Origin: Candidatus Peregrinibacteria bacterium
GTDB lineage: Bacteria > Patescibacteriota > Gracilibacteria > UBA1369 > UM-FILTER-53-11
Length of the DNA: 64,000 bases
Reading direction: 5' to 3'
Assembly (NCBI GenBank): GCA_016186205.1
Contig: JACPMA010000003.1
Location: 62,001-126,000, forward strand
A program made the position numbers and the translations under genes. The notes under the pieces are model-generated. The model searched no databases and had not been told where the DNA came from. It saw nothing but the letters and a program-made list of their open reading frames with translations. Within the stretch, counting starts at the first letter, position 1. Every line of letters begins with the position of its first letter. Positions 1 through 64,000 of this stretch are shown piece after piece.

Positions 1-3000
1 AAATCGCTCAAAATATTAAGACTGTATTTTTCGTTCGCGCGAATGACCGTATTCCCTCCCCGCGCATAATGGACTTCAATTGACCCAGTGTTTACGTTTA
101 TTTCATCGCCAAATTGAAGCGCCATGCCTGCGGCGACCGGCTGCGTTATTTTTTCACTTCGCACAATTTCCAGCACGCCTTCGTCAATTTCAATTTGCAT
201 TCCGTTTGAAAATGCGTCTGGCACGGGAATCATAATATCTTTCGAAAGAGTAAGCGCCCGTTCGTTTCCTCCGCCGCTATCCCACTTTAAACGAACAACA
301 TCGAGCGGATGGAGAATTTCTCCGGCCTTCACGCGCACTGCTCCGTCTTGCGATGAAACATAATCGCGCTTTAAACCTGTAAACATCGCACCTCCATAGA
401 CGCCTTTCAAAACACTCTGAACCGGCTGCACAGACGGTAAAGTAAAAGAAGTTCCAGCTTCTATCCGCACATCGCTGCCGTCAAAAAGCCGGATGCGTAT
501 TTCGCCGTCTTCCGCGGTGAAGTTTGTCTGCGGCGGAAAGAAAAGGCTGCCGGAAGCCGGAATTTCAATTTCAATTTCGCCTTTAGTGAGCTCAAACGGT
601 CCGCCTGCTGGAATTTTAAACACGGCGCTTTCTCCAACACGTATGCGCGTACCGTCTATTCCTTCCAGGATCACAGAGCTGTTTTCTTTTGTCTGAATGG
701 AGTCGTCCGCTACGGCAGTCAATGTTTGCGGCACAGCATCATTCACAAGCACTTCTCCGTCAGCGTCTTTGAGCGTAAACCTTTGTTCACCTGCCGCTTG
801 AGCGGCAGGTTGTTGTTCAGGCAATAAATGCGCTCGAATGGTCGGCGTTGAATTCGGATTTTCAAAATAGAACGGCGAATTTTTCGCAATCACCTCGTAG
901 CCGGCGATGTCTGACGCAGTTTCCGCTGTCGTTGATTTTTCAAACGTAAAGCTCGACTCGCGCGAAGTTTCGCTCGCCACTGTTGGGAAGTTCGGCGAAA
1001 ACCCGTGCGGCTTGAGCTCAAAAATCGTCCAAAATTCAATGTCTTCCGGACGGAAAGTCGGCCTGTCATCTTCTTCTTCATTACGGTCATTCCTCTTCAA
1101 ATAAACATTTTTACCGTATGAATAAAGTTTATCGAAATCATCATCGTCATCGATATCGATGTCAGCAAGCTGCGACGGATCATCGGCTTCAAGCGTGTAA
1201 TTCACGAGTCGCCTGCTTTCGCCGTTTGTATCGACAAAAAATATTCCGCGATTCTGCGCAGCAGGGGGCGGACCGGCAAAACCGCCTGCACTTGCAACGC
1301 CGGGAAGCTGCGGCGGCGCTAGCATAGAAAATGCGAGAAGGCGATCGTTGTCATTGCTGACATCATTATCGTCTTCGTCTAACCACTCCGCACCTTCCAA
1401 ATCAAGCTGTCCTATTTTCACCGGCTCTTTCGGCGGCGGCGATAAATCAGCTTCAAAATCGCTGGCTGCAACATATTTCTTTAAACTTTTGTCTATAAAC
1501 GGCGAACTTTGGCTCGCGATAAATCGGCTAAAGTCGCCGAGATCTTCGGTTAAATTTTCCCGCTCCATCATGCGCTGCGTATTATCTGTGTACGCAACAA
1601 GATTATTGCGATAGGCTTTAAGTCGCTTCAAAAAGGGCAGCGACAAATCTTCATCAGTAATGTCACTATTAGTTTGTCGAATGGTGCCGGGCGCATATGC
1701 AATATTTTCAGCCTTCAAAGTAATTTTATCCGGCGCGCTGGCAATAATATTCTCATACACCTTGCTAGTTTGCTGGAGCGATTGGAAAATCGCGTTAATC
1801 TGCATGCCGTAGCTCACCAGCTCGGTCGCATCCATGCCAAGCAATCTCGATAATTCATTTGTCAACTCTTTCGACCCTAAGCTCTTTTCTTTATAATTCA
1901 TCTTAACGCCCTGCGGTCCTATATTAATCGTCGGACTCGTAAATTTTTCGATCTGCTTGGAAAAAGCATCGGTATATTGATTGACGCCCTTTGTAAGACT
2001 CGTTGAAAATTCATTTGCTTTCTCCGCAGCCTCGGCCACTTTTTGCTGGATCGCTGAAAAATCGAGCTGCAAATTCGTAAATCCTGTGACGCGCAATTGA
2101 TCCACATACTCCACTGAAATCGTCGGCGATTGAATTGTAAACAATAAATCAATCGGCAGGATCGGAGTCAGTCCGCGCGCCGTAATTTCCTCAATGCGCG
2201 TCTTTAATAAAACCTCATCCGTCGGCATGAAACCCAAACGGATGATGCATAAAATCTTAACAATCTTTTTCAAAATGCTGATTAGCGCTGTGATCTGCGG
2301 CGGCAAACCGGGCATGGTCGGCGGCGGCGGAAGATCCGGCAATTTCGGTAACATAAGCGGCGGCAATCCCGGAAGCTGCGGCAGCGCCGGCGGCTTTGGA
2401 ATCACCGGAATCGGCGGCACCATGACTTTAAATTGCGGGATGGTGAGGTTCACGCCGAGCGCGATTCGCGGAATGCGCGGAAGCGTGAACGGCACCGGTT
2501 TAAACTTCACGTCCGGCCACTGAATCCGGAGTCCGGCCTGAATTTTTGAAACATCCAAAACAATATCCGGAAGTTTAGGCAGAGGAATAACCGGCGGCGC
2601 CGGAATGGCAATAAATAATTTGAGGATAAGATCCTTGAGACTATATCGCTCTGTCTTGCACTTATCGCATGACTCGTTATAGTCAACCATGAGCTTCACG
2701 AATAATTTATATTGTTCAATAGTTTGTTTAATATCGCGGATCGCGCGGCGCCATTGTTTGAGCCGCGCGGTATTTTTTTTCATCCATCCGCCGGTAAATT
2801 GAATAATGGTGTCGAGATAATCGATTATTTGACCGAGGTAATAAGCCTCGATAGCGCGAAATTGAAGAACCTGCCGCGGGAACATAATCCATGCATCGAG
2901 CGCTTCCATATTCGCCACCAAAGTATTAATGAATTTATTCATGTCTGCGGTAACAAAACGGCAGAGTTCAAGATTTGCAAAATTGCCGGGCGTCGCGAGA

Positions 3001-6000
3001 TCACTGCTTGTTCCTGGAACAACAGCGTCAATTGCCTGCGCCACGCCAACGCACCCCATTAGGTTGCGCCATTTATCAAGCTCAAGACGTTCATCTTTAA
3101 TCCATTGCCGCGCGTCTGCTTTGAATTTTTCAATTTCTTTACGTGTGATGAGCGGAACTTTAAATAAAACTTCCTGTGTTTCTATGTCGATGAGCGGAAT
3201 GGAATTAATCCACGAAAGCACATTTGTCATGACATTGCCTGTGCGGGAAAATTTTTCCTTCGGAATAACAGAGCCGCCGATTGAATCAAGCGCAGGATAA
3301 ATAAGGTATACGTCAGGAATGGAAAGTATCTTATCCTCAATTTCTTCCCACTGCCGCGCAGCCCAATCGGTAATTACGCTCGGAAACCCTGGAATTCGTA
3401 TATTACGATTTTGCGCAGTCGGCGCTTCATAACTGCCGAGGGAATAATTTCCAAGCCCGCTGCCGGATGCTTCGCGGTTGCCGGTTCCGAGAGCCGCACC
3501 GCCACCACCGACGGAAAGCGTCACGCCTTCGTTTGCTTTGGAGATGGCGGAATTTGCCACGGCGAGAGCTCCACTCATGCCTCCCTGGATTTTGTCGCAT
3601 ATGTTTCCCGGCAACATATCAAGTACATTGATGCCGAACGAATAACAATTACGCGGTGTGCCGAACGGGCCTAAACAAAGCGCAAATCCGACTCCGCCGG
3701 TAATGGCCGGAGAAATATAGAAGCGTCCGCCGAGCGTGGAAAGCGGCGGCATTGGCGGCCATGTTGGAATAAGGGATGGCGCACCCCATCCAAATACCGG
3801 CAAACCGATATCATAACCATCCGGAGCGCCGAGAATACTGAAAAATCCAGGCGAAAGAAACGCTACATTAAGGGGCGTTGGGATACAGCCGGCATCACAC
3901 GTCAATTTGCTAACAGCTGCAGAGGTAGCTTCTGCAACACCGTCAAGAGTTCCTCCAATATCATCAATGGAATCCTGAATTCCGTCACCGTCGCTGTCAT
4001 TATTTTGCATGCCTGTAAGCCGACTTGTTACGCTCGCCGGCGGAGCTTTTGGCTTCATTTTTCCATTAAACGCACGACAAAGATCAGGATTTCCCTGCCA
4101 GAAAAAGTATGGCATTGGATGATCACCAAGCATACATGTCTCTTCAATATTCGAAAAATCCTCCGCCTTTGGAATCGGCACGCCGAGATTTTGCGCAAGC
4201 GATTCGGGCGTGACCGGCCTCGGCGGCGAGGAAAGTTCGCTATCCCAGAACAAATTCCCGTTATTGTCCGCGCCGCTCGTGTAATAGTATCGCACCTGGC
4301 CGGTTGGATTGCCTTCTTTGGAAACCGCAATATCCAAATAATCATCCTGATGGAGCGCTTCATTCAAGCGCGCGTTGTCTTCATCGCTAAAACGGTTATT
4401 AAAGGCAAATGTGATTTTCGACGTTGAATCTGTATCGCCCTTGAAAGTTACGTCATACGTTATGTGCCGCTCGGAGTGCGCCGGAATATCGATATTTTTG
4501 AAAAGACTCGGCCGTGTCGGATGGCCAAACAAAGGCGCAATCTGCATCTCGCCGGCTGCGCAATCCGTGCAGTGAATTGACGCCGGATCAACTTGGAGCT
4601 GTTCGCCGATAATATCGCTAACTGCAACATCGCGCTTCAATGCGCCCGAATCATTTTTAAGTGTAATTGTATAGCGAATCCTGTCTCCGGATTTTATTAC
4701 ACCGCCGTTTAAATCCTCGCCGAATTTTGTGGAATTTCCAAAAGCGCTCGTATCAAAATCCACATACATAAAATCCTGCGCCTCATATTTCTCGCCTTCG
4801 TCTATGGTCACTTGCGGCGCATCCGCTCCTCCAAAAACTCCGCCGAATCCTGCTTCCGCAGCCGAAGGATTTGGAACTTTTACGCTCAAGGATTGATATT
4901 TCCGCACTGAATCCGGATCCTCGGAATTTTTCGTAGTCATGCCGGGATAACGTATGAGCACGCTCTCGATGAGATTTTTTGCCGGATCCACTTGCAAACC
5001 AACATTGCCGACGACTTGCGCTTGCGTGTCAAAAACGCCGCGCCTGTTATAAAGAATTTTTATGTCTCCGGCAGTGTCGCCGATAATCAAATCTGTAAAA
5101 TTATCCAGATTAATATCTTCAGCCCGCACGGTTGTCACCAGCTCTTTTTGGTCAAAATGTAGATTGTGCCGCGCAAAAGCCCCGCCGCGATTTTCATACA
5201 CGTCAATGCATGTGTCGCCTTTTCTGCAGCTCACTTTTCCCGCTATAACAAGGTCCATTTGGCCATCGTTGTTATAGTCCAGCTTTGTTAAATCTTGAAT
5301 GCCGTTTTTAATGTCGAAAAGATAACCTTGATCCTTGAGTTGATCATAGCCGCCGTTGTTTTGAATCAGCCGGATTTTATTTTCGCCTTCCAAAATCAGC
5401 ATGTCCTCGTTGCCGTCGTTATTGTAATCAAGCGTTACGAGACCGCGCACGGTGGAAGCGCCGGCGTACACAAATTTGCCGACGTCGGATGAAAAAGTTC
5501 CGGGTTTGCCGTTGTCGATGCGCACGGTCGGATCGCCGAGCACGATGCCGATGTCGGAGGCATATGGACGATTCGCCTCGCCGAATGTTTCTCCGGATGA
5601 AAATAAAAGCGCGAATTTATTATCCTGCGTAAAGCCGACTCCGAAATTTTTTAAGGAATCCTCAAGCGACTGAAAAGCAAATCCGGGAGCTGAAGGACCG
5701 CCGACTTCTTCATTTTTATCATAGAAGGCTGCACCGCGCGGTACAGCGGTTGAATTCCCCAAAAACGCGCTTTCAAAAATAAACTGCGGAGGGAGGCGCA
5801 GCGGCTTCACGTAAATACCCGGCGCATCCGAAATTTCGTCCTGAATTTTCACATCCTGATCAAACCGCTGCACAAAGAAAATTTCCGCAACAGGCGTATC
5901 TTTATCCAAAATCTGAATGATGAGATATTTTCCTTCGCGCGGCTTTAAAACAAAATCATTATCGAAAATTCTCGTGAAACCGTTGGTCTGAACTTCCACG

Positions 6001-9000
6001 CGCTCTTGATCTCCTTTCACGAGCCGCAGCGAGCCTTTCACGCGATCAACTTTGTACGCCTCGCCGTCAGCGGTTTTCCGTATATAGATCCCGTCCGCAA
6101 GTTTTTCCGGATCCGATTCCTCTGTCGTTTCAAACTGTCCTTCTTTCAGCGCAATTAAAGTCATTTGCGCCAAATCGAGCTGAAACTGGCTGTCTTGAAG
6201 AACCATTGTAAAATTATTCGCCTGCACGAATTGCGTGGCGATGCGGCTTGGATCCGGCAGCGTCAATCCTCCGCGGTCAGAAACTTCAAAAAGTTTTTTA
6301 TATTGTTTTGGTTGTGCTGTTAGCGAATTGGCGGCCTGCGTTTTTCCATTCATGGTAAACCAGCCGCCGAGATAATCCGGTCCAACAACATTTCCGCCTG
6401 GAATTCCTAGAAGCGAGGCAGTAAGGGTTTCCGGCTGCATTTCTTTCACCTGCACTTTGCCAAACTGCTTCACGGCTTTAATTGTGATTGATGCGCTCGT
6501 TAATCCCGGCGACTCGGCAATGACATTCACCGGACCGGTCATTTCCCGCGGCGAAAGCGCGACTGTGGCGATGCCGTTTTCAACAATTTCTTCCGCGCTC
6601 GAGAGCACGCCGAAAGCCGAGGTCTTTTCGCTTACGCGGAAATTTATCACCTGCGCGGAATTCGTATCAACTGCATTTCCATAAACGTCAAAAAGATTCG
6701 CGGATATTTGCACTTGGCTGCCGGCAACGGTCGGCAAAATATCCGAATCGGTTGTAAGACCGATTTTTGCAGGCGGCCCGGGCAGCAATCGAAGTTCAAG
6801 CGTTCCCGGATCCAGCGCGCCTGAAGCCGCATTCAGCAAAACCTTTCCGGCTTTTTTCCCAGCCTTAAAAATAAAACTACCGGCGCCGCCGGAAAGCCTT
6901 ACTTCTTTTTGCAAAACCAGTCCCATAAGTTCATCGGAAACTCCGACCATCGCAATGCCGTTCACTCCTGCCATAATTTGATTGTTTGCGTCGCGCGCTG
7001 AAACTTGCACGGAAAGATCATTTTGGCCGTCGGCAATAACAGCCAAAATAGGGCTTTCCAAAAACAACCGCGCCTCTGCCACTACGGAAAGATTCAACTC
7101 CGCCTTTTTATCGGTATCAACGATTTGCGCAGTTAATTTCAAGCTAGTCGGATTTTCATTCGCCACCACGCCGATGGTTTTTACTCCGGACATCATTCCT
7201 ATTTGCACGCCCGGCATTAACGCATCATCATCAACAATATCTTCAGCTAAACGGCCGTCGCCTTGGAGCTGCAGCGTTACTTTCGCAAACTCATCATTCA
7301 CAAACACGCCATCCTTGTCTTTCAGTAAAACTTTCACCTGCGCTTTTTTATTTGCAACAAGAGTATTGGAATCCGTCTCGAGCGTGAGCGACACGATTTT
7401 TGAAAAATCCAGCTTGTCGGCATTCAACAAATTCGCTTCCACATCGCTCGATTCTTTTTTGATCTGCTCAAGCGCTTTTTTATTCTCCTCCTCTTGGCCG
7501 CTGTAAAATTCCCCTTCTCCGAGCCCAAAACTGAATTCACTAACGGTCTGCTTGAGGTCCGCTTGCCATTCTTTCATGCGTTCCCACCACGGCGAAACCG
7601 GCGGAGGCGACCAGCTGAACAAATCATATCCTCCTTCATCCCCTCCTCCGGGCGGCGGAAAATCAAAAGGATTTCGCGGATCATCTGCATACGGTTCATC
7701 TTTTTCTGCCACTGTCGGATTACCGATCGCTTCTTCATCTTCTTCGGGAACGGCTTTATTCAAAGCAAAATCGTAGCGATCCGCAGCTCCCTCGCCGTTA
7801 AAATAAGCGATCTCATAACCGTTTGGGGACTCGCCGACATAAGCCCGTTTTGTATTTCGCGGATCCAAGAAATACTCACTCATATATTGATGCTTGGAAT
7901 CAATATCCATATTTTTCCAATTCAGCGAATCCATTACTTTCAAAAAATTCGCGCGCGAAATGACCGCATCTTTTTTCGGAGGATACGCGATGATTTCCGG
8001 CTGGTTGGTGATTAAATTTATCAGGCAATTGTTGCACGAAACCGCTGCGCCCGCTTCTTGCAAAGCCGGATTATTAAGCGCATCCTGCACATCGCGGACT
8101 TTTTCAAGATATGCATCAAAAGACGGTTCGCTGAAAAGATCGGGGTATGTGATTTTGCTGACTTCATGCTGAAGATTTTGAAATGTAACGTAGCGCGGGC
8201 TGTCAACCGGCAAATCTTTTGTGATGAAATTTTGCGCCTGCGCAAAAAGAGTTTCGTTCGTCGGCTCCTTGTGATACATCACGCTTGAAACGAGCGTTTG
8301 ATTTTCACGCGTTATTTGGACGCTGGCATTTGAAATCTGCGGATGCGAAGGAGTAGAAACCGTTTGTGGATTCACAGATATGGACTGAATAATAAGTTTG
8401 CCAAGAATCGTTTTCCAACCCAGCGAATCAGCGGCGGGATCCCAGCCCAAACCGCGCAGCACATCAGTAAGAGTTACCGTAAAAGGACTGGGGCCGGAAA
8501 ACGTAAATAGCACAGTTTCATTCGGGGAAATTCCTATGGATACAAGCGGATGGTCTGTAAGATTTCTTATTCGATCCTCGCGGCTACGATCGTAATCATC
8601 ATCCTCGCTCAATTCCTCAAGCCGGCCATCAACGCTCTTCAAATATTCGATGAATTGTTCTTTTTCATGAAAGTCAAAACAGGCTTTGTAATTGTCATAA
8701 TTCTGCGGCGGATTTCCATCAACCATCTTTGTGCCGCCTGCGCCAAGGAAAGGCGGATCCGGATCGGGCGGATAAAACCACTGTTCAAGCACCGGATCAG
8801 TCGCATGTTCTGGAAAACATACTTGCGGCTGTGGAATAGCCGGCGGATCGTCAAAAAGATGTGCCTTATTGTCATAGAAACAGCCGGCAAAATGCTCATA
8901 GCCTTCGCATCTTTCCGTAGCGCCTGCAAAATGACATTGATAATTACGCTCTTTTTCAGCGGCTGTCCGGCCGGTAATCCATCCTGGATCATCATCGTTT

Positions 9001-10601
9001 TTGTAAAAATCCGATCCGCTTTGCTCGTTGTATCCACGGTTGATTTCCACAAGTTTTGAATACGGGCCGGTACCTTTTGAACCGCGATACGGCGTGCATC
9101 GCGCCGCACTGCTGACAGCTGCTTTTGAAAGTCCGTATAGCCGATCAGGAAAAGGATTGCCGTCGGCATTGACAAACTCCGGTGTAAAATTCACAAAAGT
9201 AAATTCTTCACTCAAAGTATCAGGCGCGCCTTCAACCAAAACCGCTCCGTTGCTTCTCCGCGTCACGCTTGTCACTTTAATTTTCGCTTCAACAAGCGGC
9301 ACAGGCTCCTCTAGCCCATTCACAATTTCATCAATTTTGTCCTCAACCATCGCATTCACAGCTTTCAAATATCCTTGCGTGTACGCGTCTTTCGCAGTAA
9401 TGAGATTCACCGCCGAATCCACTTCAAGCCGGTAATCGTCGCCGACAGGCGTGAGATAACGGCCGGTGTATTTTATAAAATCGTTTATGAGCGCCGGGTA
9501 TTTCGGAAAAAGAGCGTTAAAGCGCCCCATCAAAGGATCGCTCATCTTGCCGATTTTTGTCATGATGTCCGGAATGGCATCTTTGTCGACAGGCGGACCA
9601 TTTCCGGCGACTGCATTCTTCACTTCATCCGGCGCATCATCCGGAATATCCGCCGGCGGCACGCTTGAATCGCTCGGAATGCCAAAGCCGGCAAGTTGAT
9701 CAGTCAAATTTTTTGCCTCGGCTTCATCCTGCGCAATTTCCTCTTCCATGGGGCCGACTAAATCTTTGTAAAGTTCGCGCGTGTAGCGCATGTACGCTAT
9801 GTCGCCCTGGTGCTCTAAAAATTTGAGATAATTTTTGTACGCGATTGCATTCAAGTTTTTCTGCTCCTCAAAAAAATCCTGAAAGAAAACGCGTCTGTTG
9901 AAAGTTGCATAAGCCGGATCGCCGAGATGATAAAGATGATTTTTGTCGAAGTATGCGGCAAGCAGCTCCTTGCCTTGCACGGTCTGCGTGGAAACCGGCG
10001 GCCGAATCACGCCATGCCAAATTTCCGGCTGCGGACTGGGATTATCGTCGCGGATTTCAAAATCCTGCGTGGCTGGATTCCACACATACGCGCGGTCCTC
10101 AAAATCCGTGTATGGAAACAGTGAAATAAACCGATTGCCTTTTTTATTCACCACCGGCAGCGGCGTTTCGCCGACAACCACCACGCCTTTCAAATAGGCA
10201 GTGCGGTTCGGCTCTTTTGGATCCCCTTCATAATAAAGCCGTTCAAGCACGCCCATGATATTAACCGGCTGCTCAAATCGGTCTACTTGAATAATTAGGG
10301 CCCGAGTTCCAGGAAGCGCGTTTTGAAGATCCGTGGCATAGCGGTCAATGCGCGCTTTCAAATTCGTGGCTTGAATCGGCGCGCCGAACGGAACTTCACC
10401 GACGTTATTTTGATCTGCGGGCTTAAGCAAACCTTCATAATCGGCCGCATCCGCATAAAGCCCCTGCTCAACTAAAATCGCAACAAGATCGTATCTGTCC
10501 GGAAAATTAAAACTCTCTGCAAACGGCGCCAAAATCGGCCCAAGAAGCACAATAATCAAAACCGGAATGAGAATGAATTTTTGAAGTCGGGAGAGAAACA
10601 T
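1..10601 (-). CDS. Giant multidomain surface protein, 3' end beyond window
   Basis: A single reading frame stays open from the ATG at 10601 to the window edge, giving at least 3,533 residues with no stop. The N-terminus (MFLSRLQKFILIPVLIIVLL) is a signal peptide or membrane anchor. Regions seen, in approximate residue numbers: three Ig-like/invasin-like domains (1067-1400); three FG-GAP-type calcium-binding units such as LDYNNDGNEDMLIL and LDYNNDGQMDLVI (1717-1850); a DUF11-like GDRIRYTITLKNDSG segment (about 1968); a thrombospondin-3-like DSDGDGIQDSIDD (about 2200); a proline-rich stretch (2665-2770); and FecR-like segments at the visible end (3277 on). It probably sits on the cell surface or is secreted. 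It starts 13 bp after an AbiEii gene and lacks a Shine-Dalgarno. Adhesin or S-layer-associated function is inferred from the domains only. Confidence 0.9.
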   Translation of the reverse strand, partial: MFLSRLQKFILIPVLIIVLLGPILAPFAESFNFPDRYDLVAILVEQGLYADAADYEGLLKPADQNNVGEVPFGAPIQATNLKARIDRYATDLQNALPGTRALIIQVDRFEQPVNIMGVLERLYYEGDPKEPNRTAYLKGVVVVGETPLPVVNKKGNRFISLFPYTDFEDRAYVWNPATQDFEIRDDNPSPQPEIWHGVIRPPVSTQTVQGKELLAAYFDKNHLYHLGDPAYATFNRRVFFQDFFEEQKNLNAIAYKNYLKFLEHQGDIAYMRYTRELYKDLVGPMEEEIAQDEAEAKNLTDQLAGFGIPSDSSVPPADIPDDAPDEVKNAVAGNGPPVDKDAIPDIMTKIGKMSDPLMGRFNALFPKYPALINDFIKYTGRYLTPVGDDYRLEVDSAVNLITAKDAYTQGYLKAVNAMVEDKIDEIVNGLEEPVPLVEAKIKVTSVTRRSNGAVLVEGAPDTLSEEFTFVNFTPEFVNADGNPFPDRLYGLSKAAVSSAARCTPYRGSKGTGPYSKLVEINRGYNEQSGSDFYKNDDDPGWITGRTAAEKERNYQCHFAGATERCEGYEHFAGCFYDNKAHLFDDPPAIPQPQVCFPEHATDPVLEQWFYPPDPDPPFLGAGGTKMVDGNPPQNYDNYKACFDFHEKEQFIEYLKSVDGRLEELSEDDDYDRSREDRIRNLTDHPLVSIGISPNETVLFTFSGPSPFTVTLTDVLRGLGWDPAADSLGWKTILGKLIIQSISVNPQTVSTPSHPQISNASVQITRENQTLVSSVMYHKEPTNETLFAQAQNFITKDLPVDSPRYVTFQNLQHEVSKITYPDLFSEPSFDAYLEKVRDVQDALNNPALQEAGAAVSCNNCLINLITNQPEIIAYPPKKDAVISRANFLKVMDSLNWKNMDIDSKHQYMSEYFLDPRNTKRAYVGESPNGYEIAYFNGEGAADRYDFALNKAVPEEDEEAIGNPTVAEKDEPYADDPRNPFDFPPPGGGDEGGYDLFSWSPPPVSPWWERMKEWQADLKQTVSEFSFGLGEGEFYSGQEEENKKALEQIKKESSDVEANLLNADKLDFSKIVSLTLETDSNTLVANKKAQVKVLLKDKDGVFVNDEFAKVTLQLQGDGRLAEDIVDDDALMPGVQIGMMSGVKTIGVVANENPTSLKLTAQIVDTDKKAELNLSVVAEARLFLESPILAVIADGQNDLSVQVSARDANNQIMAGVNGIAMVGVSDELMGLVLQKEVRLSGGAGSFIFKAGKKAGKVLLNAASGALDPGTLELRLLPGPPAKIGLTTDSDILPTVAGSQVQISANLFDVYGNAVDTNSAQVINFRVSEKTSAFGVLSSAEEIVENGIATVALSPREMTGPVNVIAESPGLTSASITIKAVKQFGKVQVKEMQPETLTASLLGIPGGNVVGPDYLGGWFTMNGKTQAANSLTAQPKQYKKLFEVSDRGGLTLPDPSRIATQFVQANNFTMVLQDSQFQLDLAQMTLIALKEGQFETTEESDPEKLADGIYIRKTADGEAYKVDRVKGSLRLVKGDQERVEVQTNGFTRIFDNDFVLKPREGKYLIIQILDKDTPVAEIFFVQRFDQDVKIQDEISDAPGIYVKPLRLPPQFIFESAFLGNSTAVPRGAAFYDKNEEVGGPSAPGFAFQSLEDSLKNFGVGFTQDNKFALLFSSGETFGEANRPYASDIGIVLGDPTVRIDNGKPGTFSSDVGKFVYAGASTVRGLVTLDYNNDGNEDMLILEGENKIRLIQNNGGYDQLKDQGYLFDIKNGIQDLTKLDYNNDGQMDLVIAGKVSCRKGDTCIDVYENRGGAFARHNLHFDQKELVTTVRAEDINLDNFTDLIIGDTAGDIKILYNRRGVFDTQAQVVGNVGLQVDPAKNLIESVLIRYPGMTTKNSEDPDSVRKYQSLSVKVPNPSAAEAGFGGVFGGADAPQVTIDEGEKYEAQDFMYVDFDTSAFGNSTKFGEDLNGGVIKSGDRIRYTITLKNDSGALKRDVAVSDIIGEQLQVDPASIHCTDCAAGEMQIAPLFGHPTRPSLFKNIDIPAHSERHITYDVTFKGDTDSTSKITFAFNNRFSDEDNARLNEALHQDDYLDIAVSKEGNPTGQVRYYYTSGADNNGNLFWDSELSSPPRPVTPESLAQNLGVPIPKAEDFSNIEETCMLGDHPMPYFFWQGNPDLCRAFNGKMKPKAPPASVTSRLTGMQNNDSDGDGIQDSIDDIGGTLDGVAEATSAAVSKLTCDAGCIPTPLNVAFLSPGFFSILGAPDGYDIGLPVFGWGAPSLIPTWPPMPPLSTLGGRFYISPAITGGVGFALCLGPFGTPRNCYSFGINVLDMLPGNICDKIQGGMSGALAVANSAISKANEGVTLSVGGGGAALGTGNREASGSGLGNYSLGSYEAPTAQNRNIRIPGFPSVITDWAARQWEEIEDKILSIPDVYLIYPALDSIGGSVIPKEKFSRTGNVMTNVLSWINSIPLIDIETQEVLFKVPLITRKEIEKFKADARQWIKDERLELDKWRNLMGCVGVAQAIDAVVPGTSSDLATPGNFANLELCRFVTADMNKFINTLVANMEALDAWIMFPRQVLQFRAIEAYYLGQIIDYLDTIIQFTGGWMKKNTARLKQWRRAIRDIKQTIEQYKLFVKLMVDYNESCDKCKTERYSLKDLILKLFIAIPAPPVIPLPKLPDIVLDVSKIQAGLRIQWPDVKFKPVPFTLPRIPRIALGVNLTIPQFKVMVPPIPVIPKPPALPQLPGLPPLMLPKLPDLPPPPTMPGLPPQITALISILKKIVKILCIIRLGFMPTDEVLLKTRIEEITARGLTPILPIDLLFTIQSPTISVEYVDQLRVTGFTNLQLDFSAIQQKVAEAAEKANEFSTSLTKGVNQYTDAFSKQIEKFTSPTINIGPQGVKMNYKEKSLGSKELTNELSRLLGMDATELVSYGMQINAIFQSLQQTSKVYENIIASAPDKITLKAENIAYAPGTIRQTNSDITDEDLSLPFLKRLKAYRNNLVAYTDNTQRMMERENLTEDLGDFSRFIASQSSPFIDKSLKKYVAASDFEADLSPPPKEPVKIGQLDLEGAEWLDEDDNDVSNDNDRLLAFSMLAPPQLPGVASAGGFAGPPPAAQNRGIFFVDTNGESRRLVNYTLEADDPSQLADIDIDDDDDFDKLYSYGKNVYLKRNDRNEEEDDRPTFRPEDIEFWTIFELKPHGFSPNFPTVASETSRESSFTFEKSTTAETASDIAGYEVIAKNSPFYFENPNSTPTIRAHLLPEQQPAAQAAGEQRFTLKDADGEVLVNDAVPQTLTAVADDSIQTKENSSVILEGIDGTRIRVGESAVFKIPAGGPFELTKGEIEIEIPASGSLFFPPQTNFTAEDGEIRIRLFDGSDVRIEAGTSFTLPSVQPVQSVLKGVYGGAMFTGLKRDYVSSQDGAVRVKAGEILHPLDVVRLKWDSGGGNERALTLSKDIMIPVPDAFSNGMQIEIDEGVLEIVRSEKITQPVAAGMALQFGDEINVNTGSIEVHYARGGNTVIRANEKYSLNILSD
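789..810. repeat. Perfect inverted repeat inside the giant gene
   Basis: ACCTGCCGCT, TG, AGCGGCAGGT form 10-bp perfect arms. The frame is kept, and the element adds a Pro/Ala/Gln run (PAAQAAGE) near residue 3264. The type resembles the palindrome found in recJ at 46539-46559. Confidence 0.7.
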
Positions 10602-10614
10602 TGTAGAAAACTTA

Positions 10615-11313
10615 TTATCGATGTTCACTTTCCAATCTTGCTTTGAGTAAAAAAACAGTATCGCTCTTTAAGGAAGCCTTTGCCCATGTTTTCTGTTTTT
10701 GATTCAAAAGTTCGCCCATACCGGCAAGAATATCGCGATTGGAGCGCGATTCAACAAACTCAATGCATTTGGCAATATATTCTTGGAAACTCATGCCTGA
10801 TCGCTTTTCAAGAATCTCTTTATTAATCTGCCAGTTGTTTTTGAAAAAAAACCAGACATCGAAAATATCCCGATTTGCTGTTTTGATGCGCTCGAGCATG
10901 GCGATTAATTTATGTGCAAACATATCTTCTTTCACCATAAGCAACATAGAAATGCCAAGATAATTTTTCAATTCATAGCGGGAAGCGAAACTCCTCCGAT
11001 TGATTTCTATTTTAATGTTCTGCGCCGCTTTATCGTATGAAAGAATGAAAAAAAGCGTGTGTTTCTTTTTGTATTTTTCTTTGAGGATTCCGAAATTTTT
11101 CAATATATTTTCTATTTTTTCAAAAACATAATTCTCTTTTGCCGCATCCAAAAGATCAAAATCGAGATCAACCGAAAAACGGCTCAGATCATAAAAGAAA
11201 TGAGCGGCCGTCCCTCCTTTAAAACCTAAAATTGGGCCGAGGGTGGTATCGGTGTAAATTTCCTTCAAAATCTGAAGAAGGATATTTCTGTGGAAAGCCA
11301 AGTTAAGCGCCAT
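10615..11313 (-). CDS. AbiEii-type nucleotidyltransferase toxin (copy 1)
   Basis: 232 residues. The nucleotidyltransferase signature is visible: GGTA at 33-36, then RFSVDLDFD with acidic residues at 49, 51 and 53. A conserved KLIAMLERIKTANRDIFDVWFF-type segment follows, as in AbiEii/AbiGii proteins. Members of this family are type IV toxins that modify RNA (tRNA for MenT homologues) and are neutralised by the cognate AbiEi protein. The start overlaps the AbiEi gene by 11 bp, so translation is probably coupled. The giant surface gene begins 13 bp after its stop. Toxicity is inferred from the family. Confidence 0.88.
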   Translation of the reverse strand: MALNLAFHRNILLQILKEIYTDTTLGPILGFKGGTAAHFFYDLSRFSVDLDFDLLDAAKENYVFEKIENILKNFGILKEKYKKKHTLFFILSYDKAAQNIKIEINRRSFASRYELKNYLGISMLLMVKEDMFAHKLIAMLERIKTANRDIFDVWFFFKNNWQINKEILEKRSGMSFQEYIAKCIEFVESRSNRDILAGMGELLNQKQKTWAKASLKSDTVFLLKARLESEHR

Positions 11314-11878
11314 AAAAATTCTTTACGGTTTTCTCCATGCGCGTATTACCGCCATAGATTGGGAGCATCTCAAAAACTTTTTCCCGATTGAGACTTTTAT
11401 AATTATCGAAGTGATAATCTTTATATAAATAAATCGTATCCAAAAAAGCCCGCTCCGGAGAAGCTATGGAATAATTTCCTTTATGCTCGATGCCAACCCC
11501 GTTTGTAAGAATGGCGTCCTTAATCTTTTTATAAATATACGTCTCGCGGTCGGCCGTTATTTCTCTCGTGAGATATGAAGCGACAAAAATCTGGCCGTAA
11601 TATTGAAAAATGATTCCGGCTTTTGTTAAAACCGTCTCAAAACTGATGTAGGAGGGAGTGTAGATTTTGGTCGCTAACTCAAAGCGATCATAGTTCCTAT
11701 CTTTCGCATAAATACCGCGGCGGATCCGATGGAGTCCGCCGGTTTTTACGTAATAGTTCACGCTGGCGATGGCGGCTTTTTTGTCGGTGACGCCCCAGAT
11801 AATCGATATATCCTTAAAGGTAAAAACCGTATTGCTTGAGCGCAAGATGTCCGAGATTGGCTTTTTAGCGTATTTCAT
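11303..11878 (-). CDS. AbiEi-type antitoxin / transcriptional regulator (copy 1)
   Basis: 191 residues. The N-terminal part looks like a winged helix (FTFKDISIIWGVTDKKAAIA), followed by the family motif GIYAKD and the segment YTPSYISFETVLTKAGI. The C-terminal ASPERAFLDTIYLY matches the usual AbiEi SPExAxLD motif. AbiEi proteins bind inverted repeats in their own promoter and repress the toxin-antitoxin operon. A 29-bp near-palindrome lies directly upstream, at 11882-11910, and is the likely operator. No Shine-Dalgarno is seen before the ATG. Confidence 0.87.
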   Translation of the reverse strand: MKYAKKPISDILRSSNTVFTFKDISIIWGVTDKKAAIASVNYYVKTGGLHRIRRGIYAKDRNYDRFELATKIYTPSYISFETVLTKAGIIFQYYGQIFVASYLTREITADRETYIYKKIKDAILTNGVGIEHKGNYSIASPERAFLDTIYLYKDYHFDNYKSLNREKVFEMLPIYGGNTRMEKTVKNFYGA

Positions 11879-11881
11879 TAT

Positions 11882-11910
11882 CTAAAGACTAGAATAATTC
11901 TAGCCTTTAG
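11882..11910. promoter_or_regulatory. Operator palindrome of AbiE copy 1
   Basis: Arms CTAAAG-A-CTAGAAT and ATTCTAG-C-CTTTAG are separated by one base, with a single mismatched pair. The element lies 4 bp upstream of the antitoxin ATG, where an autorepressor would block transcription. Its role is inferred from AbiEi biology. Confidence 0.7.
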
Positions 11911-11993
11911 TTTAAATTTTAACATACCTTTTGGTTAAAATCCGCTTGGCAAATATCGCGGCCGAGCCCGATATAGCGCTGGAAATTTACAAA

Positions 11994-12018
11994 AAACCCC
12001 GAGGAGCGCTCGGGGCTT
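11994..12018 (-). terminator. Rho-independent terminator after the pseudopilin gene
   Basis: On the minus strand, CCCCGAG and CTCGGGG pair around a 5-nt loop and are followed by TTTTTT. It lies 24 bp after the pilin stop. Confidence 0.85.
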
Positions 12019-12041
12019 TGGATCAATGTATTACTGTCTTT

Positions 12042-12665
12042 CTAAATATTCTGCGGACCAACAGCGATAAAATAAGGAGTTTCTGCATCGGGAATATCAA
12101 CTGATTCATCAGAATTATCTATAACTGCTAAAGCGCTATCGGACAACCCTGCTCCGGCTCCGGCTCCGTTCAGCTGACAGTTTGCCGCAAGACTACCAGC
12201 GACTGCATAGGTCGCGCATGTATTCCCAGAGCCTCTAACTTCCATTAAAGCTCCAACTACATAAAAAGCTGCTTCGCCTCTGTAGAAATATTTATCATCT
12301 TGAGCTGCTATATTACAAGATCCATCAACCTGTACGGTACTATGATCCTTACGCGGATCTACAGGAAGCGGGCTAAAATTACCTGCCACGATATTATCAC
12401 TCCTAAAACACATATTAGCACCATGAAGAGGGATGGTTCCGCTATGCTCGGCAATATAGGATTCCACAGCTGCCTGAATGTCTCTCACGGCCTTTTGTCT
12501 CTGGGCATCTCGAGCCTTTGCCGGAGCTTTTAAAGCGCCTGGTAAAAATGCCACTGTCAAAATCGCAATGATTGCGATCACGATTAGTAGTTCAACGAGC
12601 GTGAAACCTTTTTCGCGTCCGAGAACCGCACGGACTGTCATCCTGAGCTTGTCGAAGGATTTCAT
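12042..12665 (-). CDS. Type II/IV pseudopilin (GspG/PilA-like)
   Basis: 207 residues from the first ATG. KGFTLVELLIVIAIIAILTV is the class III prepilin signal: cleavage after G by a PilD-type peptidase, then Phe, Glu at +5 and the hydrophobic helix. The soluble part has four Cys and segments like those of GspG-type pilins. The first ten codons (MKSFDKLRMT) come from a dispersed palindromic repeat at 12636-12660, so translation could start at the second Met (12641), which would give a 12-residue leader. It is a lone gene away from the pilus operon, with its own promoter upstream and a strong terminator. Confidence 0.88.
   Translation of the reverse strand: MKSFDKLRMTVRAVLGREKGFTLVELLIVIAIIAILTVAFLPGALKAPAKARDAQRQKAVRDIQAAVESYIAEHSGTIPLHGANMCFRSDNIVAGNFSPLPVDPRKDHSTVQVDGSCNIAAQDDKYFYRGEAAFYVVGALMEVRGSGNTCATYAVAGSLAANCQLNGAGAGAGLSDSALAVIDNSDESVDIPDAETPYFIAVGPQNI
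12636..12660. repeat. Dispersed palindromic repeat (FDKLRMT type)
   Basis: The core TGAGCTTGTCGAAG is shared with 51787-51812 inside uvrA. Hairpin arms are ATCCT and AGGAT here and AGGCT and AGCCT in uvrA, a compensatory change that keeps the stem. Translated, it gives SFDKLRMT at the pilin N-terminus. Confidence 0.75.
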
Positions 12666-12705
12666 AATTGAAATGAGTTAGAAAATAAATTCTTGTACCT
12701 TATAT

Positions 12706-12735
12706 ATCATATCATTTCTGGAAAATCCGGCGCAA
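12706..12735 (-). promoter_or_regulatory. Promoter of the pseudopilin gene
   Basis: Minus-strand TTGCGC (12730-12735), 18-bp spacer and TATGAT (12706-12711). This gives a leader of about 35 nt. Confidence 0.5.
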
Positions 12736-12782
12736 GAGGGTTATTTGAAGCATAATTGAAATTTGTTGTCGAATTGCAATAA

Positions 12783-12871
12783 GGTTTTTTTGTTTAAAAG
12801 AAGCGCAAAAATCTACGGCGGTGGATTTTTGTGTAATAAAAAGTTTAGAAAGATTTCATGTGAGTATGATA
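12783..12871 (+). repeat. 88-bp promoter-bearing repeat, copy A
   Basis: A T-rich head, then a hairpin (CGCAAAAATCT with GGATTTTTGTG, two wobble pairs), then the conserved tail ATAAAAAGTTTAGAAA...ATTTCATG ending in TATGAT. AGTTTA and TATGAT are 17 bp apart, as in copies B and C, so the tail is a candidate promoter. The NYN gene ATG is 12 nt after TATGAT. The rest of 12666-12882 holds only the pilin promoter. Confidence 0.8.
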
Positions 12872-12882
12872 GTCGTTGAAAA

Positions 12883-13371
12883 ATGGACGGCAACTACGCT
12901 TTCATCGATGGACAGAATCTCAATTTAGCGATTCGAGAATTAGGCTGGAAATTAGATTTCAGAAAATTCAGGATTTATCTCAAAGAAAAATATTCCATCC
13001 AAAAGGCCTATTATTTCATTGGCTATGTCGATGGGAATAACGATCTCTACGCTTCTCTTCAATTAAACGGCTACATACTTATTTTTAAACCTACATTCAA
13101 AAACAAAGATGGTTTGATTAAAGGAAACTGCGACGCCGAACTAGTGCTGCAAGCTATGATAGATTACCCAAACTATCAACAAGCTCTTATTGTTACTGGC
13201 GATGGCGATTTCTATTGTCTGATTAAATATCTTCGCGAGAAGAACAAACTCCGGATACTGCTGGTACCCAATAGATGGAAATATTCAGGATTACTCAAAA
13301 AATCTGCTCAAAGCTTCCTTGCCTTTATGAATGATTTAAAAGGAAAATTAGAATATAAAAAGTACCCCTGA
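12883..13371 (+). CDS. NYN-domain (PIN-like) ribonuclease
   Basis: 162 residues. NYN signatures are FIDGQNL (Asp9), NCDAELV (Asp84) and VTGDGDF (Asp107, Asp109), the acidic residues that bind metal in PIN-like nucleases. NYN proteins (LabA/MARF1/YacP relatives) generally cut or process RNA; the substrate here is unknown. There is no Shine-Dalgarno, and the candidate -10 box of repeat copy A lies 12 nt upstream, so the mRNA is probably leaderless or nearly so. The gene lies between two direct copies of the 88-bp repeat. A weak terminator overlaps its stop. Confidence 0.88.
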   Translation: MDGNYAFIDGQNLNLAIRELGWKLDFRKFRIYLKEKYSIQKAYYFIGYVDGNNDLYASLQLNGYILIFKPTFKNKDGLIKGNCDAELVLQAMIDYPNYQQALIVTGDGDFYCLIKYLREKNKLRILLVPNRWKYSGLLKKSAQSFLAFMNDLKGKLEYKKYP

Positions 13372-13397
13372 AGGACAAAACCTCGAGGGGGCCTTTT
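13365..13397 (+). terminator. Weak terminator after the NYN gene
   Basis: CCCCT pairs with AGGGG, with an inner AGG/CCT helix and an ACAAAA loop, followed by CCTTTTCG. The stem is imperfect and the T-run short. Confidence 0.45.
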
Positions 13398-13492
13398 CGT
13401 CGTGATACAAAAAAAGAATAGCAAATTATGATCATCGAGTCAATGAAATTTTTGTAACGCCGCATTAAAATTTTTCTTAAATTTAAATATGG

Positions 13493-13580
13493 GGTTTTTT
13501 GTTTTATAGAAGGCTTAAATCCGCTACGGCGGATTTAAGTTGTCATAAAAAGTTTAGAAAAATTTCATGTAGGTGTGATA
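13493..13580 (+). repeat. 88-bp promoter-bearing repeat, copy B
   Basis: The hairpin is CTTAAATCCGC-TACG-GCGGATTTAAG, an 11-bp perfect stem. The tail keeps AGTTTA, 17 bp and TGTGAT. It precedes the lipoprotein operon by about 100 nt. The gap 13372-13678 contains this repeat, the NYN terminator and the lipoprotein leader; nothing else is recognised there. Confidence 0.82.
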
Positions 13581-13678
13581 TAGGAATCGCCACCGAAGAT
13601 TTTTTCGCGCGTGCTTAAAAATAAGTGCAAGCTGCAAGCGGAAATCCAAGGCGGTCGTTAACAAAAAGGAGACAACCC

Positions 13679-14551
13679 ATGAAAACTTTTATTTACATCA
13701 TTATGCTCGTGCTCACGGTGTTCATGAGTGCGTGCTCGTCAAAGGCAACGGTAACTCACAGCAAACCGGTCGAGCAGACGCCGGAGGCAACGACGGACAA
13801 GAATCCGCCGGATCGTCCGGCGAACGACTCTGTGCAGACGAACGGCCAACAGGATGAGCGAGTCGGACAAACCGACAGCGCTGCGGGCACGAATCGCGTT
13901 GCGGAAAGGGATCGCAGCGCGGAAACCGACAACAGCGCTGGCGCTGACAACTGGCAGCAGGACAATCGCGGTATGGCTGATGATCTCGGTCTGCCTGTAA
14001 ATGACACACCGCAGAATGATTCGGCATCGAAAGACGCCGGAAGTCCTGCCCAAACGAACGAGGAAGAAATCGAGGAAGAAGTCATCAACATTCCTGACGC
14101 CGGGCAATACGACGCAGGCAGCTCTCTGCCTGCGGATCCGCACGTTTTCGCAACCGAAGAACTCGGTGTGCTCGTGCGAACCCAAGGAAACACTGAGGTG
14201 AAACCGGCTGAAAAACCGTTCTGGGCCGATGACGCGCTCGCAACTTCGACGTTTGAGCGGGAAAGCGGAAAGCAGTATTCTGTGCTCGTGTACGAGAAAC
14301 GGCCCGATGAGCTTTTCGAAGACTGGCTCATGCGTTCGAAGGTCGGAGGAACGACTGTGTCGCAGCGTCGCGTGCGTACGGCAAACGGCCACCGGGCCTA
14401 TGTCTACGCGACCGACGACTACGGCGCAGTTCCGAACGTGCACATCATCGTGCCGACGCAGCGGTTCGTGTACTACTTCAAGTCGGAGGAAGAAACGTTC
14501 GAAGTTCCGGATGATTTTGTGAATTTCATCCGGGAAATCGAAGTGCAGTAA
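13679..14551 (+). CDS. Lipoprotein of unknown function
   Basis: 290 residues from the ATG at 13679, chosen because AAGGAGA lies 7 nt upstream and a lipoprotein signal follows: a hydrophobic core, then a lipobox ending MSAC. A long Asp/Asn/Gln/Thr-rich, low-complexity linker (about residues 25-150) leads to a folded C-terminal part of about 130 residues that I do not recognise. It should be membrane-anchored and exposed. The M23 peptidase gene starts 12 bp later behind its own AAGGAGA. The strong Shine-Dalgarno and high GC differ from the surroundings and suggest transfer. Confidence 0.85.
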   Translation: MKTFIYIIMLVLTVFMSACSSKATVTHSKPVEQTPEATTDKNPPDRPANDSVQTNGQQDERVGQTDSAAGTNRVAERDRSAETDNSAGADNWQQDNRGMADDLGLPVNDTPQNDSASKDAGSPAQTNEEEIEEEVINIPDAGQYDAGSSLPADPHVFATEELGVLVRTQGNTEVKPAEKPFWADDALATSTFERESGKQYSVLVYEKRPDELFEDWLMRSKVGGTTVSQRRVRTANGHRAYVYATDDYGAVPNVHIIVPTQRFVYYFKSEEETFEVPDDFVNFIREIEVQ

Positions 14552-14563
14552 GGAGACGAAATC

Positions 14564-16891
14564 ATGAAATCGTTTGCGAAATACATCGCGTGCGTGTTCA
14601 CGTTCTTTTTCTCCAATCTCGCCTTTGGCTGGACGCTTCCGGTCGAAGGCGGCTACACCGTGACGAACGGTTTCTGGGACTGCGCCCTCTACTGCTATCA
14701 CCTCGGCAACGATGTGGTGGCGCCGGCTGATACGGAAATCCGTTCGATCGGCGAAGGAACCGTAGTCGAAGTCACATACAAGTCAGAATGCGGCAACTAC
14801 GGAGGCCGCGTTTTGATTCAGCACGAAAGCGATGCCGGATCATTCGTTGGCATCTACGGCCACCTCGGTCCGGATACGAACGATCCGGCGACCGACGACA
14901 TCTTCGTGAGCGTGGGCGACCACGTGAACGAAGACGAACCTATCGGCCGCACAGGAACGCGCATTGAAAACGGCTGCTGGCCGCCGCATCTGCACTTCGG
15001 AATCAACCGCGGTGCATACATCGGAACAGCGATCGAATGCAGCAGCTGGCGTTATGCGGGATATACGCACGCAGCGTATAGCCCGAGCGACGCTTGCTAC
15101 TGCGCCGTGCTCGACAACTGGTACGATCCGTCGGAGTTCCTCGGAATTCACCCGAAGGATCTCCAAATCGTGAGCGGAGAGGTCGCGCTCGACGAGGGCT
15201 TTGTGAACGATACAATGTTTACATGGCACCTTGCCGCAGAAGGCGGCCGCGGACTTCCGATCACGGCAACTCTGCTCATATATAATCCGGTCTATCGATG
15301 GGAGTTTCCCTTCGCGATGAACTACATAGACGGCACAGCGGATCCTTTTGAATTCCGCTATGACGGCATGCTGCAAAACGAAGGGCTATACGAATACCGA
15401 TTCCGGATCGAAACGTGCGCAGAGCGCGTGGAGTGGAGTGAAAGACAGCCGGGACCCGTGGTTGACAGACCACCGCCGCCGCTTCCGCCGTGTTTTCCGA
15501 GCGGAGAAATCTGCAATGGAAGAGACGACGACTGCGACGGACAGACGGATGAAGACCGCGTGCCGTGCAGTTCCAGATGCGAAACAGGCACTGCGCCGTG
15601 TGAAAACGGCCATGTCGGGAATTGCGATGTGCGATGGCCGCAACAAGAAACATGCAACAACGCGGATGACGACTGTGACGGCCGGACTGATGAGGACCTC
15701 TATCGGCCGTGCTCGACAGTATGTGAAAGCGGCAGAGAACAATGCAACAACGGCATGTGGGGTGGATGCTCGGCGCGGCGTCCTTCCATCGAAGTATGCG
15801 ACGAGCTCGATAACGATTGCGACGGAGAAACAGACGAAGGCGTTAAAAACCGCTGCAACTTCTGCGGTCCGGAACCTCGTGAAACATGCAATAACTATGA
15901 TGAGGATTGCGACGGACTAATAGATGAAGATGTCGCGCCTCGGCGGTGCACGAACGAATGCGGCAATGCAGGATTGGAATATTGCCGCGAATATGGAGGA
16001 TATACGGCGTGCAACGCGCCGGCTTGTTCTCCTCCGCCGCCGCCTCCTCCGCCGCCGCCGCCTCCGCCGCCGCCATCCTGCACGCCGTCAACCGAAATCT
16101 GCGACAACGCGGATAACGATTGCGACGGACAGACGGATGAGGCGCTCACGCGATCATGCAGTAATGAATGCGGAAATTCAGGAACGCAGCAGTGTTCAGG
16201 CGGGACGTGGAGCGGATGCAACGCTTCAGCCTGTGCACCTCCTCCCCCACCACCGCCCCCACCTCCTCCGGATGATGGCTCCGGAGATGATACTCCTCCG
16301 CCGCCGGATGACAGCCCGCCGCCGCCGGACGACACTCCTCCGCCAGCACTTGTGTCAATCGCGCCGGCGCTCGTAAGCCCATCGAGCGGAGAAATCGCGC
16401 AGTTCGCAATCGGAGCTCCCGGTTCTGTAACACTCGACTGGGAACCGGTGGCCAATGCGGCAACGTACGAATACGTTGTCCGCTACGGCGCAACCGGCGA
16501 ATCCGGCGAACTGCTCGAGCAGGGACAGACGGCGGCGAGTTCGCATCTATTCACGCGCGATCCGTCCAACTACGGAATCGCGATAAAGTGGAAAGTGCGA
16601 GGCGTCAACGTCGCTGGCATAGGAGGACCGTGGTCGGCCATGAGAATGTTTTTCTTCTCGTACCCGATCGGAACGATCCTCCGCTGCGCCAGCAGTTCCT
16701 GTCCGGCGCAAAACGCGTGGTACCAGATTTCGCGAGACAGAGAAGACACCGGTATGATTGGCGTGCCGGTTCTACTCATCGCGGACTGGGTCAGCGCAGA
16801 CTGCACTCGCGGCCGCACGGCCGCGGCAGTCTCGTTCGAAGCCATGTCCGGCTACCATCGCAGCGCGCGATACGGCGGTTGTCCCCCATAA
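14564..16891 (+). CDS. Secreted M23 (LytM-type) peptidase with MopE-like repeats
   Basis: 775 residues with a signal peptide (1-22). An M23 metallopeptidase domain (about 25-175) has His46 and Asp50 (YHLGND), His100, and His142/His144 (PHLHFG). All expected zinc/catalytic positions are present, so activity on peptidoglycan cross-links is likely. Five Cys-rich CNxxDxDCDGxTDE repeats (about 315-525) match the putative metal-binding MopE motif known from Myxococcota and others. They are interrupted by runs of 15 and 11 prolines. The C-terminal 170 residues look fibronectin-III-like (WKVRGVNVAGIGGPWSAM). The gene is GC-rich (a 60-base stretch at 14341 in its partner gene is 68% GC, against 43% at 45541 in recJ) and has a perfect Shine-Dalgarno. 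Probably horizontally acquired. Confidence 0.92.
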   Translation: MKSFAKYIACVFTFFFSNLAFGWTLPVEGGYTVTNGFWDCALYCYHLGNDVVAPADTEIRSIGEGTVVEVTYKSECGNYGGRVLIQHESDAGSFVGIYGHLGPDTNDPATDDIFVSVGDHVNEDEPIGRTGTRIENGCWPPHLHFGINRGAYIGTAIECSSWRYAGYTHAAYSPSDACYCAVLDNWYDPSEFLGIHPKDLQIVSGEVALDEGFVNDTMFTWHLAAEGGRGLPITATLLIYNPVYRWEFPFAMNYIDGTADPFEFRYDGMLQNEGLYEYRFRIETCAERVEWSERQPGPVVDRPPPPLPPCFPSGEICNGRDDDCDGQTDEDRVPCSSRCETGTAPCENGHVGNCDVRWPQQETCNNADDDCDGRTDEDLYRPCSTVCESGREQCNNGMWGGCSARRPSIEVCDELDNDCDGETDEGVKNRCNFCGPEPRETCNNYDEDCDGLIDEDVAPRRCTNECGNAGLEYCREYGGYTACNAPACSPPPPPPPPPPPPPPPSCTPSTEICDNADNDCDGQTDEALTRSCSNECGNSGTQQCSGGTWSGCNASACAPPPPPPPPPPPDDGSGDDTPPPPDDSPPPPDDTPPPALVSIAPALVSPSSGEIAQFAIGAPGSVTLDWEPVANAATYEYVVRYGATGESGELLEQGQTAASSHLFTRDPSNYGIAIKWKVRGVNVAGIGGPWSAMRMFFFSYPIGTILRCASSSCPAQNAWYQISRDREDTGMIGVPVLLIADWVSADCTRGRTAAAVSFEAMSGYHRSARYGGCPP

Positions 16892-16918
16892 TCCCACCTA
16901 CGGCTTAACGGCCGATAT

Positions 16919-16976
16919 TCCCCTCCCGGTTCGTCGATGCAATGTCGATGATGCCGGGAGGGGACCCACCTATTTT
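16919..16976 (+). terminator. Terminator of the lipoprotein-M23 operon
   Basis: CCCCTCCCGG and CCGGGAGGGG form a 10-bp perfect stem around a loop of about 24 nt. A short T-run (TATTTTTA) follows after 9 nt. Confidence 0.65.
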
Positions 16977-17094
16977 TAAGCTCAGAATCTCGCTTAGTCA
17001 CCGCTGATTGCGCGGCTTCTGCGCTCAATTCTTCGCGCTCGTGCCGTGCGCTCGCAATAATGAAGAACTTATTTATATTTTAAAACCCATTTCC

Positions 17095-17802
17095 ATGAAA
17101 AAATTTCTCACACCAGCATTACTCCTCGTAATTTTTGCCATTTCAATCCCCTATTCCGTTTCCGCGAAACACCGCCAGCCGTTTTTCGCAAAATCCTCAA
17201 AAAATATTTCACTCGTGTGCGAAAAACGCTGCCCTTTTCCAAAACAAAAACTGCAAAAAGCATTTGCCGCGCTTAATGCGCAATTCATTAAAATGGAAGA
17301 AAAAGTCGGCACGCCTTTTCCGGAAAATTTAAAGCCGGTTGAAATTCATCTCCGCTATGATGCAAGCTGCCGCAAGATATCGAAGGAACGCACAGATGAT
17401 CAAGAGGTTTTCGGCTTCACAACCGCAAAACCCGACGGCAAAGCGATGATTTGCATGAAAGCCGATATCGACGACATCATTAAAAACCGCCCGACTCACC
17501 TTCTTCACGAATACGCGCATCATTATTTCCCCATGCAACCGCGCGGCAAACATGATTTTGAAGAAACCCTCGCAGCAGCGTTCGAACAATTTATAACCGG
17601 GAAACCAAATTCTTTTTGCGATGCGGCAAACGAAAAATCTGAACCAAATCTTTATAAGCTCTGCCGCGATTTCGGATTTGAAGTTGACGATATGCCCACG
17701 CTTATCGCGCGGCTGCAGGCGTTAAAGAAAAACGCAGACGCGGTAACAAATAGAATGGCGATTGATGAGATAAAACGATTTAAAATTATGAATTACGAAT
17801 GA
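17095..17802 (+). CDS. Secreted HEXXH metalloprotease-like protein
   Basis: 235 residues from the ATG at 17095, the start that gives a good signal peptide (MKKFLTPALLLVIFAISIPY, cleavage near SVSA-K). HEYAH at 138-142 is a zinc-protease HEXXH motif, and the Glu pair in DFEETLAAAF (156-157) may give the third ligand, as in gluzincins. Four of the Cys residues lie in the N-terminal 120 residues and could form disulphides. The last residues (KIMNYE) are encoded by the left inverted repeat of the adjacent IVS-like element, so the native C-terminus may have been replaced. No closer family is recognised. Confidence 0.75.
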   Translation: MKKFLTPALLLVIFAISIPYSVSAKHRQPFFAKSSKNISLVCEKRCPFPKQKLQKAFAALNAQFIKMEEKVGTPFPENLKPVEIHLRYDASCRKISKERTDDQEVFGFTTAKPDGKAMICMKADIDDIIKNRPTHLLHEYAHHYFPMQPRGKHDFEETLAAAFEQFITGKPNSFCDAANEKSEPNLYKLCRDFGFEVDDMPTLIARLQALKKNADAVTNRMAIDEIKRFKIMNYE

Positions 17803-18248
17803 TGAATTTAAAATGAAATCTAAATTATGAATGATTTAAAAAAATTTGATCTTGAGGAAAGAACCGAAAAATTTAGTACAAGAATTATAATAGCAGTAAA
17901 GAAATTCCCGGAAAATTTCCTAACAAAACCTTTACTTTCTCAGCTTATTAAAGCTGGTACGAGTATAGGAGCTAATTATTGCGAAGCAAATAATGCCGCA
18001 TCAAGAAAAGATTTTCGACACAAAATTAGTATATGCAAAAAAGAATCGCGTGAAACAATATATTGGCTATCAATAATTGCAGCTACTATCTCAATGCACA
18101 CCGATGAACTCAGACTACTTACCGCGGAAGCCAGAGAACTCAATCTTATTTTCGGCGCTATTTTCCATTCTTCAAAAGAAAATCCTGGCAAATGCAAAAT
18201 TCATCATTCAAATTTCATTCATCATTCATAATTCGTTATTCATAATTC
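17783..18248 (+). mobile_element. IVS-like element with terminal inverted repeats
   Basis: The left end (17783-17818) contains AATTATGAATTACGAATGAT. The reverse complement of the right end (18198-18248) contains GAATTATGAATAACGAAT followed by TATGAATGATGAATGAAAT. The only gene between is the four-helix-bundle protein. Such genes were first found in intervening sequences inserted in 23S rRNA; here no rRNA is present. Both flanking coding ends are written by the repeat. Mobility is inferred. Confidence 0.6.
17827..18231 (+). CDS. Four-helix-bundle protein (IVS / S23 family)
   Basis: 134 residues. The pattern KFPENFLTKPLLSQLIKAGTSIGANYCEA followed by SRKDFRHKISICKKESRETIYWL is typical of the TIGR02436 four-helix-bundle family, encoded in 23S rRNA intervening sequences and also found alone; related to the accessory protein (Avd) fold of diversity-generating retroelements. 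The biochemical role is unknown. The C-terminal tail KIHHSNFIHHS comes from the right inverted repeat. The start codon also lies in repeat-like sequence (AAATTATGAATGATTT). Confidence 0.88.
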   Translation: MNDLKKFDLEERTEKFSTRIIIAVKKFPENFLTKPLLSQLIKAGTSIGANYCEANNAASRKDFRHKISICKKESRETIYWLSIIAATISMHTDELRLLTAEARELNLIFGAIFHSSKENPGKCKIHHSNFIHHS

Positions 18249-18252
18249 TCTT

Positions 18253-20517
18253 CTATTTCTCTTCCAAATTAACCACTGCGCTCCACTCTCTTCCGGGCGG
18301 TTTGCGCAAATAAAAGTTGCAGCGGTTTCGGTAAATCTGCGACGGGCCGTCGTCTTTTACGCGTGCAAGCGCAGCCTCAAAATATTGCTTTGCTTCAATG
18401 AAATTCCGCTGCGTGTAGAGAATGCGTCCGTTTTCAAAATCATCGAGCATCGGCTTTGTTTCCGCAGGAACATTTTCAGTAAATCCTACGACCTCAAAAA
18501 TTTCAGTCTCCTTCTCTTTTCCTTTCACACGAACAGTATCGAGTTTCCGGAAAATAAACGGATTATGATTTTCCGTCACGGCGGTAAAAGTTCCTTTATC
18601 AACAATGACGCGCGTCCCGTATTTTCGATTTATACTCTCTAGCCGCGAACCCAAATTCACGATGTCTCCGATCGCCGTATAATCAAAACGCTTCTCGCTT
18701 CCAACATTTCCAACCACAGCAGGCCCCGTAGCTATTCCGACGCGAAAATCCAAATTTATAAGCTCATCCTTCATTGGAAGCTGCGGAATATTGTTCCACT
18801 TTTCATGAAGCGTCACGAGCGCCATCCGCATGCCGAGCGCTGCCGAGCATGCATTTACGGCGCGATGCGGATCATCAACCGGCGCTCCAAACAAAGCCAT
18901 AATCGCATCACCCTGATATTTATCCAGCGTTCCGCTATAACCAAAAATCACTTCGGTCATGGCCGTTAGATAATCATTTAAAAGCGCCACCGTGTCTTCG
19001 GGCGAAAGTTTTTCCGCAAGAGTCGTGAACCCGACGATATCGGAAAACATAACGCTTATCTGCTCGCGCTTGCCGCCTAGTTTCAAAGCATCCGGATTTC
19101 TTACAAGCTCGTTTACAACCACCGGACTCACGTAATGGGAAAACGCGCGCTTGATTTCACGCTTGGCCTTTAATTCGGTTTTATTGCGATACCAAAGCAC
19201 GGCGAGGCCGGTGATAATCCAAGCTGCTTCTGGATAAACCACATTTAAAACAGTACCGGTTTGATACATGCCGTATGCAAGAAACGGATAGCCCACGAGC
19301 GTAGCGCCAAAGACAATTCCTAAAATACGCAGCGATACAAAAGATAAAACAGCGGCTCCTCCGATTGCCATTAATAAAAGTATGAACCATAATGAAACTA
19401 TTCCCTGCTCGCGCGCCATCTTCATGTCTAAAATTTGCTGAACGATATTGGCGATAACCTCCACGCCGGGCATTCGGTTGCGCGAAGTCGGCGTGGTTTG
19501 AAAATCCTGCAGAGACCGCGCGGTTGCGCCGATAAGAACGATTTTTCCTTCGATGGCAGCCGGTTCAAAAATGCCGTTTTTTGCATCGACAAAAGAAATC
19601 GTCCTGTACGAAAACGGCTTGGCGGCATAGTTGATGAGGGTTTGCGGCGTTGTTCCGGAAAACATTTTTTGCAGTTCAGCCGGATCGGTAGCGTTGATAA
19701 TCGGAATCAAATCCGCGCCGAGCTCTGCATCGGAATTCACATCAGGCTCTCCGCGTTCCATATAGGCGTTTGCGATAGCAATTGGAAAACTTTGCGTACC
19801 TGTGGCTTCTCCTTTTATAAGCGCCCACGGCGCAAACCGTCGAAGCACGCCATCGCGGTCGCGAAAAACATTGGCATAACCGGTTCTGACATTTTCTCCG
19901 CGGAAGATCGGTGGCTGAGTACTTTCCGGCTGCGGAAACTCCGTACTTTCTTCTGCGGCGCTGCCGGGGAAAAGAAGGGTGGAAAAAAATACCACCGGAC
20001 CGCTTGCATCAAGCGTATCTTGAAATTCTTCGTCGCTTGGATGAAGCTGCGCTGGCAAAGATTCCTGCGAATTTGTCGGTGAATTTGTTGATGCTGTTGC
20101 GCCGACGGATTCATAAAGTTTCAATGTTTCATACCAATTCATGCCGGCTCCTGGCGAATTAGCAATGCGGCGCTCATACTCGCGCAAAAGCTGCGAAAGC
20201 CGAAAATCGCTTATCCCCCTCGACCGTTCGCGGAAATCAAAATCAAAAGCGACCACTGCCGGTTTATGCGCATTAATGGTTTTGAGAATTTGCGCGTAAT
20301 AACTTCGCGGCCAATCGCGAAAACGGCCGAGTCCGGCATCCGGACTCAAACTTTTCTCATCAACGGCAATAATGGTAATGGAGTCGCTCACCGGCCGTCC
20401 GCGGAAAAAAAGATCGGAAATTTTCCATTGGATAACCTGTAACGGGTTAAAAAAGGCAAGAACGGATACTAGCAGGAAAACAAGAATTCCGATACCAAGC
20501 GCTACTTTTGATTTCAC
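18253..20517 (-). CDS. CHASE2-domain adenylate cyclase, class III
   Basis: 754 residues from a GTG start. An N-terminal membrane segment is followed by a CHASE2 sensor domain facing outwards (about 25-390), then three transmembrane helices (about 395-470). A class III cyclase domain follows: FSDIVGFTTL with a metal Asp, LDKYQGDAIMALFG with the Lys that selects adenine, and YTAIGDIVNLGSRLE with the matching Asp. The Lys/Asp pair points to ATP and cAMP rather than GTP. A short TPR-like end (FENGRILYTQRNFIEAKQYF) follows. It probably makes cAMP in response to an extracellular signal. It is divergent from the secreted-protein gene at 20619. Confidence 0.92.
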   Translation of the reverse strand: MKSKVALGIGILVFLLVSVLAFFNPLQVIQWKISDLFFRGRPVSDSITIIAVDEKSLSPDAGLGRFRDWPRSYYAQILKTINAHKPAVVAFDFDFRERSRGISDFRLSQLLREYERRIANSPGAGMNWYETLKLYESVGATASTNSPTNSQESLPAQLHPSDEEFQDTLDASGPVVFFSTLLFPGSAAEESTEFPQPESTQPPIFRGENVRTGYANVFRDRDGVLRRFAPWALIKGEATGTQSFPIAIANAYMERGEPDVNSDAELGADLIPIINATDPAELQKMFSGTTPQTLINYAAKPFSYRTISFVDAKNGIFEPAAIEGKIVLIGATARSLQDFQTTPTSRNRMPGVEVIANIVQQILDMKMAREQGIVSLWFILLLMAIGGAAVLSFVSLRILGIVFGATLVGYPFLAYGMYQTGTVLNVVYPEAAWIITGLAVLWYRNKTELKAKREIKRAFSHYVSPVVVNELVRNPDALKLGGKREQISVMFSDIVGFTTLAEKLSPEDTVALLNDYLTAMTEVIFGYSGTLDKYQGDAIMALFGAPVDDPHRAVNACSAALGMRMALVTLHEKWNNIPQLPMKDELINLDFRVGIATGPAVVGNVGSEKRFDYTAIGDIVNLGSRLESINRKYGTRVIVDKGTFTAVTENHNPFIFRKLDTVRVKGKEKETEIFEVVGFTENVPAETKPMLDDFENGRILYTQRNFIEAKQYFEAALARVKDDGPSQIYRNRCNFYLRKPPGREWSAVVNLEEK

Positions 20518-20533
20518 GGGCCAGATTATAGCT

Positions 20534-20560
20534 TTTCACTTTCCAAAAGTGAAATTTTTT
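20534..20560 (+). terminator. Hairpin plus T-run in the cyclase / secreted-protein divergent gap
   Basis: TTTCACTTT-CCA-AAAGTGAAA followed by TTTTTT has the form of a rho-independent terminator, but it lies between divergent starts. It may be an attenuator or operator for the gene at 20619. Confidence 0.45.
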
Positions 20561-20618
20561 GCTAAAATAAAGAGAAGAAGAAATAAAAAGAAACCTACAA
20601 ACAAAAATCCTAAACCCC

Positions 20619-23399
20619 ATGAAAATCGTAAAGAAAGTTCTTTCCCTGATCGCAAGCTCATTGGCTGTACTGATTTTCAGCGGGTTTTTGAGTTTGCAGC
20701 CGATCAGCGAACCGAGGGCGCTCGCTCATCATACAGACACTCCATCGTGCAGAGACATAACTGGGGTAACTCAAGACGTACCTTCTCCGCAAGCATCAGG
20801 AAGACAAGAAGGCGTTGCGGACTCGGGTCATTTGGATTTTGACGCTGATCCGCCTGCTCATGATTTTCAAGCGTGCACTCAAACGCAGCCGCTCTTGGCC
20901 GATGGCCTCGTGGTTGGAAGTGAAACGGTTATCCGTGGATGGACATGGAATTCTAATTTAGGATACATCAGCTTATCATGCGAAGGAGGAAATAATTTTG
21001 GCACAGGAAATTGCGGCAGCGCTGTTGATTACGGCGTGACTGTTTTAGAAACCGGCGGGCCTGGCGAAGACAGCCGGCGTGTTCGCGGTTTTGCATGGGG
21101 CGATAATATCGGTTGGATCAGTATGGGCTGCGATGGCTCGGGAAATGAAATGAGAAATCTTGGATTCGATTGCGGAAACAGAAATTATGGAGTGTCCATT
21201 GCTGATCGAGATGGCTTGAATAAAGCGGAATGCAGCAATGCCGCAAATCCCGATGGAAGTCTTAACCGAGGCGATATGTACGGCTACGCGTGGACCGATA
21301 CCGTCGGCTGGATTAATTTCTGCGGCGCGCATGCGGATCTCCCGGAAGAAGGCCTTACGGCGACTGTAAGTTTCCCGGCAAATGGAATAAAGTACGCGAA
21401 CGGGAGTGATGCCCATGAAATTGTTGTTCGTGTGGCGGAAAACGACGGAACGCTTATTGATCCAACGCAATACGAAGTGACGATTACACCGGAATGGACT
21501 GACAGCGTTCGAAGCGATCAAGTTACGCTCTGTCCGGACGGAACTGACACAGGGTGTCCAGCGGCTCGTTTTAACGCAACGGCGAAAGGAACTTTTTCCT
21601 GGGAAGCAGGAAGAGGATTTGTTTCGCGTATCACTTCTCTTGCTCCAACGAGTGCAGCGAGTCGGCCCGGAACAGACACATTGCAACTCAATAATATAAA
21701 TATTACAGCGAGAGAAAGAAATCCCGGAGGTGCGGCTGGCCGTCCTGTGTCTGTCACGCAACCTCTAGCCTCAAACAATACATTTTCCTTTGAACCGCCG
21801 GTTTCCGTATTGCGCATTTACTCTCCTGACAGTTCAACAGCCGGCGATTCAGGCGATAGTTTATTCGCCCAGCGCAACGTACCAACAGAACACATTATCA
21901 CGGCAGACTTCCACCCGGGTGTTGGCGCGGGCGCGCTCACGGATGGCGGGGCTGCTCTTGTTTTCACCCAAATCCATGATTGTTCAAATGCCTTCAATTT
22001 TATTTTTGACGAGCAAGATAATGGTGTTGGCGTTGAGGATTCTTCAAGCACGAGAACAGAAACTTCTGACATTGGAGATTCTGCAAATGTAGATAACATT
22101 GATAGAGTTGGAGCCGTTTGTCTCGGGCAACCGGGCCAGACGATCACGGACATCGATCGTGTTGGAGCCGGAACTCCGGTGAGTGATTTTTTAGCTGGCG
22201 GGGTCCATAGATTCATCTATTCGGAAGTTCAAGATCCGACGCTTGCAGGACGGGCAGGTATTGAAACGGATGACGCCCTCGGTATGCGAACTCGCGTAGA
22301 ATATACGGTGGGAGCCGTTAACACGAAGTATTTTTCGAAAACCGTAAGCGACAGCTCGCTTTTAAATCAAGCCGCGGACGTAAAAGGAAATGTGCGCATC
22401 GACGTGCAAAGCCTTGACGGTTTGCTCGGAGGCCGTAGTGAAAAAAGCGTAGGTGTTGGCGGCGCCGGCGGAGCCGGGAAATCAAAATCGGAATTTTTTA
22501 ATCGGGCGTTGGATAATTTGAAATTTGTCGGCCGTGCTACGGCGATTAATTCTCGAGTCCTCGATGGCGCAAATTTAAGCGATGTAAACTTTGGCGTTGA
22601 ACGCTTCTTCAAACGCGATCCGAACAGCCTTGTGGGAGACGAACCGTGTAAAATTATATTGAGAGACGATACCGACATCGACTTCTCCGGCAAAAAAACT
22701 ATTGCCTCGCGCGGATGTGATGTATATATCGAGTCAAATATCTATCCCATGGCCGGCGGCACGCTCGGCATTGTGGCGCTGGAAGATCTTGACATGCCAA
22801 AGACCGCGCCACTCAAAGGCGGAAACGTTTATATTTGCTCGCGCGTCACGGATTTGAAAAATGTTCACATCGTAGCGGAAAACAGCGTGCTGCCGTATGG
22901 CGCTAATGAAAGCGAATGTGGAACGTTATCGGATCGAATCGAACAGAGCGGTTCGAGGGCTGGCCTGCCGAACTTTAGCACTCCCGACTCAAGCGGCGTG
23001 GTTGTAAAACCAGTTCGGGAAACACTGCAAAACCAACTCGTGATCACCGGTTCCATCGTCAGTAACAACACTTACGGCGGCGCATTCAAAAATCCGCCCG
23101 AAGCCGGCGACGGCCGCCGTATTACCGATCCGGAATTAATGGATACCGCGCGCTATTATGATTACAACTTTTCGCGGTACGCGCATACGATTCCAAATCC
23201 GGATCCTCGAGGCGCAATAAATGTTGCAAAATGTTGGGCGGACGATATCGTAAAATCAAAACAATATGATCCGTACTCTTGCAGAAACAACAACCCTGAA
23301 CCTTACACCGAAAGAAACCCTGGCTCAAAAGGCATCATGAACATCCAATTCGCTCCCCCGCCGAGCGATCTGCCGGTATTCAATTATAGATTGAAATAA
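20619..23399 (+). CDS. Large secreted protein with W-x-W/GWI repeats
   Basis: 926 residues with an N-terminal signal peptide (KKVLSLIASSLAVLIFSGFL). At about 105-240 three copies of a Trp motif occur: RGWTWNSNLGYISL, RGFAWGDNIGWISM and YGYAWTDTVGWINF, each with nearby Cys. Such repeats are seen in large exported proteins of Patescibacteria; their function is unknown. The middle is Ig-like, and the C-terminal part (about 680-926) contains VYIESNIYPMAGGTLGIVALEDLDMP and resembles a beta-helix. The last codons (PPSDLPVFNYR) are duplicated 620 bp downstream after a Fic remnant. No Shine-Dalgarno is present. Confidence 0.85.
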   Translation: MKIVKKVLSLIASSLAVLIFSGFLSLQPISEPRALAHHTDTPSCRDITGVTQDVPSPQASGRQEGVADSGHLDFDADPPAHDFQACTQTQPLLADGLVVGSETVIRGWTWNSNLGYISLSCEGGNNFGTGNCGSAVDYGVTVLETGGPGEDSRRVRGFAWGDNIGWISMGCDGSGNEMRNLGFDCGNRNYGVSIADRDGLNKAECSNAANPDGSLNRGDMYGYAWTDTVGWINFCGAHADLPEEGLTATVSFPANGIKYANGSDAHEIVVRVAENDGTLIDPTQYEVTITPEWTDSVRSDQVTLCPDGTDTGCPAARFNATAKGTFSWEAGRGFVSRITSLAPTSAASRPGTDTLQLNNINITARERNPGGAAGRPVSVTQPLASNNTFSFEPPVSVLRIYSPDSSTAGDSGDSLFAQRNVPTEHIITADFHPGVGAGALTDGGAALVFTQIHDCSNAFNFIFDEQDNGVGVEDSSSTRTETSDIGDSANVDNIDRVGAVCLGQPGQTITDIDRVGAGTPVSDFLAGGVHRFIYSEVQDPTLAGRAGIETDDALGMRTRVEYTVGAVNTKYFSKTVSDSSLLNQAADVKGNVRIDVQSLDGLLGGRSEKSVGVGGAGGAGKSKSEFFNRALDNLKFVGRATAINSRVLDGANLSDVNFGVERFFKRDPNSLVGDEPCKIILRDDTDIDFSGKKTIASRGCDVYIESNIYPMAGGTLGIVALEDLDMPKTAPLKGGNVYICSRVTDLKNVHIVAENSVLPYGANESECGTLSDRIEQSGSRAGLPNFSTPDSSGVVVKPVRETLQNQLVITGSIVSNNTYGGAFKNPPEAGDGRRITDPELMDTARYYDYNFSRYAHTIPNPDPRGAINVAKCWADDIVKSKQYDPYSCRNNNPEPYTERNPGSKGIMNIQFAPPPSDLPVFNYRLK

Positions 23400-23461
23400 A
23401 AAGACAGCCTAACTAATATAATAGAAATAGATAACTGCATGCCTAACTTAACAGGTTATTT

Positions 23462-23490
23462 TTGACTTTGCTCATACATTTAGCTATAAT
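23462..23490 (+). promoter_or_regulatory. Consensus promoter with no intact downstream gene
   Basis: TTGACT (23462-23467), 17 bp, TATAAT (23485-23490). The predicted start is near 23497. It reads into a structured region and a Fic pseudogene. Confidence 0.7.
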
Positions 23491-23496
23491 TTTACT

Positions 23497-23570
23497 GTTT
23501 TAGTCGACTAACTCCAACCGCACCGAGGGTTCGTGAGAAACGAACTGACAACCGACTAGAGGTTAGCCAG
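23497..23570 (+). ncRNA. Candidate structured RNA with a possible pseudoknot
   Basis: Starts just after a consensus promoter. TAGTCG (23501-23506) can pair with CGACTA (23553-23558). GTTCGT-GAGAA-ACGAAC (23529-23545) forms an inner hairpin. CTAAC (23508-23512) can pair with GTTAG (23562-23566), crossing the first stem as an H-type pseudoknot. No known family is recognised, and it may just be the leader of the decayed Fic gene. Confidence 0.35.
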
Positions 23571-23960
23571 GAAAGAACTCGGGAAACTTTTGCAATGGTT
23601 TATTTTGAATAAAAAAGCATATTATCCGCCGAGGCTTGCTTTGGAATTCCATCATCGTTTCGAGGCGATTCATCCGTTTGAAGACGGCAATGACAGGGTG
23701 GGAAGACTTTTATTCAACGCTTTTATGCTGCAGGAGGCTATATGCCGGTAATTTTTTTCAGCGAGAATTACAGCGCCTATAGTGCGGCTCTTTCGCGCGC
23801 GCGCCAAAATCGCAAAAAAAAGCTGGCGCATTATCTCATTGGACAAATAATAAAAACTCGCAAGGCGATATCGCAGTATAAAAAAGAAGAAATTATAAAA
23901 GGCGGCAGTCCGGCGGTAGGACGATGGGAAATAGAACGCGGAAAAATACGGCGATATTAA
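23560..23960 (+). pseudogene. Fic-domain AMP-transferase remnant, truncated and frameshifted
   Basis: Frame 1 (23560-23754) encodes KLLQWFILNKKAYYPPRLAL, then HHRFEAIHPFEDGNDRVGRL, which covers the Fic core motif HPFxxGNGRxGR with the second Gly changed to Asp. It stops at 23752-23754. The expected C-terminal Fic part (GYMPVIFFSENYSAYSAAL and onward) continues in another frame through an ORF to 23960, so a frameshift lies near 23730-23740. The N-terminal half of the Fic domain is missing and an in-frame TAG lies at 23557. An active Fic enzyme would transfer AMP to a protein hydroxyl; this copy is dead. Confidence 0.8.
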
Positions 23961-23979
23961 GGACGAAAAAATTTGTTCC

Positions 23980-24011
23980 GCCGAGCGATCTGCCGGTGTT
24001 CAATTATAAAG
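23980..24011 (+). repeat. Duplicated 3' end of the 926-residue secreted-protein gene
   Basis: CCGCCGAGCGATCTGCCGGT then (A/G)TTCAATTATA occurs at 23357-23388 (gene 3' end) and again here, encoding PPSDLPVFNY in both. It brackets the Fic remnant. It could mark an insertion, or the tail of a deleted paralogue. Confidence 0.75.
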
Positions 24012-24029
24012 GGAGATAAGGTTTGAGCC

Positions 24030-24057
24030 TTTACAATAAGAAAAAACGGGATAGGAT
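24030..24057 (+). promoter_or_regulatory. Promoter of the 424-residue secreted protein
   Basis: TTTACA, 16 bp, TAGGAT, ending 8 nt before the ATG. This suggests a leaderless mRNA. Confidence 0.4.
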
Positions 24058-24065
24058 ATGGGCGT

Positions 24066-25340
24066 ATGAATCAAGTGGTTGAGGAAGTTGCGACTCCAGT
24101 TGATCAGATGCGCCAAACCAAAAAGCCTGCAGGGGGCGGGGTTTTAAGCATAATTCGAAGTCTTGCGATTAGGTTTCATCTTTCTTTAGCGCCTGCTGTA
24201 GCTATCACCATGACTTCCATGCCGGCTATTGCTCAATCTCCTTCTGAAGAAAGATCTCCTGAACAACAAAGAATTTGTGATGAAGCTATTAACAGCGCAC
24301 AAAGTCAATTAAAAAATGATGATTATTTTACCGGCATCCATGATCTTCAAACTAATCTAATAAAAAAATGTGATGGGTACAGTTCCGTAGCAAATATTAT
24401 TAGTGATATTCGCCTTCTAGTGCTGCTCGGTAGGATAAATTACATCTGTTATAGATATAACGCCTCAAAACAACAATTGTCACTTGCCTTAGATATACTT
24501 AGAGATAACCTGAAATATCCTTACGATTTCGGTAAACGGTGCGCAGTACCATCAACTACTGATATATCATTCTGTGAACAAGCTAAATTATTAAAACAAG
24601 AAGCCGAAAAGAGATTAGCCGATGTAACGTGGATGCAAGTTTTGGAAGATAGAAAAACTCTTATCTCGATTCTTCGCGAGGCTGATACGGCTGAAAGTAA
24701 TAGTCAATATAAACATGCGGCTGTACTTTTTGGTAAAGCTCGTGATATATGGTTTCGATTAAATGCAAGTAATTATACTAAAACACCATTATTAGATGAC
24801 TTACCTGCGCTATCGAGAGAGATTAACAGCGGGATAGACAGAAATGAACGTCGTATTGGTATAGTGCGGCCGACACCGGGGCCTACCGAAGGACCTAGCG
24901 GTGATTTCGCAGCAGGCGCGAGTATGCTCCGCGATATGGCTATCGCGGCAGCACCTGTAATAGCCGATGCGACAATGGATATTATCGTAGCCGTAGAAAA
25001 AATCACCAGAGATTCTGGTGGCGGGCAAGCTGGAAGCGGCCAAACTCCAGCGACCGCAAGCGGCAATGGAGAAATTCAAGTGCATACAGGCGCAACCGGG
25101 TACCTAGGGTTTCCGTGTACGGATGATGGGATTGCTGTTCAGGTCGGTGGACGCGAACCTTTAAAATGTACGACGGTCGGCGGTCCTGCCTGTACTATTC
25201 CAAACTTACCTCCTGGAAAATACCGGGTTTCCGCTCATAGGAGCGGCGGGTGCAAAGTTAAAGATGCCGGACCGGTGGATACTGTTGTTGAACCAGATAA
25301 ACGGACCCGCGTTGATTTTTCGAGAAGATTTGCACATTAA
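24066..25340 (+). CDS. Hypothetical exported protein with helical and PEGA-like parts
   Basis: 424 residues, not recognised as a known family. A hydrophobic segment at about 40-57 (SLAPAVAITMTSMPAIAQ) looks like a signal peptide with an unusually long N-region. Residues 70-270 are helical and TPR-like, with four Cys. A Pro/Gly linker follows, and the last 85 residues form a probable beta-sandwich (NLPPGKYRVSAHRSGGCKV) like PEGA or carboxypeptidase-regulatory domains. Base composition is AT-rich (33% GC over 24361-24420), unlike the secreted gene upstream and similar to the AbiE genes downstream. Confidence 0.7.
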   Translation: MNQVVEEVATPVDQMRQTKKPAGGGVLSIIRSLAIRFHLSLAPAVAITMTSMPAIAQSPSEERSPEQQRICDEAINSAQSQLKNDDYFTGIHDLQTNLIKKCDGYSSVANIISDIRLLVLLGRINYICYRYNASKQQLSLALDILRDNLKYPYDFGKRCAVPSTTDISFCEQAKLLKQEAEKRLADVTWMQVLEDRKTLISILREADTAESNSQYKHAAVLFGKARDIWFRLNASNYTKTPLLDDLPALSREINSGIDRNERRIGIVRPTPGPTEGPSGDFAAGASMLRDMAIAAAPVIADATMDIIVAVEKITRDSGGGQAGSGQTPATASGNGEIQVHTGATGYLGFPCTDDGIAVQVGGREPLKCTTVGGPACTIPNLPPGKYRVSAHRSGGCKVKDAGPVDTVVEPDKRTRVDFSRRFAH

Positions 25341-25388
25341 ACTTCTCCATAATTGAAACTTTATAAAGCTTCTTATTTTTGACTAACT

Positions 25389-26165
25389 TCATAAAGTTTG
25401 CTCAACAAACTCCCTAAACAACAATACCTTCTTTTTCTCTTTCGGATCAAAAAGTAGCGGCTCAACATCGCGCGCTAAATCATCAAAATTCAGCGAAGCA
25501 GTCTTTTTAAGCATATATTTTTTTAACTCTGCCGCATTTCTCACCCCGATATTCTTCTTTAGATAAGCAAAATTCGGCTGCGCACCAATGCCATACAAAA
25601 AAACAATATCAAAAAAATCACGCCCCATAATTCTTTTGCGGTTCATCGATGCAAAAATCTTTTGAGCGAGCAGCAAATCCTTCGGAACCGCATTAATCTG
25701 GGTAAAAACATCAAACTTGTTGAGTAACGGTTTTTCCGTAACGTACTCAAAATTCTGAGGAACAGTATCTACCTGAATGAGAATATTATGTTTACTCATC
25801 GCCGAAAGACCGAAATCAAAAAGAAGCTTCGGAATACGAATCTTAATTCTGTAAGCATTTCGGGTAACCATATTTACCTCTACCGCAAGCCCTTCAAGCA
25901 TAAGATCCCTTTGAATAATCTTACTTAAATCAGTGAACTCCTGTGCGCTCAAAGAAAAATTATCAAAGTCCAAATCTTCAGAAAATCTTGTACTTCCATA
26001 AACCATGCGAATGGCAGTACCGCCAAGAAGAACTAATTTTCCGGCATATTGACTGTTAAAAACGCTGTTCAAAATCTTGTACTGCAAATACTCCTTCAAA
26101 ATACTTTCCCTAAAAGCTCTTAGATTTTCCGGATATGAAGCCAAAATTTGATCAAGTGTTATCAT
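25389..26165 (-). CDS. AbiEii-type nucleotidyltransferase toxin (copy 2)
   Basis: 258 residues. LLGGTAIRMVYGSTRFSEDLDFD carries the GGT and SxDLDFD nucleotidyltransferase motifs of the AbiEii/AbiGii family. The C-terminal part has LLAQKIFASMNRKRIMGRDFFD, the conserved helix seen in this family. The protein is clearly different from copy 1 (longer, different motif spacing), so this is not a recent duplicate. It starts 19 bp after the AbiEi partner gene. The region is AT-rich. Confidence 0.88.
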   Translation of the reverse strand: MITLDQILASYPENLRAFRESILKEYLQYKILNSVFNSQYAGKLVLLGGTAIRMVYGSTRFSEDLDFDNFSLSAQEFTDLSKIIQRDLMLEGLAVEVNMVTRNAYRIKIRIPKLLFDFGLSAMSKHNILIQVDTVPQNFEYVTEKPLLNKFDVFTQINAVPKDLLLAQKIFASMNRKRIMGRDFFDIVFLYGIGAQPNFAYLKKNIGVRNAAELKKYMLKKTASLNFDDLARDVEPLLFDPKEKKKVLLFREFVEQTL

Positions 26166-26184
26166 AGCTATTTTTAAAGCGCAC

Positions 26185-26805
26185 TCACTGCGGCCCGTGT
26201 GTGGTTGTTAAAAACATTTTTGCGCGCTTAGAAAGCTGCTTGTTGTTAAAAATCTCTAAATATTTTTGAAACTTCTCAAAATTAATATGCGATCTGAATT
26301 CATCAACATTGATACGCATCCCCAAAAAATCATTTTCAGTCTTAAGCTTTGAATTAACGTACAAATAATCCAAAACCGCCTTTTCTGGTTCAGCCAGAAG
26401 CAGCTTCTGTTTGCCAAAATTTACCAATTGATAACCCCAATAAAGACTCGGCTTAATGCGCCTATAGCTAAAATTTCCAACAGGAGTTTCAAAGCTTACA
26501 GTTTTCTTGGTGCTCACGGAAGTTATTTGAAAAATCTCTTCCGGAATAAAACCGTAATGCTTCAAAGCAATTTCAAGAGAAACGTATGACGGGGTATAAA
26601 TCTTATTTGCCGTATAAAAAAGAAAATTCTGATTAAAATCTTGGGCGCTGAAAGAATAAAAACCTCGCTTAATCTTTTTTAGATATGCCTTCTTTTCCCA
26701 GCGGTCTAATTGACGATAAGAGAAGTTTACAAAAACCTTTCTCACATCTTGCAGTGAAAATATTGGATAAATCGAAAACTTATTTTGAAAATCCACAAAT
26801 TGCAT
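26185..26805 (-). CDS. AbiEi-type antitoxin / regulator (copy 2)
   Basis: 206 residues. An N-terminal winged-helix-like part (FSLQDVRKVFVNFSYRQLDR) is followed by IKRGFYSFS, YTPSYVSLEIALKHYGFIPE and the C-terminal LLAEPEKAVLDYLYVN, the AbiEi signatures. It should neutralise the AbiEii partner and repress the operon. A short palindrome (GACATTTATGTC) lies 17 bp upstream of the ATG. GC is about 32% over 26281-26340, well below the chromosome average here. Confidence 0.86.
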   Translation of the reverse strand: MQFVDFQNKFSIYPIFSLQDVRKVFVNFSYRQLDRWEKKAYLKKIKRGFYSFSAQDFNQNFLFYTANKIYTPSYVSLEIALKHYGFIPEEIFQITSVSTKKTVSFETPVGNFSYRRIKPSLYWGYQLVNFGKQKLLLAEPEKAVLDYLYVNSKLKTENDFLGMRINVDEFRSHINFEKFQKYLEIFNNKQLSKRAKMFLTTTHGPQ

Positions 26806-26821
26806 ATTATTTCTTTAATAG

Positions 26822-26833
26822 GACATTTATGTC
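26822..26833. promoter_or_regulatory. Possible operator of AbiE copy 2
   Basis: GACAT-TT-ATGTC palindrome upstream of the antitoxin start. It is far shorter than the operator of copy 1. Confidence 0.35.
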
Positions 26834-26887
26834 TCTTTACAGAAATATAATATCAAAAATTAACCAGAAATGCAACTTTTTGGTTTC

Positions 26888-29341
26888 TTAATGTTCAACC
26901 GTAAATAACGTCTTTAGGAACTGCGCAAACCGTCTTCTTCGCTGCATGAGCAGCGCTGCAATAAACGGCGTCATCATGGATATGCCGTCCATGGAGAGAG
27001 GCGCATTATGGCCGCGGTCCGGCTGGGAAATTGTGCAGCTGCAACCGCCGCCGCCGTTATCAGAGCCGGTGTCGCCGTTGACTGCGTCTGATGCGTCGGT
27101 TCTGTGAATAGGGCCGCCATCGAATCTTGTATTTGGGCCGCTGTCTGGAGTTGGATCAGGGTTTTGGCCGTCTGGCTGGCCGTCAGGCTGACCATCAGGG
27201 GGATTTGGGTTATTTGCATCCGGCTGGTTTTGGCCGCTGTCAGACGGTCCGGCATCGGTTCCATTGCCGGCGTCTGCATTGCCCGCGTCTGTCGCTCCGC
27301 TGTCAGGCGTTCCTGCGTCAGGGTCTGGAACGCATACCGGAGGGCAAGTTGGTCCGGCGTCGGTACCGTTGCCTGCTCCGTCTGGACCGCCATCGCCATC
27401 AGGATTTTCTCCGCCATCTGCAGGATCACCGCCGTCCGCTTGACCTGCGCCTCCATCGTCTCCTCCATCTCCAGGGCCACCATCTCCAGGGCCTCCATCA
27501 GGTATTCCTCCGTCAGGGTCTGGCGCGCATACAGGCGGACATGCCATTTCTAGATTTTCTGATCCTGCGCTTCCTCTAACAACGCTTCCTTCAAGTCCGA
27601 GAATATCGCCGATTCCTGGATCAAAATCATAAGTTCCAACTTCCAAAGGAATCACTTCCGCAGGACCTGAAGGATACGGGTGGTGTGTAAATGTTGCGCT
27701 TCCAGGAGTTCCATCTGGATGGTCAATTGAAAGTATTTCAACATGTGCGGAGTTGCCGCTAGGAAATTCAATTGAAGGACTTGGGACTTCAGCTCCCTCA
27801 AATTGTGCAGCCTGCGCATGCATCCAATAAAAATCTTCACCGCTAGAAACATCAAGCGATCCGTCATCGAATTCTCCGGCAGGGACTTCGAAAGTTGTGA
27901 GGAGGGTTGAGCCGTCGCCGCGTTTTAATTGGTGATCGTATCCTTGTATTTCAGTTGAAGCGCATGCCCAGAAATCAGAAGGACCTGTTCCTACAGGAGG
28001 ATTAACAGCAGGCCAAGCGTCACACGTTGTCTGACAAACATCGCCAATGCCGTCAGGAGCGCCTGCTGGTCCACTTGCATCTATGTTGCCGGCTTCCTTC
28101 ACCCATGCGCATGTATCATCTGCATTTGCTATTCCGTCTCCGTCATCATCAACTATTGCAGCTTCATCAGCTTCCATGGCAACAGGAATTTCGCATGGAT
28201 TTCCGTCAGCATTTATTTCAAAGGCAATAGCCTCGAGGTGGGGTCGGCCGTTGTCATATGGAGAACCATTATTGGTATATTCACCGACATACGGGTATAT
28301 GGTTCGGCCGTCTATGCGGAGAGGCTGGGTTAGGAGGGCGGATGGGAGGCCGAGGCCGGTTTCCGGGTTTGGAACAGGTTCAGCTGGAAACGGTGGACGC
28401 ATAGCAACTTCTTCGATATAACAACCGTCTGCTCCGCGTTCCATATATATATCGTATTCGTCTGTCACCACATCAAATTTCAACATATCGATACGATCTC
28501 CAGATGCTCTTATTGTAAATTCGGGTGTTTCCGGAGCGCGGAGATCGCCACCCCATGTGCTTTCCGCATTGCACTGTAAAACCGGAGGAATTGAAGTGCA
28601 TGCGTCTGCGCCAGAAGCGTTGGCAGCCAAAATCCGATCACGGATGTCTGTGCAGAGATTGTGCGTAGGGTCAATTGGGGCGTCGATGGACACGCGGTAT
28701 ATGTCTTCGTCTGGGGTGCCGAAGGCTTCGACAAAACCCACGGATACTTTCAGAGTACGGGCATCTCTGGCAGAAGGATGGATGAATGACAAACCAGCGG
28801 TTAGGCAGTCGCTTTCATATGGCCAAACATCCTGACCGTTTCTAGCAAGAATTGCATTAGCAAAATCCGTAACCTCATCAAAACCTGGCTTTTGGATTGT
28901 ATCTTTTCTTCCGTCAGGACGTATGAATTCAATAAGAGTTTCATTTCCGTCGTCACGGGCACTTGGCAAATCTACAGAGGTACCCAATCTTCTGAACACC
29001 ACGCCATCTACTCCTATTTCAGCTCTGAACTCGGCTCGATGAAGATCATGACCGGTCGATGCCGCATTGCTCGCTGAAAAAGTCATATCAAATCTATCTG
29101 GCGTTGGACCATTAACGAGTTGAGCATTTGTCGTTTCTCTCTCGCTCGGATCTGAACCGAGATTATTTACCTCATCATCAAACGCTGTTGCAGCCTGGGC
29201 TTGTTTTGCCATAGCCAAAACAGCTGCAGCAGAAACTATGGCTGTAATTGCCTGCGCGCCTTTTCCTGACTTATTTAAATCGTCCTCCGGAGGGGATTGT
29301 TTCGCTTCGTTCGCAATGACATCAGATACCTCTTTCTTCAT
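26888..29341 (-). CDS. Secreted Asp/Gly/Pro-rich protein with MYXO-CTERM-like tail
   Basis: 817 residues from the ATG at 29341, the start nearest the upstream pilin-like gene (44-bp gap). The N-terminus contains VIANEAKQS, encoded by a dispersed repeat, before a signal-like helix (AITAIVSAAAVLAMAKQAQA). The middle is unrecognised; at about 400-440 a thrombospondin-3-type DDDGDGIANADDTC...DGIGDVC motif suggests calcium binding. Residues about 620-760 are low-complexity D/G/P/N/A-rich. The end has GGGGCSC, a hydrophobic stretch and RRRR, like MYXO-CTERM/GlyGly-CTERM sorting signals. It is last in the pilus gene series and may be anchored at the surface. Confidence 0.8.
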   Translation of the reverse strand: MKKEVSDVIANEAKQSPPEDDLNKSGKGAQAITAIVSAAAVLAMAKQAQAATAFDDEVNNLGSDPSERETTNAQLVNGPTPDRFDMTFSASNAASTGHDLHRAEFRAEIGVDGVVFRRLGTSVDLPSARDDGNETLIEFIRPDGRKDTIQKPGFDEVTDFANAILARNGQDVWPYESDCLTAGLSFIHPSARDARTLKVSVGFVEAFGTPDEDIYRVSIDAPIDPTHNLCTDIRDRILAANASGADACTSIPPVLQCNAESTWGGDLRAPETPEFTIRASGDRIDMLKFDVVTDEYDIYMERGADGCYIEEVAMRPPFPAEPVPNPETGLGLPSALLTQPLRIDGRTIYPYVGEYTNNGSPYDNGRPHLEAIAFEINADGNPCEIPVAMEADEAAIVDDDGDGIANADDTCAWVKEAGNIDASGPAGAPDGIGDVCQTTCDAWPAVNPPVGTGPSDFWACASTEIQGYDHQLKRGDGSTLLTTFEVPAGEFDDGSLDVSSGEDFYWMHAQAAQFEGAEVPSPSIEFPSGNSAHVEILSIDHPDGTPGSATFTHHPYPSGPAEVIPLEVGTYDFDPGIGDILGLEGSVVRGSAGSENLEMACPPVCAPDPDGGIPDGGPGDGGPGDGGDDGGAGQADGGDPADGGENPDGDGGPDGAGNGTDAGPTCPPVCVPDPDAGTPDSGATDAGNADAGNGTDAGPSDSGQNQPDANNPNPPDGQPDGQPDGQNPDPTPDSGPNTRFDGGPIHRTDASDAVNGDTGSDNGGGGCSCTISQPDRGHNAPLSMDGISMMTPFIAALLMQRRRRFAQFLKTLFTVEH
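29297..29323. repeat. Dispersed repeat (NEAKQS type) in frame
   Basis: GATTGTTTCGCTTCGTTCGC followed by AATGAC is of a type widely seen between genes in metagenomic bacterial genomes. It is read here as VIANEAKQS at the N-terminus of the secreted protein. Confidence 0.6.
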
Positions 29342-29385
29342 AAAGAAGTATCTGATTATATAACCATTTAACACATGAAGTCAAC

Positions 29386-30732
29386 CTAAAAACTCTCGAT
29401 TGCAAAGCCGGAAACTGTTGTTTGAAGCTTTTTGTTTTTGCGGAATTCCTTTCTAAATCCTCCAATCTCTGCCCAACCTATGATAAGACTTTTCATATCT
29501 GCAGGAGGACTGTTTTTTGTGAGTAATTGGTATTCCAAAAACGGGATGTCGAATTTACTATCATTGATGTCACCATCTTCATAAAAAAAGGTGTCATTAT
29601 CTTGGGCGATATTTCGTTGTGATTGGCCGACAAGGCTTAGACGGAGCGTTGGTTTGGCAATATTAGGCTGTGCAATAAATTGACCGATTGATTGAGATTG
29701 CTTATCAGATTTTTTGCCAAGATGTTTATCTTTATCTGCTTCTGCAAATGAATTGAGATACTGCAAAACGATAAAATTATCTAAAGGGTCTGATTCTTCT
29801 GGACGCGAAACACCAGGACGTGCAAGATTAATCCGACCGGAAGATATTTCAGTATTTCGTTTTGTCGAATCGGTCATGCGTCTTTTTTCATCTAATTTTT
29901 CATCCCACGCTGTAATAACACCGCTTCCACCTCCATCAAAAATACTCCACTGCACGAGCACCGGGTCTTTTTCCGGATCACGGTAATCGGAGTTTTCGCC
30001 GCCGTCAGGAGCTGTGACAGACGGATATAAAATAAGCCGGCCATTATCGCATCCCGCTGCCACTCCGGCGCATGCAGGCGTTCTCACGCGCAAACGAAAT
30101 TCTTCAGTCGAGACGGCTGAAAAATCTAATTTTGTTATACCCCCGGCCGAATCTTCATAATACAGCGGTATTTCCACGGTCTGCCCAACAGTCAACCGAT
30201 TCCAATTACACGAATCGTCAGCATCCGCCGGCGCACCACTACAATCAACATCGTCTCCAGAAGCATCGCCGGTTCCTTTAATAGGCGCGCTGAAGTGCGA
30301 TGGTGGATTTTCGCCATTAAAACTCACTTTTTGAGCAGCTCCGGTGGGTCGATTCACAACCTCCACCCCGACGCAAGGCTGCACCGCCGTATTTGTGGGA
30401 TCACCATCCATATCCGCACAGTTTGCAATGCCAAGATCCGTGGCTGCGCCAAATAGCGGCGCCAAAAAAGCATTCATCGCGGCAATACCTGCTGGGGTAT
30501 TAGCCTCATCCGCGGTATTGCGTCCGACTCCGTGTGTGGCTGCCCAAAAACCCGCAAGCTCTGCGGCAGATTCGGCCAAGTATTGTGCTTTCGCTTCGGT
30601 CTCTCGATTTCCGATTGATTGAATCACGCGAATGCGGACCTCAAATAATCCAGCCATCACTAAAAGCAGCGCTGATACGAAGATAATCGCGATGATGAGG
30701 GACACGCCGGAATTGAAATCAGTTTTTTTCAT
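29386..30732 (-). CDS. PilX-like type IV pilus minor pilin / assembly protein
   Basis: 448 residues. The N-terminus NSGVSLIIAIIFVSALLLVMAGLFEVR matches the PilX N-terminal segment: a short basic leader, Gly, then a hydrophobic helix, then AKAQYLAESAAELAGF. The large soluble domain is unrecognised and rich in Asp/Asn. It overlaps the preceding PilV-like gene by 4 bp, showing translational coupling. In other bacteria PilX-type minor pilins start pilus assembly; the size is about twice that of classic PilX. Confidence 0.8.
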   Translation of the reverse strand: MKKTDFNSGVSLIIAIIFVSALLLVMAGLFEVRIRVIQSIGNRETEAKAQYLAESAAELAGFWAATHGVGRNTADEANTPAGIAAMNAFLAPLFGAATDLGIANCADMDGDPTNTAVQPCVGVEVVNRPTGAAQKVSFNGENPPSHFSAPIKGTGDASGDDVDCSGAPADADDSCNWNRLTVGQTVEIPLYYEDSAGGITKLDFSAVSTEEFRLRVRTPACAGVAAGCDNGRLILYPSVTAPDGGENSDYRDPEKDPVLVQWSIFDGGGSGVITAWDEKLDEKRRMTDSTKRNTEISSGRINLARPGVSRPEESDPLDNFIVLQYLNSFAEADKDKHLGKKSDKQSQSIGQFIAQPNIAKPTLRLSLVGQSQRNIAQDNDTFFYEDGDINDSKFDIPFLEYQLLTKNSPPADMKSLIIGWAEIGGFRKEFRKNKKLQTTVSGFAIESF

Positions 30733-31436
30733 GACGGTTCGCGGGTTAAAAATGCCACGCGTTCAATAACGCGTACTGTTATACCAGTACGATATAGCAC
30801 TCGGGAAATAACCTTCATGGCATCATCGCCGGCTGGCGGAACGGTTAAAGGCTCATATGAAATCGTGATTTCCCGATAGAACGGACTCGGGTCGGGCGCG
30901 GGCGTGCCTGGCGGAAACGCTGCGGGATCATAATGGTAATACAAATTTGTGTGCGGCGAATCGCCTTCGTCAAGCGTCAACCTATAGTCCTCATCATTTG
31001 TTTCGATCAAATCATACTTTGTTTCTCCAGAAACCGGATCGACATATGTATGAAGCGCGTTGTGCACGGCGCCATCGGCAACTCCGGCAAGCGTCCACTT
31101 TAAATAATCCGGGCTGGTTGAATAAACATTCACCTCGAGTCTATATGGCCCATTCCCGATCTTATTCACTGCACAATCATTTCCTGAATGATTCGGTACA
31201 GTATTCCAGCAGTCTTCAATTTTGTCGGAAAACTTGATGAAATTCGTGTCGCGAATGTTGCGCACAATTTCAATTCCCTCTTCGGCCAACGCCGCAGCAA
31301 CCAAATCATTGCGATTCGTGGCAGCAGTTCTTATTGAAGCGATATATAATGCAGATGCCGGAGCAAGGATTACCATAAGCACTGCAACGGCGATGATGAC
31401 TTCCAGAATTGTTTCTGCTTTTTTTGTTTTTAACAT
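30729..31436 (-). CDS. PilV-like prepilin
   Basis: 235 residues. KKAETILEVIIAVAVLMVIL is a prepilin-like signal with Glu eight residues from the mature end and a hydrophobic helix; Ala rather than Gly precedes the predicted cleavage site, a variation to note. The segment LVAAALAEEGIEIVRNIRDTNF is common in prepilins of this lineage. It lies 3 bp after the PilW-like gene and overlaps the PilX-like gene by 4 bp. Confidence 0.8.
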   Translation of the reverse strand: MLKTKKAETILEVIIAVAVLMVILAPASALYIASIRTAATNRNDLVAAALAEEGIEIVRNIRDTNFIKFSDKIEDCWNTVPNHSGNDCAVNKIGNGPYRLEVNVYSTSPDYLKWTLAGVADGAVHNALHTYVDPVSGETKYDLIETNDEDYRLTLDEGDSPHTNLYYHYDPAAFPPGTPAPDPSPFYREITISYEPLTVPPAGDDAMKVISRVLYRTGITVRVIERVAFLTREPS

Positions 31437-31439
31437 AAT

Positions 31440-32615
31440 CTATTGAATTAAAAGCGGCGCCGATATAGAAGTAAGGACGCGCGATGAAACTGTTTGCGTG
31501 AGCGTAATCGGCGGAAATGGCTTATAAACACCAGTCTCCAGCGGATTCTGTTCCACGGTAAGCACAATTGTTACGCGCGGCTGCTCAAGTGTGCCTGATT
31601 CTGAAAATGCATAGTGCGGATCCTCCGTCGGCGTTATGAAAAAATTGAGATGCGTGATATTGACGCGCAGAGGACTGATCGGCACAAAATCTATTGAAAA
31701 ACCGCCGTTTTGGTGATCGGCTGCGATATCTTTACCTTCCATAAGATCTTCATCGCGCGGTAGCTCAGTAAGAATACGAGTACCATTAGGTCCTTCGATA
31801 GAAATATCAATATCAGGAACATCATCCGTCCCTCTGCACTGAAAATCATCCGCGCACACAAAATGATCTGCGATGCCGTCGCCATTTTGATCAATCCCTT
31901 TTAATCGCAGCATCGAGAGCGCGTAAATAGATTCACCGCTTGGGTCGACACCGATTTTTTCCCGCGCAAGGATCGTCTTTGTAAATCCGTCAGCAGAGAT
32001 TAAGTATAACCGATCTTGCAGGCGCTCTTGTGTAGGATCCGGCGCGTCAGCAGGGTTATTGCACTGTCCGAGGAGACCGCCTGCAGCCCCTTGTCTTTCA
32101 TATGTAACCTTGCCGCAGAATGCATCTTCTTCGACAGCGACTAAATATTTACCTTTAAAGGGATTTGAGCCGGTGTTGCGATCAATGGTTTTTCGCAAAG
32201 GAACGCAATCTGCATCTCGCCGGTTGCGTTTTGCCGAACGCGCTGGCGTGCCAACCGCGCCATCTCCGGCTTCAACCGTATTGCAATCGAACCCGAGCGC
32301 TTCATCCTGGCCCGGATAAAAAAACGAAGAATAATATCGTCCGAAGTTCTGGCCGAAATTATCAATTACCACATTCTGATTGTAATATTCATCATAATCA
32401 ACCATTCCGTCGCGCGCTTCTTGCGCTATGCGCTGCAAAATAAACCGCGCGTCTTCATACACTTGATTTTGCAAATTTGCTTTCCGCGTTTCTTGAAATG
32501 ATTGAATATATAAAGTCGAAACAACCATCGAAACCGTTGAAAAAATCGCCACGGCTATGAGAATTTCCGGCAAGGTGAATGCATATTTGGATTTTGTGCT
32601 TTTGGTTTCCATCAA
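31440..32615 (-). CDS. PilW-like prepilin
   Basis: 391 residues. YAFTLPEILIAVAIFSTVSM has the prepilin pattern (FTLxEIL) with Ala before Phe and Pro before Glu. VYEDARFILQRIAQEAR is typical of PilW/GspJ-type minor pilins. The soluble part contains an Asp-rich DQNGDGIADHF calcium-type loop. It overlaps the end of pilC by 4 bp. Confidence 0.8.
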   Translation of the reverse strand: MMETKSTKSKYAFTLPEILIAVAIFSTVSMVVSTLYIQSFQETRKANLQNQVYEDARFILQRIAQEARDGMVDYDEYYNQNVVIDNFGQNFGRYYSSFFYPGQDEALGFDCNTVEAGDGAVGTPARSAKRNRRDADCVPLRKTIDRNTGSNPFKGKYLVAVEEDAFCGKVTYERQGAAGGLLGQCNNPADAPDPTQERLQDRLYLISADGFTKTILAREKIGVDPSGESIYALSMLRLKGIDQNGDGIADHFVCADDFQCRGTDDVPDIDISIEGPNGTRILTELPRDEDLMEGKDIAADHQNGGFSIDFVPISPLRVNITHLNFFITPTEDPHYAFSESGTLEQPRVTIVLTVEQNPLETGVYKPFPPITLTQTVSSRVLTSISAPLLIQ

Positions 32616-33877
32616 ATTGCTCCAGCTGTCTGCGTGAGCTGAATTATAGGCAACATTATGGCGCCGATGATGCCGCCGACCACGACTCCCACTGCAACCA
32701 AAATCACGGGTTCAATGACTTTTGATAAACCTGCAACTTCGGTGTCCACTTCGTCTTCATAATATTCCGCTATTTTAGCAGCGATATTATCGAGCTGCGC
32801 GGTTTGCTCTCCAACCGCAATCATCTGCACCATCATTGCCGGAAATTCCGGTGTGTCGCGGAGGCTTTCACCAAGCGGAATTCCGCGCGATATATCTTCG
32901 GAAGCCAGCGTAACGCGCCGCTTGTAAATTTCATTCCCGAGACCTTTTGCATTAATGAGAAGCCCCTGAATGATCGGCACGCCGCTGGAAAGCAAATTGC
33001 CGAGCGAACGGCTGAATCGCGCAAGAATGGATTTTTTCACAAGCCCTCCGAAAAGCGGAATATGCAAAACCAGCCAGTCTGTGGCATATCGCCCCTGCGT
33101 TGTGCGCCGCACGCCGATGAACGCAAAAATAATTCCTGCGATGCCGCCGAAAATCCAAGGCCATTGATGCTGCATGAAACGGCTTGCGCCGATAACAATG
33201 ATTGTAAGCGCAGGAAGCTTTTGTCCGGTTTGCGTAAAAATCTCCGCGATTTTCGGAACCACAAGAATCATCATGGCAGCCACAACGGCAATCATTACAA
33301 CGATTATAAAAGACGGATACATCATGGCGCCTTTGACTTTGCGCGTAATTGAAGCGGCTTTTTCGACTTCAATGGCGAGCTGTTTCAGCACTTTGTTGAG
33401 CTGACCCGCCGCTTCCCCGCTTTTAATGGCGCCAAGCTGGGACTCTGAAAAAAGATGCGGATACCGCGCCATTGAATCGGACAAGGTTCCGCCTTTTTCA
33501 ATGGCGCGGGTTATTTCAAAAATTGCGCTTTTTAAACGGTGGTTAACGGTTTGTTCCGCAATGGTGTCGAGCGATTTTATGAGCGGAATACCCGCATTTA
33601 TCATAATCGCCATGAGACGGAAAAACGTCGCGCGGTCTTTCGGCGTCGGCTTGCCCAAAGATTTCACAGCCTCGTCGAGCCGCGCGAAAAAATTCTTCAT
33701 TCCTTTGTCTTTCGCTTTTTGTGCCGCCTCTTTTAAAAGCGCAACCGGCACCGCACCTTCCTCAATGGAAAGCACGATTTTTTCTTCCGGCGCAACTTGA
33801 GCGCCCGGCGCCCCAGGGAGCTCGTACTTTTTTTCACCCAGCGCGGTATCAACGAGAAATTCTTGAGCTTTTTTCAT
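32612..33877 (-). CDS. pilC: Type IV pilus inner-membrane platform protein PilC
   Basis: 421 residues from the ATG at 33877 (MKKAQEFLVDT); a longer upstream start at 33940 would overlap pilB and has no homologous look. Two T2SSF domains are seen: FFRLMAIMINAGIPLIKSLD (first) and FSRSLGNLLSSGVPIIQGLL (second), each followed by membrane helices, plus the C-terminal EPVILVAVGVVVGGIIGAIM. PilC anchors the assembly ATPase at the membrane. The 46-bp gap to pilB contains a small hairpin (GCTCGC-AGA-GCGAGC). Confidence 0.93.
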   Translation of the reverse strand: MKKAQEFLVDTALGEKKYELPGAPGAQVAPEEKIVLSIEEGAVPVALLKEAAQKAKDKGMKNFFARLDEAVKSLGKPTPKDRATFFRLMAIMINAGIPLIKSLDTIAEQTVNHRLKSAIFEITRAIEKGGTLSDSMARYPHLFSESQLGAIKSGEAAGQLNKVLKQLAIEVEKAASITRKVKGAMMYPSFIIVVMIAVVAAMMILVVPKIAEIFTQTGQKLPALTIIVIGASRFMQHQWPWIFGGIAGIIFAFIGVRRTTQGRYATDWLVLHIPLFGGLVKKSILARFSRSLGNLLSSGVPIIQGLLINAKGLGNEIYKRRVTLASEDISRGIPLGESLRDTPEFPAMMVQMIAVGEQTAQLDNIAAKIAEYYEDEVDTEVAGLSKVIEPVILVAVGVVVGGIIGAIMLPIIQLTQTAGAI

Positions 33878-33923
33878 TGGGCGAGCTCGCAGAGCGAGCC
33901 TTTTATAAAAATAAAAATAAATA

Positions 33924-35291
33924 TTAGGATTTTTGACCATTGCCGTTTACCGCCGCAGCAACAGACGCTATCTGCACAGCAGGTGCCGTTTGGACAACTT
34001 TAGCGGTCTGCGCCATCGCATCTTCCTCCTCCACTTCCGATTCGCGCGCCACGGAATACACTTCTTCAAGCGTTGTTTCGCCTTTCAAAGCTTTTATAAT
34101 TCCGGCTTGTTCCAAACCGACCATGCCGCTTTCCATTGCGGCTTTTTCAATTTCCATGGACGCTGCATGATCCAAAATCAAACGCCGCAAACGGTTATTC
34201 ATCCACATAACTTCATAAATACCCATGCGGCCGAAGTACCCGCTTTTGCCGCACTGATCGCATCCTTTTCCTTCATAAAATTTCAGACCGGATAAAGCAG
34301 CGGGGTCTATATTGGCTGCCTCATCAGCGTGGAGAAATTTCAAAGCGCGTTTCACTCTTTCCAAAACCTCCGGCGGAACTTGCACTTCTTGCCTGCAATT
34401 CGCGCAAACTTTTCGCACCAAACGTTGGGCTATAATCAAATTGATCGTCGCGGTCATCAAAAATGCCGGCACGCCCATATTCGCGATTCTCGTAAGCGTT
34501 TCAACGGCGCTATTCGTATGAATTGTCGAAAAAACCAAGTGGCCGGTGAGTGAAGATTCAATAGCCGTATCCATAGTTTCGCGGTCGCGGATTTCACCGA
34601 CCATGATGATGTCCGGATCCTGACGCAGAGCAGTGCGCAAACCGTTAGCAAAAGTATAATTAATATCCGGATGCACCTGGCTTTGATTCAAGCCTTCCAT
34701 TTGAATTTCAACCGGATCTTCAATGGTCAAAATATTCACGTCCGGCGTGTTTAAAATATTCAAACACGCATAGAGCGTTGTCGTTTTTCCCGAACCTGTC
34801 GGGCCTGAAGTCAAAATAATTCCGTTCGGCGCTTCCAGACCTTTTTTCAAATACTTCATGCTGTTGCCTTCCAAACCTAGCTCTTCCAGCGTCGGAATTT
34901 TTCGCGACTTGTCCTGAATTCTCATCACGACTTTTTCGCCGTTCACTGTGGGAAACGAAGAAACGCGGAGATCCATTTCGCGATTATCTTTTGTTGTCAC
35001 GGCCGTGCGTCCGTCTTGCGGAATGCGCTGTTCGTCGATCTTCAAATTCGACATGATTTTGATGCGCGAAACCACGGCCGGATGCATGTTCGGCGGATAC
35101 TCAACGATGCGCCGAAGAACGCCGTCAACGCGGTAGCGAACACGCGTGGTGGAACGCTCCGGCTCTATGTGAATATCGGATGCGCGCATATCGAGCGCGC
35201 TCGAAATTGTCGCAAGCACGATCTGCGGCACATTGCCGGCGAGAATAGCTTCCTGAAGTTGTTGAAGTTTTGTTTGTGGTTGGGCATCCAT
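33924..35291 (-). CDS. pilB: Type IV pilus extension ATPase PilB, short form
   Basis: 455 residues. Walker A GPTGSGKTTT, the Asp box and Walker B DPDIIMVGEIRD, a His box (STIHTNSA), and a four-Cys zinc motif (CANC and CDQC) identify the GspE/PilB secretion ATPase. Usual PilB is about 560 residues; the N-terminal MshEN/T2SSE_N region is missing and the protein begins almost directly at the NPQIVLATISSALDMRASDI segment. It drives pilin polymerisation together with PilC. No PilT or PilM gene is seen in the window. Confidence 0.93.
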   Translation of the reverse strand: MDAQPQTKLQQLQEAILAGNVPQIVLATISSALDMRASDIHIEPERSTTRVRYRVDGVLRRIVEYPPNMHPAVVSRIKIMSNLKIDEQRIPQDGRTAVTTKDNREMDLRVSSFPTVNGEKVVMRIQDKSRKIPTLEELGLEGNSMKYLKKGLEAPNGIILTSGPTGSGKTTTLYACLNILNTPDVNILTIEDPVEIQMEGLNQSQVHPDINYTFANGLRTALRQDPDIIMVGEIRDRETMDTAIESSLTGHLVFSTIHTNSAVETLTRIANMGVPAFLMTATINLIIAQRLVRKVCANCRQEVQVPPEVLERVKRALKFLHADEAANIDPAALSGLKFYEGKGCDQCGKSGYFGRMGIYEVMWMNNRLRRLILDHAASMEIEKAAMESGMVGLEQAGIIKALKGETTLEEVYSVARESEVEEEDAMAQTAKVVQTAPAVQIASVAAAVNGNGQKS

Positions 35292-35300
35292 TTTAAATTG

Positions 35301-35918
35301 TTAACGCGGCACTTTCGGCGTTAAATAATATGCATTCATATCAACCGTAAAATTTATTTTTTGGCCGAGGTCTTGAACAACTTCTCCTCCCTCTGGAAAA
35401 TTCAATTGAACGGAATTGATATCCATGAGACGCGTGATCGTATCGAGCGATCCTGAATTGCTCACGTATTGCAAAAACTTTAGGAAATTATCGCGCGTGG
35501 CTTCAAGATTCATGGAAACCTGCAGCATGGAAACATCCGGAATATCCTGCATCGGAGTTCCTTTTCCAAAACGAAGGCTGCTTTGAAGAATGGGATTTCC
35601 AGGACGATCATGATCGGCAAAATAATTATCGAATTGCCGCGTGAGATCTGTGTAATTTTCATCAGGCGGCAAAATCGTCAGCAATTTTTTGCCGAGTTCC
35701 GCCTGTTTTTTTGCGCGTTCGTCAGCAAGAGTTTGATAATTTTTCTTTTCAGAGGTAAAAACACCGCCCAATTTCTGAACGCTTTCTTCGCTCTGAACAA
35801 GCGCCTGTTTATATCCTTGAAGGCCACGGAATTGGAACACGCCGTATACTGCGCTCGCCGTAAGAAGAATAAGGGCGAGTGCGAAAGTGATGTTGCTTAT
35901 GCGAAGCGGTGATTGCAT
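35301..35918 (-). CDS. PilO-like pilus alignment protein
   Basis: 205 residues: one N-terminal transmembrane helix (ITFALALILLTASAVYGVFQ), a coiled coil (about 35-85) and an alpha/beta C-terminal domain, the layout of PilO. The place between a PilN-like gene and pilB fits this. Sequence identity to known PilO cannot be judged here, so the name rests on architecture and context. Confidence 0.65.
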   Translation of the reverse strand: MQSPLRISNITFALALILLTASAVYGVFQFRGLQGYKQALVQSEESVQKLGGVFTSEKKNYQTLADERAKKQAELGKKLLTILPPDENYTDLTRQFDNYFADHDRPGNPILQSSLRFGKGTPMQDIPDVSMLQVSMNLEATRDNFLKFLQYVSNSGSLDTITRLMDINSVQLNFPEGGEVVQDLGQKINFTVDMNAYYLTPKVPR

Positions 35919-35930
35919 AGAAATATGATT

Positions 35931-37229
35931 TTATGAAGATGGCGATGAAATTGTAGGAGCCGATGTCGGCTGATTTTCCAGCTGCGGAACGCCGTCGCGC
36001 GGATCCTTCTCGTCTTTTTCCTGAAGCGCAAATTCCAAATTCACAGACGAAGAAAAATCTCCTTTCTCGTCGCGGCTCTTTGAAAAAGATCTGAAATCAA
36101 TGTCTTTGAATTTCGTGGATTTTTCAACAGCATCCACGAGGTTGGCGATGAACGTAAATGTTTTTGAATCCGGCGTTTTTGTGAGGCCGGTGATGCTGAT
36201 ACGCCGGCTCTTAGCGTCGAAACGGTATGAATTAAACAAAAATCCTCCGGCGATTTTAAAGAGGCCCTGGCCGTATTTGGCATCAGCCTGCCGTGTTACG
36301 CTGTGGATATTTTGAATAACTTCCGCCCAATCAAGCCGACGCCTTTTTACGCGGTCAATGAGAGACAGCTCATCCGTTCCTTCTGAACGAATACGGCTTA
36401 ACATTTTGCTGAAATCCTCTTCCCGAATTTTTCCGAGATCTTCTTTTAAGATCGCTTCGCGGAATTTTTTGTTGTCCACAAGGCGGATGACATTATCTAT
36501 CGCCCTGACCTCTCCTCTGCCTTGAATATCTCCGCCGGAAAGAACGGTTTTCTGTTTTGTTAAAGCTTCTTTCAAAAGCGATTCAAAAAGAGCATCGTTT
36601 TCTTCAGGCAAAACCGGTTTTTGCGTATAGAGATTCACTCCGAACGGCTTGCTCAAAATTTTCTGGACTTCGCTCAAAGAATTTTTCAGCTTTGCTCCAA
36701 GAATCTGCTGCTGAACGCGCGCGTTATCCTTTTCGATGCGCGTTGAAAAATCAGAATCGAGAATGGCAATCTGCGCTTGGTAGGGATCGATCTGGCTGTT
36801 CGCTTCGTCGAGCCACAGACGGGCGGTGCGAAAACGAATAAGATTTAATTCGGTCTGTTTTGCTTTCAGCTCGTTATTTGCAGCTTCAAATTGTTTCGCG
36901 GCATTCGGACCGAGCTGATCGGCAAACCAAGTAAAATCCGGATTAAGCTGGCTTTGAAAAAAACCATAGGTTCCGAGCGCTGCAAGAATGGCAATGACGA
37001 ATGTAATTTTTGCGATTTTTCTGCGGCCGGCTTCTTTTTCTTCATAGGCCGTTCTGGAAAATAACGGCTTAGGTCCTAAAAGATTTGAAATGGATGGCGT
37101 TTGAGACGCTGGCGCGGCTGACATTTGAGGTACAGCCAAACCTGTAAATACATCGCTTTTACCATTCCCATTGCCGTTACCGTTTTGAGCAGCTTGGGCC
37201 CCTTCTGTTATTTTTATTTCTTCAGCCAT
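35931..37229 (-). CDS. PilN-like pilus assembly protein, enlarged
   Basis: 432 residues. A cytoplasmic Asn/Gly/Ala-rich N-terminus (NGNGNGNGKSD) precedes one transmembrane helix at about 73-92, a coiled coil (about 105-190) and a C-terminal domain with YRFDAKSRRISITGLTKTPD, as in PilN/PilO-type ferredoxin-like folds. It is more than twice the size of standard PilN. It starts the pilus gene series 44 bp after argH. Confidence 0.6.
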   Translation of the reverse strand: MAEEIKITEGAQAAQNGNGNGNGKSDVFTGLAVPQMSAAPASQTPSISNLLGPKPLFSRTAYEEKEAGRRKIAKITFVIAILAALGTYGFFQSQLNPDFTWFADQLGPNAAKQFEAANNELKAKQTELNLIRFRTARLWLDEANSQIDPYQAQIAILDSDFSTRIEKDNARVQQQILGAKLKNSLSEVQKILSKPFGVNLYTQKPVLPEENDALFESLLKEALTKQKTVLSGGDIQGRGEVRAIDNVIRLVDNKKFREAILKEDLGKIREEDFSKMLSRIRSEGTDELSLIDRVKRRRLDWAEVIQNIHSVTRQADAKYGQGLFKIAGGFLFNSYRFDAKSRRISITGLTKTPDSKTFTFIANLVDAVEKSTKFKDIDFRSFSKSRDEKGDFSSSVNLEFALQEKDEKDPRDGVPQLENQPTSAPTISSPSS

Positions 37230-37273
37230 TTTTTTGGTATTTTTTTATTCTTATTATTTTACCAAAAAACAGG

Positions 37274-38461
37274 TTAAAACTCAAGGCCAATCTTGCGATA
37301 AGCTTCCCTGAAGCTTAAACCCTTTTTAACTAGCCGATAAACCTCATCCGTGGCATAAAGCTCTTTGCTGCATGCCGCACGAAGACTTTTCTCTCGCGCT
37401 ACAAGATTTACCGCTACGCTTGTAGCAATTTTTGCAGTACCCAAAAAAAGCCTAAGCGCTTTAAGGTATGGTTCTTTTGTTAATTGAAAATCGCGATTAT
37501 AGCCGGACGGGAGATTTTTAATAACTTCTTGGATTTGATATTGGAATCCTGTAAAAATTCCGACATTGCCGCGCATCAGTTCTAGCACATCGTAATTTTT
37601 TTTCTGCGGCATAATGCTGGAACCTGTTCGGAATGCATCCGGAAGACTGAAAAAATCAAATTCCTTTGTTGTGAAAAGGAGAAGGTCGCTGGCGAATTTC
37701 CCCAAATCAAACATAATCTGCGAAAGCGCCTGCAGCACCATCCATTCAAATTTTCCACGCGATAAAGCGCAGTACATCGGATTTTTCTGCACCCGCGCAA
37801 AGCCGAGCAGTCGTGATGTGAATTTCCGGTCGAGTCCGAGAATATTTTCCCCGAATCCGGCAGCTGAACCGAGCGGATTTTGATCGATAATTTTTGCAAC
37901 CGCCTTCGCGAGCAGCAAATCATCTTCCAAACTTTCAACAAATGATTCCAGCCACATGGAAACCGAACTTGGCATAGCACGCTGCATGTGAGTATAGCCG
38001 GGCATCGGGATTCCGCGGCATTTTTTTGACTTGAATTTTAGGGCTTGAATAAGACCTAAAATGGCTTTCTGTGCTTCGCGTAATTTGGCTTTTGAATACA
38101 GCCTCAATGTCACTAAAATCTGGTCATTGCGGGAGCGGCCGGTATGGATTTTCTTTCCGGCTTCGCCGTATTTTTTCGTCAAAAACATTTCGATGGCCGT
38201 GTGGCAATCTTCTTGTGATTTTTTGATGGAAAATTTTCCTGCATGCGCAAGGCTGGCAATTTCAGCCAATCCTTTTTCCAATTTTTTCAACTCAGACGTG
38301 GTGAGAATTCCGATTTTTTTGAGCATGCGAGCGTGCGCCAAACTTCCTTCTACATCAAACAAAACGAGTTTTCTGTCGAGTAAATAATCCTCGCCAACCG
38401 TGTAATCTTCCACGTCGCGGTCAAAACGCTGCTTGCTACTTTTTTGCCAAAGTTTTTGCAT
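37274..38461 (-). CDS. argH: Argininosuccinate lyase
   Basis: 395 residues. It splits argininosuccinate to arginine and fumarate, the last step of arginine synthesis. Family motifs: HTGRSRNDQ (about 107-115) and the signature loop GSSIMPQKKN (about 280) with the catalytic Ser. It is shorter than the usual 455-460 residues, mainly at the C-terminus. The start overlaps the argG end by 26 bp. No other arginine genes are present, so citrulline must come from elsewhere in the genome or from uptake. Confidence 0.95.
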   Translation of the reverse strand: MQKLWQKSSKQRFDRDVEDYTVGEDYLLDRKLVLFDVEGSLAHARMLKKIGILTTSELKKLEKGLAEIASLAHAGKFSIKKSQEDCHTAIEMFLTKKYGEAGKKIHTGRSRNDQILVTLRLYSKAKLREAQKAILGLIQALKFKSKKCRGIPMPGYTHMQRAMPSSVSMWLESFVESLEDDLLLAKAVAKIIDQNPLGSAAGFGENILGLDRKFTSRLLGFARVQKNPMYCALSRGKFEWMVLQALSQIMFDLGKFASDLLLFTTKEFDFFSLPDAFRTGSSIMPQKKNYDVLELMRGNVGIFTGFQYQIQEVIKNLPSGYNRDFQLTKEPYLKALRLFLGTAKIATSVAVNLVAREKSLRAACSKELYATDEVYRLVKKGLSFREAYRKIGLEF

Positions 38462-39683
38462 GGCCTATCCGCATACTGCGGCGTTTTAATCCCTGCACGC
38501 GCTGCGGCAAAGCATTCAAACGAATGAAACCGATGGCATCTTTTTGATTATAGGCGCCGCGATCATCATCCATAGAAGCCACTTTTATATCGTAAAGCGA
38601 GTGCGGCGATTTTCTACCAGTCACCATGATATTGCCTTTATAAAGCTCCAAACGGACCGTACCGGTGACATATTTTTGCGTCGCATCGATAAATGCATCA
38701 AGCGCGGCCATTTTGTCGCAGAACCAAAATCCGTAATACACCATTTCTGCAAATTCCGGCATAAGTTTATCTCGCAAATGCATGGTGTCGCGATCCATGG
38801 TTATGGATTCGATGGCTTTGTGCGCCTGCCACAAAATTGTTCCACCAGGCGTTTCATAAACGCCGCGCGATTTCATTCCGACAAAACGATTTTCAACCAT
38901 ATCAAGTCTACCAACTCCGTTTTCGCCGCCGATCTCATTGAGTTTTTCGAGCAATTTTGCCGGCGAAAGTTTTTTTCCGTTAACAGCGATCGGCACCCCC
39001 TGCTCAAAATCAATCTGCAATTCCGTTGTTTTATCCGGCGCGTTTTTCGGCCCAACTGTAAGTTCAAACATTTCCGGCAGCGGCTTGACCCATGGATCTT
39101 CAAGCATGCCGGCTTCAAAACTTATATGCATGAGATTTTCATCGCTTGACCACGGCTGATTTTTAGTAGCTTTCACGGGAATATTATTCGCCTGCGCGAA
39201 CGCAATCATTTCCTGTCGACCCGGAAACTGTTTTAAAAATTCATCGTCTTTCCACGGCGCGATAATCTTAACATCCGGTTTAAGGCTGTAATAAGCCATT
39301 TCAAAACGCACTTGGTCATTGCCTTTGCCGGTCGCTCCGTGAGAAACATATTCAGCGCCCTCTTTATTCGCCACTTCAATTTGTTTTTTAGCAATGAGTG
39401 GCCGCGCCATGGAAGTTCCAAGCAGATACTCGCCTTCGTAGCGCGCGTTCCATTTCATCACTTTAAAAACATAATCGCTGACAAATTCCTCTTTTGCATC
39501 CACGCAAACAGTCTTTTTCGCGCCACACTTCATGGCCTTTTCTTTAATGGCTTCGAGATTTTCGACTTTCTGTCCGAGGTCGAGCAAACAGCAAATGACA
39601 TCGTAACCTTTCATTACGAGCCATTTGGTGATGATAGTGGTATCGAGTCCGCCCGAATAGGCTAAGACGACTTTTTTTGGCAT
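38436..39683 (-). CDS. argG: Argininosuccinate synthase
   Basis: 415 residues. It joins citrulline and aspartate with ATP. The N-terminal AYSGGLDTT is the ATP pyrophosphatase P-loop; EYVSHGATGKGNDQVRFE is the citrulline/aspartate-binding region; EGEYLLGTSMARPLIAK is also conserved. Length is normal. The ATG is 5 bp after the rplL stop, so it is probably transcribed with the L10-L7/L12 genes. No Shine-Dalgarno is present. Confidence 0.96.
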   Translation of the reverse strand: MPKKVVLAYSGGLDTTIITKWLVMKGYDVICCLLDLGQKVENLEAIKEKAMKCGAKKTVCVDAKEEFVSDYVFKVMKWNARYEGEYLLGTSMARPLIAKKQIEVANKEGAEYVSHGATGKGNDQVRFEMAYYSLKPDVKIIAPWKDDEFLKQFPGRQEMIAFAQANNIPVKATKNQPWSSDENLMHISFEAGMLEDPWVKPLPEMFELTVGPKNAPDKTTELQIDFEQGVPIAVNGKKLSPAKLLEKLNEIGGENGVGRLDMVENRFVGMKSRGVYETPGGTILWQAHKAIESITMDRDTMHLRDKLMPEFAEMVYYGFWFCDKMAALDAFIDATQKYVTGTVRLELYKGNIMVTGRKSPHSLYDIKVASMDDDRGAYNQKDAIGFIRLNALPQRVQGLKRRSMRIGHAKTLAKK

Positions 39684-39688
39684 AAATA

Positions 39689-40081
39689 CTATTTAAATTC
39701 CACCTTCGCACCCGCGGCTTCTAATTTCTTCTTCATTTCTTCTGCTTCTTTTTTATCCACGCCTTCTTTGACAGGTTTTGGAGCGCCGTCTACAAAATCC
39801 TTGGCTTCTTTAAGCCCAAGACCGGTGATTTCACGAACGACCTTAATAACGCCGATTTTTTGCGCGCCGCCGTCTGTGAGAACAACATTTACTTTACCGG
39901 AATCGTCTTCTGCAGCAGCACCACCGGCTCCGCCGGCAGGAGCAGCGGCAACCGCAACCGGAGCCGCGGCAGAAACGCCGAATTTTTCTTCCATGGCCTT
40001 TACCAAATTGGCAAGGTCAAGAACCGAGAGTTTTTCGACAGCATCAAGAATTTTTTGTGCGTCGGATGTGAGAGCGGACAT
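39689..40081 (-). CDS. rplL: 50S ribosomal protein L7/L12
   Basis: 130 residues. An N-terminal dimerisation helix region, an Ala/Gly hinge (about 38-58) and the C-terminal domain [20 protein letters not shown]...[17 protein letters not shown] with the end [14 protein letters not shown] are standard. It forms the ribosomal stalk with L10 and recruits translation GTPases. It follows rplJ after a 47-bp gap containing a repeat-like AATTACGAATGATGAAT. Confidence 0.97.
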
Positions 40082-40128
40082 AAAAGTGGGGTTAAAAATT
40101 ATAAATTACGAATGATGAATGATGAAAT

Positions 40129-40656
40129 TTACGCGGGTTTTTTCTTTTGGACTTCAGCGAGCGCATAAACGAAATTCCGCAGCAAACCGTGCAAAACAGC
40201 ATGGAATCCGGCAATCGGTGCTTTCATTGATCCAAGCAATTTTGCCAAAAGCACTTCGCGTCCCGGTAAAGCTGCAATCACGCGCGCATCAGCTGCCGGC
40301 ATCAATTTCCCTTCAAAAATCGCGCCGACAATTTTCACGGTCTCATGATCTTTTCCAAATTCATGGAGCACTTTTGCCGGAGCGATTTCGTCCTCCATGC
40401 CGAATGCAAGACCGATCGGCCCCTGCATAAAATCCACCGGAATTTGATCAAACCCGATCTGTTTGGCCGCCAATGTCATCAGCGTTTTTTTGGCAACCTT
40501 AAAAGCCACTTTCTTTTCGCGAAGTTTCTTTCGCAGCTCGCGCATGCCCTTCACATTCGTCCCTTGATATTGACTGAAAACAACCGATTTCGCTTTCTTG
40601 AAGCTGTCGACAAGTTTTGCAAGTGTTTCCTCTTTTTGCTTTCGCGTAACGGGCAT
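40129..40656 (-). CDS. rplJ: 50S ribosomal protein L10
   Basis: 175 residues. The N-terminal MPVTRKQKEETLAKLVDSFK...VVFSQYQGTNVKGMRELRKK and VAKKTLMTLAA are typical of L10, and the C-terminal helix binds L7/L12 dimers. Upstream lie a promoter and a structured leader. L11 and L1 genes are not adjacent, unlike in many bacteria. Confidence 0.96.
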   Translation of the reverse strand: MPVTRKQKEETLAKLVDSFKKAKSVVFSQYQGTNVKGMRELRKKLREKKVAFKVAKKTLMTLAAKQIGFDQIPVDFMQGPIGLAFGMEDEIAPAKVLHEFGKDHETVKIVGAIFEGKLMPAADARVIAALPGREVLLAKLLGSMKAPIAGFHAVLHGLLRNFVYALAEVQKKKPA

Positions 40657-40725
40657 AATTGTCTCGAGCGGGACTTAGGCCTGATCTATAAAAATCAAGG
40701 CAGCCTGCTTTCTTAGACAAAGCGG
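40657..40725 (-). promoter_or_regulatory. Candidate L10 autoregulatory leader
   Basis: The transcribed leader contains GCCTTGAT and ATCAGGC arms that pair around a short loop, next to GCAGGCTGCC, resembling the L10 leader to which L10(L12)n binds to repress translation. Similarity was judged by eye. Confidence 0.4.
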
Positions 40726-40755
40726 AGTATAGACGGCCCGGCATTTAGAAGTCAA
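40726..40755 (-). promoter_or_regulatory. Promoter of the rplJ operon
   Basis: Minus strand TTGACT (40750-40755), 18-bp spacer, TATACT (40726-40731). Confidence 0.65.
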
Positions 40756-40770
40756 TACAAAATCGGCGCT

Positions 40771-41361
40771 TTAATATACAATTCGCAGCTTCCCATTCCT
40801 CGTAAAAACCATTGTGAGACTAATATCGTTATTGGCGTATTCTCTGCTGTCAGGCACTACTTCGCCAGGTTCATCAACCAATCCTTCTATCTTGAAAAAA
40901 CATGTAATCGGAGCGCCGCTTCTTTTTAGTTCCTCCACAAAACTTAATTGATCATCCAAAACCGGCAGCGTGTGTTTTATTGATTTTTTCCCTGGTCTCA
41001 AATTCACAATAGCTGTGCACGAACTAGCAAAAAACACCTGGTGGGCCACTGAATCGGTATTATCAAAGGTTGAAGTAAATTGAAAGTAGCGCGCACGTTT
41101 ATCAGGAGGCGGCGTATGCGGCCTTCTTTTTGGTTTACCAAAAAGTGGATTTTTCGTTTTCAATAAAACAATATCGACTTCGGAACTTTCCTCTTCTACT
41201 TCTTCTATAAGATCTTCTTCGTTGTCGCTTTCTGGCGCTGATGCCGAAGATGGCTGTGGCGGTGTGCCTTGAGCGTAGGCATAGGCGAGATAAAAAGAAA
41301 AAACCGCTGCTACAAGAATTATTCCTGTAATGATTTTGAATTTTGGAAAAGTATTTTTCAT
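40771..41361 (-). CDS. Hypothetical exported protein
   Basis: 196 residues, no family recognised. The N-terminal signal/anchor (IITGIILVAAVFSFYLAYAYA) is followed by an acidic stretch (DNEEDLIEEVEEESSEVD) and a C-terminal beta-rich part of about 100 residues with two Cys. A TATAAT on the minus strand (41367-41372) ends 5 nt before the ATG, so the mRNA is probably leaderless. Divergent from miaA. Confidence 0.7.
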   Translation of the reverse strand: MKNTFPKFKIITGIILVAAVFSFYLAYAYAQGTPPQPSSASAPESDNEEDLIEEVEEESSEVDIVLLKTKNPLFGKPKRRPHTPPPDKRARYFQFTSTFDNTDSVAHQVFFASSCTAIVNLRPGKKSIKHTLPVLDDQLSFVEELKRSGAPITCFFKIEGLVDEPGEVVPDSREYANNDISLTMVFTRNGKLRIVY

Positions 41362-41400
41362 ATATGATTATAATACCATAAATAATCTTTATACGCAACG

Positions 41401-41409
41401 TGCTATAAT
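41401..41409 (+). promoter_or_regulatory. Extended -10 promoter of miaA
   Basis: TGCTATAAT is a perfect extended -10 (TGnTATAAT) ending 9 nt before the miaA ATG. No good -35 is seen. Transcription should begin at or close to the start codon. Confidence 0.65.
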
Positions 41410-41418
41410 GAGCCTCCT

Positions 41419-42330
41419 ATGGAGGAAGATTTACGGAATCTCATAAAAAAATTTATAGAGCAGCAAAAGACGGGCATGGCCTCTCCGCTTTTAGTCGTGC
41501 TCGGCCCTACGGCAAGCGGAAAAACAGCGCTGTCTATTGAAATAGCTCAACAATTTGGAGGCGAAATTATTTCCGCTGACAGCCGGCAGGTTTATCGCCA
41601 CATGAATATCGGCACGGATAAAATTTCGGTCGAGGCTCGACATGGCGTACCGCATCATTTGCTAGACGTGGCGGATCCGGATGAACGCTTTACGGTTGCT
41701 GATTTTAAGGCGCAGGCAGAAATGGCGATCGATGATATTTTGGCGCGCGGCAAGCTGCCGATTCTTACTGGCGGAACCGGATTGTATATTCGTGCTATTA
41801 CGGAAAATTTCGATATTCCAGCGGAAAACCGTGAAGTGCGCGCGCAGCTCATAGAAGAGCTTGAAAAAATCGGGCCGGATGCGCTTTATGAAAAATTGAA
41901 AAAACTGGATCCGGGGAGTGCGGCAAAAATTCATCCTAAAAATCCTCGTTATGTTGTGCGCGCTTTGGAAATTTGCATGACTACTGGACATCCGAAAAGC
42001 GACGCAAAAAAAACGCCTAAATACCAATGCCTGCAAATTGGCTTATCTTGGCCGCGCGAGGCTTTATTTGAAAGAATTCACCGCCGCATCGACGAACAAA
42101 TCGAACACGGACTCATCGATGAAACCAAACAACTTTTGAGCCTTGGCTATTCAAAAAATCTGCCTTCCATGAATACGCTTGGATATAAAGAAATTGTTGC
42201 GCATTTGGATGGCATGATGACTCTTGCCGAAGCGACGGAAGAACTCAAACAAAACACGCGCAATTTCGCGAAACGGCAAATGACGTGGTTTAAACGAGAT
42301 CAAGGAGTGATATGGATAAAAGCGAACTAA
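41419..42330 (+). CDS. miaA: tRNA dimethylallyltransferase MiaA
   Basis: 303 residues. It adds the isopentenyl group to A37 of tRNAs reading UNN codons. The P-loop GPTASGKT (29-36), ISADSRQVYR (51-60), the TGGTGLYIRA segment and NTRNFAKRQMTWFKRD near the end are the family motifs. The 25 residues before the P-loop domain are slightly longer than usual. The mRNA is probably leaderless. It converges with the repeat-protein gene ending at 42343. Confidence 0.96.
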   Translation: MEEDLRNLIKKFIEQQKTGMASPLLVVLGPTASGKTALSIEIAQQFGGEIISADSRQVYRHMNIGTDKISVEARHGVPHHLLDVADPDERFTVADFKAQAEMAIDDILARGKLPILTGGTGLYIRAITENFDIPAENREVRAQLIEELEKIGPDALYEKLKKLDPGSAAKIHPKNPRYVVRALEICMTTGHPKSDAKKTPKYQCLQIGLSWPREALFERIHRRIDEQIEHGLIDETKQLLSLGYSKNLPSMNTLGYKEIVAHLDGMMTLAEATEELKQNTRNFAKRQMTWFKRDQGVIWIKAN

Positions 42331-42342
42331 AAATCGCAGACC

Positions 42343-44643
42343 CTATTCAAATTCAATAATCTTTTCTTTTTGAACAGTCTTTATGTTCTCATCGGATACA
42401 TTTGAAACACGCACAGCATAAAAAAGAGCGGTATGTTTGGTCATTGTCGATTTTGGCTTACATGAACCGTCTTTCAAAGGACGCATGATATTATAAGCAC
42501 GCATCGTCGCCATAACTTGCGCATATTCCGACTTATTCGATACATCGCTGCAGATATTTTTCGGGAGTTGAGTTTTTTGCAAAAGAGGAATTTCCTTTGC
42601 TTTGAGCAACATTTGGAAATAGTCGGCGCGTTGAATTTTTATTGCAGGCGGTTTCTTCGTATTTATGAAACCATTTTCCGCCGCGGCCGCCAGACATGTT
42701 TTCACGCTAACAGTTTTTCCGCAATCTTTTCCGCCAAGCATAAGAGCTATCTGTGCTGCAAAAAAGCGTTTTGCTATGCTGCCGGGGCTTAAACGTTGAT
42801 TTTTCGGTAGTTTATAAACTTCTTTATCAAGCATAGATTGTATCAATGCAAGAATTTGTTTAGTTATCGCACTTTCGAGAAATTTTTTATTGCTGCCTGG
42901 AAAATCGAGAAATAAATCGGATGATTTTTCTTCAGCTGCAGGCTTTACAGCAGGAGTTGTCGGGCTTGGCGTACTGATAAAACCGCCTCCGCCTCCGCCA
43001 CCGCCACCGCCTCCGCTTGGACTACTTGGTGGCGGCGACTCAACTGGAGGAGGTGCCGGCGCGTGATCATTATCAGTTATAGTAACGGCAACATCCGCTA
43101 TCGCGATATTGTTGTAATTTGAATTAGTGCTCGATCCGACATGAGTGGATGTGCCATTATGCGTACTTTCAATAGCACTATCATCTATTGCTGTTACGGT
43201 AATGGTTTGCGGCGCATTCCATAAAGCGTCCGTGAACGTAAGCGATACAGGAGATACGGAAATCTGCGTATCCCCGCTTGTAGTAATAATGACATCTGCA
43301 GTTGGCTGGCTTGTAAGCACAACAGAATATGTGTCTGTCGCGCCGCCTTCAGTAACAACTGTACTTCCATCAGTTTGAGTGACAGTAACGCCGGCAGTAT
43401 CGTTATCGGTGATACTGACGGTAACGCTTGAAACCGTTAAACCGTTGAAATTCGCATCAGCGCTCGATGTTATATATGAAATGGTTCCGCCATGAGCGCC
43501 CTCTACTATCGAATCATTCACAGCGGATACGGTTACTGTTTGCGGAGTATTCCAATTTGCGGATGTAAACGTGACATCCAGCGGCGTTGCTGAAATTTGG
43601 CTCGTGGTTGTGCCGGAAATCGTAACATCAGCCGTCGGTTGGCTTGTTAATACAATGGTGTAAGTATCTGTCGCGCCGCCTTCTGTAGCAGTCGTGCCAC
43701 CATCTGTTTGAGTAACAGTCACGCCGGCGGTGTCATTATCCGTAATCGAAACCGAGAGATTATTTACCGCGATGCCGTTGTAATTACTATCAGTGCTTGT
43801 AACGGTATGCGTCAACGTGCCGGTATGCGCGCCTTCGATAAGAGCATCATTCACCGCATAAATCCACACACTCTGCTGTGTACTCCAGTTTGATGAAGTA
43901 AAAGTTAACGAAGTTTTGTTTGTTGTTAATTGAGTTCCTCCGCTGATATTTACAGTCACATTCGCCGATGGAGGACTGTTGAGTGAAATATAATATGTGT
44001 CCGGCGATCCTGATTCTGATACTGCTGTTGACCCACTAGTTTCCGCTAGATTAACGCCAGGCGGATTTGTAATCGCCATTGTTGCACCGCCGGAATCAAT
44101 AATAGACATGCTTGGTAGTGGTGTATTTGTTTCTATATTCAGAGAGCCCGTTCCTGTTGAAGAAGGATTTACAACTTGTTTATCGCCGGTTTGGGCATAA
44201 GTTGCGTTTGTTCCGATGCGGATTTCAATTGATGCGCCGGCTGAAATGCCGACAGTAGTATTTACATTAATTTGCAATTTATAACTTGAAATAAATATGC
44301 CGTCATTCGTAGACGAAGCGCTGGCGCCAAGGTTGCGCTGTGCGCCGTCAACTATTAAATCAACATCGGTATAGTCAAGGCCGGATTGAAATGCATATCC
44401 GTCGGAAAAATAAATTATGACGAATCCATTTGCCGGAACGGCATTAATGACAGCAAAAGTAAATGTGTGATTCGTTGCAGTGCTTTTGACGCCGGATAAA
44501 GGAGTGTGCGTAATGCTTAATGAAGAAGCTTGCACTTTATTGTTAAAAACAATGAGGCCGATTGCGACAAAAATCGCTGTTGCAAATAGCAAAATCGCCG
44601 TATGCCATGAAAAATGCGTCTTTAATGTTGCTTTTGTAGGCAT
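42343..44643 (-). CDS. Secreted protein with Calx-beta-like repeats
   Basis: 766 residues from the ATG at 44643, which follows a consensus promoter by 6 nt. Signal/anchor: AILLFATAIFVAIGLIVFNN. After an N-terminal beta domain (about 40-190) come at least three copies of a repeat of about 110 residues marked by SITDNDTAGVTVTQTDG, TEGGATDTY and NGTxxHxxxSxxSNYN, similar to Calx-beta-type adhesion repeats. A Pro/Gly linker (SPPPSSPSGGGGGGGGGGGF) leads to a helical C-terminal domain of about 200 residues with four Cys. Probably a surface protein. Confidence 0.85.
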   Translation of the reverse strand: MPTKATLKTHFSWHTAILLFATAIFVAIGLIVFNNKVQASSLSITHTPLSGVKSTATNHTFTFAVINAVPANGFVIIYFSDGYAFQSGLDYTDVDLIVDGAQRNLGASASSTNDGIFISSYKLQINVNTTVGISAGASIEIRIGTNATYAQTGDKQVVNPSSTGTGSLNIETNTPLPSMSIIDSGGATMAITNPPGVNLAETSGSTAVSESGSPDTYYISLNSPPSANVTVNISGGTQLTTNKTSLTFTSSNWSTQQSVWIYAVNDALIEGAHTGTLTHTVTSTDSNYNGIAVNNLSVSITDNDTAGVTVTQTDGGTTATEGGATDTYTIVLTSQPTADVTISGTTTSQISATPLDVTFTSANWNTPQTVTVSAVNDSIVEGAHGGTISYITSSADANFNGLTVSSVTVSITDNDTAGVTVTQTDGSTVVTEGGATDTYSVVLTSQPTADVIITTSGDTQISVSPVSLTFTDALWNAPQTITVTAIDDSAIESTHNGTSTHVGSSTNSNYNNIAIADVAVTITDNDHAPAPPPVESPPPSSPSGGGGGGGGGGGFISTPSPTTPAVKPAAEEKSSDLFLDFPGSNKKFLESAITKQILALIQSMLDKEVYKLPKNQRLSPGSIAKRFFAAQIALMLGGKDCGKTVSVKTCLAAAAENGFINTKKPPAIKIQRADYFQMLLKAKEIPLLQKTQLPKNICSDVSNKSEYAQVMATMRAYNIMRPLKDGSCKPKSTMTKHTALFYAVRVSNVSDENIKTVQKEKIIEFE

Positions 44644-44649
44644 TATATT

Positions 44650-44678
44650 ATTATACGATAAGAGATCGTATATGTCAA
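44650..44678 (-). promoter_or_regulatory. Perfect consensus promoter, leaderless gene
   Basis: Minus strand TTGACA (44673-44678), 17 bp, TATAAT (44650-44655). The ATG lies 6 nt after the -10, so transcription starts at the start codon. Confidence 0.85.
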
Positions 44679-44747
44679 TCAAGCAAGATTTAACGGGGCT
44701 CAACGAGCTTAGTACAACCGTGAATTTTTTCTACAATTTCAGCAAAG

Positions 44748-44835
44748 CTTTTTTGTTTGATAGAAGCGCAAAATCCGCTACAGCGGATTTTGCGTTGTAA
44801 TAAAAAGTTTAGAAAAATTTCATGAAGATGTGATA
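44748..44835 (+). repeat. 88-bp promoter-bearing repeat, copy C
   Basis: The hairpin is CGCAAAATCCGC-TACA-GCGGATTTTGCG (12-bp stem). The tail has AGTTTA, 17 bp and TGTGAT (44829-44834), then a tRNA-like structure 25 nt on. The region 44704-45049 has no protein gene. Confidence 0.82.
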
Positions 44836-44859
44836 GAGCTATTCGCGCCAGAAGAGTAT

Positions 44860-44931
44860 GGGGCGAATTCTGGCGAATATCGGCGGATCTGACATTCGCC
44901 GATGGGGGTTCGATTCCCCCTCGCTCCACCA
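44860..44931 (+). ncRNA. tRNA-like small RNA with compact D arm
   Basis: All 72 nt fit a cloverleaf. Acceptor stem: GGGGCGA with TCGCTCC, one G-U, then ACCA. Small D-like hairpin: ATTC-TGGC-GAAT. Extended anticodon-like arm: ATCGGCGGA-TCTGACA-TTCGCCGAT (9 bp, 7-nt loop, C instead of U at position 33). T arm: GGGGG-TTCGATT-CCCCC. There is no variable loop and no joining nucleotides. Flanks GCCAGAAG (44847-44854) and CTTCTGGC (44932-44939) can also pair. The 5' GGGGCGAATTCTGG and the T arm recall tmRNA ends. It lies between a repeat-borne promoter and a terminator, so it is probably transcribed. Not a normal tRNA. Confidence 0.55.
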
Positions 44932-44950
44932 CTTCTGGCATATTAAAAAG

Positions 44951-44975
44951 AAAAAAGCCCTTGCGGGCCTTTTTC
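44951..44975. terminator. Terminator of the tRNA-like RNA gene
   Basis: AAAAAAGCCC-TTGC-GGGCCTTTTT. A short GC stem with flanking A and T runs can work in both directions. Confidence 0.8.
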
Positions 44976-45003
44976 TGAATTCTGGATACCGGCGGATCTG
45001 ACT
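44976..45003 (+). repeat. Partial second copy of the tRNA-like 5' half
   Basis: GAATTCTGG-ATACCGGCGGATCTGAC repeats 44865-44892 (GAATTCTGG-CGAATATCGGCGGATCTGAC) with a 3-base gap and one change. The 3' half is absent. It lies after the terminator and before the recJ -10 box (TATAAT, 45008-45013). Confidence 0.65.
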
Positions 45004-45049
45004 CTTGTATAATACCAAAGTCGAGACTTAAAATCTATAGCATTTACTG

Positions 45050-46753
45050 ATGTCTGTCCTCCAAAAAACATGGCAAATAAAAAACAGCGATCCCAGCGCA
45101 TCTCTTCTGCAAAAACTTTTATCGAATCGCGGACTCAAGGACGAAACGGCGATTGAGCATTTTTTCCATCCGGATCCGGCTCGCGATTTTCACGATCCGT
45201 TTCTCATGGAAGATATGGAACGCGCAGTGGCTCGGATCGGCGAGGCGATTGAAAAATCGCAGCGCATTATGATTTTTGGGGATTATGATGTCGATGGTAT
45301 TACGGGCACGGCGATTTTGATGCGCTCGCTGCGAAAACTTGGCGCGAATGTTTCTTATCGGCTCCCCCATCGCATTGAAGACGGCTACGGAATGCGTGAA
45401 AAATTCATCCGGGAATTTGCGAAACTCGATGTAAAACTCGCGATCACGGTAGATAACGGTATTTCGTGTTTCAATGAAGTCGAGCTCGCAAACAAATTGG
45501 GCGTCGATATCATCATCACGGATCACCATACTGTTCCGGAAAAAAATCCGAACGCTTGCGCCATTCTCCATCCAAAATTGCCTGGTTCACGTTATCCATT
45601 CACTGAACTCACCGGCGCGGGCGTAGCGCTGAAACTTGCGCAGGCTTTACTCATGCGGCGCATGAACGACGAACCGGCGCGCTTGGAAGAAATTACAAAA
45701 CTTCTTGACCTCGCTTGTATGGGAACGATTGCCGATCTCGGGGAGTTAAAAGGCGAAAATCGGTACATTGTAAAAGAAGGCCTCCGCGTTTTGGAAAATA
45801 CGCGCTGGCCGGGATTGTCGCGGCTCAAAGAATTTGCCGGAGTAAAAGGAAAAATCGATACGCACGACATCGGTTTTTTGTTGAGTCCGCGCATTAACGC
45901 CGCAGGCCGAATTTCCCATCCATCGCACGCTTTGCAGCTTCTCCTTAACGACAGCAAAAATACGACTCTCCTCGCGGAAAATCTGGAACGCCTGAATCGA
46001 AAACGGCAAACCATGATGGCGGAACTTTTTGAAAAAGCCGAAGCGCTTGCGGAAAAACAAAGCGCTGATCCGATCATCATCATCGGCGGTCCGGAATTCC
46101 ACGGCGGCATCATAGGACTCATCGCCGGCAAATTGTCTGAAAAATATTCCCGCCCCGTTATTGCAATGGAGGAGCGTCCAACGGCTTTTGTGGGATCATG
46201 CCGTTCGATTCCCACGGTGAATATCGTTCAGGCGCTGGCGGCTGCAAAATCACTTTTAACGAATTTCGGCGGACATGCGGCTGCAGCCGGCTTTGAAATT
46301 GCCAAGGAAAATCGCCAAAAATTCGAAGCTAAACTCAAAACGCACGTTGGAAAAATGCTGCGCGCCAAAGACATAAAAGCCGTTCTCCCGATCGAATGTG
46401 AAATTTCCCACGATGAAATTTCGGAAAAAACCATCGAGATGCTGCAATGGTTTGAGCCTTTCGGCATTGGAAATGAAGTGCCGCGCTTTCTCTGCCGGAA
46501 TGTACTGGTGCAAGAGTACAGCACGGTCGGCGCGGATCTGCCTGCCGGCCAAGCAGGCAAAAAACATCTCAAAATTATTGCGCGGCTTGCCAATGGCGAC
46601 CGCATTGATTGCATCGGTTTTAGTCTCGGCCAATTTGCGAACCAAATACAACAAAATAAACCTGTTGATCTTGTTGCCGAGGTAGAACGCGACGAATGGA
46701 ACGGCCGCAAAAAAATCCAGCTTAAGTTTGTCGATTTACGAATTGCTGAATGA
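45050..46753 (+). CDS. recJ: Single-strand 5'-3' exonuclease RecJ
   Basis: 567 residues. DHH-family motifs FGDYDVDGITGT, ITVDNGIS and IIITDHH are complete, followed by the DHHA1 part with GGHAAAAGFEI and an OB-like C-terminal domain. RecJ acts in recombination and base-excision/mismatch repair. Residues about 497-504 (LPAGQAGK) are encoded by a small palindromic repeat inserted in the C-terminal domain without breaking the frame. TATAAT lies 36 nt upstream of the start. It converges with and overlaps the next gene by 32 bp. Confidence 0.95.
   Translation: MSVLQKTWQIKNSDPSASLLQKLLSNRGLKDETAIEHFFHPDPARDFHDPFLMEDMERAVARIGEAIEKSQRIMIFGDYDVDGITGTAILMRSLRKLGANVSYRLPHRIEDGYGMREKFIREFAKLDVKLAITVDNGISCFNEVELANKLGVDIIITDHHTVPEKNPNACAILHPKLPGSRYPFTELTGAGVALKLAQALLMRRMNDEPARLEEITKLLDLACMGTIADLGELKGENRYIVKEGLRVLENTRWPGLSRLKEFAGVKGKIDTHDIGFLLSPRINAAGRISHPSHALQLLLNDSKNTTLLAENLERLNRKRQTMMAELFEKAEALAEKQSADPIIIIGGPEFHGGIIGLIAGKLSEKYSRPVIAMEERPTAFVGSCRSIPTVNIVQALAAAKSLLTNFGGHAAAAGFEIAKENRQKFEAKLKTHVGKMLRAKDIKAVLPIECEISHDEISEKTIEMLQWFEPFGIGNEVPRFLCRNVLVQEYSTVGADLPAGQAGKKHLKIIARLANGDRIDCIGFSLGQFANQIQQNKPVDLVAEVERDEWNGRKKIQLKFVDLRIAE
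46539..46559. repeat. Palindromic repeat inside recJ
   Basis: TGCCTGC-CGGCCAA-GCAGGCA, 7-bp arms, read in frame as LPAGQAGK. It is of the LPAGQAG type often seen dispersed in Patescibacteria genomes. Confidence 0.65.
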
Positions 46754-48374
46754 GTTCGGCAATATGAATCATTTCAGATATTTGTGTATCATCAAAATCT
46801 TCCGGAATTTTCCCTGCAGCTAAATCTGCAAGCGAAACCTCTGCATCAATAAAAATGTCGACGAAAAATCGAATCACAGAAGAACTGACTCCTTCTCCTG
46901 CAAGAAAATCAAAAATTCCATTCAGTATCCGGCCTGCATCTATTTGAACCACAAGCTGTTCTTCTAATTCTTCTCTTGCATGCGCAACATCTCTTGTAGA
47001 TCTTCTATCATCAAATTGAAAAGTGTTTTTGCAAAAAAGATAACCGGAAACTTTCGCGTATTTCAAAATACTTCCATATACCGGCAAATGCATGTGAACT
47101 ATTCGCTCCACAACCATTCGTGGCAAAACAACAATATTTCTTTCCTCTTGAAGAAAACTTTGGAGAAAATCCGTAAGTTTCTTGAACGCCGCGCAATTGC
47201 CTGCTTGCGCTAAAGCATAAAGCTTATCCATATCTTCGGTTGTCTGCGCCTCTGCTTCCATCTCCGCAGTAGTCGGCGAAAACTCTATTTCATAACCCAC
47301 CATTCGATAGTAATTCCGTAACGGTTCTGGTATGTGCGGCAAAATACGCGCTCTAAAAATTTTGTCTCCATTCGGTTCACAATTTTTTCTCCAAAAATCC
47401 ACAAAATGGCTTCCGCAAAGACTGTCTTGCGAACCTTTCCAATGCCTTGCTGATCCTAAGCCCCACTTTTTCAACCCAAACGGACGCTTCAAATTACCCA
47501 ATGCACAGCCAATTTCCGCATCCGGCATATCAGCCCAAGAATGTTCTCTGCAAGAAAGATTCGATTCCATAAAATTCTCCTGCCAATTTCCCGGAAGCAA
47601 CTGAAGAATGGCTCGCCGGAATACCGCATCTCCTCGCGCCTCTATATGATCTCTCCAATACGACCAAAAACTCTTGCCCCAAAGTTCGTCCGCCTCGCCC
47701 GTCCATTCATTCGCCATGATGCCGAACCACCACGGCGTCTGCGCAGGATCTTTTTTCTTGCGCAGCGCAATTAGAACGCGCGCGATTTCCTCCGGAGACA
47801 TTTTCTTCCAATCGTACGGGCATTTTTTTGTGCGCGGAACCAACTCATAAGCATCCCGCCACTCTTGCGGCAAACGCGGTAAAATTTTTGCGCGAAAAAT
47901 TTCATCGCCAGTCTTTTCAATTTGCTGACGCCAGCAAGCATAAAATGCTCTGCCCCAATATTCGTCGCCGTCATGCCAATAAAACACGCTTCCGAGTCCC
48001 CATTTCTTGGGTGGCTTATTTAGGCTGCAAAAAGGAATCATGCGCTCGGCCAGACATTTCTCAAAATATTCCGCGTAGAAAACCAACGATGCTTCCGCGC
48101 ACACACGCCGCCTCAAACTCTGCAAAAAATTTAAATCTATTCCGGTTTTTTCGCTAATGGCGCGCAATGTATCTGGCGTGTAAAACGAAACACCGTTTGA
48201 TAAAAATTTCTTGTCTTGAAAAACATCCGGACATCGCTCAAATAATCTGGTTATTGCAGCATGCACAAAATCGCTATGAGCATGCAGCGGCGCCGCGGCA
48301 TCGCTTTGCGTCATAACGCTTTCAATAATTTGCAATACGCGCTCTTTTGTAACTGGGGTTGAAAACGGTCTCAT
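46722..48374 (-). CDS. Unknown protein with three Trp-rich repeats
   Basis: 550 residues from the ATG at 48374. No family recognised. Three tandem units of about 85 residues follow the scheme WGLGSxxxWxGxxDxLWGxxFxxxWRxxxExxGDxIFRAxILPxLPxxW: for example KWGLGSVFYWHDGDEYWGRA, PWWFGIMANEWTGEADELWG and KKWGLGSARHWKGSQDSLCG. The N-terminal 100 residues are helical and mention of DNA binding would be a guess; the C-terminal 200 residues are helical. No signal peptide or membrane segment, so cytoplasmic. Divergent from the NrnA-like gene and convergent with recJ. Confidence 0.8.
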   Translation of the reverse strand: MRPFSTPVTKERVLQIIESVMTQSDAAAPLHAHSDFVHAAITRLFERCPDVFQDKKFLSNGVSFYTPDTLRAISEKTGIDLNFLQSLRRRVCAEASLVFYAEYFEKCLAERMIPFCSLNKPPKKWGLGSVFYWHDGDEYWGRAFYACWRQQIEKTGDEIFRAKILPRLPQEWRDAYELVPRTKKCPYDWKKMSPEEIARVLIALRKKKDPAQTPWWFGIMANEWTGEADELWGKSFWSYWRDHIEARGDAVFRRAILQLLPGNWQENFMESNLSCREHSWADMPDAEIGCALGNLKRPFGLKKWGLGSARHWKGSQDSLCGSHFVDFWRKNCEPNGDKIFRARILPHIPEPLRNYYRMVGYEIEFSPTTAEMEAEAQTTEDMDKLYALAQAGNCAAFKKLTDFLQSFLQEERNIVVLPRMVVERIVHMHLPVYGSILKYAKVSGYLFCKNTFQFDDRRSTRDVAHAREELEEQLVVQIDAGRILNGIFDFLAGEGVSSSVIRFFVDIFIDAEVSLADLAAGKIPEDFDDTQISEMIHIAELIQQFVNRQT

Positions 48375-48407
48375 ATATGTTATCCTACAATCCTCATGCG
48401 ATGAGGG

Positions 48408-48436
48408 TTGACTGATTGGATTATTTATTTTATAAT
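48408..48436 (+). promoter_or_regulatory. Promoter of the NrnA-like gene
   Basis: TTGACT (48408-48413), 17 bp, TATAAT (48431-48436). The leader is about 17 nt. Confidence 0.8.
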
Positions 48437-48459
48437 TAAGGGATAGCAACCGCAAGCCT

Positions 48460-49680
48460 ATGCCGCTTTCACAGGTACAACAAGATATCCTTTCTATCCT
48501 CAAAAAAGCAAACCATGTGCTCGTATTCCCATCGTCTCCGCTTGATGGCGACAGTATTGGAAGCGCGCTGGCGCTTTATTTGGCGCTCAAAAAACTCGGC
48601 AAAAAAGCGACTGTCGTTGCGGAAGAAACCGTGCCGCAGAGCTATAATTTTCTTCCGGAGATTTCCGCGGTTTCGCATGAACTCAAATTCGTGCGGGATT
48701 TTATTGTTACGATTGACTGCCGCGAAAATACGCCTGGCAGCGTGCGTCATGAAATTCAAGGGAATAAAATAAATATTATTGTGACGCCGGCGAATGGCAC
48801 GATTTCAAAAGACAGCGTGGCGTTTGCGCAAGGACCGGTTCCGTACGACTGTATTGTGACGGTCGATGCAGCCGATGTTTCGCAATTCGGAAAGATTTAT
48901 GAAAATTTTACCGAGCTATGGAATTTAATCCCCGTAATCAATATCGATCACCACGCGAGCAATACAGGATTTGGGAAAATCAATCATTTGGATATTATGG
49001 CGCCTGCTGCGAGCACAATGGTTTTACCGCTTATTGAAGAGCTTGGGCCGAATTTGATGGATGCCGATATTGCGACGTTAATTTTGGCCGGACTTATCAC
49101 CGATACGGGCAGTTTCCAGAATCCGAACACCACGCCGGACGCATTTTCCATTGCCGCAAAACTCATAGGCTATGGCGCGCGGCAGCAGGAAATTATCAGA
49201 AATATTTATAAAACGAAGAAACTTTCCACGCTACGATTGTGGGGACGGACGCTCACAAAATTACAGTATGACGAGCCGCTCCATCTTGTTTGGTCTGTTT
49301 TGACTGCAAAGGATTTCGCGGAAATCGGGGGCAGCCCGGATGAAACCGAAGGCGTTATCGATGAACTTATGAGCAATGCGCCGGGCGCGGAAATTATTTT
49401 CTTGCTCAAAGAAAAAGGTCCGCTGGAAACCGGCGGCAGCATTCGAACCCTCACGCCGACAATTGATGCAAGCAAACTTGCAGGACTTTTTGGCGGCGGC
49501 GGACACTTGCAGGCCGCGGGCTTCAAAATGCAGAAAAATATTGCGGAAGCGGAACAAACTGTGGTTACCGCGCTCAAAGATTTTCAGCAAAAACGACTTG
49601 GGATCGAGGATACATCGGTCGCGCCCCCTCAACCCTCTTCTTCAAACTTCCCATTCCCTCCGCAGCCGGGAATGGCGTGA
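48460..49680 (+). CDS. DHH phosphoesterase, NrnA-like (nanoRNase/pAp phosphatase)
   Basis: 406 residues. Motifs: PLDGDSIGSA (the usual PDGDAIGS with Asp29 and Asp31), VTVDAADVSQFG, NIDHHASNTGFG, GLITDTGSF and the DHHA1 motif GGGGHLQAAGF. The family breaks down 2-5 nt RNAs or cyclic dinucleotides and dephosphorylates pAp. The C-terminus has a Pro/Ser-rich tail of about 30 residues (PPQPSSSNFPFPPQPG). Own promoter. Ends 7 bp from the uvrA stop on the other strand. Confidence 0.9.
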   Translation: MPLSQVQQDILSILKKANHVLVFPSSPLDGDSIGSALALYLALKKLGKKATVVAEETVPQSYNFLPEISAVSHELKFVRDFIVTIDCRENTPGSVRHEIQGNKINIIVTPANGTISKDSVAFAQGPVPYDCIVTVDAADVSQFGKIYENFTELWNLIPVINIDHHASNTGFGKINHLDIMAPAASTMVLPLIEELGPNLMDADIATLILAGLITDTGSFQNPNTTPDAFSIAAKLIGYGARQQEIIRNIYKTKKLSTLRLWGRTLTKLQYDEPLHLVWSVLTAKDFAEIGGSPDETEGVIDELMSNAPGAEIIFLLKEKGPLETGGSIRTLTPTIDASKLAGLFGGGGHLQAAGFKMQKNIAEAEQTVVTALKDFQQKRLGIEDTSVAPPQPSSSNFPFPPQPGMA

Positions 49681-49687
49681 TAAAATT

Positions 49688-52597
49688 CTACAAAACTTTC
49701 TTAAGCCACTTTCCGGTAAAGGAATTTTTCGCCTTCGTAACTTCTTCCGGCGTTCCTTTAGCAACAATTTGACCGCCTTTATCGCCGCCTTCCGGCCCCA
49801 AATCAACTAAATAATCGGCTGATTTTATCACGTCCAAATTATGCTCTATGGTGAGCACAGTATTCCCGCGTTCCACCAATTCCTGCAAAACATGGAGGAG
49901 TTTTTTCACATCATCAAAGTGGAGGCCGGTGGTCGGTTCATCCAAAACATAAAGTGTGCGGCCTGTGGCGCGCTTGCTTAATTCCGTGGCGAGCTTGATG
50001 CGCTGCGCTTCGCCGCCAGACAATGTGGTCGCGGACTGGCCGAGATGAATGTAATCCAAGCCGACTTCGGCAAGCGTGGAAAGTTTTTGCTTCACAGACG
50101 GAATGTTTGCAAAAAATTCAAGCGCTTCTGTCACAGTCATATCCAAAACATCGGCAATATTTTTCCCGCGATATGTTATTTCAAGCGCCTCGGTATTATA
50201 ACGACGGCCTTTGCATGATTCGCACGACACATAAATATCCGGCAAAAAATGCATTTCTATTTTTTTGAGGCCGTCTCCGGCGCATTCTTCGCATCGCCCG
50301 CCTTTAACATTAAAACTGAACCGGCCTGATTTATATCCGCGCAGTTTTGCTTCCGGTGTGGAGGAAAAAAGCTCTCGAATATCTGTAAAAACGCCTGTGT
50401 AGGTAGCTGCGTTAGAGCGCGGCGTGCGGCCGATCGGCGATTGATCTATGTTGATGATTTTATCGAGATGATTTAGCCCCTCGATTTTTTCATGTTCGCC
50501 CGGACGGCTCCGCGAACCGTACAATTCCTGCGAAACTCTCTTTACCAAAATATCATTGATAAGCGTTGATTTTCCGGAACCGGAAACGCCTGTAACAGTC
50601 ACAAATGTTCCCAAAGGAAATTCAACGGTAAGATTTTGGAGGTTATGCTCGCGCGCATCCACAATGCGGAGAAATTTTCCATTTCCTTTTCGGCGCTGAG
50701 GCGGCATTGGAATTTTTTTGATGCCTGCAAGATATTGTCCCGTTACGGAATTTTTGTTTTTCATGATTTCCTGGGCGGTTCCGGCTGCAACCACTTCTCC
50801 GCCCGACTTCCCGGCGCCGGGCCCGATATCCAAAATGTAATCCGAAGAAAGCATAGTATCCACATCATGCTCAACAACAATCACTGTGTTGCCCAAATCA
50901 CGCAATTCATACAAAGTTTTGATGAGTTTTGCATTGTCATTTTGATGAAGTCCGATGGATGGTTCATCCAAAACATAAATTACGCCTGAAAGCCGCGATC
51001 CAATCTGTGTTGCAAGCCGGATGCGCTGCGCCTCGCCTCCGGACAGCGTATTCGCGCCGCGGTTGAGCGTCAAATAAGACAAACCGACATCCTCCAAAAA
51101 CTGCAACCGGCTTTGAATTTCATGCAGAATGAGACGCGCGATCTCTTTTTCCATCGGCTTCAGTTCGAGCTTCGCAAAAAAATCTTTGGCTTTTGAAACG
51201 GAAAATTTTGTCGTTTCGATAATGGATAAATCGCTTAATTTCACAGCCAAAACTTCCGGCTTCAGGCGATTCCCCTTACAATTCGGGCACTCCAATATCC
51301 GCATATATGCTTCGATTTTCTTGCGGATGTAATCAGAATCCGTCTCGAGGTATCGACGCTCCAAATTTGGAATAACGCCTTCAAACGTCGTCGAATATGT
51401 GCCTTGAAATGCCGATTCCTCATCGCCGAAAGGAACTTCATATTTCCCCTCCGGATCGCCATAGAGAATGACATTAATAGCTTCTTTAGAAAGATTTCCC
51501 ACCGGCGTATGCATAGAAAAACCGTGATGGCGCGCCACTTTTTCCAAAATTTTGTTGTACCAAGAAAGATGCGAGGTTGTCGCAGACCACGGCATAATCG
51601 CGCCTTCCGCAAGAGTGAGTTTTTTGTTCGGCATCACTAATTCGGCGTCAATTTCAAGTTTTGTGCCGAGGCCGTGGCATGTTGGACATGCGCCGTGCGG
51701 ACTGTTAAAAGAAAAACTCCGCGGGGAAATTTCCGGAATACTGACGCCGCAATCCGGACATGAGAACTTTTCCGCGAAAGTCTGTATGTCAGGCTGAGCT
51801 TGTCGAAGCCTATCGGACTTATCATCCTTCAACTCCAACACCATCATCAAACCTTCTCCATATTTCAACGAAGTTTCCACGCTGTCCGCAAGACGCGTGC
51901 GATTCGGATTCGGCAATTCGATTTCCTGGCCGGAAGAAAGCTTTTTCACTTGTTTCCCAAAATCTTTAACCACCAACCGATCAACGACTATTTCAATAGA
52001 GTGTTTTTTGTTTTCATCGAGCGGCGGAATATCGGTAATTGGATAAATTTCGCCATCCACGCGCACGCGCACGAATCCGGATTTTTTCGCTTTCTCAAAA
52101 ACTTTTCCATGAGCTCCTTTGCGGTCGCGCACAAGCGGCGCAAGAAGAATGATTTTGCGCCCCTCCGGCATTGCGGCAATGATTTCAACAATCTGACTCG
52201 CGGTCTGTCGCGTTATCGGCTTTCCACACTTGTGGCAATGCGGATGGCCGACTTTCGCAAAAAGAAGACGTAAATAATCGTAAATCTCGGTAACGGTGCC
52301 GACCGTGGAACGCGGATTACGCGGCGCTGTTTTTTGATCAATGGAAATCGCAGGCGAAAGACCTTCAATGGAATCCACGTCCGGTTTTTCCATAAGCTGT
52401 AGAAATTGCCGCGCGTAGGTGGACAAACTTTCCACATAACGGCGCTGTCCTTCAGCGTAAATCGTGTCAAATGCGAGCGACGATTTCCCGCTGCCGGAAA
52501 GCCCGGTAATCACAGTCATTTTATTGCGCGGAATCTCAACCGTGATGTTTTTGAGGTTGTGTATCCGGGCCCCTTTGACGACTATAGAATCCTTCAT
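49688..52597 (-). CDS. uvrA: Excinuclease ABC subunit A
   Basis: 969 residues. Damage-recognition ATPase of nucleotide excision repair. Two ABC cassettes: [20 protein letters not shown] and [14 protein letters not shown] (Walker A), both [13 protein letters not shown] signatures, and zinc fingers CPDC...CPTC and CEEC...CESC. Residues about 262-271 ([10 protein letters not shown]), just before the first zinc finger, come from a dispersed palindromic repeat inserted in frame. No uvrB or uvrC nearby. Confidence 0.97.
51787..51812. repeat. Dispersed palindromic repeat inside uvrA
   Basis: AGGCT-GAGCTTGTCGA-AGCCT shares its core with 12636-12660. The differing arm bases still pair. Read in frame as RLRQAQPD. 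Confidence 0.75.
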
Positions 52598-52796
52598 AGA
52601 TCCAAAAATGGCTTAAAATAAACAAAACAGGCGTACTTAAAACGCTAGCATATCTTTGCGGGACTTTCAAGGGTCCTACACGGCAGTATTAAGCGGTATA
52701 TAATTTAGCAACGCAGCATCTACATTTTTGGCTTCTATAAGCCCTAAATGTATAGTTATTCCATAATTATTTACAGGATTGCTCAAGTCAAAAAAG

Positions 52797-52825
52797 TTGA
52801 TTTTAAGGCCGGGAGGGCATATAAA
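52797..52825 (+). promoter_or_regulatory. Promoter of the HNH gene
   Basis: TTGATT (52797-52802), 17 bp, TATAAA (52820-52825). The region 52598-52861 otherwise shows no gene. Confidence 0.55.
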
Positions 52826-52861
52826 TATGAGCAGATACTCATATCCTCAACTTAAATCATT

Positions 52862-53722
52862 ATGAAATTAACTGATGAAAAATTATATGAATTGTGCAAA
52901 AAATACGGTGCGGCGACGCGATTCTGGCGACAAAGATTTATAGGACTTCTGCCGGAAGTGAATCGCAGGCGTTTATATGAGAAAAAAGGGTTTTCGTCTG
53001 TTTTTGAGTTTGCCTTTAAGCTTTGCGGTCTTTCTGCGCAGCAGGTTCGGTTGGCGTTGAATTTAAGCAAAAGATTTGAAGATAAACCAAATCTCAAAAA
53101 AATGCTGGAGAGCGGTGAAGCGAGCATTAATAAGCTCACCCGCATAGTTTCAATTGCCACGCCGGAAAATGAAAAAGAACTTGCGGAAAGAATAAGAGTT
53201 TTGCCGACAATGGCGTTAAATACTTTAGTGCGGGACGAAAAATATTTGCAGGAGAAGACTAATTTTAAAAATGGAAACGGCTTAAACAAGCTACTTTTTG
53301 AAGATAAAGATCTGTACGTACAGACGTTGGACTTTGAACTTGCGCATGATATTAAAGAACAGCTTAACGAATTACACTCAAAAGGACTTGATGTAAATGA
53401 ACTTTTGCGCGAAATGCTGCAACGCCGCCGAGAAGAAATCGCCAAAGCAAAATATGATATTTCTGAAAGCATTGAACCGACGCAATCCCGCTATATTCCA
53501 GCAAAAATTAAACAAATTCTAAAAGAAGAGTATGGCCAAAAATGTTCCATTGCAACGTGCCAAAAATCGGCCGAAACAATTCATCATACCCAAAGGTTTA
53601 GTTTAAGCCGAAATCATGATCCGCGGTTTCTGGCACCGCTATGCCGCGACCATCACATCATTGCCCATAGTATCGATGCAGATTATCACCGGATCCGAAA
53701 ATTGGCTGCAAAAATTACTTAA
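52862..53722 (+). CDS. HNH-type endonuclease-like protein
   Basis: 286 residues. The C-terminal 60 residues (KCSIATCQKSAETIHHTQRF then HDPRFLAPLCRDHHIIAHS) have the HNH arrangement: a Cys pair region, the HH of the first strand, and the DHH helix with an extra Cys. The N-terminal 200 residues are helical and resemble the DUF222-like part that precedes HNH domains in many proteins. Likely a metal-dependent DNase, target unknown. Single gene with its own promoter and no Shine-Dalgarno. Confidence 0.75.
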   Translation: MKLTDEKLYELCKKYGAATRFWRQRFIGLLPEVNRRRLYEKKGFSSVFEFAFKLCGLSAQQVRLALNLSKRFEDKPNLKKMLESGEASINKLTRIVSIATPENEKELAERIRVLPTMALNTLVRDEKYLQEKTNFKNGNGLNKLLFEDKDLYVQTLDFELAHDIKEQLNELHSKGLDVNELLREMLQRRREEIAKAKYDISESIEPTQSRYIPAKIKQILKEEYGQKCSIATCQKSAETIHHTQRFSLSRNHDPRFLAPLCRDHHIIAHSIDADYHRIRKLAAKIT

Positions 53723-53756
53723 TCATAATCCTCGCTCGGCAAGTAGGCGGTTCTTC

Positions 53757-56186
53757 CTACCGCCGATTCAGTTTTGGATAAACCTCATCTTGGTATTTCA
53801 CCACAGCGGCCCGTGATTCATCTGTAAGAGGAACCGTGGCAATATCATGCAATTCCTGCTTTAAAACCGCACGCTTGCGGAGAACATGCCGCAAAAGCGC
53901 CATGGCTTCGCCCGGACTCGTATAATCATCAGTAATTTCACTGGCAACACCCAATACATCAATAACGCGCCGGCTTTTGCGTTCCATTTTCGGACTCCAC
54001 GCTTCTTCAATCCTGCCTAAAGGAGCTTGCTCAAATAAAGTATCGCAATCCTCGCGCAATTCTCTTTCTGCATCGTCTTTCCTGTCCTCGCCTTGCCGCA
54101 TCAATTCAACGATTTCATCGCACCGCCTGTCTACTTCAGCCTCAAATCGCGCGCGCTCGGCTTCGCTTGAAAAAGAAGGCTCCGGATACACCGGAGAAAA
54201 TTCTTCCGGCGTTCCATACGGCGGAAGATCTACATATTGTTCATCGCCTGCATCTTCAATGAAATAATAGAAAGCTTTTCCTGGACCGGAAGAACGGGAA
54301 AGTTCTTTGAGCCCTGGATTTTGATTTTCCACCGCGAACACGTGCGTAACGATTCGCGTACCTTTTACATCTTGCGCTTGTAATAAATCAAACAAATTTA
54401 ACTCGGATTCTCCGTCTGTTACAATCACGACTTTTGCTTCTTTCAATGAACGGTGAAAACCTTTTGCGCCCTTAATATCGGCAAAGGCCGTTTCAAGAGC
54501 TAGTTGTATATCCGTACCGCCAAGCGGCGCATCATGGTATGACATATATTTATCCAAAAATCGGCGCGCTTCAGCTTGATTTCTCACGACCATAAGATCA
54601 CCGACTCGGTCTCCAAAAAGCCTTAAGAAAAGCAGATTTTGAAATTCTTTTGTATCTTTCACTGTGGCATCGACCGAATAGCTGTTTAAAGCTGCAAGAA
54701 AAATGGCATTGCGAAGCAGCCAGCGCTGCACAGGATGACCAAATTGATTAACATACATTGACCCGGAAACATCCAAAAGATATTCCTGCGCTTCCATCTG
54801 GCGCTCCACCCCAACTTCTTCCTCCTCCAATTTTTGATCTTCATACCGCACAACGGCAAGATCTCCTTCAGCTAAACGCTGCAGCCAGCCCGGATCGAAT
54901 TCATCAGGAGGAACATCCGGCAAATCGTCAGGGCAATCCGTTGTTTCCATTTCCGGATGCATAGTTACTTCATTGACGCGCTTACGGCGAATTCGTTTGT
55001 CGGTAATCCTTCCAAACCGCGTTGAAAGACTCAAATCAAAAAGCCGAGGGATATTCACGGCCAACTGGAGTAAACCGAACGGCCTGTTGGAATCATAAAG
55101 CGCCCGTCCGAGACGCGCATAATCGTCCTCGGTTTCAAGTCCGTTGAAACGCTCTTCAAAAAACCGCCGTATAACGCCGTTGCCTGCGCGCAGCAAAAAC
55201 CGTCTCGCTTCATTCGCATATCGGTGCACTTCCGCGTTGGCATCCGGCGATTGCCTGCTGATGAATGTAAGCAACGACCGAACCTTTTCAAGCATTCTTT
55301 TATCAGCATGTTCGTTGTTCAAAAACATATGGAGCGTCCACAAGCGCTTGTAAAATTCATCCGGATTTTCTGCTTTCCATTTATCACGCATGGCAACAAC
55401 GAGATTGAGTTCGTCGCGTCCGCCGCTGGTTTTATCCACCAAACCTTCGCTCATGGAGTGATGCACCTCGCGTATGCGCTCACGAAGTTCAAGTTTTGTA
55501 TGTTTAACGGTTGCGACAAAATCCTGCGCTTTTCTCCTGTCCCAGCCTTGAGCCCAAGTCATATATTCTTCATCCGGTATATCGCGGAGAGCCCTCATAG
55601 CTTGTTCGAAATATCTTCCTCTTTTTCTCAAAGAAGAGCATTCGCTCGAACCGCGTGCGATATAAAAATCCGCCATGCGTTTTAAAAGCAGAATCCTCCG
55701 CAAAGGATCCGGCAAACGGTCTTCTTCCATAGCCCTGATGTCTTCGCTTTCAAGCCCTGCAAGAAATTGCGCGTATTGATCTTCAAGTCCGGCAACTTCT
55801 CTATCAAGGCCGGCTGTCTCTTTTTGCAAAGCCGGAAGTTCTTGTTTGCGGTCTTCAAAAAGCTTTTTTTTGAGTTTGGCGAGCATTTCTGCGAGTTCTT
55901 CCGCGCGCATGTAAATACGCTGCGCTTCATGGCTCAACTGATCGCCTTCAAGAATTTTTGCCTCGTCGCGGATTTCTTTTGTCCGCAGTTCAAGACCTTC
56001 TATGAGTTTCCCAAGTTCGTTTTCTTTTCCTTTTTGGACTCTGCGGGCGACAATTTGTTCCTCCAAATCCGCAAGCGCTCGTTCAAACCGGCCTACATCA
56101 CTGCGCAATTGATCAATTGGGGTGCCGGAAGTGACTGTATCTGCATAGCGTGTTAATTCGTCATGAAATTTTTGAAGGTCTTCCAT
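53757..56186 (-). CDS. VWA-domain protein of the MoxR operon
   Basis: 809 residues. A long coiled-coil N-terminus (about 20-150) precedes a helical middle; a von Willebrand A domain starts near 467 with LLDVSGSMYVN (MIDAS DxSxS, Asp about 472), GGTDIQLALE (Thr about 557) and VTDGESE (Asp about 590), a complete metal site. No signal peptide or membrane helix, so cytoplasmic. In MoxR systems the VWA partner bridges the ATPase and its target. It starts 6 bp after the transglutaminase-like gene. Confidence 0.88.
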   Translation of the reverse strand: MEDLQKFHDELTRYADTVTSGTPIDQLRSDVGRFERALADLEEQIVARRVQKGKENELGKLIEGLELRTKEIRDEAKILEGDQLSHEAQRIYMRAEELAEMLAKLKKKLFEDRKQELPALQKETAGLDREVAGLEDQYAQFLAGLESEDIRAMEEDRLPDPLRRILLLKRMADFYIARGSSECSSLRKRGRYFEQAMRALRDIPDEEYMTWAQGWDRRKAQDFVATVKHTKLELRERIREVHHSMSEGLVDKTSGGRDELNLVVAMRDKWKAENPDEFYKRLWTLHMFLNNEHADKRMLEKVRSLLTFISRQSPDANAEVHRYANEARRFLLRAGNGVIRRFFEERFNGLETEDDYARLGRALYDSNRPFGLLQLAVNIPRLFDLSLSTRFGRITDKRIRRKRVNEVTMHPEMETTDCPDDLPDVPPDEFDPGWLQRLAEGDLAVVRYEDQKLEEEEVGVERQMEAQEYLLDVSGSMYVNQFGHPVQRWLLRNAIFLAALNSYSVDATVKDTKEFQNLLFLRLFGDRVGDLMVVRNQAEARRFLDKYMSYHDAPLGGTDIQLALETAFADIKGAKGFHRSLKEAKVVIVTDGESELNLFDLLQAQDVKGTRIVTHVFAVENQNPGLKELSRSSGPGKAFYYFIEDAGDEQYVDLPPYGTPEEFSPVYPEPSFSSEAERARFEAEVDRRCDEIVELMRQGEDRKDDAERELREDCDTLFEQAPLGRIEEAWSPKMERKSRRVIDVLGVASEITDDYTSPGEAMALLRHVLRKRAVLKQELHDIATVPLTDESRAAVVKYQDEVYPKLNRR

Positions 56187-56192
56187 AGATGA

Positions 56193-58301
56193 TTATTTAT
56201 GCTCCTCTTCTTCTCGCATTAATACTTCCACGCGCTGCTGCATCAATCTAAGTTGAATCCGATGGAATTCTTGAAACCCTCGCTCAACCGCCTGTTTATT
56301 GGCTTCCTCAAGGGCTGTTTTCAATGCTTCCCGCGCTTGTGGATCTACGGGTTTTGTTGTTAATTCTCTAAGCGCATCCTCAACCGGTTTGAGTTTATCG
56401 CGCAATGCATCAGCGTCTTCTTTTCTTCCGGCTTTTTCGAGAGCATCCGCTTCGTCTTTCATAAGATCAACGTTTTCCTTCACGGATTGTTGTATTTCCT
56501 GTTTTTGCTGCCCCTCTAATTTTTCCTGCTCTCCTTTCAGCTGATCCATTTCTCCCTGTTCAAGAGCTTGCTGCGCATTTTTCTCTTTCGCTTCTCGTAA
56601 TTTCTTTTCCTGCTCTTTGGCCTTTTTGTGCGGATTCGGTTTCGGCTTAGGCTGCTTTTGCTGCAAATCGGTTTTTTCTTCCCGACAGCTTGTGTCTAGC
56701 GCTTCACCGGCGCCTTCTTCATCTTGCGGCGCAGGAGGCTGCGGATCAATGGTTTGCCATGCAGTTCCATCCCAAATTTCAGCCCATGCGTGTGGGGTTC
56801 CGCTGCCGATTTCCGCTTTGCCGTTTTTAGCTCCGCTCACGCTATGACCGACCACTAAACGCGCTGGAATTCCAGCGCGACGGCAAAGACCGACAAAATA
56901 AGTGCTTGCCACGTCGCAATCGACTTTTTTGAATTCCTCGATTTTCTGAAAATAAGTTTCCGGATTCGACTTATAAATAAAGTTGAATGTGGAATCATTA
57001 GAGTATTCAAGAAATTCCTGCACGTATTCCGCTATTGCTTTGGCGCGTGCTTGCGGAGACAGGCCGGAAACGGATGTTAAAAAAGCGAAAGTTTCAGAGC
57101 ACAAATCGCCTGTGATAATGTCTTCGCTGTGATATGCAGCCGGAGCTTGGACTTTTCCTGCGGATGCGATGTTATGTCTTCCAAATGCAACGCTGAAAGG
57201 CTGCGGTTTTGAACTTTCAAGATACGTGACGCCATGTTCTTCATCATAGGTCATTTTTATGGAATCCGCCGGTTCAAGCGATGTGTAGTCGATGAGATAT
57301 CCTGCTGGCAGAGGCAGCGCTATTTTTCCTCCAATAGACCCGCGCAAAGTATGCTGTCTGGGCACGCTAACGGTCGGATACGGCCTTTCTGTATTGTCTT
57401 CCCGCCATGTAACATTCTCTTTATTAAAACTGTCGAAAACCGTTTGGCGGAAGTATCCGCGAAGAGGAGGTTCAATTGTAAACCAAGGCTCCGGCGCTTC
57501 CTCTCCTTCTTTCACCGCATTGCGCTCATCCATGGATGGCGAAAATTCCTTGCGGTGCTCCGGCGGAAATTGCGGACCTTTAGGATTCGGCGGAGCAGAA
57601 TCATTCAGTCCGGTTTCTACGCCCATTTTGCGCATCAGCTCTTTCAATTGCTCCATAACCGGATCAAAAGCTTGATGCTGGTTTTTATGCTGTTCTTTTG
57701 ATCTGCGTAATTGTTCCTCCAGCTCTTCAAGCTCTTTCTCGCGCTGTTCTTGTTCCGGCGTTTTTGGTTGTACTGGCCCTGGTGATGTTGGCGGCGGAGC
57801 TCCTGTTGATGTAGGAGGAACCGGTGCTGGCCGTGCTGGACCAATAGGCGCAGACATTTGCGGTTGAGCACGCACTGTTCTTACAAATCTCCTGCTATTT
57901 AAAAGAACTTCAAAAGTCAAAAGTAAATCTTGAATTACGCGGGCAGGAACTTCTCCAAAAAATTTCTTGTGCCGAGCAGCTCTTTGCAAAGATTCCTCAA
58001 ATTTAATCTGTGCTTCATGCGCTGAAGCCTCTAACCGAGTTAAACTTCGCTGCAGAGCTTGGCGGCTTCCGACTCTTGCTACCAAAATATTTACAGTCTG
58101 CATTTCATGCAAAACCGCTTCTCGCGCCTCTGCAGTTAAAGGAATTGAACGTTTTGTTAAAAGATCCACAACTTCACGCGCAGTGCCTTGGCCGATGACC
58201 TGCGCGGTTTCGCCAACGCCTGAAGCGGTTTTAAGCGTCTTGCGCGGTCTGCCCAAGGCTGCAATGAATTCTTTTGTAATGGCTGGAGGTTTTGATGGCA
58301 T
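56193..58301 (-). CDS. Soluble transglutaminase-like protein of the MoxR operon
   Basis: 702 residues. A transglutaminase-like domain at about 400-525 has the triad Cys462 (VDCDVASTYFVGLCRRAGIP), His about 502 (GTPHAWAEIWDG) and Asp about 518 (TIDPQPP), so it may be an active thiol protease or cross-linker. It is preceded by a helical region and a Pro-rich linker (150-190) and followed by a long charged coiled coil (545-700). No transmembrane segment, unlike the membrane TGases usual in MoxR-DUF58-TGase clusters. Lies 24 bp after the ATPase gene. Confidence 0.88.
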   Translation of the reverse strand: MPSKPPAITKEFIAALGRPRKTLKTASGVGETAQVIGQGTAREVVDLLTKRSIPLTAEAREAVLHEMQTVNILVARVGSRQALQRSLTRLEASAHEAQIKFEESLQRAARHKKFFGEVPARVIQDLLLTFEVLLNSRRFVRTVRAQPQMSAPIGPARPAPVPPTSTGAPPPTSPGPVQPKTPEQEQREKELEELEEQLRRSKEQHKNQHQAFDPVMEQLKELMRKMGVETGLNDSAPPNPKGPQFPPEHRKEFSPSMDERNAVKEGEEAPEPWFTIEPPLRGYFRQTVFDSFNKENVTWREDNTERPYPTVSVPRQHTLRGSIGGKIALPLPAGYLIDYTSLEPADSIKMTYDEEHGVTYLESSKPQPFSVAFGRHNIASAGKVQAPAAYHSEDIITGDLCSETFAFLTSVSGLSPQARAKAIAEYVQEFLEYSNDSTFNFIYKSNPETYFQKIEEFKKVDCDVASTYFVGLCRRAGIPARLVVGHSVSGAKNGKAEIGSGTPHAWAEIWDGTAWQTIDPQPPAPQDEEGAGEALDTSCREEKTDLQQKQPKPKPNPHKKAKEQEKKLREAKEKNAQQALEQGEMDQLKGEQEKLEGQQKQEIQQSVKENVDLMKDEADALEKAGRKEDADALRDKLKPVEDALRELTTKPVDPQAREALKTALEEANKQAVERGFQEFHRIQLRLMQQRVEVLMREEEEHK

Positions 58302-58325
58302 AAAAAAAATAATTCATATAACTAT

Positions 58326-61300
58326 TTATATTCCTCCGGCACTAACGTCTTGCACTTTGGTTCGGAATGCATTTCTTAACGCTTCTTTTGCCTGCGCAAT
58401 ATCAGACAGCCGTTGCGCGATATCAACAGGAGCATAATCAGCATAATATGCTACAGCCTGTTCTGCTTTACTTAACATCTCATCGGCTTTTTTAAATAAC
58501 TCTTTGCTTCTCACATAATCAGCTACTTCATTAGCATTGGCAGGTGTCAAAGTTGTCATATCCGCCATGCGGAAACCATGGTCAGACAATTCCAATGCTT
58601 GGATTGCGTCTACCCATGCTACGATGCCGTCTGCATATACAGAGAGCTGTGACCCTACAAGGTCACGTTTCGCCTGCTCAATAAAAGCGTCTTCAACGGT
58701 ATAGCGGGAATCCAGCATTGTTAATGATTGTATGTCGGTGAGTTGAAGATCATCTTGCAATACTGTTGCTGCAGCAGTTTCAATCTGGGTAAAATCTCTT
58801 CCTGCTGTCGCAACAACGCTATTCCAGTGGCCGGTGCGCGCGTTAACATATTCACGTACTTTTGCCTGAACCTCATCCTTGAGCTTCGACATCCAATCTG
58901 CTTCAGGCAAACGATTATCTTCAAGTAAAACAGGAATGCCTCCAAACATACCAAGTATTCCTCCATCGTGCATATTCCGCAGCGCATCAACCGGAATATC
59001 ACTGATATATTGTTTCAAATCAGCTTCAAGTTCTGCTAAGACGTCTGCGTTTCCGGCAAGCGGAGAAATCTTTAAGTGCGGCCATCTTTGCGCGAGGGAT
59101 TGCGCTTCGTCGGCTGAACCGACTGTTTCCACATATTTCCGCCGTAGCACATCAAGCGTCAACGGCTGACCCGCGGCTGCCGCAGTGACTTCGGCCATTT
59201 TTGCGCGGCGTTCATCAACCATTTTTGAACTCATGACGTCGCCGATGCCGCCCAAAGACGCTGTAATAGCTGTACGAAGAGGAGCCCAAGCCTGACATTC
59301 TGTTGCAAGCGTTTCTTCAGCCACATCGTGAATATCAATAGATTCGGCTTCGACTCTTTCAGTTTCAAGCTGAACCGTGGCAGCTCCTTGCGTCAACGCT
59401 GCACGGAAAGCAATTACATTATTATCCGAAGGCAACATTCCATTTGCTTGCATAAAAATCTTCAGCATTCCATCATCGGCCATAAACACTGCAACTGCAC
59501 TGTCAAATGAAGATTTTATTGCTGTATGCAGGAGTTTAACGCCTCTATGTTTCACGTTCTTTCTCTCAACCGGACAGACAACCCATTCATCTTTTCCTGT
59601 TTGCAAACTTGAACGGATGGCAGCTGCAATGGCATTTAAAATAAGCTCCTCAAACGATGGATCCCACTCGGCGCCAAGATAAGTTTTAAATTCCCTCACT
59701 AGACCGGCAACCATTTGCTGAAATTCCGGACGGCTGATTAGGCCGCGTTCATCTTGCAAAAGCTGCGTCTGGGCATATTGCGCGAATTCCTGCTTAAGCG
59801 TTGCAGAATCAATGGTTTTTTCTTCATGTCCCATAATTGCGTAACGAACAGACACCATATGCGGCTCGCCGTTTCCAGGAACAATATTAACTTTAACAGT
59901 TGAACCGGGGGCTGCAGCTGCACGGGCATCAGCCGACTTTTGAATATGGGTGCGAATAAGATCTTCCGGAAAACGGTCTTTTTCCGGAACAGAAAAATCA
60001 TCGCTTGAAAGCACATCTTCATAAAGACTGGCAGCTGTATCGGCATATTCAAGCAGTGCATCTCTATCGGCTCCGGAAGTTTGAGGAATAAGCGCTTTTA
60101 ATTTTTCCAAAAATGCCGCCGCGAATTTAAGCATCTGCGTACGATGCTGAACAAGTTTATCAAAAGGAATTTTCCCTTTTAAGCCAAGACTTTCCAACAC
60201 TTTCTGAAAATTGTACAAACCGTTAAGTTCTCTGGCCTGTTTTGCAATTTCTTCAGGCTGGAAAAGCGCTTCATATGCAGCGGCATCGCCGAGAGTGGCA
60301 AGACATGCTGCGCTGATTTCTTCTTGAATATCACCTACTTCTCCTTCAGTCAAAACAGGCCGATATAAAGGAACATCTCTATGATGAAGCATTGCTTCCA
60401 AAACCGTTCTGCGTCCTATTTTTCCATGATGATACTGCCTCACGGCTTCTTGAAATTTTTCAAAGCTGCGTTCAATTTCATTGCGGAAAAGCGATGTTTT
60501 TAATTTTTCAACGTGTTTTTGTCCTTTGTCGGAAAAAACACTTCGCGCCAATTCGGCGCCGCCAATAGAAACAGCATGCGCCAGTAAATAGAGAAATGCC
60601 GAAACCGCTTTTACATAAAGCTCTTCGCCTGTCGGAACCTGGCCTGCAAGCGCTTCGAGCTGATCGAGCCGGCCGCCAAGCACATTTATTTCTGTCGTAG
60701 TTGTCGGAAGATCAAGCGTCTGCGGCTGCTGTGTCACTTTGTCGAAAACCGTATTTACAGCCGTAGTGAGCGCCGCAAAATCACGCGGCACGTTGCGGGC
60801 GCGGCCGGCAATTGCAGGCGTAACCACTGCCCTATAAACAGTTCGGAAAACTTCGTCTTCCACCTTCAATCTCCCAAGCACTTCTTCGTCCTGTCTGTCT
60901 CCTAAAACTCCCATTGCGGATCTATCCGGAATATCCGCGACAACCGGTCCCCTCATCATGAAAAACAATTTCAGTTTATCAAAATCCTCCGGCATAACCG
61001 CAAGCGGCGTTCCCGGATTCTGAATATAGCGCAGCACGGCGATTGCCGGCAGCAAATCAACAAGCATATTCATGGAACGCGGACTTTCTATTTTTGACCG
61101 TCCAATCTTGCCCAAATCTTCCCGCGAGTCATCAAGCGCCTTATGGAATCTATTATAGAATTCTTTAGCAAGCTCCAATAAATCAGTATCGCTTTTCATG
61201 CGCTCGCGAACATAGGAAACGGCTTTCTTTAAAAGTCCAATTTCGCTGAATTGCATGGGCGGCACCGTGAGACCAAGTTTGTTGTGCGGATCTTTTGTTG

Positions 61301-62066
61301 TAACCGATCTGCGCTCCGCTCTTTGCTTGATGATTCTGCCATCTGAAGCTGGACGGCGCGTGCGTTTCGCAGTCCAAAAAATAAACACAAAACGATCAAG
61401 CAAGGCATCGAGTTCGGTTTGGAATTTTGCTCTCAATTGTTCGAGCGTCTTATTTGATGTTAGAACCGCGGTTTCTAATCGTGCCGGATGTTTTACATTT
61501 CCGTCAGGAATTACCCTGTCAAGCAAAACAGAAAGAAGCGCTCCGCGCAGTACGCTCGGCGGAGCATCAAAGCCTTCATCCAAAAGCGCGAATCTGCGCG
61601 GCGCAATTCCTTGCTGAAACTGACGCACCATGGTCATTGCTCCGGTCGCGGGATTTGTGTGCGGAAGATTTGGTCCGGAAACCTCACCGGTTCTCATATC
61701 GGCTGTGAACTGTTTATCAAAAAGGCTCGATTCGCCGGTTCTGTCATCAACAATCCGATCTAACACCATTCTCGCGACAGTACTTTTTGCCGTTCCAGGA
61801 TGCCCGATTACAGCAACGTGCTGGCCTGTAAGCAGAGCTAATTCCAGTTGATCAACAAGATCTTCTCTTTCAATAACGTGCGTGCCGATTTCTTCAAAAA
61901 ATCCGCGGAAATGCTGCGCGGCTCGGTCAAGATTTTCTTTTGTAAATTCCGGTTCCGGTACATCATCGGCGCTCTCTGAAACCGCAGCCGGTGCCGCACC
62001 CGGCCCTGCGCTAACCCAAATCATTCTCGCTGGAAACAGACTGTCCTCAAAAGAAAAATGCCTCAT
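58326..62066 (-). CDS. MoxR-type AAA+ ATPase with very long C-terminal extension
   Basis: 1,246 residues. The AAA+ core is at about 60-320: Walker A GHPGTAKS (88-95), Walker B FALLDE (159-164), sensor TSN near 203 and an arginine finger in ALLDRF (221-226), as in MoxR/RavA ATPases. Usual MoxR is about 320-500 residues; here some 850 more residues, mainly helical with no domain I recognise, follow. MoxR ATPases act as chaperones with VWA partners. First gene of a three-gene operon with its own promoter. Confidence 0.9.
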   Translation of the reverse strand: MRHFSFEDSLFPARMIWVSAGPGAAPAAVSESADDVPEPEFTKENLDRAAQHFRGFFEEIGTHVIEREDLVDQLELALLTGQHVAVIGHPGTAKSTVARMVLDRIVDDRTGESSLFDKQFTADMRTGEVSGPNLPHTNPATGAMTMVRQFQQGIAPRRFALLDEGFDAPPSVLRGALLSVLLDRVIPDGNVKHPARLETAVLTSNKTLEQLRAKFQTELDALLDRFVFIFWTAKRTRRPASDGRIIKQRAERRSVTTKDPHNKLGLTVPPMQFSEIGLLKKAVSYVRERMKSDTDLLELAKEFYNRFHKALDDSREDLGKIGRSKIESPRSMNMLVDLLPAIAVLRYIQNPGTPLAVMPEDFDKLKLFFMMRGPVVADIPDRSAMGVLGDRQDEEVLGRLKVEDEVFRTVYRAVVTPAIAGRARNVPRDFAALTTAVNTVFDKVTQQPQTLDLPTTTTEINVLGGRLDQLEALAGQVPTGEELYVKAVSAFLYLLAHAVSIGGAELARSVFSDKGQKHVEKLKTSLFRNEIERSFEKFQEAVRQYHHGKIGRRTVLEAMLHHRDVPLYRPVLTEGEVGDIQEEISAACLATLGDAAAYEALFQPEEIAKQARELNGLYNFQKVLESLGLKGKIPFDKLVQHRTQMLKFAAAFLEKLKALIPQTSGADRDALLEYADTAASLYEDVLSSDDFSVPEKDRFPEDLIRTHIQKSADARAAAAPGSTVKVNIVPGNGEPHMVSVRYAIMGHEEKTIDSATLKQEFAQYAQTQLLQDERGLISRPEFQQMVAGLVREFKTYLGAEWDPSFEELILNAIAAAIRSSLQTGKDEWVVCPVERKNVKHRGVKLLHTAIKSSFDSAVAVFMADDGMLKIFMQANGMLPSDNNVIAFRAALTQGAATVQLETERVEAESIDIHDVAEETLATECQAWAPLRTAITASLGGIGDVMSSKMVDERRAKMAEVTAAAAGQPLTLDVLRRKYVETVGSADEAQSLAQRWPHLKISPLAGNADVLAELEADLKQYISDIPVDALRNMHDGGILGMFGGIPVLLEDNRLPEADWMSKLKDEVQAKVREYVNARTGHWNSVVATAGRDFTQIETAAATVLQDDLQLTDIQSLTMLDSRYTVEDAFIEQAKRDLVGSQLSVYADGIVAWVDAIQALELSDHGFRMADMTTLTPANANEVADYVRSKELFKKADEMLSKAEQAVAYYADYAPVDIAQRLSDIAQAKEALRNAFRTKVQDVSAGGI

Positions 62067-62094
62067 AGATAAATAGTATGTTAAAAAGGAAGCT

Positions 62095-62123
62095 AATTTA
62101 GCACGCCTTTTAGCTTATGTCAA
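62095..62123 (-). promoter_or_regulatory. Promoter of the MoxR-TGase-VWA operon
   Basis: Minus strand TTGACA (62118-62123), 17 bp, TAAATT (62095-62100). Confidence 0.75.
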
Positions 62124-62151
62124 GGGTTTATAACAGGTAATGTATTCATGA

Positions 62152-62312
62152 GGCGCAGATGGCTGTGTGTATTTTCTTCAAACAGAGGAACGCAGCCCCC
62201 ATTTCAGCCCAGCCCAGATTGCAGGGCTGGGCTTCCAGGGGACGCTCGCCGCATGCGGCTCGCTCTGCTTCCTTAAAACTGTTTTCAGAAAATACACACA
62301 GCCATCTGCGCC
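62152..62312. repeat. 161-bp near-palindromic element 1
   Basis: Outer arms of 26 bp are perfect (62152-62177 against 62287-62312; the left begins GGCGCAGATGGCTGTG) and continue for another 6 matching bases after a 2-base mismatch. Inside, AGCCCAGCCC (62206-62215) pairs with GGGCTGGGCT (62224-62233). There is no convincing gene; it may be a MITE-like element or a structured RNA. Confidence 0.8.
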
Positions 62313-62330
62313 GAATACAATAATAGAAAA

Positions 62331-62509
62331 TATCAGGCTGGCAGCTCCGGTTGCTTTCCAGAGGAAGCTCTTGAGCCGCGCGCAGTATGAAGAGTTACGG
62401 CTGATCGCGCGGCGAGAGCGCAGCGAGGCCTCGAGAAAAAAGATGGGAATTATGTAGAAGTAGGCCGAAGCGGTTCCGAAGGAAAGCACCGGATGCTGCC
62501 AGCCTGATA
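62331..62509. repeat. 179-bp near-palindromic element 2
   Basis: Perfect 15-bp ends TATCAGGCTGGCAGC (62331-62345) and GCTGCCAGCCTGATA (62495-62509). The arms continue with small gaps (CCGG and GCTTTCC on both sides). It lies 18 bp from element 1. Together they fill 62067-62521, where no protein gene is supported. Confidence 0.8.
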
Positions 62510-62521
62510 CCTAATATAAAC

Positions 62522-63373
62522 TCAGTGGTTTCTTTCGCTATCCAGAAGCAAATCGAGCCGCTTTTGGTTTTCCTTCATTTTTAACAGATGGGAGACGAAT
62601 ACATATCCCACCACCAAATACGGCACCATTATAAATGTCCAGTTCATCTCTAAAAAAATGTTGTAAACCGCATGAAGGCCGACTGCGAGTGTCAGTCCCT
62701 CAAGCATCTTTTCTTCATGGAATAATTCGGCGGTTTTCCATTTAAAAACTTTGTGATACCAATCCCACCACGTGTGCCGGTTATCATGTAATTCTTTTTG
62801 CAAAAGAGGCTTCGCAAAATGCGCGACTCCATAGTAATAGCCGAAAATCGCCGAGAAAAGCACGTGCGCAAAAGTGGAAAAAACCGCTCGGAAAAGAAAT
62901 GGAACAAGCAGATGCTCCGGCCCCTGTTTTGACCAAATCGTATAAAAGTACAGAATATTTTCCGTGAATGCGAATCCGAGCGCAGCGAGAATCGAAAACA
63001 TAATCGCGTCGTCTATGTGGCGGAGGCGTTTGTCGTCAACAGCGTGCACGCAGGACATTTTCATCACCTCTTCAATCACCCCGATAAACGCAAAAGCGAT
63101 AATGACCGAAAGCGGAATCATCACAAAACCTTCGATGCCGATGAGGTCATTTTCAAAATTCTTTGAATAGGCGAGGATATTGATTCCTGGAAAATATTTC
63201 CAGAGCCATTTATAGAGAAGGATCGGGAAAACCGCGAGCGCGCCGATGCCAAAAGTTAGAATTGTATGGCGGCGGTCTTCCGGCTGCTTTTTAAAAAAAA
63301 TGTATCCCCATGTTCCTGCAGGAAATGCGGCAAGAAATGCACTGGCAGCCACAATTTGGAAAAAAGAAGACAT
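62522..63373 (-). CDS. PrsW-like intramembrane protease
   Basis: 283 residues from the ATG at 63373. About eight membrane helices. PrsW-family motifs are visible: IGVIEEVMKM (Glu-Glu-x-x-Lys), GFAFTENILYF, HVLFSAIFGYYYG and a late GLHAVYNIFLE; the Glu and His residues form the predicted active site. PrsW-type proteases cut membrane proteins such as anti-sigma factors; the substrate is unknown here. Alone, between the palindromes and a toxin-antitoxin pair. Confidence 0.85.
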   Translation of the reverse strand: MSSFFQIVAASAFLAAFPAGTWGYIFFKKQPEDRRHTILTFGIGALAVFPILLYKWLWKYFPGINILAYSKNFENDLIGIEGFVMIPLSVIIAFAFIGVIEEVMKMSCVHAVDDKRLRHIDDAIMFSILAALGFAFTENILYFYTIWSKQGPEHLLVPFLFRAVFSTFAHVLFSAIFGYYYGVAHFAKPLLQKELHDNRHTWWDWYHKVFKWKTAELFHEEKMLEGLTLAVGLHAVYNIFLEMNWTFIMVPYLVVGYVFVSHLLKMKENQKRLDLLLDSERNH

Positions 63374-63474
63374 AACTGGTTTATTTATATTATTATAACA
63401 TAAAATTTGCAGTTTTGCATTGACTACATTTTGAAATTTGGGTAAACTTAAGATGAACATAATTTCAAAATCTT

Positions 63475-63741
63475 ATGGCAATGCATGCAATTTCCGTAAA
63501 AGAATTACGCGACAAACTTCCTGTCATCAGGAGCGAGCTAAAAAAGGGGGAGTCATTTTTGATTATTTATAAAAGCAAACCCATTGCGGAGCTTAAACCA
63601 ATTGTTGACTTATCAAAATACGAAGAGGCAACCGATGAACAAATTGAAAGGGCTGCAACAGAGGATTTGAATAAATTCCTCCCTCCTATTACAAAAGAAG
63701 AATACGATTATTATATGTCATTACCACCTCTCAAAGAATAA
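63475..63741 (+). CDS. Phd/YefM-type antitoxin
   Basis: 88 residues. HAISVKELRDKLPVIRSELK...FLIIYKSKPIAELKPI is the Phd/YefM DNA-binding domain; the acidic C-terminus (TKEEYDYYMSLPPLKE) would bind and block the toxin. One base separates its stop from the toxin ATG. Such antitoxins also repress their operon. Confidence 0.85.
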   Translation: MAMHAISVKELRDKLPVIRSELKKGESFLIIYKSKPIAELKPIVDLSKYEEATDEQIERAATEDLNKFLPPITKEEYDYYMSLPPLKE

Positions 63742-63742
63742 T

Positions 63743-64000
63743 ATGCCATATGCTTTCGGTGACATATATTTAGTTGATCATGATCCAAGTGCGGGTCATG
63801 AATATAAAGGAAAAAGACCAGCTATTGTTATCCAACAAGAGGAAGTATCAAAATATTCACCGGTCATAACCGTAATGTCGCTTACATCTCAATTGGATCA
63901 GTTGCGACATTACGATATTCTTATGCAAGAAGATACTAAAAATAGATTAAATCGGCCTTCGGTGATCAAGGTCCAACATATAAGATCGTTCGATAAACAA
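63743..64000 (+). CDS. MazF/PemK-type endoribonuclease toxin, cut by window end
   Basis: 86 residues visible. FGDIYLVDHDPSAGHEYKGK then RPAIVIQ is the MazF/PemK start motif (GDIxxVdxxPxxGxExxgxRPavV), and VMSLTSQ follows at the expected place. MazF toxins cut mRNA or other RNA at short sites. The C-terminus lies beyond 64000. Pairing a Phd-type antitoxin with a MazF toxin is a common mix. Confidence 0.85.
   Translation, partial: MPYAFGDIYLVDHDPSAGHEYKGKRPAIVIQQEEVSKYSPVITVMSLTSQLDQLRHYDILMQEDTKNRLNRPSVIKVQHIRSFDKQ

Follow-up and report, generated by a model that had tools for sequence, protein, structure and literature searches.

The DNA analysed here, referred to as the window, is a stretch of 64,000 nucleotides from a Candidatus Peregrinibacteria bacterium (contig JACPMA010000003.1). 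It holds a predicted gene for a compact tRNA-like RNA, RNA1, and downstream of it, on the opposite strand, the predicted gene for a short antisense RNA, RNA2 (Table 1).

The core of RNA1 reads GGGGCGA ATTCTGGCGAAT ATCGGCGGA TCTGACA TTCGCCGAT GGGGG TTCGATT CCCCC TCGCTCC ACCA, with a 7 bp acceptor stem that carries the alanine identity elements G3·U70 and A73 and leads into the ACCA end. A preliminary description, made from the letters of the DNA alone, had drawn a four-arm cloverleaf with this end, a T arm, a 12 nt D-like hairpin and a 9 bp arm, enclosed by an 8 bp flanking stem. The two flanks do pair, and with them the RNA folds at −50.7 kcal/mol (z = −5.4), a value equalled by none of 200 shuffled sequences. 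The description was also right that this is neither a normal tRNA nor a tmRNA: ARAGORN makes no call, no Rfam family matches at its gathering score, and the best tmRNA match reaches 13.9 bits, in the T arm. Canonical tRNA (RF00005) has a 7 nt loop with U33 and a purine at position 37, a 5 bp anticodon stem and a 4 bp D stem, a set that RNA1 of the window does not match; its loop has C33 and C37, its arm has 9 bp, and the loop triplet has no clear decoding. The tRNA-like domain of tmRNA (RF00023) shares with RNA1 the G3·U70/A73 alanine identity, a minimal D region, the T arm and the ends GGGGC...GCTCCACCA. RNA1 nevertheless differs from tmRNA in having no mRNA-like domain, tag frame or pseudoknots and in closing its arm with a hairpin loop, and the genome has a separate tmRNA.

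A candidate promoter had previously been placed in a repeat at 44756–44805 (‘repeat C’), but this is an inverted repeat, GCAAAATCCGCTACAGCGGATTTTGC, lying just upstream of RNA1 and present in the same form at the C5 and C17 paralogues; it is probably the terminator of neighbouring genes or a piece of a duplicated segment. Comparison with the paralogues makes the extended −10 TGATAGAGC the more likely RNA1 promoter. TGnTA occurs upstream of 67 of 112 RNA1 genes, against 39 expected from shuffles, usually 18–20 nt before the core. The terminator said to frame the gene on its other side is present as a terminator-like hairpin.

The preliminary description had missed a 17 nt direct repeat and, with it, a dedicated complementary partner RNA. 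The two copies (44877–44893 and 44986–45002) are identical at 16 of 17 positions and correspond to the 5′ strand of the 9 bp arm plus the loop; the likeness runs on through the D hairpin, as GAATTCTGG at 44977–44985. Since the complement of the repeat is preceded on the minus strand by an extended −10, TGGTATTAT, the downstream copy is predicted to be the template of RNA2. The predicted transcript is ∼54 nt long, has its complementarity to RNA1 in its first 26 nt and ends at the shared hairpin.

Table 1. Features of the RNA1–RNA2 locus, in window coordinates.
Feature	Position	Strand	Basis or remark
RNA1, predicted gene	~44845–44940	+	tRNA-like cloverleaf
RNA1 core, cloverleaf GGGGCGA...TCGCTCC ACCA with G3·U70 and A73	44860–44931	+	covariance model R1, 82.8 bits
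Outer stem, 5′ strand, GCCAGAAG	44847–44854	+	similar pairing stems around most relatives
Outer stem, 3′ strand, CTTCTGGC	44932–44939	+	8 bp with 44847–44854
D-like hairpin, 12 nt, ATTC-TGGC-GAAT, with GG for elbow	44867–44878	+	GG in 109/112 members
9 bp ‘anticodon’ arm, loop TCTGACA (44888–44894)	44879–44903	+	9/9 pairs compensated in 102 sequences
T arm, normal, GGGGG-TTCGATT-CCCCC	44904–44920	+	covariation alignment
Candidate extended −10 of RNA1, TGATAGAGC	44831–44839	+	inferred from paralogues
RNA2, predicted short antisense RNA, 5′ end ~45002	44949–45002	−	direct repeat; −10 box and spacing
RNA2 part complementary to RNA1 D hairpin, 5′ arm strand and loop	44977–45002	−	duplex −40.0 kcal/mol
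Extended −10 box of RNA2, TGGTATTAT	45009–45017	−	~7 nt before 45002
Terminator-like hairpin, bidirectional, common to RNA1 and RNA2	44949–44976		hairpin past RNA1

On the minus strand, a mechanical open reading frame, MPEVVERGGIEPPSANVRSADI..., crosses RNA1 in antisense (44690–44941); where genomes are annotated with such ‘hypothetical proteins’, these may be members of the RNA family that have gone unrecognised. A 786-aa protein with repeated segments and a Gly-rich linker, without a single Pfam match, is encoded on the same strand (42343–44703), between miaA and the RNA pair.

Relatives and covariation of RNA1

A search of relatives with the window DNA returned, in the same genome, one full paralogue (84% identical), one divergent copy and one truncated copy, and other genera gave matches too. 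From a hand-seeded alignment of 11 sequences we built a covariance model, R1, and ran it over the order, class and phylum. Covariation in the seed alignment was 0.600, against 0.204 when shuffled, and G3·U70 was present in 11 of 11. The alignment of 102 R1 hits, which includes a few sequences with a canonical D arm or ordinary tRNAs, gave 0.790 against 0.197 shuffled, with 94.1% of cells paired. The preliminary description had named covariation in the 9 bp arm, under a covariance model of homologues, as a check on the gene, and all nine pairs of that arm show compensating double changes.

At 112 loci the pair G3·U70 is universal, a uniformity partly conditioned by the model, whose seed sequences all carried it; A73 is likewise found in all 112, and CCA is encoded in 86. 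A further 23 loci across the phylum have G3·U70 in 22 cases. Loops of the relatives mostly follow N-U-Y-G-W-C-A. The lack of U33 reported earlier holds for the window copy, but most relatives have U33. Most members carry C at position 37 instead of a purine, and mismatches at the top of the arm are frequent.

Many Patescibacteria have members of the family, among them Peribacteria/Peregrinibacteria, Uhrbacteria and Magasanikbacteria, and 3–7 copies per genome are common. The prevalence in the phylum is a lower bound, as R1 at E ≤ 1e-9 is strict and ill-suited to the ABY1 form, and its E-values are rough. The genome of the window has five (C1:106860, C5:46477, C17:40081, C1:6601 and C14:87189) and one remnant; some relatives carry six or seven, scattered around the genome. 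The strong covariation and Patescibacteria-wide distribution bear out two of the earlier suggestions, a tRNA mimic and a new RNA family, and these comparisons support the view that RNA1 is a real tRNA-like RNA gene.

Several variants stand apart. The remnant (L009:2500–2720, G000:C5:44571–44642) has lost the 5′ half of RNA1 and kept the T arm, CCA end, terminator and RNA2 repeat; it looks like an inactivated RNA1 with RNA2 retained. At L265 the acceptor is GCCGGCA/TGCCGGC with U73, lacking G3·U70 and A73, and a tandem complementary RNA2 is still there; perhaps this member has a different synthetase identity. Four sequences from Acidimicrobiia/Acidimicrobiales (L163, L191, L224 and L145) are tRNA-like, have ends of the G3·U70 type and carry the loop TTGACA. 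ARAGORN made no call on them where tested, and a search for a complementary partner detected none; they are possible distant analogues. Hits to a loop plus T-arm pattern in Armatimonadetes, Acidobacteria and others were mostly tmRNA 3′ ends. Plasmid and phage records yielded T-arm matches only, or nothing, and hence no plasmid or verified-phage link, and none of five pattern hits among viral contigs was member-like.

The members in Uhrbacteria, Magasanikbacteria and kin (ABY1-type) have a canonical D arm, and ARAGORN calls them tRNA-Ser(UGA) or tRNA-Thr(UGU); L148, L155, L161, L202, L221, L225 and L240 bear such labels. In one Uhrbacteria genome (G660), the member is an extra 76 nt class-I ‘tRNA-Ser(UGA)’ with alanine identity, additional to a complete tRNA set with a normal 88 nt tRNA-Ser(UGA) and three tRNA-Ala. 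By sequence, these members are of dual identity, in that the synthetase identity given by G3·U70 differs from the UGA or UGU anticodon.

Complementarity between RNA1 and RNA2 across loci

Pairing was assessed at 112 loci by comparing the D/anticodon-arm sequence of each member with its own 300 nt flanks, the flanks of other members serving as the null. Complementarity to the own flank exceeded the 99th null percentile at 89 loci, of which 62 have the partner convergent and downstream, 15 divergent and upstream, and 12 in tandem downstream on the same strand. A −10-like box, T-A---T, lies just upstream of the pairing start at 61 of the 62 convergent loci (24.9 expected), at all 15 divergent loci (7.8 expected) and at all 12 tandem loci (3.8 expected). 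The gap from box to pairing start has a median of 5–6 nt in all three arrangements, so that RNA2 would begin with the anti-loop sequence. Since the complementarity persists where RNA2 is not opposite RNA1, neither overlapping DNA nor an insertion repeat can account for it. Among the ABY1-type members, where RNA2 is upstream on the same strand and has two distinct segments, one per side of the anticodon arm, 16 of 23 loci exceed the same percentile. Outside the class, most loci inspected were tandem, with TTGACA/TATAAT-like promoters.

Cognate duplexes average −34.0 kcal/mol and non-cognate duplexes within the same genome −17.4 kcal/mol, the cognate partner being the strongest in 41 of 43 cases; the RNA2 segments used for these energies were picked by match, and the mismatched-flank null is the fair test of the existence of the pairing. 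The window genome and G004 hold the element at the same place by recJ, with arms that differ and are each matched by their own RNA2. Together, these comparisons strongly support the RNA1–RNA2 pair and its complementarity, which co-evolves in four geometries. The idea that RNA2 is a mere copy of the recJ leader was rejected, as the same relation is found at unrelated loci.

At about ten loci (L010, L037, L040, L043, L046, L087, L107, L113, L125 and L129), RNA2 instead covers the acceptor 5′ strand and/or the 3′ end ...GCTCCACCA, sometimes plus the loop. Coverage of either the arm or the charging end is as expected if the purpose of RNA2 is to stop RNA1 from acting as a tRNA, and the loci with a covered acceptor or CCA end point to charging as the step to be blocked.

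We looked for a conserved protein partner around the 112 loci and found none that is general, the neighbouring genes being inconsistent. The two candidates, a Cys-rich zinc-ribbon family (adjoining 11 loci) and recJ (5 loci), were both rejected on these counts. Multi-copy Cys-rich proteins of ∼550 aa ending in ...YCEKCYLESVY (L009:873–2534, L009:2740–4392 and L010:1274–2458) have weak, below cut-off treble-clef matches to PF13451 and PF23477; they are convergent to several RNA pairs, and the putative RNA2 −35 falls inside their last codons. In G004, miaA comes immediately before the RNA pair and recJ. Among the loci inspected, none showed a CRISPR component. We dropped the idea that the repeat is the DNA target of an RNA-guided enzyme, because it also occurs reverse-complemented in tandem or upstream positions, always by a −10 box, and with no shared protein.

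Possible function of the RNA pair

We favour, at a probability of roughly 55%, a two-RNA module whose RNA1, a tRNA mimic capable of alanylation, would harm translation when freed and would be kept silent by RNA2, the whole forming an all-RNA addiction module. We infer the transcription of the two RNAs, the charging, inhibition and toxicity of RNA1, and the mechanism as follows. RNA1 would be a stable, compact tRNA mimic in which AlaRS identity (G3·U70, A73, ACCA) and a tRNA elbow are joined to a 9 bp arm whose loop is not that of an alanine tRNA. Because AlaRS is present in the window's genome, and relies on G3·U70 and ignores the anticodon (PMC11415595), RNA1 would be charged with alanine. 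RNA2 would be short, mostly unstructured, short-lived and more strongly transcribed than RNA1. Its 5′ end would dock on the RNA1 loop and go on to open the arm and the D hairpin; at a minority of loci the target would be the acceptor stem with the CCA end. Bound in this way, RNA1 would be unable to act as a tRNA. Should RNA2 be lost, through a transcription stop, loss of the locus or phage attack, RNA1 would be released and, charged with alanine, would disturb translation: it might bring alanine to Ser/Thr-type codons or tie up AlaRS, EF-Tu or the ribosome.

The many scattered, orthogonal and fast-changing copies, the lack of a shared neighbour and the L009 remnant suit an addiction module more than a housekeeping function. 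C37 and the frayed top of the arm speak against efficient decoding by RNA1, L265, without G3·U70, argues against the toxin reading, and RNA1 could equally be a benign regulator. The wider proposal, that the pairs form a phylum-wide and hitherto undescribed class of all-RNA toxin–antitoxins, in which an alanine-charged mimic with a Ser/Thr-type loop causes programmed mistranslation or ribosome poisoning unless bound by its co-evolving antisense ‘anti-tRNA’, we advance tentatively, at somewhat under even odds.

RNA1 might instead be a useful dual-identity alanine tRNA dosed by RNA2, allowing conditional Ser/Thr-to-Ala misincorporation or another tRNA service, such as supplying alanine to cell-wall enzymes. 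Its alanine identity agrees with this, as do the near-canonical ABY1-type tRNAs (UGA/UGU) found beyond a full tRNA set and the natural dual-identity tRNAs known in Streptomyces (PMC11415595, PMC10365949). We nevertheless think it unlikely, as multi-copy, scattered, fast-changing and mutually orthogonal pairs are more addiction-like, and C37 and the variable loops also tell against it. Equally doubtful is a regulatory pair without toxicity, in which RNA2 would be the sponge of RNA1, a tRNA-shaped sRNA that might, for example, act as a decoy of RNase P, AlaRS or EF-Tu or regulate the gene next to it. The architecture would suit any antisense-controlled sRNA, and the recJ-locus copies are kept in two genera; however, the neighbouring gene is inconsistent, and the strict G3·U70 and A73 and the mostly encoded CCA exceed what a structural decoy needs. 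Far less credible than either is a decayed tmRNA, a tRNA pseudogene or the att site of an integrated element: the 5′ GGGGCGAATTCTGG and the 3′ half do resemble tmRNA ends, and a direct repeat flanks the gene, but the closed arm covaries strongly, tandem and divergent geometries occur elsewhere, and what is repeated, at a distance of only 109 nt, is the 5′ strand of the arm rather than the 3′ half that tRNA-gene integration duplicates. The covariation, together with a repeat that co-evolves, refutes the decayed tmRNA or att site offered in the preliminary description; the full-length tmRNA for which it suggested searching is present and intact (G000:C16:13977–14401), but the 3′ end of that gene is not copied here, only ∼31 nt around the T arm being shared.

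On our addiction-module reading, the pair would by analogy work most like a type VIII all-RNA toxin–antitoxin and the dual-identity tRNA-ProX. CreTA, described as the first of type VIII (PMC9458426), likewise has small RNAs as both partners, a toxin that acts on tRNA function (as is proposed for RNA1) and specificity for the linked partner; it differs in that CreA acts through Cascade on the creT promoter and CreT is not tRNA-shaped, whereas RNA2 would pair directly with the tRNA mimic. Here the sequence shows complementarity and promoter placement for two linked small RNA genes, of which RNA2 may neutralise RNA1. The tRNA-ProX species of Streptomyces (PMC10365949, PMC11415595) are natural extra tRNAs that join one synthetase identity to another anticodon, and they are reported to be toxic when expressed in E. 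coli (PMC10365949). They have proline identity, a dedicated ProRSx gene and no described antisense RNA, whereas RNA1 has alanine identity, a compact fold and a linked antisense RNA. The pseudo-tRNA tRNA-Other of Bacillus cereus (PMC3399842) is also a chromosomal tRNA-like gene that stands outside normal translation and affects physiology; the part of that source drawn on here describes neither an antisense partner nor alanine identity. RNA1 does not resemble a peptide-coding type I toxin: its bases covary in helices, and no reading frame was seen to be conserved. In type I pairs such as hok/sok, a stable structured RNA is held by a small, short-lived antisense RNA whose gene overlaps it or lies close by, and there are multi-copy orthogonal pairs. 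These systems encode a toxic peptide, whereas RNA1 itself would be the effector.

A non-exhaustive literature search for tRNA-like RNAs in Patescibacteria found no paper, although one may exist elsewhere, and so far as the literature searched and Rfam show, a tRNA-like gene paired with its own antisense RNA has not been described. The mislabelling of members as tRNA-Ser or tRNA-Thr could bias counts of tRNAs and searches for altered genetic codes. The module, if it is real, would account for odd extra tRNA-Ser/Thr annotations and offer a compact, programmable off-switch for a tRNA. If RNA1 is charged and harmful, the pair would make up an addiction or defence module of RNA alone, acting by tRNA mimicry across one of the largest and least understood bacterial groups.
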